Shown here: in pieces, positions 1-64,000 of the stretch
How the letters are laid out: every line of letters starts with the position of its first letter
Numbering within the stretch: position 1 is the stretch's first letter
Origin: Microbacterium imperiale
GTDB taxonomy: Bacteria; Actinomycetota; Actinomycetes; Actinomycetales; Microbacteriaceae
DNA: 64,000 bases
Assembly: GCF_017876655.1 (NCBI RefSeq)
Contig: NZ_JAGIOK010000001.1
Span: 1,488,001 to 1,552,000 of the forward strand
Direction: 5' to 3'
Notes under the pieces: model-generated
What the model was told of the DNA's origin: nothing
The model's database searches: none
The model's input: only the letters and a program-made list of their open reading frames with translations
Translations under genes and position numbers: made by a program

Positions 1-75
1 CAGCTCCTCCACGAGGCGCTGGTCTTCGAACGTGTCGAGCTCGCTCGGGGCGAGCGTCTTGGTGCCGACAGCCAT
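1..75 (-). CDS. rpmC: 50S ribosomal protein L29, 5' part only
   Basis: This is the N-terminal 25 codons of ribosomal protein L29, which binds 23S rRNA near the peptide exit tunnel. The gene runs off the left edge of the window. The reading frame begins [14 protein letters not shown], matching actinobacterial L29. Its ATG (75..73) shares one base with the TAA stop of rplP, which is tight translational coupling. The position directly after rplP is the standard S10-operon order. Confidence 0.93.
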   Translation of the reverse strand, partial: MAVGTKTLAPSELDTFEDQRLVEEL

Positions 76-494
76 TACGCGTCGCCCTCCTCGCGCTTGA
101 TGATGCGTGCCTTGAGCGGCAGCTTGTGAATGGCACGGGTCAGGGCCTCGCGAGCGAGCTCCTCGTTGACACCGGCGACCTCGAAGAGGACGCGACCCGG
201 CTTGACGTTCGCGACCCACCACTCCGGCGAACCCTTACCGGAACCCATGCGGGTTTCGGCCGGCTTCTTGGTCAGCGGTCGGTCGGGGTAGATGTTGATC
301 CACACCTTGCCGCCACGCTTGATGTGACGCGTCATGGCGATACGAGCGGACTCGATCTGACGGTTCGTCACGTAAGCGGGCGTGAGAGCCTGGATGCCGA
401 ACTCGCCGAAGGAGACCTTCGTGCCGCCGGTGGCCTGGCCATCGCGCTTGGGGTGGTGCTGCTTGCGGTACTTGACCTTGCGGGGGATAAGCAT
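75..494 (-). CDS. rplP: 50S ribosomal protein L16
   Basis: L16 (139 aa) is a large-subunit protein that helps form the A-site tRNA binding region and the peptidyl transferase environment. The sequence starts [19 protein letters not shown], the family hallmark, and the length is normal. Its ATG overlaps the rpsC stop by one base (TGATG) and its stop overlaps the rpmC start, so it is translated as part of a continuous S10 operon. Nothing is unusual in the sequence. Confidence 0.98.
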
Positions 495-1252
495 CAGGCC
501 GACGCTCCTTCTGCCACGGGGGCCTCGTTGCGGGGGCCGCGACGGCGGTCACCGCGGTCATCGCGACCACGCGAGGTCTTCGGCGCGTTCGCCTGCTCGC
601 GAGCGAGCTCCTTGGCCGTCAGGTCGCCCTTGTAGATCCAGACCTTCACACCGATGCGGCCGAAGGTGGTCTTGGCCTCGTAGAAGCCGTAGTCGATGTT
701 CGCGCGGAGCGTGTGCAGGGGCACGCGGCCCTCGCGGTAGAACTCCGAGCGGCTCATCTCCGCGCCGCCGAGACGGCCCGAGACCTGGATGCGGATGCCC
801 TTGGCGCCGGCGCGCTGCGCGCCCTGCAGACCCTTGCGCATCGCGCGGCGGAAGGCCACGCGAGCCGAGAGCTGCTCGGCGATGCCCTGGGCGACCAGCT
901 GAGCGTCGGCCTCGGGGTTCTTGACCTCGAGGATGTTCAGCTGGATCTGCTTGCCGGTGAGCTTCTCGAGGTCGGCGCGGATGCGCTCGGCCTCGGCGCC
1001 ACGGCGACCGATCACGATGCCCGGACGGGCGGTGTGGATGTCGACGCGGACGCGGTCACGGGTGCGCTCGATCTCGATGTTGCTGACGCCGGCGCGGTCG
1101 AGCGACGTGGTCAGCAGTCGGCGGATCTTGATGTCCTCGGCGACGTAGTCGGCGTAACGCTGGCCCGGCTTGGTCGAGTCCGAGAACCAACGCGACACGT
1201 GGTCCGTGGTGATGCCGAGGCGGAAGCCGTACGGGTTGACTTTCTGTCCCAT
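494..1252 (-). CDS. rpsC: 30S ribosomal protein S3
   Basis: S3 (252 aa) sits at the mRNA entry tunnel of the small subunit. The protein begins [20 protein letters not shown]-binding domain occupies roughly residues 38-107, with a GRRG loop in the segment [12 protein letters not shown]. The last ~35 residues form a basic, Arg/Asp-rich tail ending [10 protein letters not shown], typical of actinobacterial S3. One-base overlaps with rplV (TAATG) upstream and with rplP downstream indicate coupled translation. Confidence 0.98.
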
Positions 1253-1650
1253 TACTTGCTCGCCTTCTTGCTCGTACCGGCGGTCGCGGCATCCGCGTCC
1301 TCCGGCGTCGACAGCACGACCGTGATGTGGCTCGTGCGCTTCTTGATCTGGAAGGCGCGACCCTGGGCACGGGGCTGGAAACGCTTGAGCGTCGTGCCCT
1401 CGTCCACGTACGCGTTCTTCACGTACAGGTCGGCCTCGTCCAGGAACTCGTTGTCCTTGTCGGCCTTCACGCGAGCGTTGGCGACCGCCGAGGCGACGAG
1501 CTTGTAGATCGGCTCGCTGGCGCTCTGCGGGGCGAACTTCAGGATGGCGAGAGCCTCCTGAGCCTGCTTGCCCTTGATGAGCGCGACGACACGACGAGCC
1601 TTCTGAGGGGTCACGCGGATGTGCTTCACGCGTGCGGTGGATTCCACCAT
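1252..1650 (-). CDS. rplV: 50S ribosomal protein L22
   Basis: L22 (132 aa) lines the peptide exit tunnel with a long beta-hairpin. The protein begins [19 protein letters not shown], and the hairpin region near [18 protein letters not shown] is intact, so no macrolide-resistance type deletion is visible. The C-terminus is a short actinobacterial extension. A 38-bp gap separates it from rpsS, the largest inside this part of the operon, and no hairpin is evident in it. Confidence 0.97.
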
Positions 1651-1688
1651 GTCTCTCCTCCTCTGTCCTCTCTAGAACTGCCCCCGCG

Positions 1689-1970
1689 TCAGCGGCGGCG
1701 GCCCTTCTTGTCGTCCTTCACGTGGCCGCGGAAGGTGCGGGTGGGCGCGAATTCGCCCAGCTTGTGGCCGACCATGGTCTCGGACACGAACACGGGGATG
1801 TGCTTGCGTCCGTCGTGCACGGCGATCGTGTGGCCGAGCATGGCCGGGATGATCATCGAACGGCGCGACCAGGTCTTGATGACGTTCTTGGAGCCGGCTT
1901 CGTTCTGCGCGACCACCTTGCGAAGCAGGTGCTCGTCGACGAAGGGGCCCTTCTTCAGGCTGCGAGGCAT
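1689..1970 (-). CDS. rpsS: 30S ribosomal protein S19
   Basis: S19 (93 aa) is in the head of the small subunit, where it contacts S13 and the tRNAs. The sequence starts [19 protein letters not shown] and contains the conserved [13 protein letters not shown] segment. The length is normal. It lies 12 bp downstream of rplB in the S10 operon. Confidence 0.98.
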
Positions 1971-1982
1971 CTTCCTCTACTC

Positions 1983-2822
<840 letters not shown>

Positions 2823-2846
2823 GTTCGTTGTCCTCTATCCCGACCG

Positions 2847-3146
2847 TCAGCCGACTGCCGTGAAGATGTCGATGGTGCCCGACTTCAGGGTGACGATGGC
2901 GCGCTTGGTGTCCTTGCGCTTGCCGGTGCCGAAGCGGGTGCGACGGGACTTGCCCGCGCGGTTGAGCGTGTTGACCGAGGCGACCTTGACGCCGAAGATC
3001 TTCTCGATCGCGAGCTTGATCTCGGTCTTCGACGCACGGGGGTCCACGAGGAACGTGTACTTGCCCTCGTCGATGAGCCCGTAGCTCTTCTCGGAGACGA
3101 CCGGCTTCAGGATGATGTCGCGCGGGTCCTTGTTGACGGTGGTCAT
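2847..3146 (-). CDS. rplW: 50S ribosomal protein L23
   Basis: L23 (99 aa) sits at the exit tunnel opening and is the docking site for trigger factor and SRP. The protein shows the [15 protein letters not shown] and [12 protein letters not shown] segments typical of the family. Its ATG overlaps the rplD stop as ATGA, so the two are translationally coupled. A start further upstream would run into rplD and has no family support. Confidence 0.97.
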
Positions 3147-3805
3147 GCCGAGACCTCCTCGGTGGCGCCGGCCTTGGACGCGACGAACGCGTCGTAGGCG
3201 GCCTTGGTGAAGACGACGTCGTCCGAGACGAGCACGTCGTAGGCGTTGAGCTGGTCGAACGACAGCACGTGGACGTACGCGAGGTTGCGGACGCTCTTGA
3301 CGGTGAGCTCGTCACCGCGCTCGATCACGACGAGGACGTTCTTGACGGCGCTGAGGCCCGTGAGCACGGCAGCGGCGGCCTTCGTCGAGGGGGCTCCCTC
3401 GACGCCGAACGAGTCGACGATGTGCAGACGCTGGCCGCGAGCGCGGTCGCTGAGCGCGCCCAGCAGGGCGGCGGCAACCATCTTCTTGGGGGTGCGCTGC
3501 GAGTAGTTGCGCGGCTTGGGGCCGTGCACGATGCCACCACCGGTCATGTGCGGCGCGCGGATCGAGCCCTGACGGGCGTTACCCGTGCCCTTCTGCTTGA
3601 AGGGCTTGCGGCCGGCACCGGAGACCTCACCGCGACGCTTGGTCGAGTGGGTGCCCTGGCGAGCCGCGGCGAGCTGCGCGACGACGACCTGGTGGATGAG
3701 GGGGATGTTCGTCTTGACGTCGAACAGCGCGGCGGGCAGCTCCACGGAGCCGGCCTTCTTGCCGTCTGCCTTCAGGACGTCGAGCGCGAGAGTCGAGTCA
3801 GCCAT
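3143..3805 (-). CDS. rplD: 50S ribosomal protein L4
   Basis: L4 (220 aa) binds 23S rRNA and extends a loop into the peptide exit tunnel. That loop is visible around [19 protein letters not shown] (about residues 68-86) and keeps the conserved form. In enteric bacteria L4 also represses the S10 operon, but no matching leader structure is evident here. The start is two bases downstream of the rplC stop, and the stop overlaps the rplW start. Confidence 0.97.
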
Positions 3806-3807
3806 GA

Positions 3808-4467
3808 TCAGGCACCCTTCACTGCGTTGCGGACGTAGACGATGCGGCCACGAGCACCGGGGACGGCGCCCTTGACGAGCAGCAGACCCTTCTCGGCGTC
3901 GACGGCGTGCACCGTGAGGTTGAGGACGGTGACGCGCTCGCCACCCATGCGGCCGGCCATGCGCATGCCCTTGAAGACGCGGCTGGGCGTCGACGAGGCA
4001 CCGATGGAACCGGGCTTGCGGTGGTTGCGGTGCGCACCGTGCGAGGCCGAGACGCCCTTGAAGTTGTGGCGCTTCATGACACCCGCGGTGCCCTTGCCCT
4101 TGCTGGTGCCGACGACGTCGACCAGCTGGCCGGCCTCGAACGTGTCACCGGCGGTGAGCTCCTGGCCGAGCGTGTAGTCAGCGGCATCCGCGGTGCGGAT
4201 CTCGGTGACGTGACGGCGGGGGGTCACACCGGCGGCCTCGAAGTGGGCCGTGAGGGGCTTGTTGACCTTGCGGGGGTCGATCTGACCCGCGGCGATCTGA
4301 ACGGCCGAGTAGCCGTCCTTCTCGGGCGTGCGGAGCTGGGTGACCACGTTCGGCGCGATCTCGATGACCGTGACGGGGACGAGCTTGCCCTGCTCGTTCC
4401 AGACCTGGGTCATGCCGAGCTTGGTGCCGAGGAGGCCCTTGGAAACCTTGGAGTTGATGTCAGCCAT
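3808..4467 (-). CDS. rplC: 50S ribosomal protein L3
   Basis: L3 (219 aa) binds near the 3' end of 23S rRNA and starts large-subunit assembly. The ATG at 4467 gives the N-terminus [20 protein letters not shown], as in related actinobacteria. The frame stays open much further upstream through rpsJ, but that extension is only an overlapping alternative frame. The gene contains the L3 segment [20 protein letters not shown] and the GRMGGERVT motif. It starts 8 bp after rpsJ. Confidence 0.97.
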
Positions 4468-4475
4468 GTCGAACC

Positions 4476-4784
4476 TCAGAGCTTGATCTCGATGTTGACA
4501 TCGGCCGGGAGGTCGAGACGCATGAGCGAGTCGACAGCCTTCGGCGTCGGGTCGACGATGTCGATCAGACGCTTGTGGGTGCGCATCTCGAAGTGCTCGC
4601 GGCTGTCCTTGTACTTGTGGGGCGACCGGATGACGCACACGACGTTCTTCTCGGTCGGCAGCGGCACGGGGCCGACGACAGTCGCGCCCGCACGGGTCAC
4701 GGTGTCGACGATCTTGCGTGCCGAGGTGTCGATGACCTCGTGGTCGTACGACTTCAGGCGAATGCGGATCTTCTGTCCCGCCAT
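4476..4784 (-). CDS. rpsJ: 30S ribosomal protein S10, first gene of the S10 operon
   Basis: S10 (102 aa) is in the head of the 30S subunit and doubles as NusE in antitermination. The chosen ATG at 4784 gives [16 protein letters not shown], the family start. An in-frame GTG at 4796 would add four residues and is less likely. The sequence [16 protein letters not shown] is fully conserved. A good promoter lies about 310 bp upstream, leaving a long untranslated leader. Confidence 0.97.
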
Positions 4785-5095
4785 TTGTCTGCTCACTCTC
4801 TTTATCGCGTCTTACGTCTCGCTGGTCGCGAGCGCATTGGACGCCCGGTGGCGCGGTTCGCGCCGGGCACTTCTCACCGCCGGGGCGGTGATGCTGCACC
4901 ACTGTTCTGATGTCAAACCCGCCGGTCTCCCCGCGGTTCCGCACCGTGCGCGCACGCGCGCATCCTGTCTCCAGGGTGGTGTGGGGTTCGATGTTCGTCT
5001 GCCCGTGGCCTAGGACTCTGCGCTGCGCGCCGCCTATGCACTGTCGTGACAGTGATCCGGGATGCCAGGCACCCGTCGGAATGTGGAACCTGAAT

Positions 5096-5124
5096 AGTCT
5101 ACGTGCCGCCCGGGCGTGTCGCAA
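5096..5124 (-). promoter_or_regulatory. Promoter of the S10 operon
   Basis: On the minus strand, TTGCGA (5124-5119) is followed after exactly 17 bp by TAGACT (5101-5096). This fits the vegetative actinobacterial sigma factor consensus. It points towards rpsJ, about 310 bp downstream. Confidence 0.65.
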
Positions 5125-5139
5125 ACCCGGGCGTGTCGC
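5109..5139. repeat. 14-bp direct repeat over the S10 promoter -35
   Basis: CCCGGGCGTGTCGC occurs at 5109-5122 and again, without a mismatch, at 5126-5139 (period 17 bp). The pair covers the -35 element and spacer of the rpsJ promoter, so it could be an operator or an activator site. The function is inferred from position only. Confidence 0.6.
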
Positions 5140-5232
5140 GATATCCGCGCCGCGTCGCCGGGGAGCAGCGGCGGGACGCCCAGCACGTACCCTTCCCGCG
5201 ACCACGCACCTTCCATGGTGCACCCTCGCGAC

Positions 5233-5249
5233 GACGGTGCGTTCTCGCG
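5233..5249 (+). repeat. Copy of GGTGCGTTCTCGCG repeat, downstream flank
   Basis: GACGGTGCGTTCTCGCG at 5233-5249 is the exact reverse complement of 6320-6336, so the putative nuclease gene lies between 17-bp inverted repeats. A degenerate direct copy (GGTGCACCCTCGCG) lies just to the left, near 5216-5229. Confidence 0.7.
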
Positions 5250-5262
5250 CGGCGGTTCCAGC

Positions 5263-6219
5263 TCAGCGCAACAGGCCGTGGGAGCGAAGGAACGCGGCGA
5301 ATGTCGCGCGAGAGGCGAGGCGCTCCCAGCCCCAGCGGACCGGGGTCCAGCCGGTCGCAGCGACGATGCGCCCCTCGCGCTCGCGCTGAGCGCGCAGCAC
5401 GGCGCGGGGCGACCGGCCCGCCGTGAGCGCGGGATCGAGGTACTTGCCGTCGCCATCGAACTCGCCGAAGCGCCGCAGCCGCGGCCACGCGAAGTCGAGG
5501 TAGGCCCACCGTCCGCCCTCGAGCGGCACCGAGTGCTGGAGCACCGGCTTCTCCGCACCGAGCTGCGACATCCACAACCGGCTGATGCTCTCCCCCGGCA
5601 GCTGCGCCCGCCCGTCTGCGATCGAGGCGACGAAGCGCGCACGACGGATGCCGCGGGCGCCGGCGGCCAGGCCTACACGCGCTGCCACGTCCTCGAGGAG
5701 CACCGCCGCGGCACGCTCGTCGTACACGCCCCTCCCGCGCCATGCGACCGCCCGCAGCGCGGCATCCATCGCGGCGATCGCGGTCTCGGCCGTTTCCGCG
5801 CAGAGCACGTCGAACAGGGTGCGCGCGAGGTTCGTGGCCCGTAACTGACCGACGAGCGCGATGTCCGCCGCCTCGACCTCGTGCCGATGGCGCACGACAT
5901 CGCTGCGACTCGGCGCGGGCACGGGCCCGAGCTCGACGGTGTGAACGCGCCCGTCATCACCGCGGTGGACCGGCAGCCCGTGCAGCGCGGCCGCCGTCGC
6001 GTGCGAGAACACCGGCGCACGAGACGCGACAGCTGCGAGGGCGTGCGCACGCAGCCGCATCCGTTCCTCCGGCCGTGCAGCGTCCCACCGGGATGCCGTG
6101 ACGTAGACGCCCCGCCGCACGCGGACGAGCTCCCCGGCGCCGACGGCACGATCCAGGATCGACGTCTCACCGCGAGGCTGTGCATCGCGCCGCAGGATCG
6201 GGTCATCGCACTCGGCCAC
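5263..6219 (-). CDS. AbiEi-like N-domain protein with C-terminal DUF559/PD-(D/E)xK-like putative nuclease domain
   Basis: This protein of about 318 aa belongs to a group common in Microbacteriaceae. The N-terminal third (about 15-110) resembles the winged-helix and middle parts of AbiEi-type antitoxins, with GELVRVRRGVYV and FSHATAAALHGLPV. The C-terminal third shows a spaced acidic pattern, E in GESISRLW, D in YLDFAWP, then E and K in FGEFDGDGKY, as in restriction-endonuclease-like (DUF559/Vsr) folds. The GTG at 6219 is my preferred start. An in-frame GTG about 40 nt upstream is also possible, and the region further upstream reads over the next gene out of frame. It stands alone between tuf and rpsJ with repeats on both sides. 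Nuclease function is an inference from residue spacing. The biological role, whether defence, toxin or regulator, is unknown. Confidence 0.75.
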   Translation of the reverse strand: MAECDDPILRRDAQPRGETSILDRAVGAGELVRVRRGVYVTASRWDAARPEERMRLRAHALAAVASRAPVFSHATAAALHGLPVHRGDDGRVHTVELGPVPAPSRSDVVRHRHEVEAADIALVGQLRATNLARTLFDVLCAETAETAIAAMDAALRAVAWRGRGVYDERAAAVLLEDVAARVGLAAGARGIRRARFVASIADGRAQLPGESISRLWMSQLGAEKPVLQHSVPLEGGRWAYLDFAWPRLRRFGEFDGDGKYLDPALTAGRSPRAVLRAQREREGRIVAATGWTPVRWGWERLASRATFAAFLRSHGLLR

Positions 6220-6319
6220 TCCCCCACCGTGCCCCGGCGCCCCACGAGAGTCCCGCACCCCAGCACACCCCGTGGACCATCGCCCACCCCACACCGCTGG
6301 GGAGGAACCCCGCTGCGCA

Positions 6320-6385
6320 CGCGAGAACGCACCGTCCCCGCGAGCGCCGACCGAAGACGGTGCGGGCTCGCGAAGGCGGTGCGTC
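6320..6385. repeat. Hairpin and repeated GGTGCGTTCTCGCG motif, upstream flank
   Basis: CGCGAGAACGCACCGTC (6320-6336) faces GACGGTGCGGGCTCGCG (6356-6372), forming a 17-bp stem with two mismatches around a 19-nt loop. A further degenerate copy starts at 6376. The hairpin lies just after the stop of the small antitoxin-like gene, so it may end that transcript. The left arm also pairs exactly with 5233-5249 across the neighbouring gene. Confidence 0.6.
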
Positions 6386-6398
6386 CTGGGGGCCGGGC

Positions 6399-6614
6399 CT
6401 ACTGGTTGCCGATGTTCTTGTCGACGTTCGCGCGCACGTCGTCGACCTTGGCGTGGTGCTGATCGGGGACGACCTTCTTGACCGCGTCCGCCGCGCCCTG
6501 CAGGAACTTGTCGCTGACGTCCTCGGCCTTCTCGGTCTTGAGCGCCTCCTCGATCTTGTCGCGGTTCTGCTCGAACATCTGCTTGCCCTTGTTGATGATG
6601 TCGTCGACGCCCAT
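6399..6614 (-). CDS. Rv0909/MT0933-like antitoxin family small protein
   Basis: This 71-aa, highly charged, mostly helical protein begins MGVDDIINKGKQMFEQNRDKIEEAL. The pattern of a Gly start, an amphipathic helix and a Lys/Asp-rich tail matches the MT0933 antitoxin family (PF14013), named after M. tuberculosis Rv0909. The ATG at 6614 is chosen over 6620 because the purine-rich GAAAGG abuts 6620 and sits about 6 nt from 6614. No partner toxin of the Rv0910 type (SRPBCC) adjoins it; the next gene is the AbiEi/DUF559-like protein. Proteins of this family are also widespread as lone genes, so a toxin-antitoxin role here is uncertain. Confidence 0.75.
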   Translation of the reverse strand: MGVDDIINKGKQMFEQNRDKIEEALKTEKAEDVSDKFLQGAADAVKKVVPDQHHAKVDDVRANVDKNIGNQ

Positions 6615-6692
6615 GGTCATCCTTTCGACGGGTCGATGTACCGCTATGACAGCGCGCCGGCCCTCCTGCCGTCAACGGCTTGCGCTCGACGA

Positions 6693-6728
6693 CAGAACCC
6701 CCCGGACCCGAAGGTCCGAGGGGTTCTG
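6693..6728 (-). terminator. Terminator of tuf
   Basis: CAGAACCCC...GGGGTTCTG brackets an inner GGACC/GGTCC stem with a CGAA loop. The stem is near-perfect over 16 bp with one bulged base. It lies 19 bp beyond the tuf stop, between tuf and the small antitoxin-like gene. Confidence 0.85.
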
Positions 6729-6746
6729 CGAAGGAAGTCGGAAGAC

Positions 6747-7940
6747 TTACTTGACGATCTTGGTCACCGTGCCGGCGCCGACGGTGCGGCCACCCTCACG
6801 GATCGCGAAGCCGAGGCCCTCTTCCATGGCGATCGGCTGGATGAGCTCGACCGACATGTCGGTGGTGTCACCGGGCATGACCATCTCGGTGCCCTCGGGC
6901 AGCGAGATGACGCCGGTGACGTCCGTGGTGCGGAAGTAGAACTGCGGGCGGTAGTTCGTGTAGAAGGGGTTGTGACGGCCACCCTCCTCCTTCGAGAGGA
7001 TGTAGGCAGTGCCCTCGAAGTTGGTGTGCGGGGTAACCGAACCCGGCTTCACGACGACCTGGCCGCGCTCGACGTCATCACGCTTGGTGCCGCGCAGGAG
7101 CAGACCGCAGTTCTCGCCGGCCCAGGCCTCGTCGAGCTGCTTGTGGAACATCTCGATACCCGTGACCGTGGTCTTCTGCGTCGGGCGGATGCCGACGATC
7201 TCGACCTCGGAGTTGATCGCGAGGGTGCCGCGCTCGGCGCGACCCGTGACGACGGTTCCACGACCGGTGATCGTGAAGACGTCCTCGACGGGCATGAGGA
7301 ACGGCTTGTCCTTGTCGCGCACCGGGTCGGGGATCGACTCGTCGACGGCGTCCATGAGCTCGACGATCGCGTCGACCCACTTCTCGTCGCCCTCGAGAGC
7401 CTTCAGGCCCGAGACGCGGACGACGGGAGCGTTGTCGCCGTCGAAGTCCTGCGACGACAGCAGCTCGCGAACCTCGAGCTCGACGAGCTCCAGGATCTCC
7501 TCGTCGTCGACCATGTCGGACTTGTTCAGCGCGACCAGCAGGTAGGGAACGCCGACCTGCTTGGCGAGCAGGACGTGCTCGCGGGTCTGAGCCATCGGGC
7601 CGTCGGTGGCGGCGACCACGAGGATCGCGCCGTCCATCTGAGCGGCACCGGTGATCATGTTCTTGATGTAGTCAGCGTGACCCGGGGCGTCGACGTGAGC
7701 GTAGTGACGCTTCGGGGTCTCGTACTCGACGTGCGAGATGTTGATCGTGATACCGCGCTGACGCTCTTCGGGCGCCGAGTCGATCGACGCGAAGTCACGC
7801 TGCACGTTGGTGGCCGACGGGTACTTGTCGGCGAGCACCTTCGAGATCGCCGCGGTGAGCGTCGTCTTGCCGTGGTCAACGTGACCGATCGTTCCGATGT
7901 TGACGTGCGGCTTGGTCCGCTCGAACTTGGCCTTAGCCAC
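6747..7940 (-). CDS. tuf: Elongation factor Tu
   Basis: EF-Tu (397 aa) is the GTPase that brings aminoacyl-tRNA to the ribosome. G motifs are intact: GHVDHGKT (19-26), DAPGH and NKSD. The domain 2/3 region [12 protein letters not shown] is normal. The start codon is GTG, preceded by GAGGAGGACCCA, a strong ribosome binding site. It is the last gene of the str operon, 146 bp after fusA, and it is followed by a strong terminator. No known kirromycin-resistance change was searched for in detail. Confidence 0.98.
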
Positions 7941-8047
7941 TGGGTCCTCCTCAGGACTGTCGTTGTAGATGCCCGGGCGCTGGATTGCGACCGGATCTCT
8001 ACGGGGTTGTTTTCACTCTAGTAGAGAGGTCGATATTCAGTTTGAGT

Positions 8048-8078
8048 GGATGCCGGGAGCAGGGCGCCCCCGGCATCC
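8048..8078 (-). terminator. Hairpin between fusA and tuf
   Basis: GGATGCCGGG (8048-8057) pairs perfectly with CCCGGCATCC (8069-8078), a 10-bp stem with an 11-nt loop, starting 9 bp after the fusA stop. There is no U-tract. It may partly end the rpsL-rpsG-fusA transcript, leaving tuf to an additional promoter further down; a TAGAGT hexamer near 8016-8021 is a possible -10 for it. Confidence 0.5.
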
Positions 8079-8086
8079 GTCAGGGC

Positions 8087-10201
8087 TTACTCGCCCTTGT
8101 TCTTCTGGACGATCTCGTCGGCCACCGCGCGGGGGACCTCGGAGTAGCTGTCGAACTCCATGGAGTAGACGGCACGGCCCGAGGTCTTCGACCGCAGGTC
8201 GCCGATGTAGCCGAACATCTCCGACAGCGGGACGAGGGCGCGGACGATCTTGATGCCCGAACCGTCCTCCATCGACTGGATCTGACCACGACGCGAGTTC
8301 AGGTCACCGATCACGTCGCCCATGTACTCCTCGGGCGTACGCACCTCGACGGCCATCAGCGGCTCGAGGATGACCGGGCTGGCCTTGCGCAGCGCCTCCT
8401 TGAAGCCCATCGAGCCGGCGATCTTGAACGCCATCTCGGACGAGTCGACGTCGTGCGAGGCACCGTCGAGGAGGATCGCCTTGACACCCACGATGGGGTA
8501 GCCGGCGAGCACGCCGACGTTCATCGCGTCCTGGAAGCCCTGGTTGGTCGGCTCGATGTACTCGCGCGGGATGCGGCCACCGGTGACCTTGTTCTCGAAC
8601 TCGTACGTCTTGTCGGCCGTGACCTCGAGGGGCTCGATCGCGAACTGGATCTTCGCGAACTGACCCGAACCACCGGTCTGCTTCTTGTGGGTGTAGTCGT
8701 GACGCTCGACGGCCTTCTTGATCGTCTCGCGGTACGCCACCTGCGGCTTGCCGACGTTCGCCTCGACGCGGAACTCGCGCTTCATGCGGTCGACGAGGAT
8801 GTCGAGGTGCAGCTCGCCCATGCCCTTGATGACCGTCTGGCCCGTCTCGGGGTTGAGCTCCGTGCGGAACGTCGGGTCCTCTTCGGCGAGCTTCTGGATG
8901 GCGACACCCAGCTTCTCCTGGTCGGCCTTGGTCTTCGGCTCGATCGCGACCTCGATGACGGGCTCGGGGAAGGTCATCGACTCGAGGACGACGGGCTCGG
9001 CCGGGTCGGCGAGGGTGTCACCGGTGGTGGTGTCCTTCAGGCCGATGACGGCGTAGATGTTGCCCGCGGTGAGCGAGTCGACCGGGTTCTCCTTGTTGGC
9101 GTGCATCTGGAAGATCTTTCCGATGCGCTCCTTCTTGCCCTTGGTCGAGTTGACGACCTGCGCGCCCGAGTCGAGGTGACCCGAGTACACGCGGACGTAG
9201 GTGAGGCGACCGAAGAACGGGTGCACCGCGACCTTGAACGCCAGCGCGGCGAACGGGTCGTTGGCGTCGGGGTGACGCTCGATGATCTTCTCTTCGTCCT
9301 TCGGGTCGTGCGCCTCGATGGCGGGCACGTCGAGGGGCGACGGGAGGAAGTCGACGACCGCGTCGAGCATCGGCTGGACGCCGCGGTTCTTGAAGGCCGA
9401 GCCGCAGAGAACCGGGTAGAGCTCGCCGGCGACGGTGAGCTTGCGGATGGCGCCCTTGATCTCGGCGACCGTGAGGTCCTCGCCGCCGAAGAACTTCTCG
9501 AGCAGCGCGTCGTCGGACTCGGCGACGGCCTCGAGCAGACGCTGGCGGTACTCCGCGGCCTTGTCGGCGAGGTCGGCCGGGATCTCCTGGATCTCGTACT
9601 TCGCGCCCATGGTCACGTCACCCTTGGCGTCGCCGGGCCACACCAGTGCGCGCATCTCGACGAGGTCGATGACGCCCACGAAGTCGTTCTCGGCGCCGAT
9701 CGGCAGCTGCAGCACGAGCGGCTTGGCGCCCAGGCGGCTGACGATGGTGTCGACGGTGAAGTAGAAGTCGGCGCCCAGCTTGTCCATCTTGTTGACGAAG
9801 CAGATGCGGGGGACGTCGTACTTGTCGGCCTGACGCCAGACGGTCTCGGACTGGGGCTCGACGCCCTCCTTGCCGTCGAAGACCGCCACGGCGCCGTCGA
9901 GGACGCGCAGCGAACGCTCGACCTCGACCGTGAAGTCGACGTGGCCGGGGGTGTCGATGATGTTGATCTGGTTCTTGTTCCAGAAGCAGGTGACGGCGGC
10001 CGACGTGATCGTGATGCCGCGCTCCTTCTCCTGCTCCATCCAGTCGGTGGTCGAGGCGCCGTCGTGCGTCTCGCCCAGCTTGTGGTTGACGCCCGTGTAG
10101 AACAGGATGCGCTCGGTCGTCGTCGTCTTGCCGGCATCGATGTGCGCCATGATGCCGATGTTGCGGACCTTGTTGAGGTCGGTGAGCACTTCTTGTGCCA
10201 C
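8087..10201 (-). CDS. fusA: Elongation factor G
   Basis: EF-G (704 aa) is the GTPase that drives translocation and, with RRF, ribosome recycling. The P-loop AHIDAGKT (about 19-26), the DTPGH motif and NKMD are intact. Domain IV keeps the [17 protein letters not shown] segment. The start codon is GTG, with AAGGAA seven bases upstream. It follows rpsG after 69 bp that contain a 12-bp hairpin. Confidence 0.98.
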
Positions 10202-10227
10202 GGGCTGTTCCTTACGTTTTGTCGGGT

Positions 10228-10259
10228 GCGCCGGCCGGGAGGGTTCCCCCGGCCGGCGC
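10228..10259 (-). terminator. Intercistronic hairpin between rpsG and fusA
   Basis: GCGCCGGCCGGG (10228-10239) and CCCGGCCGGCGC (10248-10259) form a perfect 12-bp GC stem with an 8-nt loop. No U-run follows, so it is more likely a partial attenuator or mRNA processing/stability element inside the str operon than a full terminator. Confidence 0.5.
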
Positions 10260-10270
10260 CGAGAAGCTGT

Positions 10271-10741
10271 TTACCAGCGGTAGTGCGCGAACGCGCGGTT
10301 GGACTCGGCCATCTTGTGGGTGTCCTCGCGGCGCTTGACCGCGGCACCGAGGCCGTTCGAGGCGTCGAGGATCTCGTTCTGCAGACGCTCGGTCATCGTC
10401 TTCTCACGACGGCCCTTCGCGTACGAGACGAGCCAGCGCAGCGCGAGGGTGTTCGCGCGGTGCGGCTTGACCTCGACCGGCACCTGGTAGGTCGAGCCAC
10501 CGACGCGGCGGCTCTTGACCTCGAGGGTCGGACGGACGTTGTCGAGCGCCTTCTTCAGCGTGGCGACGGCGTCCTGCCCGTTCTTGGCCTCGACGCCCTT
10601 GAGGGCGGTGTAGACGATCGACTCGGCGATCGACTTCTTGCCGTCGACGAGGATCTTGTTCACGAGCTGCGTGACGATCGGAGCACCGTAGACCGGGTCG
10701 TTGACGACGACGCGGCGGGGTGCGGGTCCCTTACGAGGCAT
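10271..10741 (-). CDS. rpsG: 30S ribosomal protein S7
   Basis: S7 (156 aa) nucleates the 30S head and binds 16S rRNA near the decoding centre. The protein begins [16 protein letters not shown] and ends AFAHYRW, both family hallmarks. The length is exactly typical. It starts 5 bp after rpsL, so the two are co-translated. Confidence 0.98.
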
Positions 10742-10746
10742 CTAAC

Positions 10747-11115
10747 TCAACCCTTCTTGGCGCCGTAGCGGCTGCGAGCCTGCTTACGGTTCTTGACGGC
10801 CTGGGTGTCGAGCGCACCGCGGACGATCTTGTAGCGGACACCGGGGAGGTCCTTCACACGACCACCGCGGACGAGCACGAGCGAGTGCTCCTGGAGGTTG
10901 TGGCCCTCACCGGGGATGTAGGCGGTGACCTCGGTGCCGTTGCGGAGCTTGACACGAGCGACCTTGCGCATGGCCGAGTTCGGCTTCTTGGGCGTGGTCG
11001 TGTACACGCGGGTGCAGACACCCGCCTGCTGGGGGTTCGCCTTCAGGGCGGGCGCCTTGGTCTTCGAGACCTTCGGCGTGCGGCCCTTGCGGACCAACTG
11101 CTGAATGGTTGGCAC
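10747..11115 (-). CDS. rpsL: 30S ribosomal protein S12
   Basis: S12 (122 aa) controls decoding accuracy. The GTG at 11115 gives the family start [11 protein letters not shown] and has AAGGAG six bases upstream. An open frame extends a further 48 bp but lacks support. The streptomycin-target positions look wild type: Lys in [10 protein letters not shown] and Lys in [12 protein letters not shown]. It is the first gene of the str operon (rpsL-rpsG-fusA-tuf). Confidence 0.98.
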
Positions 11116-11316
11116 GTTCTCTCCTTGTTGTGCTGCACGGTGACAGCGTCGTGGTTTCACCACAGATCCACCGGCGCGTCACGAATGCTGCGTTTTCAGG
11201 GGGTGGATATGCCGTGGGGGCGTCCTGTTCGCAGGACGATCCCGGTTCGTATGCGTCGCGTCGACCTGATCGGACCGAGGCACGACGCAGGGCGCGCGCG
11301 AACGCACACCCGCCCA

Positions 11317-11345
11317 ATGATACGCCTCTGCGGCGAGGCGGGCAA
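11317..11345 (-). promoter_or_regulatory. Promoter of the str operon
   Basis: On the minus strand, TTGCCC (11345-11340), a 17-bp spacer and TATCAT (11322-11317) form a good vegetative promoter aimed at rpsL, leaving a leader of about 195 nt. The rest of the 259-bp gap shows no gene. Confidence 0.65.
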
Positions 11346-11374
11346 ACGGTGATCGGAGCCGGTGGTATCGCGAC

Positions 11375-13066
11375 TCAGGCGCCGGGGCGCTCGATGCGCA
11401 GTTCGGCGTCGCCCAGGAGGAAGCGCTCCCCCGCCGGCGCGTCCGATCCGGGTTCGAGCTCGATCTCGGTGCCGAGGAAGTTCGTCAGCACGACGCCGTT
11501 CGTGGAGTGCAGATCGGTGATGTGCCACAGGCCCGATCGCAGCTCGAGGCGGGCATGCGTCTTCGAGACGGTGCGCGTGCGGTCGTCGATCGGCACGAGC
11601 TGGGCGCGGGGGAAGGCGGGATCGGGCGCGGGCTGCCGGCCGACGATCGCGACGTCCGCCGTGAGCGGCACCGTCTCGCCTTCGGGCAGCACGAGCTGCC
11701 AGTAGACGCGGCGCCGTGCGACGACGACCGTGTGGTCGACCTCGGCCTCGTCGTCACTCGCCTCGGCGCGGCGCAGCTGAGCCGGTACGGCGCCGGCAGC
11801 GGTGCGCGGAGCGCCGGCCGCGGGTGCGCCGATCACCGCCGACACCTCACCCGAGAGCTCGGGGAACTCCTCCGGCGCGCCGGCGAAGGCCCGCCGAGCG
11901 ATGGGGTTCGCGGCCACGGCATCCCACGTTCGTCGTCCGGCGTGCGGCGAGGCCGCGGCATCCGGATCGGCGAACGACGGCACCACGCCGGGGCGATCGG
12001 ACGCCGCGCGCGAGGGGAACGGCGAGGGCGAGAGCGCCGAGACGTCGTCGATCTCGGACGGCCAGCGCGCGTCGGTGTGCTCGTTCTCCGGCTCGTCGGC
12101 CTCGACGGCCTCGGCCTCGACGGACCGGACGGATGCCGCGGGGGCGGGCGCCACGACCGGGGCGGGCTCCGCGGATGCAGGCTCGGCCGGCTCGGGTGCC
12201 GCGGGGGCCGCCCACACGGCGGGCTCGGGCGCCGCGGGCGCGGCCGGCGCCGCCGGCTCGGCGGGGCGGGCCGACTCGAACGACACGACGGGCTCGGACG
12301 CGACCGGCGTCGCCGCGAGGCTTTCCGGCGCCGCCGCGGGCGCGGACTCGCGGGCGGACGAACGCCCCACCTCGGGGGCGGACTCCGCTGCCGGGGCGAA
12401 CGGCGACGGCGGTGCCCACGGCGAGGGCTGCAGGCCGGCCGGCGCCTGCTCGCGCGCGGGAGCGGCAGGCTCGGCGGAGGCCGCTGCGGGCGCGGCATCC
12501 TCGTCGGATCCGTCCTCGCCGCTCGAGGCCAGCGGCGCCGGGCGGAAGTGGTGGGGCGACAGCACCGGCGACGCGAGGGTGGGCGGCGCCACCGGTTCGT
12601 CGGTGCGTCGCGCGACCGCAATGGTGTCATCGACGTCGTCCGACATCGGCGGCGCGAAGGTCCACGGCGGGGGCGTCACGACGGGTCGCTGGCCGCGCCA
12701 CGACGCCGGACCGAGCCCGAGGATGCTGGCCCAGACGACGAACAGGAACGCCGCGAGCACCGTCATGCCGGGTCCGACACCGAAATCGCGGCCGATGCGG
12801 TGCGCCGCGACGACGATGAGCACGTACAGCGCGATCCAGCCCACGATGGGCACGAGGCCCACGAGCACGAGCCAGGGGCTGAAACCGCCGAGCCGGAGGA
12901 CGACGGCCATGTTCAACACCGGGACCCACCCCTGCCAGGGCTGCTCCTCGGTCTTGCGGAACAGTCCGGCCAGCGCGAGCGCCGTCCAGACGTAGAGGAC
13001 CGCACCGAGCACCGTCGAGAGGACGACGAGCAGGATGAGGAGCGAATCGTTGGCGGAGGTGGTCAT
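11375..13066 (-). CDS. Membrane protein with DUF5684-type N-terminus and C-terminal FHA domain
   Basis: This is a 563-aa protein. Residues about 8-125 contain four hydrophobic segments with the WQGWVPVLNM signature of DUF5684 membrane proteins. A long Ala/Pro/Glu-rich linker follows (about 140-440). Residues about 455-563 form a forkhead-associated domain with the conserved GR (VGRQP), S-x-x-H (SKTHARL) and N-G (STNGV) positions, which bind phosphothreonine. It probably reads Ser/Thr kinase signals at the membrane; no kinase gene is in this window. A TATCGT hexamer lies 8 nt upstream of the ATG. Its linker encodes several of the window's recurrent GGCATCC words. Confidence 0.85.
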   Translation of the reverse strand: MTTSANDSLLILLVVLSTVLGAVLYVWTALALAGLFRKTEEQPWQGWVPVLNMAVVLRLGGFSPWLVLVGLVPIVGWIALYVLIVVAAHRIGRDFGVGPGMTVLAAFLFVVWASILGLGPASWRGQRPVVTPPPWTFAPPMSDDVDDTIAVARRTDEPVAPPTLASPVLSPHHFRPAPLASSGEDGSDEDAAPAAASAEPAAPAREQAPAGLQPSPWAPPSPFAPAAESAPEVGRSSARESAPAAAPESLAATPVASEPVVSFESARPAEPAAPAAPAAPEPAVWAAPAAPEPAEPASAEPAPVVAPAPAASVRSVEAEAVEADEPENEHTDARWPSEIDDVSALSPSPFPSRAASDRPGVVPSFADPDAAASPHAGRRTWDAVAANPIARRAFAGAPEEFPELSGEVSAVIGAPAAGAPRTAAGAVPAQLRRAEASDDEAEVDHTVVVARRRVYWQLVLPEGETVPLTADVAIVGRQPAPDPAFPRAQLVPIDDRTRTVSKTHARLELRSGLWHITDLHSTNGVVLTNFLGTEIELEPGSDAPAGERFLLGDAELRIERPGA

Positions 13067-13106
13067 CGCATCCCACGATAGAGCCAGCCGAGCCGCTCCC
13101 CCGGGA

Positions 13107-13769
13107 TCACGACTGCCGTCCGGGGTCCGCGCCGGGCTCGAAGGGGGCGTCGAGCGACCGGGTCAGGTCGGCGAGCATCGCCTCGATCTGCGGCTCGACG
13201 TGCTGCGCGATCTCGGCCTGCACGCGGAGGCGGTGATGCAGCAGCAGCGAGCAGATCTCGCGACCGACCATGTTGGCGTAGTCGTCGGCCAGGGCGACCT
13301 CCTGGCGCAGCGCCGACTTGGCCTCGTCGCTGAGGGGTGGCAGCTCGGGAACGGCGGCATCCGATTCCTGGGCGAGGCCGGAGATCGTGAACAGGAACGG
13401 CGCACCCGGCACCGGGTCGGGATCGAGCGGCAGCCCCTCGAACTCGGGCTCCAGCCCCTCGGCGGGACGGTACGAGCGCGCCCGGTTGCGTGCGGCCTGC
13501 TGGTCGAGCTCGGCCTGAAGCATGGGGAGGTTGCGCGCGGTATAGGCGGCGACAGCCTGATCGACGATCGTCTTCATCCGCGTCGAGAGCCCGTGCTGGA
13601 CGCCGTGGGGAACGTCCGAACCGAGACCGGCTGCCGACAGGATGGGCGAGCCGAAGCAGCGCCGGCAGGGAGCGACGCGACCGCGGTGCGTCGCGGGCTG
13701 CCACCGGGGCAGCCAGCGCAGCCAGGCATCCACCGCCTGGCTCACCTGGGTCTCGAGCGACCGCTCCAC
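13107..13769 (-). CDS. Hypothetical cytoplasmic protein
   Basis: I do not recognise this 220-aa protein. It has no signal peptide or membrane segment. One CRRC pair occurs near residue 36, a helical region follows with RARSYRPAEGLEPEFEGLPL, and the C-terminal half is helical and acidic with conserved-looking CSLLLHHRLRVQAEIAQHVEPQ. The start is GTG, with GACAAT six bases before it, a leaderless-type arrangement. It is followed by the FHA protein gene after 40 bp and may be co-transcribed with it. Confidence 0.7.
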   Translation of the reverse strand: MERSLETQVSQAVDAWLRWLPRWQPATHRGRVAPCRRCFGSPILSAAGLGSDVPHGVQHGLSTRMKTIVDQAVAAYTARNLPMLQAELDQQAARNRARSYRPAEGLEPEFEGLPLDPDPVPGAPFLFTISGLAQESDAAVPELPPLSDEAKSALRQEVALADDYANMVGREICSLLLHHRLRVQAEIAQHVEPQIEAMLADLTRSLDAPFEPGADPGRQS

Positions 13770-13814
13770 GGCCCTATTGTCGCCGATCCGGGGCCATCAG
13801 CGCGGGATTGCCGG

Positions 13815-14288
13815 TCATTCGTCCTCGTCGCGTTCCCAGCGCCAGCGCGGCGCCTGCGCCCGCGTGCGCACGAGCGCGACGCCCGTCCATCCCGCGGCGG
13901 CGCCGCACCCGGCGAGCACGACCGCGAACCACGACAGCGCGAACGCGCCGGCAGCCGCGACGGCACGCGCCGGGTCGACCCCGACGACGACCGCGGCCAC
14001 GACCAGGCCGGCGAGGTGGGCGAGGACGACCGCGAGAGCGGCGACGGCGGCGAGCCCGTACGACGGATGCGGCCGGCGCAGACCGCCGCCCAGCACGAGC
14101 GTCAGTGCGGCGACCGCGAGCGCGAACCCGGCCGCGCCCGGCAGGGCACCGAGCCCGCGCACCGCGACGACATCCGCGCCCGTGGCCAGGCTGAGCACGC
14201 CGAGCCCGCAGATGGCGAGCGCCCCGAACCCGACGACCGAGAAGAGGGTCGCGAGTCCGGGGCGCAGTCCGCCGGTGTCGGAGTCCAT
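13815..14288 (-). CDS. Small hypothetical membrane protein
   Basis: This 157-aa protein has about four transmembrane segments (near 13-35, 44-65, 77-100 and 107-133) and a short basic-acidic tail ending RWERDEDE. The ATG shares one base with the stop of the preceding gene (TGATG), so the two are translated together. The function is unknown. A longer open frame upstream is an alternative frame of the neighbouring gene. Confidence 0.75.
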   Translation of the reverse strand: MDSDTGGLRPGLATLFSVVGFGALAICGLGVLSLATGADVVAVRGLGALPGAAGFALAVAALTLVLGGGLRRPHPSYGLAAVAALAVVLAHLAGLVVAAVVVGVDPARAVAAAGAFALSWFAVVLAGCGAAAGWTGVALVRTRAQAPRWRWERDEDE

Positions 14289-15424
14289 CAGTACCGGTGC
14301 AGCTGGGGTCCCGCTTCGAGAGTGCGCTCGTACTCGCGCTGCGCCTCGGCGTTGAGCTCGGTGACGCGCTTGCCGCGTGCCGCGACCCACGCGCCGAACC
14401 AGATCGTCAGCTCGCGGCCGGCAACGAGGGCGACGAGTGCGAGCGGAGCGAAGGCCTGCTCGCCCACGAGACGCAGCGCCTCGCTCGGGGCGATGTTCCA
14501 GAACGGCGCCTGGAAGAGCTGCCCGAGGATGTGCCCCGCGTACGAGGCGATGCCCACGAGAAGACCGAGGAGCACCCACAGGCCCCAGCGGCCGCGGTTG
14601 ATGAACGCGCCGAGGATCCAGAACGCCAGGAAGAACACCACGACCGGCACCCAGAGCCACCACGAGGTGACGGCTGCCAGTGCCTCGTCGCCGATGGTGG
14701 CGACGGTGACGTCGCCGCGGATCGCGCCGATGCCGAGGTGGGCGCCGAGGTAGATGATCGCGAAGGCGATCGCCGCGAGCAGGCCGATCGCGCCGGCCGC
14801 GCCGCGGTTGCCGCGGGGCGTGGGGGCCTCGGGCGCCTGGACGAAGATGGGCTGCGGCTGCGGCGCGGCGGCAGCCGAGGAGGACCCGACGGCCGGCTCG
14901 CTCGCGCTGACGGTGGTGGTGCGCGACGCATCGTCATCCGCGCTGTAGGCACGCGTCGCCGTCTCGCTGGCCTCGGGCCGGGCATCGGCGTCGGCGCGGC
15001 GCGCGTCGGCGACATCGCGGCGCGTCTCGAAGTCGGGAGTCGCGTCGCCGTCGCGGGGCGTGTCCCACTCGCTCGGCGAGTTCCAGGTGTCGTCGGCCGA
15101 CGTGCTGGATGCGGCTGCCGCGGGGGCTGCGGCCGCCGCGTACGAGCTCGTCGAGCGCTCGGTCACGCCGCGATCGGCGTCGGCAGCGTTCCCGTCGGCG
15201 TCGCGATCGGACGAGTCGGAGGTGGCGGAGTCGGTGGCGGCCGAGTGGTCCGCGGCGGAGCGCTCGGGCAGCGTGCCCGACCCGGCGAATGCGTTGTCCC
15301 AGTCGTCGGCCGATACGGCACCGCGCGACGCCTCCGCATCCGCGAGCCCGGCACGGGCGCTGCCCACGACATCGTCCACCGGCTTCGGCTCTTCGACCGG
15401 CTCGCCGTACTTGGGGTCGCTCAT
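14288..15424 (-). CDS. Hypothetical membrane protein with long disordered N-terminus
   Basis: This protein of about 378 aa begins MSDPKYGEPVEEPKPVDDVV. The first ~230 residues are low complexity and rich in Ala, Asp and Ser; then come about four membrane helices (from roughly residue 240 to 345) and a cytoplasmic tail with ELNAEAQREYERTLEAG. The ATG at 15424 has GAGGAG ten bases upstream; the open frame further up is not supported. It overlaps the next membrane gene by one base. The function is unknown; the layout suggests a structural or envelope-associated protein. Confidence 0.75.
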   Translation of the reverse strand: MSDPKYGEPVEEPKPVDDVVGSARAGLADAEASRGAVSADDWDNAFAGSGTLPERSAADHSAATDSATSDSSDRDADGNAADADRGVTERSTSSYAAAAAPAAAASSTSADDTWNSPSEWDTPRDGDATPDFETRRDVADARRADADARPEASETATRAYSADDDASRTTTVSASEPAVGSSSAAAAPQPQPIFVQAPEAPTPRGNRGAAGAIGLLAAIAFAIIYLGAHLGIGAIRGDVTVATIGDEALAAVTSWWLWVPVVVFFLAFWILGAFINRGRWGLWVLLGLLVGIASYAGHILGQLFQAPFWNIAPSEALRLVGEQAFAPLALVALVAGRELTIWFGAWVAARGKRVTELNAEAQREYERTLEAGPQLHRY

Positions 15425-15555
15425 GCGGTGCTGCTCCTCACGCGGTGGCCGGCGCCACCGCAGTCGTGAGGATATCCCGGGGATGCGGATGGGACGCGCA
15501 GGCGTGCCGACGTGTCTGCGCACCCGTGTCGATCCGCCGACGTATCGTCGGAACC

Positions 15556-16224
15556 ATGACCTCGCGCGCCCTCACCCGCTCCGCTCCGGCGGCGCTGCTC
15601 CTCGCGCCGGTGCTGGTCTCGACGGTGCTGCTCGCGGGCTGCGCACCCGAGCCCGGATCCGCCCCCGCGACGGGCTCCCCCGCGTCCAGCGCGCCCGCAC
15701 CGACCGCGACGCCGACGCCGCTCGAGACCCGCTCGGTGCAGGCGGGCGGCCCGCCGCCGACGGCATCCGGCTCTGCGGGGTCGACCACCGTCATCCCGCG
15801 GGACTGCGCCGGCATCCTCGGCACCGCGGCGCGCACGGCGCTCGCGAGCGTTCCGCTCAACGATCCCGCCTTCGGCGAGACCGGCACGCTGCCGGACGGT
15901 TCGCTCCGGTGCGTGTGGGCCGACCCGGGCGCCGACACGGCGAAGATCGTCACGACGATCGCGCACGCGGCGGAGAACCCCGTCATCGACTTCATGAACG
16001 AGCTCACCGGGATCGGCTTCACCTGCTACGAGCCCGACGCGGGCGTGCGCTGCGAGAAGACCTGGGAGAACGAGCGCTACCCGGTCACCGACGGGCGCAC
16101 CCTGTACTTCCGCGACGGCGTGCTCATCGACACGCAGTTCTCGCACCTCGCGCCCGAGGGCTTCACGAGCGGCGTCATCGCCTCGGTCTGGCCGGCCGGA
16201 GCCCCGACGCCCGCGGCTCCCTGA
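15556..16224 (+). CDS. Secreted lipoprotein, four-cysteine family
   Basis: This protein of 222 aa has a lipoprotein signal peptide: a basic start, a hydrophobic core, then LLAGC with the lipid-carrying Cys at residue 29. A Pro/Thr/Ser-rich tether follows to about residue 80. The mature domain has four cysteines in the pattern DC / RCVW / GFTC / VRC and ends with APEGFTSG. The same pattern recurs in the convergent gene next door. A TATCGT hexamer lies 7 nt before the ATG. It is the only plus-strand gene among the first 27 kb. The function is unknown. Confidence 0.8.
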   Translation: MTSRALTRSAPAALLLAPVLVSTVLLAGCAPEPGSAPATGSPASSAPAPTATPTPLETRSVQAGGPPPTASGSAGSTTVIPRDCAGILGTAARTALASVPLNDPAFGETGTLPDGSLRCVWADPGADTAKIVTTIAHAAENPVIDFMNELTGIGFTCYEPDAGVRCEKTWENERYPVTDGRTLYFRDGVLIDTQFSHLAPEGFTSGVIASVWPAGAPTPAAP

Positions 16225-16251
16225 TCCCGACGCACCCCGAACCCGCGGACC

Positions 16252-16830
16252 TCACTCGGCCGCGAAGACGGCGTCGCCGACGCGCCGCGCGTAGCCCTCG
16301 GGGTGCCAGGCCGTCTGGAACGTCGAGACCCAGTGGCCGCCACCGGCCTCGATGGTCTCGACCAGGTCGCCGTCCGCCCGCGTGCAGAGCACCCGCTCGC
16401 CGTCGTCGGAGCACGAGAAGCCCTGGCCGGGCAGGGCGGTCGCCGCGATCGAACCGGCATCCGTTCCGACCTCGCCGACCGTCGTGGCGATCGAGCCGAT
16501 CTCGGCCGTCCACGTGCAGGTGAACCGCACGGTCGGGGCGAGGGCGTCGACGAAGGCGCCGGCCGTCGTCGCGGGCGCATCCGTCGATGCGGTCAGCTCG
16601 GCGCCCGGGGTGTACTGCAGCGCGGCCCAGAGCGCCTCGGGGTACAGGTCACGACACTGATCCGGGCCGTCGGCCTCCTCCGCCGCCTGCGTCGACGAGC
16701 CGCCGCCGAGCAGCCCCATACCGGTCGTCACGAGCGGCAGAGTGAGCACGGCCAGAGCGCCGACGACCGCGATGCAGACGACGCCGACGACCCAGGCGAA
16801 GACGACGTTACGACCCCCGATGCGCGACAC
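16252..16830 (-). CDS. Membrane-anchored extracytoplasmic protein, four-cysteine family
   Basis: This 192-aa protein has one N-terminal transmembrane helix (about 9-33) without a lipobox and an extracytoplasmic domain. Four cysteines occur as QC / TCTW / GFSC / VLC, followed by WHPEGYARR, matching the neighbouring lipoprotein in order and spacing. The start is GTG, placed 6 nt after TAGCGT. The two genes converge with 27 bp between stops. The function is unknown. The shared cysteines imply two disulfides. Confidence 0.8.
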   Translation of the reverse strand: MSRIGGRNVVFAWVVGVVCIAVVGALAVLTLPLVTTGMGLLGGGSSTQAAEEADGPDQCRDLYPEALWAALQYTPGAELTASTDAPATTAGAFVDALAPTVRFTCTWTAEIGSIATTVGEVGTDAGSIAATALPGQGFSCSDDGERVLCTRADGDLVETIEAGGGHWVSTFQTAWHPEGYARRVGDAVFAAE

Positions 16831-16836
16831 GCCTCC

Positions 16837-16842
16837 ACGCTA
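16837..16842 (-). promoter_or_regulatory. -10 element TAGCGT, leaderless start
   Basis: TAGCGT ends 6 nt before the GTG of the four-cysteine membrane protein, so transcription would begin at or near the start codon. GGAGG between them could instead act as a close ribosome binding site. Confidence 0.5.
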
Positions 16843-16877
16843 ATCGGCTCGCGGGTCCGCTGCCGTTCGACACACGA

Positions 16878-16910
16878 CGAAGGGCCCCGGGACATGCCCG
16901 GGGCCCTTCG
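16878..16910 (-). terminator. Terminator of rpoC
   Basis: CGAAGGGCCCCGGG (16878-16891) pairs without a mismatch to CCCGGGGCCCTTCG (16897-16910), a 14-bp stem with a 5-nt loop. It begins 16 bp beyond the rpoC stop. Confidence 0.85.
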
Positions 16911-16926
16911 CGAGATCAGCGATCGA

Positions 16927-20799
<3,873 letters not shown>

Positions 20800-20840
20800 T
20801 GATTCTCCTGTGTCGGAATTCTGTTCGTTGCCTGGCCGGA

Positions 20841-24335
<3,495 letters not shown>

Positions 24336-24493
24336 GGGGATTACCTCCGTGGCCCGAGGGGGGCCGGTTCCTTGTCGTCAGGTGGAGTGCTCCCGATCCA
24401 GCTCGCGCGTCTCACGCCGTCGAACGGGGCGGAATCGCGCAGAGCACAAGCCGACCACCATATGAGGGCAAGGGGACGGGAGCGCAACTACCA

Positions 24494-24522
24494 ACTATAG
24501 GCGGCACGACGCGCCATGTCCA
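24494..24522 (-). promoter_or_regulatory. Promoter of rpoBC
   Basis: TGGACA (24522-24517), a 17-bp spacer and TATAGT (24499-24494) on the minus strand form the best promoter in the window, about 160 bp before the rpoB ATG. The remainder of the 286-bp gap holds the lipoprotein terminator at 24563-24594 and nothing else I can recognise. Confidence 0.75.
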
Positions 24523-24562
24523 GCACTATCCTTGACGACCTCCGATCGCTGCGGTATAAACG

Positions 24563-24594
24563 CGCGCCGCCCGCTCGGATGAGCGGGCGGCGCG
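24563..24594 (-). terminator. Terminator of the lipoprotein gene upstream of rpoB
   Basis: CGCGCCGCCCGCTC (24563-24576) pairs with GAGCGGGCGGCGCG (24581-24594) through a 4-nt GGAT loop. It begins 27 bp after the stop at 24622 and separates this gene from rpoBC, which is transcribed in the same direction. Confidence 0.8.
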
Positions 24595-24621
24595 GCTGCC
24601 GGCGGGGCCGGTCGGGTCTGA

Positions 24622-25245
24622 TTACGCCCAGGTCCAGGTGGCCAGAACCGACTCGTAGACGGCGGCGCGGTCGGCCTCGGTGACCTCCGGGCTGAACGAG
24701 AAGGTGATGACGTAGGTCTGGTCACCCTGCGAGGCGTAGAACTGGTCGATGTTGTACTGCACGCCCTGCTGGTCGAGCGCGGCCGACAGGTGCGCCGACT
24801 CCTCGCCGGCGACGGTCGTGCGCTCCTCGACGGTGACGTCGGTGGCGCCCGCGGCACCCTCGAGCTCATCGACGCCGAGCGACTCGACCTGGTCGGCGGT
24901 GATGGCCTGCGGCGCGGGCGAGAGCACGACGTTCACGTTGTCGGCGAACCCGTCGGCCGAGGCGTCGGAGAGGTTGGCGACGAACACGTCGATGCCCTCC
25001 GTGCCCGGCAGCTCCTGCTCGGGGATGCCCCAGCCCTCGGGGACCGAGAAGCTGTAGCCGGTGCCGGTGATGGTCTCGCCCGCGGCGGGCTCGACGGCGG
25101 GCGTGCTGGCGGAGGGCGACGCGGACGAGCCGGCGTCCCCCGACGCGGCGGGCTCGGCGTCACCGGACTGTCCGCCGCAGCCCGCGAGGAGCAGGGCGGC
25201 GGAGACGAGAAGGGCGGCGGCGGTGGTGGTTCTGGTGCGAGTCAT
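24622..25245 (-). CDS. Secreted lipoprotein, possibly PsbP/DcrB-like fold
   Basis: This 207-aa protein starts MTRTRTTTAAALLVSAALLLAGC in two pieces: a basic stretch and a hydrophobic core ending in the lipobox LLAGC (Cys 23). A Ser/Ala/Glu tether runs to about residue 58. The folded part (about 60-207) begins GTGYSFSVPEGW and ends YESVLATWTWA, a layout resembling small DcrB/PsbP-like lipoproteins of actinobacteria. The ATG at 25245 lies 7 nt after TAGCGT, so the mRNA is probably leaderless. The function is unknown. Confidence 0.8.
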   Translation of the reverse strand: MTRTRTTTAAALLVSAALLLAGCGGQSGDAEPAASGDAGSSASPSASTPAVEPAAGETITGTGYSFSVPEGWGIPEQELPGTEGIDVFVANLSDASADGFADNVNVVLSPAPQAITADQVESLGVDELEGAAGATDVTVEERTTVAGEESAHLSAALDQQGVQYNIDQFYASQGDQTYVITFSFSPEVTEADRAAVYESVLATWTWA

Positions 25246-25252
25246 GGCTGAC

Positions 25253-25258
25253 ACGCTA
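25253..25258 (-). promoter_or_regulatory. -10 element TAGCGT, leaderless start
   Basis: TAGCGT ends 7 nt before the ATG of the lipoprotein gene, and no ribosome binding site intervenes. Confidence 0.55.
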
Positions 25259-25282
25259 GGGGAAGAGCGTCGTCGCGGGCGG

Positions 25283-25312
25283 CCCTTGACAGGGGGAGTT
25301 CTCCCCTTGACA
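25283..25312. repeat. Palindrome flanked by direct repeats upstream of the lipoprotein gene
   Basis: CCCTTGACA occurs at 25283-25291 and 25304-25312 (21-bp period). Between them the perfect palindrome GGGGAGTTCTCCCC runs from 25293 to 25306. The cluster lies between the pxpBC stop and the lipoprotein promoter and is a likely protein-binding site. The TTGACA words have no matching -10 on the plus strand. Confidence 0.5.
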
Positions 25313-25321
25313 CACCCGCGT

Positions 25322-26896
25322 TCACCACTCTGCCGGAGAGGCCGCGGCCGGCCGCAGGCGTACCCGGTCGCCGGGCCGGGCCTGGGCCAGTCGTGCACGG
25401 CCCGCGGCGGTGACGACGCCGACGACGGGATAGCCGCCCGTGACCGGTCCGTCGACGCCGAACACGACCGGCGACCCCGACGGCGGCACCTGGATCGCCC
25501 CCGGCAGCATCCCCTCGCTCGGCAGCTCGTCCGTGCGCGCGCGTTCGAGCGGGGGCCCGTCCAGACGGATGCCGATGCGGTCCGCCTCCGCCGACACCGT
25601 CCACACCGCCTCGGCGAGCGCGCGGCGCGACGCCGTCGTGATCCAGTCGTCGCGCGGACCCGGCACGAACGGGACCTCGAGCGGGGCGGCATCCGTCGCG
25701 GCCGGCGGGAGCCCCCAGGGATGCAGCGGCAGGGCGGGGATCGCGCCGGCGGTCTCGTCGCCCGCGGCGACACGGTCGCCGGCGCGCACGGGCGCGGGCC
25801 CGAGCCCCGAGAGCGTGTCGGTCGACCGGCTGCCCGCGGCCGCGGGTGCGAGCCACCCGCCGCGCACGGCCACGTAGGCGCGGGCACCGCCGACGAGCGC
25901 GTCCATGCGCAGCTCCGCGCCCGCGGCCCAGGGATGCACGACGTACGGGTCGCACGGACGCCCGTCGATCGTCAGCGGCGCCCATCCGCCGGTGACGGCC
26001 ACGGCGAGATCGCGCTCCGCCACGGCGCGGAACCCGCCGAGCACCACCTCGATCGCGGCGGCGTCGGGGCGATTGCCGAGCAGCCGGTTCGCGAGCGCCC
26101 ACGCGGGCGGGTCGGCGGCGCCGGAGCGGGCGATGCCCTCGGCGGCGCGTCCGGGCCGGCCGGCATCCTGGAACGTCGCTCGCGCGCCGGTCGCGAGCAC
26201 CCGGATGCCGCTCCCCGGCGCCTGCGCCCCCTCGCCGCCGGCCCGCGGCCCCGCGTCGATCGCGCCGCGCCCGAGGCTGACCGGCCGAGTCGCCGCGAAG
26301 CGGACGGCGGCGCCGGGCGTCAGGAGGGCGGGGCGGTCCGCATCCGGGTCGAAGAGGACGGCGTCGGTCGTGCCGATGAGCTGCCAGCCCCCGGGGGTCT
26401 CGCGCGGGTAGGCGCCCGAGAACGGGCCGGCGAGCGCGACCGAACCGGCCGGCACGCGGGTGCGGGGCGCGGCGCGGCGGGGGACGTCGAGGTCCCAGCC
26501 GTCGCCGACGAGGTAGGCGAAGCCGGGGGCGAAGCCCGTGAACGCGACGCTCCACGCCGCGCGTTCGTGGCGCGCGACGAGGGCTTTGGGGCTCATGCCG
26601 AGCAGCCCCGCGGTCTCGGCGAGGTCGGCTCCGTCGTAGTCGACGGGAACGACGATCTCGGCCCGCGGGGGCGGCGGATCCGCGGGCGTCGCGGCCGCCC
26701 GCGCGATCCAGGCCCGCGCCCCCTCGGATGAGAGCGCGCGCGGGTCGGCGCGGACCAGCACGGTGCGCGCCGCCGGGACGATGTCGACGACGCCCCGCGG
26801 CGGGTCGGCGACGAGCCGGGCGTGCAGCGCGACGGCCGCGGCGAGGCCGTCGACCTCGACGAGGACGGCATCCGCCCCCATCCGCAGCATCCTCAT
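25322..26896 (-). CDS. pxpBC: 5-oxoprolinase subunits B and C, fused
   Basis: This 524-aa protein joins PxpB (KipI-like carboxyltransferase subdomain, about 1-205) and PxpC (KipA-like, about 220-520). PxpB hallmarks are SVAFTGFAPGFAYL and RVPAGSVALAGPFSGAYPRETPGGW; PxpC hallmarks are ATFQDAGRPG, the GGYPVVGVVT region and PSGSPVVFGVDG. With PxpA these subunits open 5-oxoproline (pyroglutamate) to glutamate using ATP. In E. coli B and C are separate genes; here a Gly/Ala linker connects them. The ATG at 26896 is 19 bp after the pxpA stop. A longer open frame upstream overlaps pxpA and is rejected. The product could also be annotated 5-oxoprolinase/urea amidolyase family. Confidence 0.9.
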   Translation of the reverse strand: MRMLRMGADAVLVEVDGLAAAVALHARLVADPPRGVVDIVPAARTVLVRADPRALSSEGARAWIARAAATPADPPPPRAEIVVPVDYDGADLAETAGLLGMSPKALVARHERAAWSVAFTGFAPGFAYLVGDGWDLDVPRRAAPRTRVPAGSVALAGPFSGAYPRETPGGWQLIGTTDAVLFDPDADRPALLTPGAAVRFAATRPVSLGRGAIDAGPRAGGEGAQAPGSGIRVLATGARATFQDAGRPGRAAEGIARSGAADPPAWALANRLLGNRPDAAAIEVVLGGFRAVAERDLAVAVTGGWAPLTIDGRPCDPYVVHPWAAGAELRMDALVGGARAYVAVRGGWLAPAAAGSRSTDTLSGLGPAPVRAGDRVAAGDETAGAIPALPLHPWGLPPAATDAAPLEVPFVPGPRDDWITTASRRALAEAVWTVSAEADRIGIRLDGPPLERARTDELPSEGMLPGAIQVPPSGSPVVFGVDGPVTGGYPVVGVVTAAGRARLAQARPGDRVRLRPAAASPAEW

Positions 26897-26915
26897 CGGA
26901 GCGCCGCCGCGGTGT

Positions 26916-27662
26916 TCACCAGGGCGCACGGACGTCGACTCCCGCGGCGTCCAGCGCCGCGCGCACGGCACGGGCCATCGCGACCGCCCCGGGCGAGTCG
27001 CCGTGCACGCACAGCGACACCGCGTCGCTGTGCACGGGCTCGCCCGTCACCGCGACCACGACTCCCTCGGCGGCGAGCCGGAGCGCGCGCTCGGCGACCG
27101 CGTCGGGGTCGTCCAGGAGGGCGCCGGGCTCTCCGCGCGGAACGAGTCCGCCGCCGGGGAGGTACCCCCGATCGAGGAACGCCTCGTGCCGGAACGGCAG
27201 CCCCGTCGCGGCCGTCGCCGACGCGATCTCGCCGCCCAGACCCAGGATCGGCACGGCCCGGCCGAGCTGTGCCGAGAGGTCGGCCACGGCTCCCGCGACC
27301 GCCGCCGCCGTCGCGGGGTCGTCGGTCGCCGCGTGATAGAGCGCGCCGTGCGGCTTGACGTAGCGGATGTCGCCGCCCGCGGCCACGAGCGCGGCGAGCT
27401 GGTCGCGTACCTGCCCGCGCAGCACCGCGGCGTCGACCGCGATGCGCACGCGTCCGAAGCCGGCGCGGTCGAGATACGACGGATGCGCGCCCACCGCGAC
27501 CCCGGCGGCGGCGGCGCCGGCGACGGCCGCACGCATCGAGGCGGCGTCGCCGGCGTGACCGCCGCACGCGATCGAGGCGCTCGAGACCACCGCGAACATC
27601 GCCGCGTCGTCGGCGGTGGGGACGCCGTCGACCGTCTCGCCCAGGTCGGCGTTGAGATCCAT
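26916..27662 (-). CDS. pxpA: 5-oxoprolinase subunit A (LamB/YcsF family)
   Basis: PxpA (248 aa) works with PxpBC in ATP-dependent hydrolysis of 5-oxoproline. The N-terminus MDLNADLGET, the SIACGGHAGD motif, GAHPSYLDRAGFGR and KPHGALYH are all family signatures. It is the first gene of a two-gene unit. The ATG lies 6 nt after TAGCGT, so it is probably leaderless, and a palindrome immediately upstream (27681-27696) lies between it and the divergent ATPase gene. Confidence 0.94.
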   Translation of the reverse strand: MDLNADLGETVDGVPTADDAAMFAVVSSASIACGGHAGDAASMRAAVAGAAAAGVAVGAHPSYLDRAGFGRVRIAVDAAVLRGQVRDQLAALVAAGGDIRYVKPHGALYHAATDDPATAAAVAGAVADLSAQLGRAVPILGLGGEIASATAATGLPFRHEAFLDRGYLPGGGLVPRGEPGALLDDPDAVAERALRLAAEGVVVAVTGEPVHSDAVSLCVHGDSPGAVAMARAVRAALDAAGVDVRAPW

Positions 27663-27668
27663 GTCACA

Positions 27669-27674
27669 ACGCTA
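27669..27674 (-). promoter_or_regulatory. -10 element TAGCGT of pxpA, leaderless start
   Basis: TAGCGT ends 6 nt before the pxpA ATG. The palindrome 27681-27696 lies directly upstream of it, in the -35 and spacer position. Confidence 0.55.
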
Positions 27675-27680
27675 GCCCGC

Positions 27681-27696
27681 GTTACGTCGATGTAAC
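27681..27696. promoter_or_regulatory. Putative operator between pxpA and the transporter ATPase
   Basis: GTTACGTCGATGTAAC is a 16-bp palindrome with one mismatched pair around a TCGA centre. It lies 19 bp before pxpA and 52 bp before the divergent ABC ATPase gene. A related sequence (ATTACATCGATGT) precedes the transporter's binding-protein gene at 33311. The cognate regulator is not identified. Confidence 0.5.
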
Positions 27697-27747
27697 GGCT
27701 CGCGTGGGGGCGATGCGTTCGGGCCCGCGGCCGGGCAGGATGGGCAG

Positions 27748-29439
27748 ATGACAGACTCCCCCACTCCCCTGCTGCGGGTGCGCGACATGGCCGTCGACTT
27801 CCGCACGCTCGAGGGCCCCGTCCACGCCGTCGAAGGCGTCGACCTGGAGATCTCGGCCGGCGAGACGGTCGCGATCGTCGGCGAGTCCGGCTCGGGCAAG
27901 TCCACGACGGCGATGGCGGTCATCGGCCTGCTGCCCGGGAACGGGCGCGTCGTGCGCGGCAGCATCCAGCTCGACGGTCAGGAACTCGTCGGAGCGTCCG
28001 AGAGCACGATGCGCGGCATCCGCGGCGGATCGATCGGCCTGGTGCCGCAGGACCCGATGTCGAACCTCAACCCGGTGTCGAAGATCGGCACGCAGGTCGC
28101 TGAGACGCTGCTCGCGCACGGGCTCGCCACGACCAAGGACGTCGACCGCAAGGTCGTCGAGACCCTCGCCGCCGCCGGCCTGCCCGACGCCGCCGAGCGC
28201 GCCAAGCAGTACCCGCACGAGTTCTCGGGCGGCATGCGCCAGCGCGCGCTCATCGCGATCGGCCTCGCCTGCAACCCGCGGCTGCTCATCGCGGACGAGC
28301 CCACGAGCGCCCTCGACGTCACGGTGCAGAAGACGATCCTCGACCAGCTCGGCCGCATGACCGGCGAGCTCGGCACCTCGGTGCTGCTCATCACCCACGA
28401 CCTCGGGCTCGCCGCCGAGCGCGCCGCGCGCGTCGTCGTGATGCACCGCGGGCGCATCGTCGAGCAGGGCCCCGCCCGGCAGATCCTCGAGGACCCGCAG
28501 CAGCCGTACACCCAGGCGCTCGTGAAGGCCGCGCCCTCGGTCGCCGCGGTGCGCCTGCGCCCCGATGCCTACCGCCCGGCGGCATCCGTCGGCGCCCCGG
28601 CATCCGTCGGCGCCCCGGCATCCGTCGGCGCCCCGGCATCCGCACCGGCAGCCGGCAACATCGTCGAGATCGAGAACCTCACCAAGCTCTACAAGATCCG
28701 CGGCAAGAAGGAGGACTTCGCCGCCGTCCGCGACGTCTCGCTCGCGATCCCCCGCGGCGAGACGGTCGCGATCGTCGGCGAGTCCGGCTCGGGCAAGACC
28801 ACGACGGCACGGATGCTGCTGAAGGTCATCGAGCCGACCTCGGGCAGCATCCGCTACGAGGGCCAGGATGTCGCCGGGCTCAGCGGTGCGAAGCTGCGCG
28901 AGTTCCGCCAGAAGGTGCAGCCGATCTTCCAGGACCCCTACTCGTCGCTGAACCCCATGTTCACGATCGAGCGGATCATCGGTGAGCCCCTCGACTTCTA
29001 CAAGCGCGGCTCGTCGAAGGATCGTGCCGCACGCGTGCGCTCGCTGCTCGACGACGTCGCGCTGCCCCAGAGCATGCTGCGCCGCTACCCCTCCGAGCTG
29101 TCGGGCGGCCAGCGGCAGCGCGTCGCGATCGCACGCGCCCTCGCCCTCAGCCCCGAGCTCATCGTGTGCGACGAGCCGGTGTCAGCGCTCGACGTGCTCG
29201 TGCAGGACCAGATCCTCACGCTCCTGCGCGACCTGCAGAGCGAATACGGGCTCAGCTACCTGTTCATCTCGCACGACCTGGCCGTCGTCCGCCTCATCTC
29301 GGACTACGTCTGCGTCATGAAGGACGGCGCGCTCGTCGAAGCCGCCTCGAGCGAGGAGATCTTCACCAATCCGCGCGACCCGTACACGCGCCGGCTGCTG
29401 TCGTCGATCCCCGGCAACGAGCTCGACATCGCCTCCTGA
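27748..29439 (+). CDS. Dipeptide/oligopeptide ABC transporter, fused double ATPase (DppD-DppF type)
   Basis: This 563-aa protein has two complete ATP-binding domains. The first has Walker A GESGSGKST (Lys 51), signature SGGMRQRA and Walker B LIADEPTSALD; the second has GESGSGKTT near 344-352, signature LSGGQRQRV and Walker B IVCDEPVSALD. Both carry the FQDP/PQDP and C-terminal motifs of peptide-type ATPases. The linker contains three exact SVGAPA repeats. The two permeases and the binding protein that it presumably serves lie on the opposite strand, convergent with it. CAGGAT stands 6 nt before the ATG. The substrate could be dipeptides or pyroglutamyl peptides; nickel or other solutes cannot be excluded. 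Confidence 0.9.
   Translation: MTDSPTPLLRVRDMAVDFRTLEGPVHAVEGVDLEISAGETVAIVGESGSGKSTTAMAVIGLLPGNGRVVRGSIQLDGQELVGASESTMRGIRGGSIGLVPQDPMSNLNPVSKIGTQVAETLLAHGLATTKDVDRKVVETLAAAGLPDAAERAKQYPHEFSGGMRQRALIAIGLACNPRLLIADEPTSALDVTVQKTILDQLGRMTGELGTSVLLITHDLGLAAERAARVVVMHRGRIVEQGPARQILEDPQQPYTQALVKAAPSVAAVRLRPDAYRPAASVGAPASVGAPASVGAPASAPAAGNIVEIENLTKLYKIRGKKEDFAAVRDVSLAIPRGETVAIVGESGSGKTTTARMLLKVIEPTSGSIRYEGQDVAGLSGAKLREFRQKVQPIFQDPYSSLNPMFTIERIIGEPLDFYKRGSSKDRAARVRSLLDDVALPQSMLRRYPSELSGGQRQRVAIARALALSPELIVCDEPVSALDVLVQDQILTLLRDLQSEYGLSYLFISHDLAVVRLISDYVCVMKDGALVEAASSEEIFTNPRDPYTRRLLSSIPGNELDIAS
28581..28634 (+). repeat. Three perfect 18-bp tandem repeats in the ATPase linker
   Basis: GGCATCCGTCGGCGCCCC is repeated three times in register, followed by a partial fourth copy (GGCATCCG). 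It encodes SVGAPA repeats between the two ATPase domains. Each unit begins with the octamer that is common across the window. Confidence 0.9.
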
Positions 29440-29454
29440 CCCGGACGGACGGGA

Positions 29455-29491
29455 AACGCCCCGCGCACCGCAGATGCGGGCGCGGGGCGTT
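29455..29491. terminator. Bidirectional terminator between the two transporter units
   Basis: AACGCCCCGCGC (29455-29466) pairs with GCGCGGGGCGTT (29480-29491), a 12-bp perfect stem with a 13-nt loop, between the convergent stops at 29439 and 29510. Confidence 0.8.
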
Positions 29492-29509
29492 CTCGTGGTG
29501 CCGGAGGGT

Positions 29510-30463
29510 TCAGCGGGCGCGGGTGCGGGGATCCATGGCCTCGCGCAGCGACTCGCCCAGCAGGGTGAAGCCGAGCGCGGTGATCATGATGCACAGGCCC
29601 GGCAGGAACGCCAGCCACGGCGCGATGGCGAGCTCGCTCTGCGCATAGGTGAGCATGCGTCCCCACTCCGCCGTGGCCGCTCCCCCGCCGCCGAGGCCGA
29701 GGAACGACAGCGCCGCAGCGTCGATGACGGCGGTGGCGAGCGTCAGGGTGCCCTGCACGATGACCGGGCCGAGACTGTTGGGCAGCACGTGGCTCATGGT
29801 GATCTTGCCGCGTCCGAGACCCAGGGTCTGAGCCGACAGGATGTAGTCGGCGCTGCGCTGCTGCAGCATGGACGCCCGCAGCAGGCGGGCGAAGATCGGC
29901 ACCTGCGATGCTCCGATGGCGATCATGATGGCCAGCTGCGACTGGCCCAGGATCGCGGCGATCGACACCGCCAGCAGCAGGTTCGGCACCGACAGCAGGA
30001 TGTCGACGAAGCGCATGACGATCGTGTCGACCCAGCCGCCGAACATGCCGGCGATCAGGCCAAGCAGCATGCCGCCGGCCAGACCGAACGCCGTCGAGAT
30101 GACGCCGATGAGCAGCGAGGCGCGCGCGCCCCAGATGAGCTTCGACAACACGTCGCCGCCGAAACGGTCGAGCCCGAGCGGGAAGCCGGCGATCTCGCCG
30201 GGCCCGGGGATGTGCGTCGGCGTCACCTCACGGGCACCCGGGAGCGCCGTCTCGGGATACGGCGCGAGCCACGGCGCGAGGATCGCCACGAGCAGGAACA
30301 GCAGCACGATCGCGGCGCCGATCCAGGCGACCGGGTTGCGGCGCAGCCGCGCGAACACGTCGTGCCAGAAGCCGCCGCCGGTGCGCGCTTCGAGCACCTC
30401 GTGCTCCGCGGCAGCGGTGGCGGGGCCGCCACCGGGGGCGGGAGGGAGCGCGTTGGTGCTCAT
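29510..30463 (-). CDS. Dipeptide-type ABC transporter permease (DppC-like)
   Basis: This 317-aa inner-membrane permease has a DppC-type N-terminus (FWHDVFARLRRNPVAWIG) and the first helix near residues 46-70. The BPD_transp_1 core contains RASLLIGVISTAFGL, and the EAA loop lies around SADYILSAQTLGLGRGKITMSHVLPN. Its ATG overlaps the DppB-like stop as ATGA, so the two permeases are co-translated. The longer upstream open frame overlaps the other permease and is rejected. Confidence 0.9.
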   Translation of the reverse strand: MSTNALPPAPGGGPATAAAEHEVLEARTGGGFWHDVFARLRRNPVAWIGAAIVLLFLLVAILAPWLAPYPETALPGAREVTPTHIPGPGEIAGFPLGLDRFGGDVLSKLIWGARASLLIGVISTAFGLAGGMLLGLIAGMFGGWVDTIVMRFVDILLSVPNLLLAVSIAAILGQSQLAIMIAIGASQVPIFARLLRASMLQQRSADYILSAQTLGLGRGKITMSHVLPNSLGPVIVQGTLTLATAVIDAAALSFLGLGGGGAATAEWGRMLTYAQSELAIAPWLAFLPGLCIMITALGFTLLGESLREAMDPRTRAR

Positions 30464-31464
30464 GAGACCCTCACTCTCGGGTCGATCAGGCTGTACGACA
30501 CATCGACGATCAGGTTGATGAGCGCGTAGATGATCGCGATGAAGATGATGAAGCCCTGCAGCACCGGGAAGTCGCGGGCCGTGATCGCGCGGGCCAGGAA
30601 CGAGCCGATGCCCGGGAAGGCGAACACCGTCTCGGTCAGGATCGCACCGGCCAGCAGCAGTCCGACCTGCAGGCCCACCGTCGTGGCGACCGGCAGCATC
30701 GCGTTGCGCAGGATGAACCTGCCGCGCAGCGTCCGCCGCGCGATGCCCTTCGCGCGCCCCGTGCGCACGTAGTCGGAGTTCTGCACCTCGAGCACCGAGG
30801 CGCGGGTGATGCGGACGATGATCGCGAGCGGGATCGTGCCGAGGGCGAGCGCCGGCAGGATCAGGTGCAGCACGGCATCCCACGCCGCGTCGAGCTCGCC
30901 CGTGAGCAGCCCGTCGAGGACGTAGAAGTTCGTGTAGTGCGTCGCGTCGATGCGCGGGTCCTGACGCCCGTCCGAGGGCAGCCAGCCGAGCTGCACCGCG
31001 AAGACGTACTTGAGCATGAACGCCAGGAAGAACACCGGGATGGTGACGCCGACGAGGCTCAGCACGACGGCGAGGTGGTCGCTGACCTTGCCGTAGTGGC
31101 GCGCGGCGAGGTACCCCAGCGGGATGCCGATGCCGACCGCGAAGATGAGGGCCGCGACCGAGAGCTCGATCGTGGCGGGGAAGCGGCGCAGGAACTCCTC
31201 GACGACGGGCCGGCCCGTCTCGATGGAGGAGCCGAAGTCGCCGGTGAGCAGACGCCCCATGTAGGTGACGTACTGCTCGAGGATCGGGCGGTTGAACCCG
31301 TACAGCTCGTTGATCCGCTCGATCGCGGCGGGGGTCGCCTTCTCGCCCAGGAGGGCGACGGCGGGTCCGCCGGGAAGAGCGCGGACCCAGAGGAACAGGA
31401 GGATGCTGAGGCCCAGAAGGGTCGGGATCAGCAAAAGCAGCCGGTGGCCGATGGTTCGCAGCAA
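30460..31464 (-). CDS. Dipeptide-type ABC transporter permease (DppB-like)
   Basis: This 334-aa permease has six membrane segments: the first near 10-28, then the periplasmic loop with PGGPAVALLGEKATPAAIERI, and the core with EAA motif around SDYVRTGRAKGIARRTLRGR. The start codon appears to be TTG (MLRTIGHRLLLL), preceded only by a weak GAAAGA. It lies 80 bp after the binding-protein gene, with a stable hairpin between, which usually lowers expression of permeases relative to the binding protein. Confidence 0.9.
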   Translation of the reverse strand: MLRTIGHRLLLLIPTLLGLSILLFLWVRALPGGPAVALLGEKATPAAIERINELYGFNRPILEQYVTYMGRLLTGDFGSSIETGRPVVEEFLRRFPATIELSVAALIFAVGIGIPLGYLAARHYGKVSDHLAVVLSLVGVTIPVFFLAFMLKYVFAVQLGWLPSDGRQDPRIDATHYTNFYVLDGLLTGELDAAWDAVLHLILPALALGTIPLAIIVRITRASVLEVQNSDYVRTGRAKGIARRTLRGRFILRNAMLPVATTVGLQVGLLLAGAILTETVFAFPGIGSFLARAITARDFPVLQGFIIFIAIIYALINLIVDVSYSLIDPRVRVS

Positions 31465-31487
31465 CGCGGAATCTTTCGGTGAGGAGT

Positions 31488-31526
31488 GCGGGGCGGGCTC
31501 GCGCCCGGGACGGTCGCCCGCCCCGC
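31488..31526 (-). terminator. Hairpin between binding-protein and permease genes
   Basis: GCGGGGCGGGC (31488-31498) and GCCCGCCCCGC (31516-31526) form a perfect 11-bp stem with a 17-nt loop, 18 bp after the binding-protein stop. It is likely a partial terminator or a 3'-end stabiliser for the binding-protein mRNA. Confidence 0.6.
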
Positions 31527-31544
31527 GTGGTCAGCGGATCGCCG

Positions 31545-33218
31545 TCACTCGGTCAGGACGATGTCCGTGAAGACCTCGTCGTTGACCGGGCTGGCCGGGT
31601 AGCTCTCGACCCGCGGCGCGAAGGCCAGGGTCGGGGCCGGGTGGGCCAGCGGAACGCCGGGGATGAACTCGGCGACCTGCTCGTTGATCTGCTCGTAGAG
31701 AGCGGTCTGCTCCTCGAGGTTCGGCACGCCGCGGGCCTCGTTCAGGGCCGCGAACAGCTCGGGGTTGTCGAAGCCCCACTCCGCCGAGGCTGCTCCGAAG
31801 AACACGCCGACGAAGTTGTCGGTGTCGTTGTAGTCACCGGTCCAGCCCAGGAGGTGGATGCCGTGGTCCGGCGTGCCGGTGATCTTGTCGAGGTAGTCGG
31901 GGCTCCAGGCATCCGTCTGCGGCGTCAGCTGCACGCCGACCTCGGTCAGCTGGGTCGAGATGACCGTCGCGATCTGCTCGGGGTCCGGCATGTACGGGCG
32001 CGAGACGTTGACCGGGTAGTTGAACGTCAGCGAGAGCGGGTTGGCCTCGGTGTAGCCGGCCTCGGCGAGCAGCGCCTTGGCCTGCTCGGGGTCGTACTCG
32101 TACGTCGTGACGTCCTCGTTGTAGCCGTTGACACTGTCGGGCATGAACTGGGTCGCGACCTCGGTGCCCTCGGGGAGGACCTGCGAGATGAGCGCTTCCT
32201 TGTCGATCGCGTGCGACAGGGCCTGACGGACGCGGACGTCCTGCAGCTCGGGCTGCGCCTGGTTGAACGCGAGGTAGAGGATCGTGAACGGCGGGCGCGA
32301 GACCATCGTGAAGCCGGCCTCTTCGAGCGCGGCGGTGTCGGCCGGGCCGACCAGGTCGTAGCCGTCGATCGAGCCGGCCTCGAGGGCCTGGCGACGCGCG
32401 GTCGGGTCGTCGATGACGCGGAAGATGATGTTGGTCACCTGACCCGCCTCGCCCCAGTAGTCGTCGTACGCCGAGAGGGTGAGCTCCTCACCGGGCGACC
32501 ACTCGTCGAACTTGTAGGGGCCGGTGCCGGTGGGGTGGCCCGCGCCGTACTCCGACAGGGACGGCGCCTCCTCGGTGCCGCCGATCTCATCGGCGCCGTA
32601 CTCCTCGAGCGCCGTGGGGCTCTGCATCGCGAAGGCGGGCAGCGAGAGCGCCGGGATGAAGCCGGCGAACGGCTGCTTGAGCGTCACCGTGGCCTTGAGC
32701 TCGTCGTCGGCGGTGCACGACTCGTACACGGCGGTGTCGGGGGTCTCGACGTAGCCGCGGAAGAGCTTGCCGTAGTAGTACGACAGCGCCTCGCTGGCGG
32801 CGAGGCCGGTCCAGTTGTACCAGCGGTCGAAGTTGGCGCACACGGCTTCGGCGTTGAAGGGGGTGCCGTCGTGGAACGTCACACCCTCCTTCAGCTGGAA
32901 CGTGTGCGTCAGGCCGTCCTCGGACGACTCCCAGCTCTCGGCGAGCAGCGGCGCCGGGTCGGCCGTGCCGGGCTCGGTGCCGACGAGGCCTTCGAAGATC
33001 TGGCGCGAGACGCGGAACGTCTCGCCGTCCTGGGCGAAGGCCGGGTCGAGGTTGGCCGGGTCGGCGGAGGCCGCGAAGACGAAGGTGCCGTCGACGTCGG
33101 AGGCGGCATCCGTCTCGCCGCCACCTCCGCGCTGGCTGGTGCACGCCGAGAGGGCGAGGGCGCCGACGGCGACCACCGCCAGACCCGCGAGCGCGCGCTT
33201 CCGAGGAGTGGAGAGCAT
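31545..33218 (-). CDS. Peptide ABC transporter substrate-binding lipoprotein (SBP_bac_5 family)
   Basis: This 557-aa protein starts at the ATG 33218 (MLSTPRKRALAGL), preceded by AAAGGGA. A lipobox LSAC puts the lipidated Cys at residue 26. The mature protein shows the DppA/OppA pattern: TFVFAASADPANLDPAF, the signature region with TFQLKEGVTFHDGTPFNAEAV, and VRQALSHAIDKEALI. It binds the substrate outside the cell and delivers it to the two permeases encoded downstream. A possible operator lies about 95 bp upstream, near a -10-like TATAGG. Confidence 0.93.
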   Translation of the reverse strand: MLSTPRKRALAGLAVVAVGALALSACTSQRGGGGETDAASDVDGTFVFAASADPANLDPAFAQDGETFRVSRQIFEGLVGTEPGTADPAPLLAESWESSEDGLTHTFQLKEGVTFHDGTPFNAEAVCANFDRWYNWTGLAASEALSYYYGKLFRGYVETPDTAVYESCTADDELKATVTLKQPFAGFIPALSLPAFAMQSPTALEEYGADEIGGTEEAPSLSEYGAGHPTGTGPYKFDEWSPGEELTLSAYDDYWGEAGQVTNIIFRVIDDPTARRQALEAGSIDGYDLVGPADTAALEEAGFTMVSRPPFTILYLAFNQAQPELQDVRVRQALSHAIDKEALISQVLPEGTEVATQFMPDSVNGYNEDVTTYEYDPEQAKALLAEAGYTEANPLSLTFNYPVNVSRPYMPDPEQIATVISTQLTEVGVQLTPQTDAWSPDYLDKITGTPDHGIHLLGWTGDYNDTDNFVGVFFGAASAEWGFDNPELFAALNEARGVPNLEEQTALYEQINEQVAEFIPGVPLAHPAPTLAFAPRVESYPASPVNDEVFTDIVLTE

Positions 33219-33310
33219 GGGGGTGTCCCTTTCTGAGGTCCGGAGCGGGCCCACCGCGGCGCGCTCCGAGGTAATGCGTTTGAACCTATACGGGCCGGAG
33301 GGTCGAAGTC

Positions 33311-33326
33311 ATTACATCGATGTCTC
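33311..33326. promoter_or_regulatory. Putative operator upstream of the binding-protein gene
   Basis: ATTACATCGATGTCTC has the palindromic ACATCGATGT core and matches GTTACGTCGATGTAAC at 27681 in 12 of 16 positions. It covers the likely -35 region of the minus-strand promoter (TATAGG at 33291-33296). Confidence 0.45.
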
Positions 33327-33367
33327 GATCGTGTTTCGACTGCGCAGAACGGCCCGGCCCCTGCCAG

Positions 33368-33373
33368 TAGCGT
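33368..33373 (+). promoter_or_regulatory. -10 element TAGCGT, leaderless start
   Basis: TAGCGT ends 6 nt before the ATG of the spermidine-synthase-like gene, with no clear ribosome binding site. Confidence 0.5.
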
Positions 33374-33379
33374 TGAGGA

Positions 33380-34243
33380 ATGGCACGAGCGCGCGTCGAG
33401 GAGTCCGGGCCCCGGACGCGACTGTCCGACGGGACCATCGCCCGGATCGCCCCGAGCGGCATCACCTCGGGCTTCGAGCTCGACGTCGACGGCACTCCGC
33501 AGTCGCACGTCGACCTCGACGATCCGACGCACCTGCACTTCGAGTACATCGCGCGGATGGCCGCCGTCATCGATCGCCTGCGGATGCCGGGGCAGCCGCT
33601 GACCGCCGTTCACCTGGGTGCCGGCGCCCTGACCCTGCCGCGGTACATCGCGCACACGCGCCCGGGCTCGCGCCAGCAGGTGATCGAGCTCGAGCAGCCG
33701 CTCGTCGACCTCGTGCGCGAGGCCCTGCCGCTGCCCCGCGGCGCCCAGATCCGGGTGCGGATCGGCGACGCCCGCGCCGTCGCCGAGAAGCTGCCGCCCG
33801 GGCTGACCGGTGCCGCCGACCTCGTCGTGTCGGACGTCTTCGCGGGAGCCCAGACGCCCGCCCACCTGACCACGGTCGAGTACTACCGCTCGCTCGCGCG
33901 CCTGCTCGACCCCGCGGGCGTCCTGCTCGTCAACGTCGCCGACGGCGCGGGCCTCGCCTTCGCCCGGCGCCAGGTCGCGACGGTGCGCGCCGTGCTGCCC
34001 GAAGTGCTGCTGCTGGCCGAGGTGCAGCTGCTCAAGGGCCGGCGCTTCGGCAACATCGTGATCGCGGCATCCGCCTCGCCGCTGCCCGCGGAGTGGCTGC
34101 CCCGGCTGATGGCGGCCGGCCCCTTCCCCGCGAAGGTCGCGCAGGGCGCCGAGATCGACGAGTTCGCCCGCGGCGCCCGCGTCGCGACCGACGCCGATGC
34201 GACGCCGTCGCCCAAGCCGGCGGCATCCGTGTTCGAACGGTGA
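33380..34243 (+). CDS. Spermidine synthase-like methyltransferase-fold protein
   Basis: This 287-aa soluble protein has a class I SAM-binding Rossmann core: TAVHLGAGALTLPRYIA (motif I, about 74-90), QVIELEQPLVDLV, the acidic GDARAVAEKL, and VSDVFAGAQTP followed by EYYRSLARLLDPAGVLLVN. This is the layout of polyamine aminopropyltransferase-like proteins, without the catalytic region being assured. No other polyamine gene is nearby, so true spermidine synthesis is doubtful. It is divergent from the transporter gene, and its start is leaderless-type. Confidence 0.8.
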   Translation: MARARVEESGPRTRLSDGTIARIAPSGITSGFELDVDGTPQSHVDLDDPTHLHFEYIARMAAVIDRLRMPGQPLTAVHLGAGALTLPRYIAHTRPGSRQQVIELEQPLVDLVREALPLPRGAQIRVRIGDARAVAEKLPPGLTGAADLVVSDVFAGAQTPAHLTTVEYYRSLARLLDPAGVLLVNVADGAGLAFARRQVATVRAVLPEVLLLAEVQLLKGRRFGNIVIAASASPLPAEWLPRLMAAGPFPAKVAQGAEIDEFARGARVATDADATPSPKPAASVFER

Positions 34244-34316
34244 TCGGCGCGGCGGGCGGACGCTTCGGCGGGTTCGGGTCAGACTGGGATACACCGTTCT
34301 CGAATCGCGGAGGGGG

Positions 34317-34847
34317 ATGACGGTGGGCTACATCCTCGGGTACGACCCGGACACGCTGCGGGAGATCGTCGACCCGGAGCAGTGCGCCGAGCGCCTGGAC
34401 GAGATCGGCGAGCAGCGCAGCCTGCCCGCCCTGCTCGAGCGCGTCTGGCTGCTGAAGGTGCTCGGCCGCCTCGACGAGGCGCTCGTCCTCGCCGAGCAGG
34501 CGGTGCGCGTCGCCCGGATGGGCGGCACCCGCAAGGACCTGCTGCGCGCCCGCGTGCTGCACGCCACGATCCTGCAGAACCGCGGCGCCTTCGCCGCGGC
34601 GATCCAGGAGCTGACGACGTGCGCCGAGGAGGCCGAAGGGCAGAACTGGCCGCTGCTGGCCGCGTTCGCCTACCAGCACCGCGGCAAGGTCTCGTACGAC
34701 GCCGAGGACTTCGTCACCGCCCGCACCGACTTCAAGCGCGCGCTGTTCCTGCGGCAGGAGGGCGGCGCACCCGAGGACCAGCTCGAGTCGACCCTGCTCG
34801 CCGTCGACGCCGCCGAGCGCCGCTCGCGCTCGAGCATCGCCAGCTGA
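34317..34847 (+). CDS. TPR-like helical protein
   Basis: This 176-aa protein consists of paired helices spaced like tetratricopeptide repeats, for example LPALLERVWLLKVLGRLDEA, LLRARVLHATILQNRGAFAAA and YQHRGKVSYDAEDFVTARTD. It has no signal or membrane segment, so it is probably a cytoplasmic scaffold. The ATG at 34317 follows GGAG at short spacing; the GTG two codons later would have better spacing. It lies between the spermidine-synthase-like gene and the SprT-like gene in the same direction. Confidence 0.75.
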   Translation: MTVGYILGYDPDTLREIVDPEQCAERLDEIGEQRSLPALLERVWLLKVLGRLDEALVLAEQAVRVARMGGTRKDLLRARVLHATILQNRGAFAAAIQELTTCAEEAEGQNWPLLAAFAYQHRGKVSYDAEDFVTARTDFKRALFLRQEGGAPEDQLESTLLAVDAAERRSRSSIAS

Positions 34848-34875
34848 CCGGCCCCGGTCTGTCCCACCCCGCGCG

Positions 34876-34881
34876 TAGCGT
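34876..34881 (+). promoter_or_regulatory. -10 element TAGCGT, leaderless start
   Basis: TAGCGT ends 7 nt before the ATG of the SprT-like gene, and no ribosome binding site intervenes. Confidence 0.5.
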
Positions 34882-34888
34882 CACCGTC

Positions 34889-35377
34889 ATGAGCGATCTC
34901 GATCGGGTCCGCGTCTGGGCCGAGGCGCTCATCGCCGCGCACCTCGACGACTCGTGGACGTTCCGGTTCGACAACGCCAAGCGTCGGGCCGGGCAGTGCG
35001 ACTACACGCGGCGCGTCATCAGCGTCTCGCGCTACCTCTCCGCGCGCTTCGACGACGACGAGAACCACCAGACGCTGCTGCACGAGGTCGCCCACGCGAT
35101 CGCGGGGCCCGCCGCGGGCCACAGCCGCGAGTGGCTGCGCATCGCGCGAGACCTCGGGTACGTCGGCGGCACCACCCACCGCGGCGAGACCGCCGTCGAA
35201 CTGGCGCCCTGGGTCGGCCATTGCCCCGCCGGGCACGTCGCCTATCGGCACCGCCGTCCCACGCGCGCGGCCTCGTGCCGCTCGTGCGCCCCGTCGTACG
35301 ACGAACGGTTCCTCTTCCGCTGGGTTCGCCGCGAGATCTCCGCCGCCGACCGTCGCGCCGCCGCCACCCCCCGCTGA
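34889..35377 (+). CDS. SprT-like zinc metalloprotease-domain protein
   Basis: This 162-aa protein has the SprT-type zinc-binding HEVAH (residues 65-69), with further histidine in AGHSREW, and a C-terminal zinc-ribbon-like part with CPAGH and CRSC. SprT-like proteins resemble the eukaryotic Spartan protease that degrades DNA-protein crosslinks, but bacterial members are poorly characterised. It probably starts on a leaderless mRNA. It ends before the palindromic repeat element at 35428. Confidence 0.85.
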   Translation: MSDLDRVRVWAEALIAAHLDDSWTFRFDNAKRRAGQCDYTRRVISVSRYLSARFDDDENHQTLLHEVAHAIAGPAAGHSREWLRIARDLGYVGGTTHRGETAVELAPWVGHCPAGHVAYRHRRPTRAASCRSCAPSYDERFLFRWVRREISAADRRAAATPR

Positions 35378-35427
35378 CCCACGGGCGGCCCGGGCTCACC
35401 GCCTCGGCGTTGCGGCGGCGTTGCGCT

Positions 35428-35501
35428 AACTCCTCAGATCTATCCGGGCACCGGTCTGGACGGGGTGCCTAACGCCCGCGGCGACCGGTTTTTGAGGAGT
35501 T
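35428..35501. repeat. 74-bp palindromic repeat element, intergenic copy
   Basis: The element starts AACTCCTCA (35428-35436) and ends TGAGGAGTT (35493-35501), perfect 9-bp inverted ends. Inside the left end is GATC, and an ACCGGT stretch occurs towards each end. It fills the gap between two convergent genes and, with TTTTT before the right end, may act as a bidirectional terminator. A second element of 73 bp with the same ends lies at 51087-51159. Confidence 0.8.
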
Positions 35502-35505
35502 GGCG

Positions 35506-36084
35506 TCAGGCCTCGGCGAAGACGCCGTCGCGGAAGACCGGCACGGACGTATCGGCGTCGAGCTCGGCGGCGGCGAGGGCCTCGTCGCGACGGTCGGCGG
35601 CGACGAGCTCCTGGCCCGACCCGCTCGCGGTGAGCAGGTGGCGCACGGCTCCCCGCAGCCCGCGGAACGACTCGCAGGCGGCGGCGGCTTCGGGTGCGGT
35701 GTGGTCGATGCCGCGCAGCGACAGGGCGTCGACGACGGCGCCCGCACCCAGCAGGTCCTCGACGGCGAAGCGCAGCCCGGCACCGCCCGGGTCGCCCACC
35801 GCGATGACGGCGATGCTCGTGCGCGCAGCACGGCGCTGCTGCTCGGCCAGCACGGCGTCGGCGACGGCGCTGGCGTTGCGCAGGCCGCCGCGCAGCACGA
35901 GGGAACCGGATGCCGCGGCGGCGGCCGCCACGTCCCCGGCGGCGTCCGGCGACCCGGTGCGCAGCACGTCGACCACGACCACCACGTCGGCGGCGGCGAG
36001 ACACCCCAGGCCCGCGTGGCCCCAGTCGAGACGCACCTGGTAGCGGGACTGGTCGAACGGCGAGGATGCGGCGGGCGACGGCAT
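35506..36084 (-). CDS. 2-phosphosulfolactate phosphatase family protein (ComB-like)
   Basis: This 192-aa protein resembles the ComB family, which removes phosphate from 2-phosphosulfolactate in coenzyme M synthesis in archaea. It has the N-terminal QVRLDWGHAGLGCLAAADVV and the DVLRTGS motif, plus VAVGDPGGAGLRFAVEDLLGAG. Actinobacteria do not make coenzyme M, so the real substrate is unknown. The ATG lies 6 nt after TAGGCT and is probably leaderless. Confidence 0.8.
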   Translation of the reverse strand: MPSPAASSPFDQSRYQVRLDWGHAGLGCLAAADVVVVVDVLRTGSPDAAGDVAAAAAASGSLVLRGGLRNASAVADAVLAEQQRRAARTSIAVIAVGDPGGAGLRFAVEDLLGAGAVVDALSLRGIDHTAPEAAAACESFRGLRGAVRHLLTASGSGQELVAADRRDEALAAAELDADTSVPVFRDGVFAEA

Positions 36085-36090
36085 CCGTTC

Positions 36091-36096
36091 AGCCTA
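36091..36096 (-). promoter_or_regulatory. -10 element TAGGCT, leaderless start
   Basis: TAGGCT ends 6 nt before the ATG of the ComB-like gene. The divergent SRPBCC-like gene starts 20 bp away on the other strand, so the two promoters overlap. Confidence 0.5.
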
Positions 36097-36116
36097 CGAC
36101 GGGGCAGACTGGGCTC

Positions 36117-36689
36117 ATGCGCATCCTCCAGAAGCTCGTGCTCGACTGCGACGCCGACGCCGCCTGGCGTGCTCTTCACTCGCCCCGGGCGCTCGCGGAC
36201 CTGTACGCGCCGCTCATGGGACTGCGGCCGCTCGCGGCCGAGGGGATGCCGACCTCGCTCGAGCCGGGGGCCGACGTCCCGGTGCAGCTGACGGCTTTCG
36301 GTGTACCGGTGGGGCGCCAGCTCATCCACGTCTCCGACCGCTACGTCGAGGAACGCCGCACGGAGGAGCCGGGCGGTGCCGTCGTGCGCATCCTTCGCGA
36401 CAGCGGCATCCCCCTCACCGGCCCGCTGTCGGTGCTCGACGTCTGGGACCATCAGATGGCGGTGTCTCCGGCACCCGGCGACCCGAGCCGCACGCTGTGG
36501 CGTGAGCGCCTCGTCATCGGCGGGCTCGCCGCCCCGGCGCTCTGGCCGATGCTGTGGGCGACGTGGCAGTGGCGCTCGACGCGGCTGCGTCAGGTCGCCC
36601 CCACGTGGGCGTTCGATCCCGAGACCGAAGCCGCCGCACCGGATGCCGCCGAGGCGGACGCCGGCACCCCGGACCGCGCCGGCGCGTGA
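36117..36689 (+). CDS. SRPBCC (START-like) family protein, putative
   Basis: This 190-aa protein is recognised by its overall pattern: an initial strand and helix (LQKLVLDCDADAAWRALHSP), then beta strands with FGVPVGRQLIHVSDRYVEER and LWRERLVIGGLAAPALWPMLW near the C-terminus, as in SRPBCC ligand-binding folds. No catalytic residues are evident. CAGACT stands 6 nt before the ATG. It is divergent from the ComB-like gene and convergent with the ABC permease gene. The function is unknown. Confidence 0.65.
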   Translation: MRILQKLVLDCDADAAWRALHSPRALADLYAPLMGLRPLAAEGMPTSLEPGADVPVQLTAFGVPVGRQLIHVSDRYVEERRTEEPGGAVVRILRDSGIPLTGPLSVLDVWDHQMAVSPAPGDPSRTLWRERLVIGGLAAPALWPMLWATWQWRSTRLRQVAPTWAFDPETEAAAPDAAEADAGTPDRAGA

Positions 36690-36718
36690 CGCCGACGCCG
36701 TCCGGGGACGGGCGGGCC

Positions 36719-38203
36719 TCACTCGGCGAGGGCCTCGACCGGTGACACGCGCGTCGCGAGGCGGGTGGGCACGACCGCGGCGATGAGCGTCAGCGCGGCG
36801 GTCGCCACGACGATGCCGGCCACGGCGAGCCACGGGATGCCCGGCAGCACGAAGGTCGGCGACAGCCACAGCGGCGGGATGGGCACCGAGCCCAGCAGGG
36901 ACTGGGCCGCGGCCCACCCGTAGGCGATGCCCAGGAGCAGCCCGAACACGACCGAGGTGATCGTGATGTGCGCGGCCTCGAACAGCACCATGGCGCGGAT
37001 CTGCCGCCCCGTCAGCCCGAGCGCGCGGAGCAGCCCCAGCTCGCGCGTGCGCTGCACGACGCCGATCGTGAGGAGGTTGACCAGGCCCACGGCGGCGATG
37101 ACGGCCGAGACTCCGACCAGCGCCATCATCACGGCGCTGAAGCTGTCGAGCAGACGCGCCATCTCGCCGCTGACCTCGCCGCCCCCGGATGCGGCGATCA
37201 CGCCCTTGACCGACTCTGCGGCGACGGCGAACATCGTCACGAGGGTCACGCCCATCACGACGCCGATCGCCATGCGGCTCGACCGCTCGGGGTAGCGCAG
37301 CGCGTTCTCGGAGGCGAGGCGCGCCGCGGCCGAGCGGCCGAACATCCGGCCGCTCAGCCGCAGCAGCGGCGGCATGACGAGCGTCGCACCGAGGCTCAGG
37401 CCCGTGAATGAGGCGAGTCCGCCGAAGAAGGCGACGACCACGCCGAGCGGGGTGACGAATCCGACCACGATGCCGAGCGCGAGCAGCGCCGCTCCGAGGA
37501 CGAACAGGGCGATGGCGGCGACGCGGCGGGGGCGACGGCCCGCGGCCTCGTCGGCGGTGCGGGGCGCCGCCCCCGACAGCGCGGCCAGCGGCGTCACCTC
37601 GAGCACGCGGCGCGAACCGGCCCAGGCGGCGGCCCATGTCGTGAGCGCGACGATGATCGCGGGAGCGAGCAGCACCGGCTGGACGATGCTGTAGTCGACG
37701 TCGATCCCCCAGGCGGCATCCGCGATCCGCTGCAGGGCGACCGCCGCCGCCGTGCCGCCGATCAGGCCCAGCACGGCGCCGATCGCGCCGACGACGAGCC
37801 CCTGCCGCGCGATCTGCGCGCGCTGCGACCGGGCCGAGGCGCCGATGAGGCGCAGCAGCGCGATCTGGCGGGTGCGCCCCGCGACGATCGTGGCGAACGT
37901 GTTCGCCGTGACGATGGCCGCGACGTACATCGCCACGGCCACGAGCAGGACGCTCAGGATCGCCACCACCGCGATGACGGTGTCGCCGCCGGCGAGGAAC
38001 GGGTCGGCGAGCAGCCACGCGCCGAGCAGGCCCGTCACCGCGACCAGCAGCACGCCGAACCCGCCCGAGATCGCCGACACGAGCACCGACGCGCCCATGC
38101 CGCGCTCGCGCAGCCACGCCAGGCGACCGGATGCCGCCGCGCGCGGGGCCCGCGACGCCCCCGGTGCCGGCGAGGCGGGCGCCGGCGCGGTCACGGCGGT
38201 CAT
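36719..38203 (-). CDS. ABC transporter permease with two FtsX-type domains
   Basis: This 494-aa membrane protein has two FtsX-like regions. The first includes VAAIVTANTFATIVAGRTRQIALLRLIGA, split by helices; the second includes VGVSAVIAAVGLVNLLTIG and QRTRELGLLRALGL. About eight membrane segments are visible, and a short soluble loop replaces the usual MacB periplasmic domain. Its ATG overlaps the stop of the ATPase gene as ATGA. It belongs to a bacitracin/lantibiotic-type export or sensing module with the two-component system upstream. Confidence 0.85.
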   Translation of the reverse strand: MTAVTAPAPASPAPGASRAPRAAASGRLAWLRERGMGASVLVSAISGGFGVLLVAVTGLLGAWLLADPFLAGGDTVIAVVAILSVLLVAVAMYVAAIVTANTFATIVAGRTRQIALLRLIGASARSQRAQIARQGLVVGAIGAVLGLIGGTAAAVALQRIADAAWGIDVDYSIVQPVLLAPAIIVALTTWAAAWAGSRRVLEVTPLAALSGAAPRTADEAAGRRPRRVAAIALFVLGAALLALGIVVGFVTPLGVVVAFFGGLASFTGLSLGATLVMPPLLRLSGRMFGRSAAARLASENALRYPERSSRMAIGVVMGVTLVTMFAVAAESVKGVIAASGGGEVSGEMARLLDSFSAVMMALVGVSAVIAAVGLVNLLTIGVVQRTRELGLLRALGLTGRQIRAMVLFEAAHITITSVVFGLLLGIAYGWAAAQSLLGSVPIPPLWLSPTFVLPGIPWLAVAGIVVATAALTLIAAVVPTRLATRVSPVEALAE

Positions 38204-38961
38204 GCCGACACCTCTGCCGCGAGCATGTGCGCCGAGATGGCCTCGGCGGTCTGACGGGGCTTGTCGGCGACGATGCGGCCGTCGCCGAGGAAGAGCACCC
38301 GGTCGGCGTGCGAGGCGGCGATCGGGTCGTGCGTGACCATCGCGATCGACTGGCCGTGCTCGCGGCTGGCGGTCGCGAGCAGCGCGAGCACCTCGCGGCC
38401 GGTGCGCGAGTCGAGGTTGCCGGTGGGCTCGTCGGCGAACACCAGGTCGGGGGCGGTCGCGAGGGCGCGGGCGATCGCCACCCGCTGCTGCTGGCCGCCC
38501 GAGAGCTGGTGCGGCCGGTGGCGCAGGCGGGCGCCGAGCCCGAGCGAGTCGATGAGGCCGTCGATCCGCGAGCGCTCGAGCGCCGAGGGCGTGCGGCCGT
38601 CGAGCTCGAACGGCAGCGTGATGTTGCCCAGGACGTCGAGGGTGGGCACGAGGTTGAACGACTGGAAGATGAAGCCGACGCGGCGGCGCCGCAGGATCGT
38701 CAGGTCGAGGTCGGACAGGCCCGAGATCTCGGTGTCGCCGATCCAGGCGCGACCCGAGGTCGGCGCATCGAGCCCGGCCATGATGTGCATGAGGGTCGAC
38801 TTGCCCGAGCCCGAGGGGCCCATGATCGCGGTGAACTCCCCGCGACGGATGCCGACCGAGACGCCGTCGAGGGCGCGGACGCCGGTCTCGCCGGCGCCGA
38901 AGGTCTTGGTGAGGTTCTGAACCCGGGCGGCCAGGCCCAGGTCGGTGGTCGAGATCTGCAT
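38200..38961 (-). CDS. ABC transporter ATP-binding protein (LolD/MacB type)
   Basis: This 253-aa ATPase starts at the ATG 38961 (MQISTTDLGLAARVQ); the earlier open frame lacks support. It shows Walker A GPSGSGKST, the Q-loop FIFQSFNLVPTL, signature LSGGQQQRVAIARAL and Walker B LVFADEPTGNLDSRTG, the pattern of MacB/LolD/BceA ATPases that pair with FtsX permeases. The ATG lies 7 nt after TAGCGT, so it can be transcribed independently of the two-component genes 100 bp upstream. Confidence 0.92.
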   Translation of the reverse strand: MQISTTDLGLAARVQNLTKTFGAGETGVRALDGVSVGIRRGEFTAIMGPSGSGKSTLMHIMAGLDAPTSGRAWIGDTEISGLSDLDLTILRRRRVGFIFQSFNLVPTLDVLGNITLPFELDGRTPSALERSRIDGLIDSLGLGARLRHRPHQLSGGQQQRVAIARALATAPDLVFADEPTGNLDSRTGREVLALLATASREHGQSIAMVTHDPIAASHADRVLFLGDGRIVADKPRQTAEAISAHMLAAEVSA

Positions 38962-38968
38962 GTCTTCG

Positions 38969-38974
38969 ACGCTA
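38969..38974 (-). promoter_or_regulatory. -10 element TAGCGT, leaderless start
   Basis: TAGCGT ends 7 nt before the ATG of the ABC ATPase gene. This is the expected target promoter for the adjacent response regulator. Confidence 0.5.
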
Positions 38975-39060
38975 CGAATCGGCCCGGCGGTGCCGCATCC
39001 GTCCGGCGTCGCCCCGGCGTACATCTGCCGGATGATCTCCGGCACCGGCGGACGCCGACG

Positions 39061-39714
39061 TCAGGCCAGGCCGTGCTCGAAAGCGAAGACGACGAGCTGC
39101 ACGCGGTCGCGCAGGGCGAGCTTGGCGAGGATGCGGCTGATGTGCGTCTTCACGGTGGCCTCGGAGAGGTATTCGCGCTGGGCGATCTCGGCGTTCGAAA
39201 GCCCGCGCGCGGCAAGGCCGAAGATCTCGCGCTCGCGCTCGGTGAGCTCGGCGAACGCCGGCGGCACCGGCTTCTTCTCGGGGGCCGAGAACGTCGCGAA
39301 CAGCTCGCGCGTGGCGGATGCCGCGATCACCGACGACCCGGAATGCACCGTGCGCACGGCGGCGAGCAGGAACTCTGGGTCGGCGTCTTTGAGCAGGAAG
39401 CCGCTCGCCCCCTGCCGGATCGCCCGGGCGGCGGCCTCGTCGAGGTCGAACGTCGTGAGCATGACGATGCGCGGCGGCTCACCGCCGAACACCGGGTCGT
39501 CGAGCAACTGCGCCGTCGCGGTGAGGCCGTCCATGACCGGCATCCGGATGTCCATGAGTACGACGTCGGGCTTCGTCTCGCGCACGACGCGCAGCGCTTC
39601 GGCTCCGTCGGACGCCTCGCCGACGACTTCGAGGTCGGGCTGCGACGCGATGACCATGCGGATGCCGGCGCGGAACAGTGCCTGGTCGTCGACGAGGACG
39701 ACGCGCACGCTCAC
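39061..39714 (-). CDS. NarL/FixJ-type response regulator
   Basis: This 217-aa protein has a receiver domain (about 3-120) with acidic pair Asp9/Asp10, phosphoacceptor Asp55 in VVLMDIRMP, and Lys in FLLKDADPE. The C-terminal LuxR-type helix-turn-helix (about 150-210) has LTEREREIFGLAARGLSNAEIA and LSEATVKTHISRIL. The GTG start overlaps the histidine kinase stop as GTGA, so the two are co-translated. It is likely phosphorylated by that kinase and controls the ABC genes downstream. Confidence 0.93.
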   Translation of the reverse strand: MSVRVVLVDDQALFRAGIRMVIASQPDLEVVGEASDGAEALRVVRETKPDVVLMDIRMPVMDGLTATAQLLDDPVFGGEPPRIVMLTTFDLDEAAARAIRQGASGFLLKDADPEFLLAAVRTVHSGSSVIAASATRELFATFSAPEKKPVPPAFAELTEREREIFGLAARGLSNAEIAQREYLSEATVKTHISRILAKLALRDRVQLVVFAFEHGLA

Positions 39715-40907
39715 GCCGGTCCGCCGATCGGCAGGGTCGCCGCGACGACGAAGGCGTCGCCGACGGGACCGATCTCGATCTGCCCGCCGATCAGCTGCGC
39801 GCGCTCGCGCATGCCGACGAGGCCGTACCCGCCCGACGACGCTCCGCCGGCGGTCGCCGTCGCGGGCGGGAGCGGATTGCTCACACGCACCTCCACGCGA
39901 TCGGGCAGCCAGGCCAGGGACACGTCCACGGTACCGCCCGCGCCGTGGCGCATCGCGTTCGTCAGCGCCTCCTGCAGGATGCGGTACACCGCGATCTGCA
40001 CGGCGGCCGGCGGCTCGCCCGGCGGCACCGGGTCGACATCGACCCGCAGGTCGAGGCCCGCGGCGCGCACCTGCGCGTAGAGCACCTCGAGCTCGGTCAC
40101 CGTCGGCTGCGGACCCTCGCCCTCGCTGTGGCGCAGCTGGGTCAGCAGCATCCGCACATCCGACAGCGCCGAGCGCGCGGTCGTCGAGATCGTCTGCAGC
40201 GATGCGGCGGCCGCGTCGGGATCGGCCGCCGCAGCGTAGCGGGCGCCGTCGGCCTGAGCGATGACGACGGCGAGCGAATGCGCCACGACGTCGTGCATGT
40301 CGCGGGCGATGCGGTTGCGCTCGAACTCGGTGCGGGCGCGGGCCTCTGCCCGGCGCTGCGCCTCGGCGGTCCCCCGCGCACGGATGCCCACCCGCACGAG
40401 GGCGCCCACGGTCCAGGCGAGCAGCAGGCCGAACACCGACGCGATGAACAGCATCGAGCCGGTGATGAGCAGGTAGACCAGGTCGTCGCCGGCGGCTGTG
40501 ACCGAGTACACCGCCGTCGGCACGAGCAGGTACACCGTGATGGCCAGCGCGCCCGCGATCGACGAGGCGAACCCGAGCCAGAAGACCCGGTTGGTGCCGT
40601 AGGCGGCGCACGTGTAGAGCACGGCGAAGATCGCGATGTCGACCGGCAGCGGCGGCAGCTGCGCGAGCATCTGCAGGACGGCACCGACCCACGCCAGCGC
40701 GAGGGCGAGCGGCGGCGAGATGCGGCGCAGCGCGACGGCGGCGCTGAACGGACCGACCAGCAGCACCGCGATGATGGCCGACATCCGGTCGTTCGGGATC
40801 CCCACCCCGATGACGCCGCCCCACGTGAACAGCAGCATCACGATCGCGAAGGCGACGGCCACCGCGACGTCGGTGACGATCTGGTAGCGGTGCAGCGGGC
40901 GGATCAC
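39711..40907 (-). CDS. Sensor histidine kinase, HisKA_3 (NarX/LiaS) type
   Basis: This 398-aa kinase has about five to six N-terminal membrane helices (residues 10-175) and almost no extracytoplasmic sensor domain, typical of intramembrane-sensing kinases. The HisKA_3 box ERNRIARDMHDVVAHSLAVV carries the phosphorylated His. The HATPase part has LQEALTNAMRHG and GYGLVGMRERAQ. The start codon is GTG, 6 nt after TAGCGT. Together with the response regulator and ABC genes it forms a stress- or antibiotic-response module. Confidence 0.92.
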   Translation of the reverse strand: MIRPLHRYQIVTDVAVAVAFAIVMLLFTWGGVIGVGIPNDRMSAIIAVLLVGPFSAAVALRRISPPLALALAWVGAVLQMLAQLPPLPVDIAIFAVLYTCAAYGTNRVFWLGFASSIAGALAITVYLLVPTAVYSVTAAGDDLVYLLITGSMLFIASVFGLLLAWTVGALVRVGIRARGTAEAQRRAEARARTEFERNRIARDMHDVVAHSLAVVIAQADGARYAAAADPDAAAASLQTISTTARSALSDVRMLLTQLRHSEGEGPQPTVTELEVLYAQVRAAGLDLRVDVDPVPPGEPPAAVQIAVYRILQEALTNAMRHGAGGTVDVSLAWLPDRVEVRVSNPLPPATATAGGASSGGYGLVGMRERAQLIGGQIEIGPVGDAFVVAATLPIGGPA

Positions 40908-40913
40908 GCTTCG

Positions 40914-40919
40914 ACGCTA
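40914..40919 (-). promoter_or_regulatory. -10 element TAGCGT overlapping the upstream stop codon
   Basis: TAGCGT ends 6 nt before the GTG of the histidine kinase; its first three bases are the TAG stop of the diacylglycerol-kinase-like gene, so the genes are packed end to end. Confidence 0.5.
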
Positions 40920-41921
40920 CGCGAGCGGCCCGGGCGCGGCATCCGTCTGGGGATGTATCCCGGGCGCCCAGATGCGCAGGCCGTCGGGGACGACCCGGAT
41001 CCGCATCCGGAACCCGTCGGCCCGCGCCTCGGCGAGCTCGCCGTCGTGCGCGAACACCGGCGGGGCGTCGCCCGGGCGCACCTCGAGGTCGATCGAGGCG
41101 TCGACGATCCGCTCGAGATCGGATGCCGGGGGCATCAGGCGCAGCGCCCGCATCACAGCCAGCGTGCGGCGGCCGAACGCGAGCGAGGCCACGGCGCGCA
41201 GGCGCGTGCCCCGCGCATGGTGCACACGCACGTCGAGCACCGGCTCGTCGAGGTTCTCTCGCCGCATCATCGCGATGCGGCGAGAGTCGCCGCGCCCGAT
41301 CCCCGCGAACACCGACCACACGCGTGCCCGGCGGCCGTCGCGCACGATCGTGATGCGGTGGGCGCCGTGGATCTCGCGCCACGCGGCGACGGCACCGCCC
41401 CACCATTTGCCGAGGCTCGTCCGCTTCTCGCGCTCGGCGAGCAGCTCGGGGTATGCGCCGAGCGACACCGCGTTGAGCACGGTGATCGGATCGTCGTCGT
41501 CGACGGCGACTTCGGCGACGACGACGGACCGCACCGCACCGGCGGCGTAGGCATCGAGGGCCGTCTCGACGGTGTCGAGACCGGCGGCCCGGGCGAAGTG
41601 GTTGAAGGTGCCGCCGGGCAGCACCAGCAGCGGCAGGTCGTGCGAACGCGCGAGGTGGGCCGCCCGTGAGACCGATCCGTCGCCGCCGAGGACGGCGAGC
41701 GCGAGCGGGGCATCGTCGCCGGCCATCGCGTCGGCCACGATGTCGTCGAGCGAGGCGCCCTCGAGCGACGCGATGCGCGCGGCGGGCAGCCGGCGGCGGA
41801 TCTCGGGCATCGTATCGGGACGCACGACCGAGGTGCCCGATCGCGGGTTGGCGACGAGGAGCAGCCCCCGGCCGTCGCGCCCGGGCAGAGCGCGGTCGTC
41901 GGACTGGTCGGGAGCGGGCAT
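40917..41921 (-). CDS. Diacylglycerol kinase-like lipid/sphingosine kinase family protein
   Basis: This 334-aa protein has the DAGK catalytic-domain pattern: LLVANPRSGT near residue 21, LAVLGGDGSVSRAAHLA (the GGDG nucleotide loop) near 93-109, and LPLLVLPGGTFNHFARA. The usual GGDGT-x-N-E is modified to GGDGSVSRAA, so substrate handling may differ. It probably phosphorylates a membrane lipid. The ATG lies 6 nt after TAACGT, a leaderless-type start. Confidence 0.85.
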   Translation of the reverse strand: MPAPDQSDDRALPGRDGRGLLLVANPRSGTSVVRPDTMPEIRRRLPAARIASLEGASLDDIVADAMAGDDAPLALAVLGGDGSVSRAAHLARSHDLPLLVLPGGTFNHFARAAGLDTVETALDAYAAGAVRSVVVAEVAVDDDDPITVLNAVSLGAYPELLAEREKRTSLGKWWGGAVAAWREIHGAHRITIVRDGRRARVWSVFAGIGRGDSRRIAMMRRENLDEPVLDVRVHHARGTRLRAVASLAFGRRTLAVMRALRLMPPASDLERIVDASIDLEVRPGDAPPVFAHDGELAEARADGFRMRIRVVPDGLRIWAPGIHPQTDAAPGPLA

Positions 41922-41927
41922 GGTGCG

Positions 41928-41933
41928 ACGTTA
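41928..41933 (-). promoter_or_regulatory. -10 element TAACGT, leaderless start
   Basis: TAACGT ends 6 nt before the ATG of the diacylglycerol-kinase-like gene. The remaining ~230 bp up to 42161 hold no gene that I can support. Confidence 0.5.
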
Positions 41934-42161
41934 ACGCGGCCGGCGGGCGCTCGCCACGCCTTGACACCTCGCGGGCAGACGGCGGGACAGCGATACACGC
42001 GTCGGAGCCGCGCGGCTGGTGTGGCGTCGCAGGCGCGCCGGGTCGACACGAGCCCCGCCGATCCGACGGACGTATCGCCCGACGGCGCGCGCCCGTTAGT
42101 CTGGCGCAACCTGACCACCGCTCCCCCGCGGAGCCGTACCTCGCAGATCGGAGGTTCCCCC

Positions 42162-43682
42162 ATGTCCATCGCACAGACGCGCCCCACCCCCGGTGCCGCC
42201 AAGACGATCATCGGCGAGCCCGAGGTCGTCGAGGACGGCGCCGCGATCGACGCCGCGGGCATCGCGCTCGCCGCCGACGTGGAGCACGACCCCGCCTGGA
42301 TCGCGCTGCGCGATGCCGCGACGGCTCTGCAGACCCTGCAGGCTGCCGACGGCTCGGTGCCCGACCCCGGCGACCGGGACACGGCGCGACGACACGTCGC
42401 GGCGATCACCGCCGCGATCGAACGGCTCGCGCCGCGGTTCCCGCACGACAGCGCGTACCTCGCCGCCTCGATCCGGGACTTCGAGCGATGGGCCGGCCCG
42501 GGCGATCCGGGCGAAGCGGTGTCGACGGAGGGGGCGTTCGGCGTGCCCGATTTCCTCGACTCGCTCCTGGCCTTCCAGCCGCAGCAGCACCGCGTCGACG
42601 GCATCCGGCATCTCGTCGTGTTCCCGATGTACACGCAGAACGGCTCGCGCGACCGGCACGTCGAGGCGCTGCTGGTCGAGGCGATCTGGCCGGAGGAGAT
42701 CGCCCGGCTCGAGACGATGTACGCGAATCGTCTGTTCGTGTCGTTGCGGCTGCTCGACTTCACGGCCGGATACGACACCGACTCGGCCGTGCTGTTCCCC
42801 GAGACGGTCGCGATGCGCGAGATCCCGACCTTCACGTGGGGCGCGATCTTCCAGGACCGTGAGGCCGCGCGCTACCGACGCGTCGTCGCCGCGGCATCCG
42901 AGATCACCAAGCTCGACCTGCCCGCCGAGGCGGCGGAGATGCTCGACGACCAGGCGCTCACCGAGCGGGCGTTCGTCATGTGGGATCTCATCCACGACCG
43001 CACGCACATGCGCGGCGACCTGCCGTTCGACCCGTTCATGATCAAGCAGCGGATGCCGTTCTTCCTGTACTCCCTCGAAGAGCTGCGGTGCGACCTGACG
43101 GCGTTCCGCGAGTGCGTCGCCCTCGAGCGGAGCCTGGGCGCCGAGCCCGGCCTCGACCCGGTGGATGCCGAGCTGCTGCGGCTGTCGCGACTGGTGCAGT
43201 ACGCCGTGATCTTCGACCGGATCTTCCGGTTTGCCATCACGGGGACGCGGGTGCGCAACTACGACGGGCTCGGCGGCCAGCTGCTGTTCGCGTGGCTGCA
43301 CCGGCGCGGCGTGCTGCACTGGACCGACACGGCGCTCGCGTTCGATTGGCGGGAGGTGCCGGATGCCGTCGTCGCCCTGGGCGACGCGATCGACCGCCTG
43401 TACTGGGAGTCGATCGACCGGCCCAAGACGGCGCACTGGCTCGCGGCGTACGAGCTCGTGCGGTCGGTGCTCGAACCGCACCCGGCGTCGGTGTGGGCGC
43501 GCGGGCTGCCGGAGGAGGTGCTCGCCGGTCCGCCGAAGGGCTTCACCGACGCCGTGCTCGACGACGAGTTCCCGCTGTCGATGTTCTACGAGGCCCTCGA
43601 GAAGAAGATGCGCGACGTCATCGCATCGACCCGCGGTATCCGCGGGACGACGACGACACCGACCCGCGGCATCCGCGGCTGA
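42162..43682 (+). CDS. DUF6421 family protein
   Basis: This 506-aa protein matches the uncharacterised DUF6421 family of actinobacteria, recognised from HLVVFPMYTQNGSRDRHVEA, the LDFTAGYDTDSAVLFPETVA segment and the PFDPFMIKQRMPFFLYSLEE segment. A WDLIHDRTHMRGD region looks conserved and could be an active or metal site. The ATG at 42162 has GGAGG seven bases upstream; an earlier open frame is rejected. The C-terminus ends with a repeated TRGIRG tail. It is followed by threonine aldolase after 47 bp, possibly as one transcript. The function is unknown. Confidence 0.8.
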   Translation: MSIAQTRPTPGAAKTIIGEPEVVEDGAAIDAAGIALAADVEHDPAWIALRDAATALQTLQAADGSVPDPGDRDTARRHVAAITAAIERLAPRFPHDSAYLAASIRDFERWAGPGDPGEAVSTEGAFGVPDFLDSLLAFQPQQHRVDGIRHLVVFPMYTQNGSRDRHVEALLVEAIWPEEIARLETMYANRLFVSLRLLDFTAGYDTDSAVLFPETVAMREIPTFTWGAIFQDREAARYRRVVAAASEITKLDLPAEAAEMLDDQALTERAFVMWDLIHDRTHMRGDLPFDPFMIKQRMPFFLYSLEELRCDLTAFRECVALERSLGAEPGLDPVDAELLRLSRLVQYAVIFDRIFRFAITGTRVRNYDGLGGQLLFAWLHRRGVLHWTDTALAFDWREVPDAVVALGDAIDRLYWESIDRPKTAHWLAAYELVRSVLEPHPASVWARGLPEEVLAGPPKGFTDAVLDDEFPLSMFYEALEKKMRDVIASTRGIRGTTTTPTRGIRG

Positions 43683-43729
43683 CCCGCACGCGGGCCCGAG
43701 GCCGCGCCCGAGGCTGAAAGGATGAGGTC

Positions 43730-44797
43730 ATGACCTCCCTGCACGACACCTCGGTGCGCGGCTTCGCGTCCGACAACTACTCCGGCATCCACCCGGAGGT
43801 CCTCGCCGCCATCACCGCGGCCAACGACGGACACCAGACCGCCTACGGCTCGGACGTGTACACCGCACGCCTGCAGGAGCTCGTCGCCGAGCACTTCGGC
43901 GCCGGCGCGGAGGCCTTCCCCGTGTTCAACGGCACGGGCGCCAACGTCACGGCGCTGCAGTCGATGCTGCCGCGCTGGGGGGCCGTGATCGCGGCATCCA
44001 CGGCGCACATCAACGTCGACGAGGGCGGCGCCCCCGAACGCGTCGGCGGCATCAAGATCCTGAACGTCCCGACCGCCGACGGGAAGCTCACCCCCGACCT
44101 CATCGACCGCGAGGCGTGGGGCTGGGGCGATGAGCACCGCGCCCAGCCGCTCGTGGTGTCGATCACGCAGTCGACCGAGCTCGGGACGATCTACACCCCC
44201 GACGAGCTGCGGACGATCGCCGACCACGTGCACGCCCGCGGCATGCGCCTGCACATGGACGGCGCGCGCATCGCGAACGCCGCGGCAGCGCTCGACCTGC
44301 CGCTGGCCGCCATCACCCGCGACGTCGGTGTCGATGTCCTGAGCTTCGGCGGCACGAAGAACGGCGCGATGATCGGCGAGGCCATCGTCGTGCTCGACCC
44401 GGCGGCATCCGAGGGGCTGACGTACCTGCGCAAGCTCAACATGCAGCTGTCGTCGAAGATGCGCTTCGTCTCGGCGCAGCTGGTCGCGCTGCTCGAGAAC
44501 GACCTGTGGCGCCGCAACGCCGAGCACGCGAACGGGATGGCGCAGCGCCTGCGCTCGAGCGTCGAGGCCGGAATCGCCGACGGCTCGATCCGCGGGGTCG
44601 AGTTCACGCAGCCGACGCAGGCCAACGGCGTGTTCGCCGTGCTGCCCGAGGGCGTCGCCGACCGGCTGCGCGCATCGTTCCGTTTCTACGATTGGGACGA
44701 AGCTGCTCGCGAGGTGCGCTGGATGTGCTCGTTCGACACGTCCGCGTCCGATGTCGACGCCTTCGTCGCCGAGCTCGGGCGCCTGACGGCCGACTGA
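43730..44797 (+). CDS. Low-specificity L-threonine aldolase (PLP-dependent)
   Basis: This 355-aa enzyme splits threonine or allo-threonine into glycine and acetaldehyde. Family features are FASDNYSGIHPEVL at the N-terminus, the substrate-binding HMDGARIANAAAAL region and the PLP lysine in SFGGTKNGAM. The length is typical. A purine-rich GAAAGGATGAGG precedes the ATG. A hairpin after the stop ends the unit. Confidence 0.9.
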   Translation: MTSLHDTSVRGFASDNYSGIHPEVLAAITAANDGHQTAYGSDVYTARLQELVAEHFGAGAEAFPVFNGTGANVTALQSMLPRWGAVIAASTAHINVDEGGAPERVGGIKILNVPTADGKLTPDLIDREAWGWGDEHRAQPLVVSITQSTELGTIYTPDELRTIADHVHARGMRLHMDGARIANAAAALDLPLAAITRDVGVDVLSFGGTKNGAMIGEAIVVLDPAASEGLTYLRKLNMQLSSKMRFVSAQLVALLENDLWRRNAEHANGMAQRLRSSVEAGIADGSIRGVEFTQPTQANGVFAVLPEGVADRLRASFRFYDWDEAAREVRWMCSFDTSASDVDAFVAELGRLTAD

Positions 44798-44816
44798 CCC
44801 CGCTTCACGAGCGACG

Positions 44817-44851
44817 GGAGCCGCGGCGCGGAGCTATCCGGCCGCGGCTCC
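44817..44851. terminator. Bidirectional terminator, threonine aldolase / VOC gene
   Basis: GGAGCCGCGGC (44817-44827) pairs perfectly with GCCGCGGCTCC (44841-44851), an 11-bp stem with a 13-nt loop, between convergent stops at 44797 and 44858. Confidence 0.75.
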
Positions 44852-44857
44852 GTGCGT

Positions 44858-45313
44858 TCAGCGCGCGGTGACGCTGAAGCTCCACGTCACACCGAACCGG
44901 TCGGTGAGCATGCCGAACCCGGCGCTCCACGCCGACGCGGCGAGCGGCTCGACGATGACGGCATCCGTCGCCAGCGCGTCCCAGGGCCCCTGCAGCTCGG
45001 CGAGGCTCTCGGAGCCGACCGAGACGAAGAGCGCCTGATCGGTGATCGTCGCGTTGTTCTCGCGGCGGGTCGCCCCGCCGCCGGCGATCGAGCCCTCGGT
45101 GCGACCCGGGATGTCGTAGCCCATGACGCGGAAGCCGTTCTCGGCGACCACGAGGCCGAACACGACGGCGTCGGCGCCGGGAGCGTCGGCCGGCATGCCG
45201 ACCTCGGCGTACGTGGTGATGACGGTGTGGCCGCCGAAAGCGGAGCCGTAGAACTCGAGCGCCTCGCGTGCATCGCCGCGGAAGTTGAGGTGGGGGGTGG
45301 TCTGGATGGTCAT
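44858..45313 (-). CDS. VOC family protein (PhnB/glyoxalase-like)
   Basis: This 151-aa protein is a PhnB-type glyoxalase/dioxygenase-fold protein: TPHLNFRGDAREALEFYGSAFGG at the N-terminus, ADAVVFGLVVAENGFRVMGYD in the middle and SAGFGMLTDRFGVTWSFSVT at the C-terminus. These proteins are often annotated 3-demethylubiquinone methyltransferase-like, which is misleading. AGGAG is well placed before the ATG. It faces a WYL regulator gene divergently, which may control it. Confidence 0.85.
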   Translation of the reverse strand: MTIQTTPHLNFRGDAREALEFYGSAFGGHTVITTYAEVGMPADAPGADAVVFGLVVAENGFRVMGYDIPGRTEGSIAGGGATRRENNATITDQALFVSVGSESLAELQGPWDALATDAVIVEPLAASAWSAGFGMLTDRFGVTWSFSVTAR

Positions 45314-45413
45314 CGCTGCTCCTGAGTGAGGGTCGGCCCGATCGGCTCGACACCGTCAGCCTGCCGGGCGTGCAGGTCAGTTTCTGTCCGCCTTCGCGGG
45401 TACGGTGGGGGCC

Positions 45414-46439
45414 ATGACCACGACGTCGCGATTGCTCACGCTGCTGTCGCTGCTCCAAGCTCGCCGCGACTGGCCCGGCGCCGTGCTGGCCGCGCGCCTG
45501 GAGGTCAGCGACCGCACGGTGCGCCGCGACATCGAGCGCCTGCGAGAGATGGGCTACCGCATCCACGCCTCGCTCGGTCCCGACGGCGGCTACCGCCTCG
45601 ACGCCGGCAGCGAGTTGCCGCCGCTGCTGTTCGACGAGGACCAGACCGTCGCGGTCGCCCTCGCACTGCGGTCGGCGCCGGCCGTCGGCGCGGGCATCGG
45701 CGACGCGGCGATCCGCGCCCTCGCGACGATCCGGCAGGTGATGCCCTCGCGTCTGCGACACCGGCTCGACGCCCTCGACATCACCACCGTCGGCCGTCCC
45801 GGGGATGCCGCACCGCCGGACGTCCCGCTCGAGGTGCTCGTCGCGCTGGCCGACACGATCCGCGACCGGCAGACCCTCCGCTTCGACTACGTCCGCCCTA
45901 CCGACGACGACCACGCCGCACCGGACGTCGGACCGGCCATGCCGCCGCGGCGTGCGGAGCCGCACCACCTCGTCGCCGCGGGCGGACGCTGGTACCTCGT
46001 GGCGTGGGATCTCGACCGGGGCGACTGGCGCCTCTACCGCGCTGATCGCGTGCGCCCGCGCATCCCGCACGGCCCGCGCTTCGACCGGCGGGCGGTCCCC
46101 GGTGGCGACGTCGATGCCTTCGTCTCGGCGCGCTTCCGCGGATCCGACGTCGACGCGTGGCCGTGCCGCGGCGCCGTCGTGCTGCACCTTCCCGCGCGCC
46201 GGGTCCGGCCCTTCGCGGGCGACGGCACCGTCACCGCCATCGACGACGACACCTGCCGACTCGAGAGCGGCTCGTGGTCGTGGGCCGCGCTAGCGGCGTC
46301 GTTCGGCCGGTTCGACGCACCGATGGAGGTGGTCGGGCCGCCCGAACTCGCCGACGCGTTCGCCGCTCTCGCCGACCGCTATGCCCGCGCGGGTTCGGCC
46401 CGGGGCGGGCGTCAGGCGCCGGCGAGCCAGTCGCGGTAG
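45414..46439 (+). CDS. WYL domain transcriptional regulator (DeoR/HTH_11 type)
   Basis: This 341-aa regulator has an N-terminal HTH_11 domain (RRDWPGAVLAARLEVSDRT then VRRDIERLREMGYRI) and a WYL domain (about 140-235) including RRAEPHHLVAAGGRWYLVAWD and DWRLYRADRV, thought to bind a ligand or nucleic acid. The ATG at 45414 is chosen with TACGGT 7 nt upstream; one upstream in-frame start codon three codons earlier is less likely. It is divergent from the VOC gene. Its 3' end overlaps the convergent M3 peptidase gene by 28 bp. Confidence 0.88.
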   Translation: MTTTSRLLTLLSLLQARRDWPGAVLAARLEVSDRTVRRDIERLREMGYRIHASLGPDGGYRLDAGSELPPLLFDEDQTVAVALALRSAPAVGAGIGDAAIRALATIRQVMPSRLRHRLDALDITTVGRPGDAAPPDVPLEVLVALADTIRDRQTLRFDYVRPTDDDHAAPDVGPAMPPRRAEPHHLVAAGGRWYLVAWDLDRGDWRLYRADRVRPRIPHGPRFDRRAVPGGDVDAFVSARFRGSDVDAWPCRGAVVLHLPARRVRPFAGDGTVTAIDDDTCRLESGSWSWAALAASFGRFDAPMEVVGPPELADAFAALADRYARAGSARGGRQAPASQSR

Positions 46440-48331
46440 GCGTCGAAGGAGGACGGGCGACCGAGGAAGTCGGCGACGAGGTCGGCCGCGTCGCGGCTGC
46501 CGCCGGGCTCCAGCACGCGCTCGCGGTACCGCCGGGCGACGGCCGGGTCCATCAGGTCGTCGCCGAACGCCGACAGCAGGTCACGCGCGATCACGAGGCT
46601 CCACTGGTACGTGTAGTAGCAGGCGCCGTACCCGGTGAGGTGGCCGAAGCCGGCGTAGGTGTGACCGCCGGGCAGCGGGCGCACGGGCGACGACTCGCGG
46701 TACCACCGCTCGACGGCGCCGGCGAGATCCGCCGGACGCTCGACGTGCAGCCCGTACGAGACGTTCGCGTGCCCGAGCTGACGGGTCACCTCGAGGGCGC
46801 GGCCGAACGCGTCGGCGACCCGCATCCGCTCCACGAGATCGGCGGGGATCGGCTCACCGGCTTCGTTGCGGGCGAAGGTCGCCAGCACACCGGCATCCCA
46901 CGCCCATTCCTCGAGCAGCTGGCTGGGGGCCTCGACGAAGTCCCACTCGGTCTCGATGCCGCTGAAGTCGGCCCACACGGCGTCGGCGCCGCCGAGGATG
47001 CCGTGAACGAGGTGGCCGAACTCGTGGAAGAACGTCACGACCTGATCGTGCTCGAGCAGCCCACGCGAGAAGTTGCACAGCAGGACGCCCTCGGGCAGCG
47101 AGCGGCCCGCGATCCCCGGCGCGAGACCGAAGCAGGCGGCGTGGTTGTACTTGCCCTCGCGCGGATGCAGATCGAGGTGGATGCGGCCGAGGTGACGCTC
47201 GCCCCGGAACACGTCGTAGCTGCGGACGTCCTCGTGCCACGCCGCGGCGTCGACGGGACGGTAGCTGATCTCGAGCAGTCGCGCCGTGACGTCGAGCACA
47301 CCCGGCAGCACGTTCTCGAACGCGAAGTAGGCGCGCACCTCCTGCGCGTCGACGGCGAACCGCTCGCGCTTGACGGCCCCCAGCAGGTACCAGAGATCGG
47401 CCGAGGTGACGGCGTCGGCATCGGGCTCGTCGCGTCGCAGGCGCTCGAGCAGCTGCTCGTACTCGGCCGCCGCGACCTCGCGCGTGGCATCGGCGATCCG
47501 GTCGAGGAACGAGCGGATGGCGGCGCTCGATCCGATCATGCGGGTCTCGGTCTCGTGGTCGGCCCAGTCGCCGTAGCCGAGCAGCTCGGCGCGTTCGGCC
47601 CGGACGGCCAGGAGCTCGGCGAGCACCGGATCGTTCTCGGGCCACGCGAGGTCGTTGTAGACCGACAGCAGCGCGGTGCGCGTCGAGCGGCGCTCCGCGA
47701 ACTCACGCACGGGCATGAGGTCGGTGTACTCGGTCGTCAGGGTGACGAGCCCGTCGGCGTCGACGGGGTGGGCGTCGATGAAGTCCTGCGGCAGCCCGGC
47801 GAGCGCGTCGGGAGCGACCTTCAGCTCCCGGCGGCCGTCGCGGATGTTGCGCGAGAACCGCAGCGACAGCGCGGTGTCGCGCTCGGCGAGCGCCCGCAGC
47901 CGGTCACGGGTCGCGTCGTCGCGATCGACGCCGCCCCGACGGAAGTCCCGCTGGATGCGCGCGAGCAGGCGGCGGGCGGCGGCATCCAGTCCGTCCGTCG
48001 TGAGCCCGTCGAAGACCGCGAACAGGCGCGGGTCGAGGGCCCGCTCCGACAGCAGCGCGTCGATGGCCTGCACGCGCGCCTCGGCGGCCTCGCGGACGGC
48101 GGGATCGGGATGCGCCTCACTGAGCACGGATGCCTCGGACGCGGCCTCGGCGATCGCGATCGAGGCCTCGTTCCACAGCTGCAGCCGGGCCAGCGGCGAC
48201 AGGTCGTGACCCGCGATGAGCTGCGCGTCGATGTCGCGCACGCGGCCGATGCGGGCGTCGGGTCGATCCGAGGCGAACGCGAGCCAACCCGAGGGATCGG
48301 CGGGGAGGGCGAGGGGCTGCGGCGCGGTCAT
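46412..48331 (-). CDS. M3 family oligopeptidase (peptidyl-dipeptidase Dcp-like)
   Basis: This 639-aa zinc peptidase carries the HEFGH motif in FFHEFGHLVHGILGG near residues 437-441, followed by the third ligand region in IETEWDFVEAPSQLLEEW. It likely trims oligopeptides in the cytoplasm. The N-terminal helical region and KYNHAACFGLAPGI are typical of M3 enzymes. TAGGCT stands 6 nt before the ATG. It could feed on peptides imported by the Dpp-type transporter, but it is 13 kb away and no shared control is visible. Confidence 0.92.
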   Translation of the reverse strand: MTAPQPLALPADPSGWLAFASDRPDARIGRVRDIDAQLIAGHDLSPLARLQLWNEASIAIAEAASEASVLSEAHPDPAVREAAEARVQAIDALLSERALDPRLFAVFDGLTTDGLDAAARRLLARIQRDFRRGGVDRDDATRDRLRALAERDTALSLRFSRNIRDGRRELKVAPDALAGLPQDFIDAHPVDADGLVTLTTEYTDLMPVREFAERRSTRTALLSVYNDLAWPENDPVLAELLAVRAERAELLGYGDWADHETETRMIGSSAAIRSFLDRIADATREVAAAEYEQLLERLRRDEPDADAVTSADLWYLLGAVKRERFAVDAQEVRAYFAFENVLPGVLDVTARLLEISYRPVDAAAWHEDVRSYDVFRGERHLGRIHLDLHPREGKYNHAACFGLAPGIAGRSLPEGVLLCNFSRGLLEHDQVVTFFHEFGHLVHGILGGADAVWADFSGIETEWDFVEAPSQLLEEWAWDAGVLATFARNEAGEPIPADLVERMRVADAFGRALEVTRQLGHANVSYGLHVERPADLAGAVERWYRESSPVRPLPGGHTYAGFGHLTGYGACYYTYQWSLVIARDLLSAFGDDLMDPAVARRYRERVLEPGGSRDAADLVADFLGRPSSFDAYRDWLAGA

Positions 48332-48337
48332 GCTCCG

Positions 48338-48343
48338 AGCCTA
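48338..48343 (-). promoter_or_regulatory. -10 element TAGGCT, leaderless start
   Basis: TAGGCT ends 6 nt before the ATG of the M3 peptidase gene, with no ribosome binding site upstream. Confidence 0.5.
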
Positions 48344-48388
48344 CGCAGGGCGCCGGGCGCGCGGCGCGGCACCCTCAGCGCAGAGCGC

Positions 48389-49000
48389 TCAGCGCAGCGC
48401 GCCGACCGAGGCGAGGGCCAGGCGGATGAGGGTGCCGCGGCCGCCCTCCATCTCGGCCGCGAGCGCGTCGGACGCGGCCTCCGCCGGATCGAGCCACGTG
48501 ACCTCGAGGGCGTCCTGCCGCGGCTCGCAGGTGCCCGTGACCGGCACGACGAACGCGAGCGAGACGGCGTGCTGCCGGTCGTCGTGGAAGGCGCTGACGC
48601 CGGGGATCGGGAAGTACTCGGCGACGGTGAACGGCGTCGGCGAGGCCGGCAGCAGCGGGAACGCCATCGGCCCCAGGTCGTTCTCGACGTGGCGGAAGAG
48701 GGCGTCGCGGATCGTCTCGCCGTAGCGCACGCGACCCGACACGATCGTGCGCGTCATCTCGCCCACCGGTGTCGCGCGCAGCAGGATGCCGACCTGCGTG
48801 ACGGCGCCGAGGCCGTCGGTGCGCACCGGCACCGCCTCGACGTACAGCATGGGTAACCGGCGGCGGGCCTCGGTCAGCTCGACGTCGCTGAGCCAGGCCG
48901 GGTTCGCCGCCCCGCCACCGGGAGCGCCCCGCAGCGGATCGACGGGCAGCGAGGACGCGTCGCCCTCGTCGGGATCGGGGTCGGGGGTGCGCACGGCCAT
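48389..49000 (-). CDS. DUF4916 family NUDIX-like protein
   Basis: This 203-aa protein has a Pro/Asp-rich N-terminal tail (about 1-38) and a NUDIX-like fold. The region GRVRYGETIRDALFRHVENDLG resembles a NUDIX box in which one of the conserved Glu positions is changed, so hydrolase activity is uncertain. MLYVEAVPVRTDGLGAVTQVGILLR is characteristic of DUF4916. The ATG at 49000 (MAVRTPDPDPDEG) is chosen; the longer open frame is rejected. It is divergent from the carboxylesterase gene. Confidence 0.8.
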   Translation of the reverse strand: MAVRTPDPDPDEGDASSLPVDPLRGAPGGGAANPAWLSDVELTEARRRLPMLYVEAVPVRTDGLGAVTQVGILLRATPVGEMTRTIVSGRVRYGETIRDALFRHVENDLGPMAFPLLPASPTPFTVAEYFPIPGVSAFHDDRQHAVSLAFVVPVTGTCEPRQDALEVTWLDPAEAASDALAAEMEGGRGTLIRLALASVGALR

Positions 49001-49070
49001 GCTCCATGTATACCAATGCCGTCCCGCAGCGCGATGACCGGACGTCGGAGCCGGCTGCCAGGATGGTCCC

Positions 49071-49724
49071 ATGTCCGAGACCCCGGTCCTCGATTCCGCC
49101 GCCGTGCGCTGGTCGGCGCCCCCGGCCGAGCGGGCCGGTCGGCCGCTCCTGGTGCTGATGCACGGGTACGGATCCGACGAGAACGATCTCTTCGCGCTCG
49201 CGCCGCACCTGCCGGCGGAGTACGTCGTCGCCGCGGTCCGCGCCCCGCTGTCGCCGCCGTTCCCGACGCCGGGGTGGTCGTGGTACCCGATCGAGGGCCT
49301 GCACGGCCGCGACCCCGACATCGCGACGGCGAGTGCGCGCGCGCTCGTGACCTGGATCGACGGGGTCCGTGCGGATGCGGCATCCGTCGGCGTGCTCGGG
49401 TTCTCGCAGGGCGGGGTCATGGCGATCGAGGCGCTGCGCCTGGCGCCCGACGCCTTCTCGTTCGCCGTGAGCCTCGCCGGGTACGCCAACCCGCATCCGC
49501 TGCCCGGCGACGCCGCGCTCGCCGAGCGGCGTCCGCCCGTCTTCTGGGGGCGCGGGGCTCTCGACGACGTCATCCCCGCCCCGCTCGTCGCGCACACGGT
49601 GCAGTGGCTGCCGGGGCACGTGGAACTGAGCGGACGGGTCTACCCCGGGCTCGCGCACGCCGTGTCGGCGGACGAGCTGAGCGATGTCTCCACGTTCCTG
49701 CGCAAGCAGCTGCCCGAGGCGTAG
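49071..49724 (+). CDS. Phospholipase/carboxylesterase family alpha/beta-hydrolase
   Basis: This 217-aa hydrolase has the nucleophile motif G-F-S-Q-G in VLGFSQGGVMA near residue 109, the acidic residue in RGALDDVIP, and the His in YPGLAHAVS. The N-terminus MSETPVLDSAAVRWSAPP and HGYGSDENDLFALAP match the YpfH/Est-type family. It probably cleaves small esters. Its stop codon TAG is also the start of the TAGACT -10 used by the downstream ABC-F gene. Confidence 0.88.
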   Translation: MSETPVLDSAAVRWSAPPAERAGRPLLVLMHGYGSDENDLFALAPHLPAEYVVAAVRAPLSPPFPTPGWSWYPIEGLHGRDPDIATASARALVTWIDGVRADAASVGVLGFSQGGVMAIEALRLAPDAFSFAVSLAGYANPHPLPGDAALAERRPPVFWGRGALDDVIPAPLVAHTVQWLPGHVELSGRVYPGLAHAVSADELSDVSTFLRKQLPEA

Positions 49725-49727
49725 ACT
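49699..49727 (+). promoter_or_regulatory. Putative promoter of the ABC-F leader
   Basis: TGCGCA (49699-49704), a 17-bp spacer and TAGACT (49722-49727). The -10 hexamer is the same as at the S10 promoter and includes the esterase stop codon. It would leave a leader of about 200 nt before the ABC-F start. Confidence 0.5.
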
Positions 49728-49762
49728 CTCTCCGCCCCTGTCCCGAGTGTGAGGAACGACCG

Positions 49763-49792
49763 TTGATCGGTTTCGACGCGACCGCGCTGTGA
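49763..49792 (+). CDS. Possible 9-codon leader peptide
   Basis: TTG at 49763 opens a short frame, MIGFDATAL then TGA, preceded by GAGG about 8 nt upstream. It lies between the promoter and the ABC-F gene, where leader peptides often govern expression of antibiotic-resistance ABC-F genes by ribosome stalling. The size is close to chance, so this is a proposal only. Confidence 0.35.
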   Translation: MIGFDATAL

Positions 49793-49831
49793 TCCCGCGC
49801 TGATCCGTCGATGCCTCCGGGCGTTCGATTC

Positions 49832-49860
49832 GGCCAGCGCTTTTCGATACCGCGCTGGCC
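49832..49860 (+). terminator. Hairpin in the ABC-F leader
   Basis: GGCCAGCGC (49832-49840) and GCGCTGGCC (49852-49860) form a perfect 9-bp stem with an 11-nt loop, about 40 nt after the leader-peptide stop and before the ABC-F ribosome binding site. It may serve as an attenuator. Confidence 0.45.
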
Positions 49861-49937
49861 CGCCGGACCGATCCCCTCTCTGCCGGGGCTTCTCGGTGTC
49901 CGTCGCGCCCGCGCACGACGACATCCGAGGAGGCACC

Positions 49938-51593
49938 ATGCCCCATCCCACTCCCGCGGTCGTGCTCGACCGCATCACCCACATCTGGCCCGACGGGACG
50001 ACCGCGCTGCGCGAGGTCTCGGGCGCGTTCGGTGCCGGACGCACCGGCCTCGTCGGCCGCAACGGCTCCGGCAAGACGACGCTTCTGCGGCTCATCGCGG
50101 GCGCGATCGCCCCGGGCTCCGGCACCGTCAGCGCGGCCGGACGCGTCGAGCTCCTGCCGCAGCGCCTGACCCTCGACGTCGATCGTCGCGTCGCCGACCT
50201 CGTCGGCGTCGCGGCCGTCGTCGACGCCGTCCGCGCCGTCGAGGACGGCGACGTGGATCCGCGCCACTTCGACACGATCGGCGATGACTGGGACGCCGAG
50301 GCCCGAGCGACGGCCGCCCTCGCCGCCGCGGGCCTGCCGCCGGGAGCGCTCGATCGTCGTGTCGGCGAGCTCTCGGGCGGAGAGGCGGTGCTCGCGGCGC
50401 TCGTCGGGGTGCAGCTGCGCCGCGCCGAGGTGGCACTGCTCGACGAGCCCACGAACAATCTCGACCGTGACGCACGCGAGCGGGTCGTCGAGATCGTGCG
50501 GTCGTGGCGCGGCGCCCTCATCGTCGTGAGTCACGACACCCGGCTGCTCGAGCTGATGGACGACACCGCCGAGTTGTACGGGTCAGAGCTCACCGTGTAC
50601 GGCGGCCCCTACTCCGCCTGGCGCGCGTGGCGGGACGCCGAGCAGGAAGCCGCGCGCGCCGCCGAGACCGCCGCGGCGTCAGCGCTGCGCCGCGAGAAGC
50701 GCGACCGGATCGAGACCGAGACCACCCTGGCCCGACGCGCAGCGATGGGAGCCAAGGCCCAGCGCGAGAAGCGGGTGCCGGGGATCGTCGCGGGCAACCG
50801 CGCCTCGGCCGCGCAGGTGTCGGCCGGGAAGGTCCGCGGTGCGGCATCCGATCGCGAGGCGACGGCACGCGCCGCCCTCGACGCCGCCGGCCGCCGGGTG
50901 CGCGACGACGACGCGGTGCGGATCGACCTGCCCGATCCCGGGGTCGCCGCGGGCCGCCGCATCGCGACCATCGCCGACGGCGAGCGCTCGTGGGTCGTGC
51001 AGGGCCCCGAGCGGGTGGCGGTCGTGGGGCCGAACGGCGCCGGCAAGACGACGCTGCTCGAGCGGCTCGTCGGGTCGGCGCGCGCCAACTCCTCAGATCC
51101 GGCCGCCCCCGCGCCGGAGAGCCCGGATACGGCCGCCGACGAGCGGGAAGTGAGGAGTTACGGCACGGCGGTCGCGCACACCGACCGGGTCGGGTACCTC
51201 TCGCAGCGCGTCGACGGGCTGCGAGACGGCGACACGGTGCTCGAGAGCGTGCGGGCAGCGGCTCCCACGGCCACCGACGCGGAGCTGCGCAATCGGCTCG
51301 CCCGGTTCCTGCTCCGCGGCGACACCGTGATGCGGCCGGTCTCGGCGCTGTCAGGCGGGGAACGGTTCCGGCTCGCCCTCGCGCGCGAGCTGCTCGCCGA
51401 CCCGCCACCGCAGCTGCTCGTGCTCGACGAGCCGACGAACAACCTCGACCTCGACACCGTCGATCAGCTCGTCGACGCGCTCGCGGCCTACCGGGGCGCT
51501 GTCCTCGTCGTCAGCCACGACGAGGACTTCCTCGCCCGGCTGGAGCCGACGCTCACGCTTGAGGTGCGCGAGGGCCGGGTGACCGAGAGCTGA
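49938..51593 (+). CDS. ABC-F family ATPase (ribosome-associated type)
   Basis: This 551-aa protein has no membrane part and two ATP-binding domains, as in ABC-F translation factors and antibiotic-resistance proteins. The first domain shows GRNGSGKTT, LSGGE and LLDEPTNNLD; the second shows GPNGAGKTT, LSGGERFRLALA and VLDEPTNNLDLD. A charged inter-domain region follows the first ATPase. In the second domain about 24 extra residues, between LLERLVGSA and RVGYLSQR, come from an inserted palindromic DNA element. GAGGAGG lies upstream of the ATG (MPHPTPAVVL). Whether it protects ribosomes from a drug is unknown. Confidence 0.92.
   Translation: MPHPTPAVVLDRITHIWPDGTTALREVSGAFGAGRTGLVGRNGSGKTTLLRLIAGAIAPGSGTVSAAGRVELLPQRLTLDVDRRVADLVGVAAVVDAVRAVEDGDVDPRHFDTIGDDWDAEARATAALAAAGLPPGALDRRVGELSGGEAVLAALVGVQLRRAEVALLDEPTNNLDRDARERVVEIVRSWRGALIVVSHDTRLLELMDDTAELYGSELTVYGGPYSAWRAWRDAEQEAARAAETAAASALRREKRDRIETETTLARRAAMGAKAQREKRVPGIVAGNRASAAQVSAGKVRGAASDREATARAALDAAGRRVRDDDAVRIDLPDPGVAAGRRIATIADGERSWVVQGPERVAVVGPNGAGKTTLLERLVGSARANSSDPAAPAPESPDTAADEREVRSYGTAVAHTDRVGYLSQRVDGLRDGDTVLESVRAAAPTATDAELRNRLARFLLRGDTVMRPVSALSGGERFRLALARELLADPPPQLLVLDEPTNNLDLDTVDQLVDALAAYRGAVLVVSHDEDFLARLEPTLTLEVREGRVTES
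51087..51159. repeat. 73-bp palindromic repeat element inside the ABC-F gene
   Basis: It begins AACTCCTCAGATC (51087-51099) and ends GTGAGGAGTT (51150-51159), the same ends as the intergenic copy at 35428-35501. It keeps the frame open and encodes roughly NSSDPAAPAPESPDTAADE followed by REVRS. Confidence 0.8.
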
Positions 51594-51689
51594 CGGATGC
51601 CGCGCCGGCGGGGCCCGTGCCGCCTGGCACGTCGGTCGCCGCCGGCGCAAGGCCGCGCCGATGTCGGTGGTCCGCGCGAAGATGAGGGC

Positions 51690-54600
51690 ATGGCCGATGT
51701 GCTCGCCCGATTCTCCGCGCCCACCGCGGATTGGTTCCGTGGCGCGTTCTCGAAGCCGACGTCCGCTCAGGCCGGTGCGTGGGAGGCGATCTCGGCGGGC
51801 AAGCACGCCCTCGTGGTGGCGCCGACGGGGTCGGGCAAGACGCTGTCGGCCTTCCTCTGGGCGATCGACCGGATCTTCCGCGACAAGGTCGCCGCCGGTC
51901 CCGTCGATGACCGCCCGGTCAAGCGGCGGCGCACGGATGCCGCACCCGCCGACACGCGCGTCCTCTACGTCTCGCCACTGAAGGCCCTCGGCGTCGACGT
52001 CGAGCGCAACCTGCGCTCGCCGCTCGTCGGCATCGGCCAGTCCGCGCGGCGGCTCGGGCAGCCGGTGCCCGACGTCACGGTAGGCGTCCGCTCGGGTGAC
52101 ACGTCGTCGGCCGCTCGACGCGCGCTCGTCGCGCGGCCGCCCGACATCCTCATCACGACCCCCGAGTCGCTGTACCTGATGCTCACCTCGCAGGCGTCCG
52201 AGACGCTGCGCGGCGTGCACACCGTGATCGTCGACGAAGTCCACGCCGTCGCGGCGACCAAGCGCGGCGCCCACCTCGCCGTGAGCCTCGAGCGCCTCGA
52301 TGCACTGCTCGAGAAGCCCGCGCAGCGCATCGGGCTCTCGGCGACGGTCCGCCCCATCGACGAGGTCGCCCGCTTCCTCGGCGGCGCGGCCCCGGTCGAG
52401 ATCGTGGCGCCGAAGGCCACGAAGGCGTTCGACCTGAACGTCGTGGTCCCGATCCCCGACATGCTGCACCCGCCGGCACCGCCCGGCGCCGACGAGGCGG
52501 CCGCGGCGGCGCGCCCCGAAAGCGACGACGAGGACGACGACGGCGATGGCGACGACGGCGCGTGGTACCGAGGGCCGCAGGCGACCGAGGCCACCGGATC
52601 GGTGTGGCCGCACGTCGAAGAGGCGATCGTCGACCGCATCCTGCAGCATCGCTCGACGATCGTCTTCTCGAACTCGCGCCGGCTCGCCGAGCGGCTGACG
52701 GGCCGCCTCAACGAGATCTACACCGAACGCCTCGGCGGAGACCTGCCCGATGCCGCCGCTCCGCCGGCCGCGATGATGGCGCAGGCGGGAGCCTTGGCCG
52801 GCGCAGAGCCCGTGCTCGCCAAGGCCCACCACGGGTCGGTGTCGAAGGAGCAGCGCGCGCAGGTCGAGGACGAGCTGAAGTCCGGCGCGCTGCGCTGCGT
52901 CGTGGCGACCTCGAGCCTCGAGCTCGGCATCGACATGGGCGCGGTCGATCTGGTCATCCAGGTCGAGGCGCCGCCGTCGGCGGCATCCGGTCTGCAGCGC
53001 GTCGGTCGCGCCGGTCACCAGGTCGGCGAGGTCAGCCGCGCGGCGCTGTTCCCCAAGCATCGCGGCGACGTCCTGCACACCGCGGTCGTCACCGAGCGCA
53101 TGCTCGCGGGCAAGATCGAGGCCATCGCGGTGCCGCAGAACCCGCTCGACATCCTGGCGCAGCAGACCATCGCCGCCTGCGCGACCGGCACCATCGAGGT
53201 CGAGGGGTGGTTCGAGACGATCCGCCGCAGCGCGCCGTTCCGCACGCTGCCGCGATCGGCGTACGAGGCGACGCTCGACCTGCTGGCGGGTCGCTTCCCC
53301 TCCGACGAGTTCGCCGAGCTGCGCCCGCGACTGGTGTGGGACCGCGACCAGGGCACGCTCACCGGGCGCCCCGGCGCGCAGCGCATCGCCGTCACGAGCG
53401 GCGGCACGATCCCCGACCGCGGGTTGTTCGGCGTGTTCGTCGCGGGTGAGAGCCGCAATGCGCGCGTCGGCGAGCTCGACGAGGAGATGGTCTACGAGTC
53501 GCGCGTCAACGACGTGTTCACGCTGGGCACCACGAGCTGGCGGATCGTCGAGATCACGCACGACCGGGTCAACGTGGTGCCCGCGTTCGGGCAGCCGGGA
53601 AAGCTGCCGTTCTGGCACGGCGACGGACTCGGGCGTCCCGCCGAGCTCGGTGAGGCGCTCGGGAAGTTCAGCCGCGAGGTGTCGGCGGCGGGGCCCGAGA
53701 AGGCCGCCGAGCGCCTGCGCGAGTCGGGGCTCGACGACTACGCCATCGAGAACCTGCTGGCCCACCTCGCCGAACAGCGCGAGGCCACGGGCAGCCTGCC
53801 GACCGACCGCACCCTCACCGTCGAGCGCTCGCGCGACGAGGTCGGCGACTGGCGCGTCATCCTGCATTCCCCCTACGGCATGCACGTGCACGCGCCGTGG
53901 GCGCTGGCGGTCAACGCCCGCATCCGCGAGCGCCTCGGAGTCGAGGGCGCGGCCGTGGCGAGCGACGACGGCATCATCGCGCGGGTCCCGGATGCCGCCG
54001 CCGAGCCGCCCGGCGCCGAGCTGTTCGTCTTCGACGCCGACGAGCTCGAGCACATCGTCACCGACGAAGTGGGCGGGTCGGCGCTGTTCGCCTCGCGCTT
54101 CCGCGAGTGCGCCGCCCGGGCGCTGCTGCTGCCCCGGCTCAACCCGAACAAGCGCGCTCCGCTGTGGCAGCAGCGGCAGCGGTCGGCTCAGCTGCTCGAG
54201 GTCGCGCGGCGGCATCCGTCGTTCCCGATCATCCTCGAGACCCTGCGCGAGGTCCTGCAGGACGTCTACGACCTGCCGGCGCTGCTGCGCATCGCGCGGA
54301 GCATCGCCGACCGCCGCATCCGGCTCGTCGAGACAACGACGTCGCAGCCCTCGCCGTATGCGCGGGATCTGCTCTTCGGCTACGTCGGCGCGTTCATGTA
54401 CGAGGGCGACTCGCCGCTCGCCGAGCGCCGGGCCGCGGCTCTGTCGGTCGACCCGGCGCTGCTGTCGGAGCTGCTCGGCAAGGTCGAGATGCGCGAACTG
54501 CTCGACCCGGAGGTCATCGCGCAGTTCGAGCGCGAGGCCCAGCGCCTGGCCCCCGACCGCCGGGCGCGCGGGGTCGAAGGCGTCGCCGACCTGCTGCGTC

Positions 54601-56522
54601 TGCTCGGGCCGCTGGATGCCGCCGAGGTCGCCGCCCGGCTCGAGGAGTCCACCGGCACCGACGCCGGCACGGACGCCGGCACGGGCACCGGCACATCGGA
54701 GGAGATCGGCGCAGCGGAGGAAGCGAACGCCGCGTCCGCTCCTCCGGACGGCGGATCTCCTCCGGCACACCGGGTCGCCGAGGCCGCCGAGCTGCTGCAA
54801 CAGCTCGTGACGGCACGACGTGCCATCCCGGTCACGATCGCCGGTGTGCAGCGAACGGCGGCGATCGAGGATGCCGGCCGCTTGCGCGACGCGCTCGGGG
54901 CGGCGTTGCCGGTGGGCATCCCGACCGCGTTCCTCGAGCCGGTCGTCGACCCGCTCGCCGACCTCGTGGCCCGTCACGCGCGCACCCACGGTCCGTTCCG
55001 CACCGCCGACGTGGCGACGCGTCTCGGCATCGGCACCGCGGTCGCGCGGCAGACGCTGCAGCGCCTCGAGTCGCAGGGGCGCATCGCGAGCGGGTACTTC
55101 CTGCCCGAGGCATCCGGCGCCGACGCCGACGATCTCGAATGGTGCGACTCCGAGGTGCTGCGGCGGCTGCGGATGCGGTCGCTCGCGGCGATCCGCGGCA
55201 GCGTCGAGCCGGTCTCACCCGAGGCTTTCGCCCGGTTCCTGCCGGTCTGGCAGCACGTCACGCGTCCCCTCGAGGGCGTCGACGGGGTCGCGGCCGTCAT
55301 CGAGCAGCTGGCCGGCGTGCCGATCCCCGCGAGCGCCTGGGAGTCGCTGGTGCTGCCGTCGCGCGTGCGCGACTACTCCCCCGGGATGCTCGACGAGTTG
55401 ACGGCGACGGGCGAGGTCGTGTGGTCGGGGCACGGCACGCTGCCCGGACGCGACGGCTGGATCGCGCTGCATCCCGCCGACATGGCGCCGTTGACCCTCG
55501 CGCTGGCCGATGCCGACACCGACGCGGACGAGTCGTCGACCTCGGGCGAGCTCGACGTGCGGATCCTCGAGGCGCTGGCCGTCGGCGGCGGCTGGTTCGC
55601 GGGCCAATTGGTCGCGGCGGTCGGGGCTCCGAACGAGCAGAGCGTGCTCGACGCCCTCTGGCGCCTGGCGTGGGCGGGACGCCTGACGAACGACACGTTC
55701 ACGCCGGTGCGCTCGCTGCTGTCGGGCGGGTCGCAGGCCCACCGCAGCGCGCGCCGGACGCCCCGGTCGCGCCTGTACCGCGGCACGCCGCTCGCCCGGC
55801 CGTCGACTCCCGCCGCACCGCGCCCGACGACGCTCGGCGGACGCTGGTCGCTGCTTCCCGCGGTCGAGCCCGACCCCTCGCTCCGGGTCACCGCCTCAGC
55901 CGGGCTGCTGCTCGATCGCTACGGCGTCGTCACGCGAGGCAGCGTGCAGTCCGAGGGCGTCCCCGGCGGTTTCGCGCAGGTCTACCGTGTGCTCGCGGGT
56001 TTCGAAGAGGCGGGCCACTGCCGCCGCGGCTACGTCATCGAGACGCTCGGTGCGGCGCAGTTCGCGGCATCCGTCACGGTCGACCGGCTGCGCGAGTTCG
56101 CCGCTCTGCCCGACCCGCCGCCCCGGCGCGCCGTCACGCTCGCGGCGACCGACCCCGCCAACCCCTACGGCGCGGCGCTCGGCTGGCCGGCCCTCGAGGG
56201 AGTCTCGCACCGCCCGGGGCGGAAGGCGGGCGGTGTCGTCGTGCTCGTCGACGGCGCGCTGACCCTCTACCTCGAGCGGGGCGGCCGCTCGGCGCTGGCG
56301 TTCCACGACGACGAGGAGATCCTCACCGCGGCGGCGGCCGAGCTCGTGCGCACCGCGCAGGCGCGACGACTCGACACGCTCACGGTGGAGCAGGTCAACG
56401 GCGAGTTCGTCTACGGCACGGCGACCGGGCGCGCGCTGCGCGCCGCCGGTTTCGTCGAGTCCTCGCGCGGCCTCACGCTGCGCCGGGCGACCGCGGGAAG
56501 CCGGAGCGCCGCGAATGCCTGA
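51690..56522 (+). CDS. lhr: Lhr-like ATP-dependent DNA helicase, large actinobacterial type
   Basis: This 1610-aa helicase starts MADVLARFSAPTADWF. Motif I APTGSGKT (Lys50), motif II DEVH (182-185), SATVRPIDEVARF and the HxGS/QRVGRAG motifs (AHHGSVSKEQR, SGLQRVGRAGHQ) define the Lhr group of the DEAD/DEAH superfamily 2. After the helicase core and its WH/beta-barrel domain (about 1-880) comes the long C-terminal part found in actinobacterial Lhr. Around residues 988-1010 there is a low-complexity insert (TGTDAGTDAGTGTGTSEE). Mycobacterial Lhr translocates on single-stranded DNA and is DNA-damage inducible. Its last 8 bp overlap the nei gene. GAAGAT stands 6 nt before the ATG. Confidence 0.93.
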   Translation: MADVLARFSAPTADWFRGAFSKPTSAQAGAWEAISAGKHALVVAPTGSGKTLSAFLWAIDRIFRDKVAAGPVDDRPVKRRRTDAAPADTRVLYVSPLKALGVDVERNLRSPLVGIGQSARRLGQPVPDVTVGVRSGDTSSAARRALVARPPDILITTPESLYLMLTSQASETLRGVHTVIVDEVHAVAATKRGAHLAVSLERLDALLEKPAQRIGLSATVRPIDEVARFLGGAAPVEIVAPKATKAFDLNVVVPIPDMLHPPAPPGADEAAAAARPESDDEDDDGDGDDGAWYRGPQATEATGSVWPHVEEAIVDRILQHRSTIVFSNSRRLAERLTGRLNEIYTERLGGDLPDAAAPPAAMMAQAGALAGAEPVLAKAHHGSVSKEQRAQVEDELKSGALRCVVATSSLELGIDMGAVDLVIQVEAPPSAASGLQRVGRAGHQVGEVSRAALFPKHRGDVLHTAVVTERMLAGKIEAIAVPQNPLDILAQQTIAACATGTIEVEGWFETIRRSAPFRTLPRSAYEATLDLLAGRFPSDEFAELRPRLVWDRDQGTLTGRPGAQRIAVTSGGTIPDRGLFGVFVAGESRNARVGELDEEMVYESRVNDVFTLGTTSWRIVEITHDRVNVVPAFGQPGKLPFWHGDGLGRPAELGEALGKFSREVSAAGPEKAAERLRESGLDDYAIENLLAHLAEQREATGSLPTDRTLTVERSRDEVGDWRVILHSPYGMHVHAPWALAVNARIRERLGVEGAAVASDDGIIARVPDAAAEPPGAELFVFDADELEHIVTDEVGGSALFASRFRECAARALLLPRLNPNKRAPLWQQRQRSAQLLEVARRHPSFPIILETLREVLQDVYDLPALLRIARSIADRRIRLVETTTSQPSPYARDLLFGYVGAFMYEGDSPLAERRAAALSVDPALLSELLGKVEMRELLDPEVIAQFEREAQRLAPDRRARGVEGVADLLRLLGPLDAAEVAARLEESTGTDAGTDAGTGTGTSEEIGAAEEANAASAPPDGGSPPAHRVAEAAELLQQLVTARRAIPVTIAGVQRTAAIEDAGRLRDALGAALPVGIPTAFLEPVVDPLADLVARHARTHGPFRTADVATRLGIGTAVARQTLQRLESQGRIASGYFLPEASGADADDLEWCDSEVLRRLRMRSLAAIRGSVEPVSPEAFARFLPVWQHVTRPLEGVDGVAAVIEQLAGVPIPASAWESLVLPSRVRDYSPGMLDELTATGEVVWSGHGTLPGRDGWIALHPADMAPLTLALADADTDADESSTSGELDVRILEALAVGGGWFAGQLVAAVGAPNEQSVLDALWRLAWAGRLTNDTFTPVRSLLSGGSQAHRSARRTPRSRLYRGTPLARPSTPAAPRPTTLGGRWSLLPAVEPDPSLRVTASAGLLLDRYGVVTRGSVQSEGVPGGFAQVYRVLAGFEEAGHCRRGYVIETLGAAQFAASVTVDRLREFAALPDPPPRRAVTLAATDPANPYGAALGWPALEGVSHRPGRKAGGVVVLVDGALTLYLERGGRSALAFHDDEEILTAAAAELVRTAQARRLDTLTVEQVNGEFVYGTATGRALRAAGFVESSRGLTLRRATAGSRSAANA
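54652..54699 (+). repeat. Short GC-rich tandem repeat inside lhr
   Basis: ACCGGCACCGACGCCGGCAC is followed by related units encoding TGTDAGTDAGTGTGT. The units are imperfect and in frame, as in replication-slippage expansions of a linker. Confidence 0.7.
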
Positions 56523-57288
56523 GGGCGACACCGTCTTCCGCGCCGCGCGCACGATCGGCGACGCCCTGGTCGGGCACGAGGTCACGAGGTTCGACATCCG
56601 CGTCCCGGGAAGCGCCACCGCCGACCTGCGCGGCGAGCGCGTGCACTCGTCGATCGCGCGGGGCAAGCATCTGCTGCTTCGCGTCGGCGAGCACACGCTG
56701 CACTCGCATCTGAAGATGGAGGGCCGCTGGCACGTCTATCGCCCCGGACAGCGGTGGCGCGCCCCGGCCTTCCAGGCGCGGGCGATCGTGGGAACGGCCC
56801 CCGCGGATGCCGTCGGCTTCGAGCTCGCGATGGTCGAGGTGCTGCCCACCGCCGACGAGGACCGCCTCGTGGGGCACCTCGGCCCCGATCTGCTCGGGCC
56901 CGATTGGGACCTCGCCGAGGCATCGCGCCGTGTCGCCGCCGACACACGCGCCGCCCACGTCGCACTGCTCGACCAGCGCAACGTCGCGGGGCTGGGCAAC
57001 GTGTACGCGAACGAGCTGCTCTTCGTCCGCGGCATCCTGCCGACGACCCCCGCGAACGAGATCGACGCGACGGCCGTGCTCGAGACCGGGTACCGCATGA
57101 TCCAGGCCAACCGCGATCGATCGGCCCGCACATTCACCGGCATCGACCGGCCGGGCCAGCGCATGTGGGTCTACCGCCGTGAGGGCAAGCCGTGTCGGCG
57201 GTGCGGCACGCTGATCGAGACCGATGAGATCGGCGCCCTGCCCACGAGCGAGCGCCTGATCTTCTGGTGCCCGCGCTGCCAGAGCTGA
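56515..57288 (+). CDS. nei: Endonuclease VIII / Fpg-Nei family DNA glycosylase
   Basis: This 257-aa enzyme removes oxidised bases and nicks the strand. The catalytic N-terminus is MPEGDT (Pro2 nucleophile, Glu3), the H2TH region reads QRNVAGLGNVYANELLF, and the C-terminal zinc finger has CRRCG and WCPRCQS (C-x2-C, x16, C-x2-C). It overlaps the end of lhr by 8 bp, so translation is coupled. The same neighbours occur in M. tuberculosis (Rv3296-Rv3297), supporting a shared repair role. Confidence 0.92.
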   Translation: MPEGDTVFRAARTIGDALVGHEVTRFDIRVPGSATADLRGERVHSSIARGKHLLLRVGEHTLHSHLKMEGRWHVYRPGQRWRAPAFQARAIVGTAPADAVGFELAMVEVLPTADEDRLVGHLGPDLLGPDWDLAEASRRVAADTRAAHVALLDQRNVAGLGNVYANELLFVRGILPTTPANEIDATAVLETGYRMIQANRDRSARTFTGIDRPGQRMWVYRREGKPCRRCGTLIETDEIGALPTSERLIFWCPRCQS

Positions 57289-57309
57289 CGGCGAGAGGGG
57301 CTCCCGGCC

Positions 57310-57957
57310 TCAGCGGCCGATGTAGCGCCCCGGGCGGTGGTTGAGCACCAGCACGATGCTCAACACGACCGCGCCCGCCGCGCTCAGCAGCACCGCCGGC
57401 CACGGCAGCACGAGCAGGGCCGCGAGGATGATGATGACGTCGAAGATCATCTGGGTCCACCCGGCGCTGAAGCCCGTGCGCTCCTGCAGCACGAGCGCGA
57501 TGATGTTGACCCCGCCGAGGCTCGCTCGGTGGCGGAAGAGGATCAACAGGCCGACGCCGGCCAGCAGGTTGCCGCCGAGCGTGCCGTAGATCGGTTCGAT
57601 ACTCGCGAACAGCATGAGGTGCTGGTGCACGAAGGTGAACACCGACACCAGACCGATCGAGGCGAACGTCCGGATCGTGAACGACAACCCCTTCTTCCAC
57701 AGCGCCAGGATCGCGAACGGGGCGTTCACGACGGCGAACAGCACCGGGAACGACCATCCCGTCGCGTAACCGACGAGCAGCGCCAGCCCGGCGGTGCCTC
57801 CGGTGACCGACCCCGACGACTGCAGCAGGTGCAGGCCCAGCGAAGCGACAAAGGTGCCGGTGAGGATGCCGACCAGGTCTTCGGCGCGGGTGTGCCGGGT
57901 GAGGGCCGCTTCGAAGACGAGGGACGGCCCGGTAGAGGGTGCGCGAGAAGGCTCCAC
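57310..57957 (-). CDS. YitT family membrane protein
   Basis: This protein of about 215 aa has five to six membrane segments (near 30-55, 62-80, 89-108, 125-145, 150-195) with GSVTGGTAGLALLVGYATGW and GGVNIIALVLQERTGFSAGW, typical of YitT proteins. I prefer the GTG at 57957, which has GAGGAT 6 nt upstream; an ATG at 58005 would add 16 residues and has no ribosome binding site. It is convergent with nei. The transported solute is not known. Confidence 0.82.
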   Translation of the reverse strand: MEPSRAPSTGPSLVFEAALTRHTRAEDLVGILTGTFVASLGLHLLQSSGSVTGGTAGLALLVGYATGWSFPVLFAVVNAPFAILALWKKGLSFTIRTFASIGLVSVFTFVHQHLMLFASIEPIYGTLGGNLLAGVGLLILFRHRASLGGVNIIALVLQERTGFSAGWTQMIFDVIIILAALLVLPWPAVLLSAAGAVVLSIVLVLNHRPGRYIGR

Positions 57958-58179
57958 GAGCCCATCCTCGCAAAGGACCGGGGGCAACGGACGACGGCCG
58001 GTCATGTTATCGCTCGACGGCCGGCTGGCACACCCCGTCGACCATGTTCTCGCGGCACCGCACGCTTGTTCCAGCAAACCGGTCGGCCCCGCGCTCCGAA
58101 TGATTCGTGGGAATGAAAACGCGGGTCGTGGGGTTGTTTCCAGTACTCAGTACCGGAGCCGGAACTGTCGGAGGGGATC

Positions 58180-58587
58180 GTGGGCAAGAACTACATCGAC
58201 ATCGAGAACGACCGTGGCGAGACGCTTCGCTACCGCAAGCACGCGAACGGTCGGGGCTTGATCGCGAACGGGGCCAAGGTGCACCCGACCGCGCTGGTCG
58301 AGGCGGGCGCCTACGTCGAACCCGGTGTCCAGGTCGCGGCGGGCGCGCACATCGGGCGCGGCGTGTGGATCGAGCGCGAGGCCGTCATCGGCCCGAACGC
58401 TCAGATCGCGCCGCACGCGCACGTGGGCTGCGGCGCGGCCATCGGACCGCGCGCGAAGATCGGGATCCGCGCGTTCATCGGGGCGCACGCGCACGTCGCC
58501 GGAGGGTCGCTGATCGGAGACGACGAGAACATCGCCGACGGTGAGCACGTGGCCACCGATCAGCGGGGTCTGCGCCTGGCGGCCTGA
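58180..58587 (+). CDS. Left-handed beta-helix (hexapeptide-repeat) protein
   Basis: This 135-aa protein is built of hexapeptide-like turns, for example KVHPTALVEAGAYVEPGV, IEREAVIGPNAQIAPHAHVG and KIGIRAFIGAHAHVAGG. Such folds occur in acyltransferases and gamma-carbonic anhydrases, but no recognised catalytic residues are present and it is short for a transferase. The start is GTG (M-GKNYIDIEND) with GGAGG five bases upstream. The function is unknown. Confidence 0.8.
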   Translation: MGKNYIDIENDRGETLRYRKHANGRGLIANGAKVHPTALVEAGAYVEPGVQVAAGAHIGRGVWIEREAVIGPNAQIAPHAHVGCGAAIGPRAKIGIRAFIGAHAHVAGGSLIGDDENIADGEHVATDQRGLRLAA

Positions 58588-58606
58588 TCGGTCACCCGCG
58601 GCCGGA

Positions 58607-58612
58607 TACCCT
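58607..58612 (+). promoter_or_regulatory. -10 element TACCCT, leaderless start
   Basis: TACCCT ends 6 nt before the ATG of the LysR-effector-like gene, and there is no clear ribosome binding site. Confidence 0.45.
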
Positions 58613-58618
58613 CGAGGC

Positions 58619-59365
58619 ATGGCCACGGGTGGATCGCGTCGGCGTCCCGCGCATCGCGCGGGGCGCAGTTCCGGCGCGCCCGCGGCGCGGGGCAAAGCAC
58701 CGCGGCGGCCGGATGCGCGCGCCGAACGAGCGGCTCCGCCCCGCCCCGACGAGCGACCGGGAGATCGCGTCCCGGCGGGACCGTTCCGGCTCGGCGCGGT
58801 ACCGGGCGCGACGCCGGGCAAGTGGATCGACATCTGGAAAGAGCGGATGCCGCGGAACCCGCTCGAGCTCGTGGCCGTCGACGTCGCCGACCAGCGCGCT
58901 GCGCTGCGCGACGGCGCGGTCGATGCCGCGATCGTCCGGCTGCCGATCGAGCGTGACCATCTGAGCGTCATCGCGCTCTACGACGAGGCACCCGTCGCGG
59001 TGTGCTCGGTCGAGTCGGCCCTCACGGTCGCCGACGAGCTCACCCTCGCCGACCTGGCCGGCGAGATCGTCATCGTCCCGCGCGATGACGTGCTGGGCGC
59101 CGTCGTACCGGATGCCGTGACCCCCGCCTTCGCTCCGCTCGAGACCACCGCCGATGCGATCGCGACGGTCGCGGCGGGCACCGGCGTGGTGCTCGTCCCG
59201 ATGTCGCTCGCGCGGCTGCACCACCGCAAGGACGTCGACTACCGTCCGGTCGTCGATGCCCCCGGGTCGAGCGTCGCCCTCGCCTGGCCGACCGACGCCA
59301 CGACGCCGCTCGTCGAAACCTTCATCGGGATCGTGCGCGGACGCACCGCGAACTCCTCGCGCTGA
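58619..59365 (+). CDS. LysR substrate-binding-domain protein lacking the DNA-binding domain
   Basis: This 248-aa protein starts MATGGSRRRPAHRAG and has a low-complexity, basic N-terminal tail of about 60 residues. The rest matches the LysR effector domain: FRLGAVPGATPGKWIDIWKE, then LVAVDVADQRAALRDGAVDAAI, VSSVESALTV-like strands and VAAGTGVVLVPMSLARLHH. No helix-turn-helix is present. It may bind a ligand without acting on DNA directly, or it may interact with another regulator. The start is a leaderless-type ATG. Confidence 0.8.
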   Translation: MATGGSRRRPAHRAGRSSGAPAARGKAPRRPDARAERAAPPRPDERPGDRVPAGPFRLGAVPGATPGKWIDIWKERMPRNPLELVAVDVADQRAALRDGAVDAAIVRLPIERDHLSVIALYDEAPVAVCSVESALTVADELTLADLAGEIVIVPRDDVLGAVVPDAVTPAFAPLETTADAIATVAAGTGVVLVPMSLARLHHRKDVDYRPVVDAPGSSVALAWPTDATTPLVETFIGIVRGRTANSSR

Positions 59366-59378
59366 GTGCTGCCGCGGA

Positions 59379-59678
59379 TCAGCGGCCGTGCAGCCCGCGG
59401 GCGCCGTCCGCGACCGCACCCTGCACCGGCGCGCGACGCAGCAGCGCGGCTGCGTCCACCGGGACGACGGCGTCGGCGGCATCCGGGTCGGCCTCGAGGG
59501 TGACGACCAGGGGCGAGGGCAGCCGCAGACCGCTCTGCGCGGCACGGGCCCGCTCTTCGAGCCCGGCGGCGTCGGCCGGTCGCCGCACACGCCAGCCGAA
59601 GCCGGCGGCGGCGCGGTCGAGGCGGTCGAGGATGTCGCCCAGCTCGGCGACGTCGGTCACGATGAGGCGATCGGTCAT
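59379..59678 (-). CDS. Small hypothetical protein
   Basis: This 99-aa protein begins MTDRLIVTDVAELGDILDRL and ends GAVADGARGLHGR. It is helical at the start and has no recognisable domain, signal or membrane segment. GAGAAT lies 6 nt before the ATG, a leaderless-type start. It is convergent with the LysR-effector-like gene by 13 bp. The much longer open frame upstream is a shadow of the amidotransferase gene. Confidence 0.65.
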   Translation of the reverse strand: MTDRLIVTDVAELGDILDRLDRAAAGFGWRVRRPADAAGLEERARAAQSGLRLPSPLVVTLEADPDAADAVVPVDAAALLRRAPVQGAVADGARGLHGR

Positions 59679-59771
59679 GCTCCCATTCTCCGGTCGGCTC
59701 GCCGCCGAGGCACCGGTCGCCTGGGCGTCGTCACCGGGAGTCATAGCGACATGACCGCGTCTGGTCCGCCG

Positions 59772-59777
59772 TAGAAT
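59772..59777 (+). promoter_or_regulatory. -10 element TAGAAT, leaderless start
   Basis: TAGAAT, close to the vegetative consensus, ends 6 nt before the ATG of the amidotransferase gene; no ribosome binding site is present. Confidence 0.6.
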
Positions 59778-59783
59778 TCTCGA

Positions 59784-60509
59784 ATGGCCCCGCTCGTGTA
59801 CGTCTGCGTGCGTCCGCAGCAGGTGGCCGCCGAGGCGGAGTACGCGTCGTTCCGCACGGCGATGGGGCTGACCCCGTCGCAGCTGGATCGGATCGACCTC
59901 ACGCGCGACGCGCTTCCCGCCGACGCCTTCACGCGCTGGCGCGGCTTCGTCGTCGGTGGCAGCCCGTACAACGCCACCGACGCGGCCGAGACGAAGGCCG
60001 AGGCTCAGTTGCGTCTCGAGGCCGACCTGGCGCGCATCGCGGATGCCGCGGCATCCGATCGCACCGCCGCTCTGTTCACCTGTTACGGCATCGGCGTCGC
60101 GACGGAGCACCTCGGCGGCGAGATCTCGCGCGACTATCCCGAGGAGACCGGTCCGACCGAGGTCGCCCTCACCGACGAAGGACGAACCGATCCCCTGTTC
60201 GGCGGTCTGCCGCCGACCTTCGCCGCGCTGACGGCGCACAAGGAGGGCACGCGTACGCTCCCGGCCGACGCGGTGCTGCTCGCCACGAACCCGGACTGCC
60301 CCGTGCAGGCCTACCGCGTGGGCACCCGGCTGTACGCGACGCAGTTCCACCCCGAGCCGACGCCGCGCGACTTCACCGAGCGCATGACCGTCTATCGCAA
60401 CGACGGATACTTCGACGCCGCGGACTACGACCGCATCGCCGCCCGCGTCCTCAGCACCCCGGTGACGGAGCCGACGCGCCTGCTGGCCGCGTTCGCCGCG
60501 TCGTTCTGA
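59784..60509 (+). CDS. Class I glutamine amidotransferase-like protein
   Basis: This 241-aa protein contains a GATase1 fold: nucleophile Cys in ALFTCYGIGVATEHLGG near residue 104, and His and Glu in ATQFHPEPT near residues 193-197. It begins MAPLVYVCVRPQQVAA. Related stand-alone proteins are often annotated GMP synthase-like, but no synthetase partner adjoins it. The likely role is hydrolysis of glutamine or a gamma-glutamyl compound. Transcription probably begins at the ATG. Confidence 0.88.
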   Translation: MAPLVYVCVRPQQVAAEAEYASFRTAMGLTPSQLDRIDLTRDALPADAFTRWRGFVVGGSPYNATDAAETKAEAQLRLEADLARIADAAASDRTAALFTCYGIGVATEHLGGEISRDYPEETGPTEVALTDEGRTDPLFGGLPPTFAALTAHKEGTRTLPADAVLLATNPDCPVQAYRVGTRLYATQFHPEPTPRDFTERMTVYRNDGYFDAADYDRIAARVLSTPVTEPTRLLAAFAASF

Positions 60510-60519
60510 CCGCGACGTT

Positions 60520-60547
60520 CGGGCCGCGGTGTTCCGGCCGCGGCCCG
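60520..60547. terminator. Bidirectional terminator
   Basis: CGGGCCGCGG (60520-60529) and CCGCGGCCCG (60538-60547) form a perfect 10-bp stem with an 8-nt loop between the convergent stops at 60509 and 60571. Confidence 0.7.
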
Positions 60548-60570
60548 GTCGGCGGGATGCGCCCGCTGGC

Positions 60571-61428
60571 TCAGGCGGTGCGGGTACGACTGCGGTGCAG
60601 GATGCCGCGGTGCTCACGGCCGTTCGCACGCCAGGCCGACACGATCGCCGCGGCGACCACGACGACGATGACCACGACGGCGGCCACGGCGACCGGCGTC
60701 GACTGCGGCTGATCGCTGGAACGGGCGATCGCGACCCAGGCCAGACCCCACGACAGAGCGATGATCGGCGACGGCCGGCCCCGCGAGAACGCGGCGATGC
60801 CGACGCCCACCGCGGCAACGAGGACCAGCACGACGACGCCCCAGATGTCGGCCTGCGCGCCCCAGGATTCCGGCACGGTCCGGCTCAGCCAGGCCGTGAT
60901 GTTGGCGACGGTGGCGAGTGACACCCAGCCGAGGTGGAGGCCGACGGTCGCGTCCATGAGCAGGCGGTCGCCGATCGACTGCGGGCGCGAGCGCACCAGC
61001 AGACGGAAGGTCCAGGCGAGCGCTGCCAACAGCGCGACGATCGCGATGACCGTCACGATGAGGGTCGTGAACTGCGCGGCGAGCAGCCATCCGCCGTTGA
61101 GGACGGCGGTGAGCGCGATCCACCAGCCGGCCATCCGCTGCCGGTCGCGCGCACGCTGCGAGGGCAGCGCCTGCCAGATCGCGTACCCGATCATGAACAG
61201 GTAGATCACCGACCAGATGCTGAACGCCTGGCTGCCCGGAGCGAGCACGGTCGAATCGGCGTCGAGCGCACCGCCCTGCACATCGCGGACGTTGGTTCCG
61301 CCGAGGAGTCCGGTGCCGACCATCGCCGCGATGATCATGAAGACCACCGCGGAGATGACCGCGACCTGTCGGGCGATGTCGCTCCCCCGCCCCGGCGTCC
61401 GTGCTGCGTGATGTGCTGTGGTGCTCAT
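60571..61428 (-). CDS. TspO/MBR-related membrane protein
   Basis: This 285-aa protein has about seven to eight membrane segments and aromatic-rich loops: FSIWSVIYLFMIGYAIWQ, GWWIALTAVLNGGWLL and LHLGWVSLATVANITAWL, a pattern shared with tryptophan-rich sensory TspO/MBR-related proteins, which is why the family is suggested. The ATG at 61428 is preferred over a GTG one codon upstream because TAGCGT lies 6 nt before it. It follows treZ on the same strand after 31 bp. Confidence 0.75.
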   Translation of the reverse strand: MSTTAHHAARTPGRGSDIARQVAVISAVVFMIIAAMVGTGLLGGTNVRDVQGGALDADSTVLAPGSQAFSIWSVIYLFMIGYAIWQALPSQRARDRQRMAGWWIALTAVLNGGWLLAAQFTTLIVTVIAIVALLAALAWTFRLLVRSRPQSIGDRLLMDATVGLHLGWVSLATVANITAWLSRTVPESWGAQADIWGVVVLVLVAAVGVGIAAFSRGRPSPIIALSWGLAWVAIARSSDQPQSTPVAVAAVVVIVVVVAAAIVSAWRANGREHRGILHRSRTRTA

Positions 61429-61434
61429 CACTTC

Positions 61435-61440
61435 ACGCTA
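61435..61440 (-). promoter_or_regulatory. -10 element TAGCGT, leaderless start
   Basis: TAGCGT ends 6 nt before the ATG at 61428, in the gap between treZ and the TspO-like gene. Confidence 0.5.
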
Positions 61441-61459
61441 GGACGGTCGCCCGCGTCGA

Positions 61460-63196
61460 TCACCCGCTTGACAGATCGGGACCCACGATCACCGCGGCAT
61501 CCGGCGGCACCACGAGCAGCCCGTCGACCCGTTCGCTCGGCAGCGTCTCGAGCCAGACGACGTCATCGCGCGGGTCGACCCGCCACGGCTGCGTCGACAG
61601 GTTCACGAGCACCCGCGCACGCCCCCGCTGCAGGTCGTAGAGCCGGCCGCCCTCGCCCTCGGTCGCGCCGGCGCCGCGCGCCGAGAACCGGGGGTCGGTG
61701 AGGTCGGGCGCCTCGCGCCGCAGGCGGGCGAGGTCGCGGTACAGCGCGAGCAGGCGGGCGTGGTCGCTCTCCTCCGCCTCGGTCCAGTCGAGCTTCGACC
61801 GCAGGAAGGTCGCGGGGTCGTTGGGGTCGGGCACGAGGTCCTCATCCCAGCCCATCTCGGCGAACTCCTGCTTGCGACCCGCAGCGGTGGCCTCGGCCAG
61901 CTCGGGCTCCGGGTGCGAGGTGAAGAACTGCCACGGGGTCGTGGCTCCCCACTCCTCGCCCATGAAGAGCATCGGCGTGCCCGGCGCGGTGAGGGTCAGC
62001 ACAGCGCCGACGGCGAGCCGGTCGGTGCTGAGCGTCGCCGACAGGCGGTCACCGGCCGCACGGTTGCCTATCTGGTCGTGGTCCTGCGCGAACGTGACCA
62101 GACGCCACGAGGGCACCTCGGGCGGAATGGGCCGCCCGTGCTCGCGGCCCCGGAACGACGAGAACGTGCCGTCGTGGAAGAAGCCCTCGTTCCAGGCCTT
62201 CGGCAGCGCGTCGAGCGCGTCGAAGTCGGCGTAGTAGCCGACGGTCTCGCCGGTCAGCGCGACGTGCACCGCGTGGTGCCAGTCGTCCGACCACTGCGCC
62301 GTCATCCCGTATCCGCCCGCCTCGCGCGGCAGGATCATGACCGGGTCGTTCATGTCGCTCTCGGCGATGAGGGTCAGCGGCCGGCCCAGGTGCGTGCTGA
62401 GCGCGTCGACGCGCTCGCCCAGCTCCTCGAGCACATGCATCGGGCTGTCCTCGTCGTGCAGCGCGTGCACGGCGTCGAGGCGCAGCCCGTCGACGTGGAA
62501 GTCGCGCAGCCACATCTCGGCGTTGCCGATGATGTACTCGCGGACGGCGTCCTCGTCGAGGTTGACGCTGTCGCCCCACGTGTTGCGACGGCCGTCGCGC
62601 AGGTAGGGGCCGTACTCGGGCAGGTAGTTGCCCGAGGGCCCGAGGTGGTTGTAGACGACGTCCTGGATGACGGCGAGGCCGGCGGCATGCGCGGCATCCA
62701 CGAACCGCCGGTAGGCGTCGGGGCCACCGTAGGACTCCTGCACGGCGTACCACAGCACACCGTCGTAGCCCCAGTTGTGGGTGCCGTTGAAGGCGTTCAC
62801 CGGCAGCAGCTCGATGTGGGTGACGCCCAGTCCGACGAGGTGGTCCAGTCGCTCGGCCGCGGCGTCGAGCGTGCCGGCGCTCGTGAACGTGCCGATGTGG
62901 AGCTCGTAGATGAGGCCACCCGGGAGCTGCCGTCCGGTCCACGCGTCGTCGGTCCAGGCGAAGTCCGACGGGTCGTCCCAGGCCGAGAGGCCGTGCACTC
63001 CGTCGGGCTGACGGCGCGAGCGCGGGTCGGGCCGCGCGTCGTCGCCGTCGCCGAGGACGAAGCCGTAGCGGTCACCCGGCTGCAGCTGCACGTCGGCCGA
63101 CCACCACCCGGCGGCGTCACGCGTGAGCTCGACGTCGTCGGCATCCGGTCGTCGCAGCCGCACCCGCTCGGGACGCGGCGCCCATACCTCGATCAT
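61460..63196 (-). CDS. treZ: Malto-oligosyltrehalose trehalohydrolase
   Basis: TreZ (578 aa) releases trehalose from the maltooligosyl trehalose made by TreY. It has an N-terminal E-set-like domain and a GH13 barrel with [10 protein letters not shown] (nucleophile Asp), LIAESDMND (acid/base Glu) and [10 protein letters not shown]. The ATG overlaps the treY stop as ATGA. The longer upstream open frame is a shadow of treY. Together TreY and TreZ make trehalose from glycogen or maltodextrins. Confidence 0.95.
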
Positions 63197-64000
63197 GCGT
63201 TCTCCTTCGCGGGCGCCGGGGCGTCGGGGGACGCGGCGCCGGTCGACTCGGTCGCGGCCAGCAGGGCCACGGGGTAGGTGTCGAGCAGATCGGCCAGGCG
63301 AACGGAGCCGCCGTCCCAGGTGCGGCCGGTCAGCGCGTCGGCGTGGCGGCCGGCCGGAAGCAGGACCACCGTGTCGTCCCACCCGCCGCGGGCGGCGAGG
63401 CCCACGGGCAGTCGGGTGGCGACGGCGATCGCACCGCCGCGGTCGAACGCGACAGCGTGGTCCGCGGCCGGCCCGACCACCGGCAGCGGCGCGTACCGCT
63501 CGAACAGCTCGGGGCGGTCGCGGCGCAGGCGCAGCGCGCGCGAGACGACGAGCATCTTGGCGGCGCCGGAGTCGTCGACCTCGGGCAGCCAGCCCTGGTC
63601 GAGCTTGGTCAGCAGCGCACGCCGCCCGGCGAAGTCGACGTCGCGCCGGTTGTCGGGGTCGACGAGCGACAGGTCCCACAGCTCGCTGCCCTGGTAGACA
63701 TCGGGCACGCCGGGTGCGGCGAGCTGCAGCAGCTTCGCCGCGAGCGAGTTCGATCGGCCGGGCGCGGTGATCTCGCCGACGATCTCTTCGACGATCGCGC
63801 GCGCCTCGCCCGAGGCGGCATCCACCAGCGCGTGGACGCGCGCTTCGGCGTCCTCGTCGGGGTCGGCCCACGACGTCACGACGCCGCCTTCGCGAGCCGC
63901 CTTCTCGGCATAGTCGTGCAGGCGCTCGGACGACGCCGGCCAGGCGCCGACGATGGCCTGCCAGAGCAGGTCGTCCAGACGCCCGTCACCGGTCGACGCC
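63193..64000 (-). CDS. treY: Malto-oligosyltrehalose synthase, 3' part
   Basis: This is the C-terminal 268 codons of TreY, which turns the reducing end of maltodextrin into an alpha,alpha-1,1 linkage. The signature [22 protein letters not shown] is present, and the frame reads through to the right edge with [25 protein letters not shown] at 63879 is internal, not the start. The stop overlaps the treZ start (ATGA). Confidence 0.95.

Follow-up and report, generated by a model that had tools for sequence, protein, structure and literature searches.

The stretch of Microbacterium imperiale DNA analysed here (the window, 64,000 nucleotides) carries a gene for an ABC-F ATPase whose second ATP-binding domain contains a short palindromic element (Table 1). 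The ABC_tran profile matches the protein in two stretches, and the top NCBIfam match is ribo_prot_ABC_F (289.6 bits, under its cut-off of 380); an ABC-F match was found in all 59 sampled genomes of the genus, the weaker of which may be other ABC-F paralogues. The frame remains open through the element, with AAC TCC TCA forming codons 398-400 of the 565-residue open reading frame and the right arm translated as V-R-S-Y. The original prediction of a real palindrome at this place, with ends matching those of an intergenic copy elsewhere in the window, is confirmed: the paired pattern AACTCCTCA..TGAGGAGTT had 0 matches in 100 shuffled windows. The two copies agree only over 13 bp at the left end (AACTCCTCAGATC) and 9 bp at the right end; between these stretches they are unrelated.

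Table 1. Coordinates of the ABC-F gene and of the palindromic elements in the window.
Feature	Position	Strand	Remarks
ABC-F ATPase gene, 565 aa	49896..51593	+	domain 2 contains the element, between Walker A and the RVGYLSQ segment
Palindromic element in ABC-F gene, 73 bp	51087..51159	.	exact ends AACTCCTCA/TGAGGAGTT
Putative left half-site, AACTCC core and specificity triplet TCA	51087..51095	+	codons N398 S399 S400
Putative right half-site core, exact inverted copy	51151..51159	-	translated as V-R-S
Second window copy, 74 bp, intergenic	35428..35501	.	exact same ends

The ends of the element are encoded by codons that are rare in the 39 open reading frames of the window: TCA accounts for 2.3% of serine codons, and in the right arm AGT accounts for 0.85% of serine and AGG for 1.3% of arginine codons. 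Since the ends use rare codons, we take this to mean that in the ABC-F gene they are probably preserved at the DNA level.

The further copies expected in the host genome exist. A whole-genome pattern search returned 12 copies with exact ends, the looser AACTCC..GGAGTT pattern returned 13, and one more copy of 86 bp, at about C1:2013221-2013306, was located via the relative Microbacterium sp. cf332. Of the 13 copies (a count that excludes the later-found 86-bp copy), eleven are intergenic; the ABC-F gene and a YbdD-family (Sel_put) gene each contain one of the other two, both in frame. Converging genes flank five of the 13. Interiors within the genome have a median identity of 0.59 (shuffled interiors: mean 0.57); only the neighbouring pair 2769639/2770254, at 0.85, stands clearly apart. 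In cf332, both window copies are found at orthologous positions, where the ends are perfect, the interiors have diverged and the surrounding matches are 80-89% identical; of two traced copies first seen only in cf332, one corresponds to the 86-bp copy of M. imperiale and the other falls where the genome alignment ends. Across genomes, exact AACTCC-type copies number from 0 to 22.

Two smaller observations concern the same set of sequences. The element makes the N-terminal part of the YbdD/Sel_put protein, in frame, both in M. imperiale and in cf332 (L006:1486-1779, L253:1486-1779). A control scan also returned window palindromes at 48366-48438 and 43483-43554, 72-73 bp long with 12-13 of 14 arm matches, which are due to chance or to other repeat families.

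Nuclease genes bracketed by palindromes

In three genomes (M. imperiale, or G000, with G013 and G074), pairs of elements flank one and the same gene, which adjoins an adenosine deaminase gene. Its product matches DUF559 above the cut-off, MTES_1575 below the cut-off and, weakly in two of the three, AbiEi_4. Structurally, the protein is an AbiEi-antitoxin fold (winged helix and second domain, residues 6-163; cf. 6y8q, 1zel) fused to a homing-type nuclease domain with an EDxHD/Vsr-type fold and its catalytic residues, which are invariant in all 70 nucleases compared. Relatives occur in 56 of 59 genus genomes, with one to nine per genome. Around the M. imperiale nuclease at C1:1141262, the flanking elements share the TCA triplet of the ABC-F insert.

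The association with the nuclease gene extends across Microbacterium. Around 70 nuclease genes, 47 palindromes lay within 450 bp (69.6 kb) versus 3 in the other 179.7 kb, and under a stricter test, in which palindromes with similar arms had to be present on both sides, the best of 127 sham placements was exceeded by 53 of the 70 loci. A second set, nearly all from named Microbacterium and partly overlapping the first in its genomes, gave 62 of 80 loci above the same limit. In other families, 12 of 30 nuclease loci exceeded the maximum of 108 wide-scan controls, which here too were Microbacterium DNA only; three of these 12 exceed it barely (34.0 vs 33.0), one of them without similar arms. The arm types vary by nuclease (AACTCC-TCA, -TTC, -ACG, -TGA, -TGC and -GGA, AACGTC-GCC, AACGACGCC, ATTCAGGAG and others). 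The palindromic sites are intact on both sides, so that the gene does not interrupt its own site. Neither DUF1814 (AbiEii) nor a nucleotidyltransferase toxin was found among the six immediate neighbours in three genomes, these being alpha/beta hydrolase, epimerase and adenosine deaminase genes.

Nuclease and repeats have been swapped between species as a block, with about 90% identity on both sides, in the pairs L180/L224, L173/L233 and L217/L223, and in L174/L188 (the G093/G094 pair) the right side only is alike. Among 30 close pairs of nuclease loci, no clean insertion of an element of the present kind was found. Identity pooled over 31 pairs was 0.72 for arms, 0.61 for inner parts and 0.62 for flanks, figures that include swapped cassettes and poor alignments; where the alignment is good, arms are better kept than interiors.

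Other repeats occur beside related genes. A second AbiEi-EDxHD nuclease of M. imperiale (L134, G000:C1:1157100-1161900) is bracketed by a different repeat, CCGTCSACAGGCTSAG, whose best matches in the window carry 2 mismatches. The repeats that bracket the more distant paralogues L163 (G014; TGACGATTCRCGGAG) and L161 (G065; TCCGCAGG/CTGCAGG) differ strongly, and the repertoire is therefore wider than the AACTC group. The one palindromic insertion seen among the 30 close pairs, at locus L171, is of yet another repeat, which is self-complementary (CCGCGGTCGCTCGGACTCCTGGTCCGAG...) and sets this contig apart from its close relatives by one additional copy.

Element ends, nuclease residues and element architecture

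A survey of the ABC-F gene in related species searched 29 of 30 requested genomes and matched 22 under a strict limit; the stretch was read in 19 of these 22, and for one of the 19 (L284) the reading covered the first ATP domain instead of the site. In aligned orthologues, the insert occupies one shared position in many species with species-dependent ends, and several relatives lack the insert; where no element can be recognised, the orthologue is about 40-75 nt shorter there. The data do not look like a single recent jump, as many species have an element at this position and its ends tend to resemble the repeats that flank each genome's own nuclease. Over the 26 of 30 ABC-F loci used (those of genomes for which nuclease loci were available), the mean match between insert ends and own-genome nuclease arms was 21.65 versus 15.30 (sd 0.58) on permutation, a value reached in 0 of 5000 permutations. 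In 12 of the 26 genomes, of which G034 is an element-free site and was counted as chance, the own nuclease had the top rank, and in 2 it came second. Some of the 12 unmatched genomes have an element-free site, and in others, G031 for example, the ABC-F ends belong to another type. The ABC-F insert ends thus tend to follow the resident nuclease.

Individual species illustrate this variation. The nuclease arms of G093 and G094 differ, and their ABC-F elements are correspondingly AACTCC-TCC and AACTCC-GGA, with right arms that, read by eye, are equidistant from the conserved segment. A TCA element is present in the ABC-F gene of G095, where its right arm is decayed, and of G097; the ABC-F gene of G096 has no element, and the sampled nuclease of that genome is of the AACTCA-GGA type. 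Five genomes of the M. testaceum cluster lack the ABC-F element. As a separate observation, the ABC-F genes of G108 and G109 (L286, L285) each contain a tandem pair of palindromic elements whose ends resemble GTTCCGAAAGCAGGG. The pair lengthens the stretch to 378-492 nt and is of a type absent from the sampled nuclease of these genomes.

Covariation was examined in the 56 of 127 distinct nucleases whose arms contained the AAxTC[CA] core at least three times. The columns that covary most with the triplet are nuclease residues 81, 78 and 80. Among pairs less than 58% identical elsewhere that share four or five of residues 77-81, 22 of 47 have the same four-base end, compared with a base rate of 7.6% and a median of 8.5% over 235 residue windows, of which 77-81 is the best. 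Residue 81 is L (seven) or P in the eight TGA nucleases, G in the AACTCC-TCA, -TCC and -TTC types, D, E or H in AACTCC-GG, and mixed in the TGC types. Nuclease similarity and arm similarity are also correlated over 53 loci (Mantel rho 0.26, 0 of 2000 permutations), a correlation to which shared ancestry may contribute. These comparisons of sequence strongly support the view that the nuclease would read the element ends. The winged helix had been considered as the holder of the specificity residues and was rejected, the strongest columns lying in the second domain.

The lengths of the elements fall into steps of about one helical turn. A survey of elements with matching triplets and any length from 40 to 120 bp gave 138 distinct elements, partly dependent on one another (tandem duplicates, orthologues, many near nuclease genes): 13 measure 63-64 bp, 112 measure 73-75 bp, 8 measure 85-87 bp and 2 measure 95-96 bp, with single ones at 70, 76 and 78 bp and none at 65-69, 79-84 or 88-94 bp. 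One orthologous pair measures 86 vs 74 bp. In elements of 73 and 74 bp, A/T is enriched at positions 12, 22 and 32-33, with a period near 10 bp that none of 500 permutations reached at either length. For 53 elements of other families the figure was again 0 of 500, and for the AACGTC family by itself it was 12 of 500. Outward of the ends, the inverted symmetry continues for about 6 bp, which makes the half-sites about 20-23 bp long. The interior has no sequence consensus, no RNA fold was found in it, and Rfam returned nothing in the window at gathering thresholds. From its length steps and A/T phasing, the element looks like two putative half-sites on one face of bent DNA.

A proposed bipartite recognition site and the rival readings

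The reading that we favour, with a probability of roughly 0.7, is that the ABC-F insert is one of the genome-wide bipartite recognition sites of a chromosomal AbiEi-EDxHD nuclease. It is supported by the bracketing, the match of ends and nuclease within a genome, the covariation of residues 77-81, the helical length steps and the conserved catalytic residues, and also by the ABC-F copy, which in related species is present, absent or replaced by one of another type. Each site would comprise two inverted half-sites, made up of about 6 outer bp, the AACTCC core, a three-base specificity triplet and weakly conserved inner bases. The two half-sites would lie on one helix face, separated by a bent spacer with phased A/T and otherwise free sequence. 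Two nuclease subunits would bind the two half-sites, and the nuclease would nick or cut at bound sites; repair might then copy the element onto existing or new sites, so that elements would spread slowly, sites would be rewritten to the type of the resident nuclease by homing-like conversion, and a newly arrived nuclease type would replace old sites in place. We infer the steps of cutting, copying and homing-like spread. The unrelated interiors count against simple copying; one shared interior (16 of 17 bp between the ABC-F element of G094 and a nuclease-side element, a score reached by 1 of 316 null comparisons) is suggestive of it. The ABC-F copy itself is most likely an old insertion, tolerated, probably as a flexible linker, with its frame retained. 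The wider picture, in which a homing-type nuclease with an antitoxin-derived DNA-reading head forms a resident system that would keep, spread and rewrite paired, helically phased sites chromosome-wide, including in genes, with cassette replacement followed by replacement of dispersed sites at their old positions and with a five-residue patch setting the specificity, is more tentative, and we would place it somewhat short of even odds.

The main rival is an operator-only role, in which DNA looping between half-sites would let an AbiEi-like protein repress the gene that encodes it, together with a small regulon, and nothing is mobile. The promoters of AbiEi and Rv2827c contain 23-bp inverted repeats, spaced by 3 and 13 bp, to which these proteins bind (PMC7319586), and both the bracketing of the nuclease gene and the spacing of the half-sites on the same helix face would suit such a role; however, the invariant catalytic residues (70 of 70), the copies within coding sequence and on both sides of the nuclease gene, and the difference in type and the absence at one site between related species argue against it, and we consider it unlikely.

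The insert had initially been taken for a REP/MITE-like element that jumped into the gene. That it is a dispersed palindrome within a coding gene stands, and its shortness, its terminal inverted repeats, the mostly intergenic location of the copies (11 of 13) and a mild excess of 2-bp direct flanking matches (20 of 125 elements, against a null mean of 10.4 and a maximum of 18 in 300 shuffles) would agree with movement in trans by an unrelated transposase and a chance landing in the ABC-F gene. Against this, direct repeats of at least 3 bp are at the shuffled level (n=125), and on this ground a MITE identity was rejected; the Y1/RAYT transposase (PF01797; the survey covered the Y1 family) is missing in 58 of 59 genus genomes, M. 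imperiale included, while being detected in 5 of 14 control genomes, which led us to reject a REP/RAYT identity. The element ends also match their own nuclease and covary with its residues. They recur in the repeats that flank the nuclease gene, a cassette that could serve as the autonomous partner of a MITE if it transposes. Transposition by an unrelated enzyme is quite improbable, and, with no duplications of at least 3 bp, no Y1 transposase, a position filled in many species and ends that track the nuclease, a bipartite site of a cognate nuclease reads better. Hardly credible, finally, is the reading of the copies as RNA hairpins or terminators whose stems are kept for folding, for which the inverted ends and the five of 13 copies between converging genes might speak: interior folding is barely above that of shuffled sequence (mean z -0.34, 80 of 159 elements tested), length is quantised by the DNA helical turn with A/T phasing, and the end sequence itself is alike within a genome, beyond complementarity.

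Relation to known systems

Rickettsia palindromic elements are short palindromes found in frame within protein genes; here, by contrast, linkage and covariation lead us to propose a cognate nuclease, and the ends vary by species. To our knowledge, short palindromic repeats of bacteria are usually linked to Y1 transposases or left unexplained, whereas for the present family position, covariation and architecture all point to an unrelated nuclease. The annotations of its relatives read antitoxin, hypothetical protein or domain of unknown function. The system offers natural matched sets of nuclease and target with what appears to be a readable specificity patch, the ABC-F site documents, across the genus, natural in-frame insertions into a protein at a single place, and together they give a direct way to ask whether junk-like repeats are maintained by their own enzyme.

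The closest parallel in outline is the REPIN-RAYT system, in which, according to Bertels and Rainey (2011, PMC3116915), a different repeat type lies beside each cognate single-copy enzyme gene and co-evolution is thought likely. Both systems have dispersed short doublets of inverted repeats that adjoin the gene of the cognate enzyme (here at 53 of 70 and 62 of 80 loci), yet the present family falls outside that system: its enzyme is an AbiEi-EDxHD nuclease, the defining Y1/HUH transposase is missing, and the site architecture differs, its length being stepped by helical turn with phased A/T. The AbiEi/COG5340 antitoxins of type IV toxin-antitoxin systems share the fold of residues 6-163, and their paired 23-bp inverted repeats resemble in size the half-sites described here; they differ in that here a nuclease domain is attached and the sites are dispersed over the chromosome. 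The catalytic fold and residues are those of EDxHD (I-Bth0305I) and Vsr/DUF559/MTES_1575 proteins, and I-Bth0305I is described as a dimer on a target of nearly 60 bp (PMC3943268), a size comparable with that of the 63-86-bp sites here; unlike a homing endonuclease gene, the gene here interrupts no site, and further sites are scattered in the genome.

In the open full-text literature, which leaves subscription papers mostly outside its scope, we found no paper that links palindromic repeats to DUF559/MTES_1575/AbiEi-nuclease proteins, and a term search of PMC3733652 gave no actinobacterial names; a prior description of the repeat-nuclease pairing may exist elsewhere. PADLOC and PHROGs returned weak nuclease matches only, phage records no nuclease match and plasmid records 4 weak matches. 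Two IMG/VR viral contigs (L291 and L292) bear the AACTCCTCA..TGAGGAGTT pattern of the TCA type. In G074, AACTCC-type elements are close neighbours, 20-32 bp apart, at four places (e.g. L089:1950-2117), where a TGCA-type element is paired with a TCA-type one, and the two repeat families may travel together. In G070, four elements of 85-86 bp (AACTCCGCC) with starts 184-200 bp apart lie beside a nuclease gene (L150:2996-3664).
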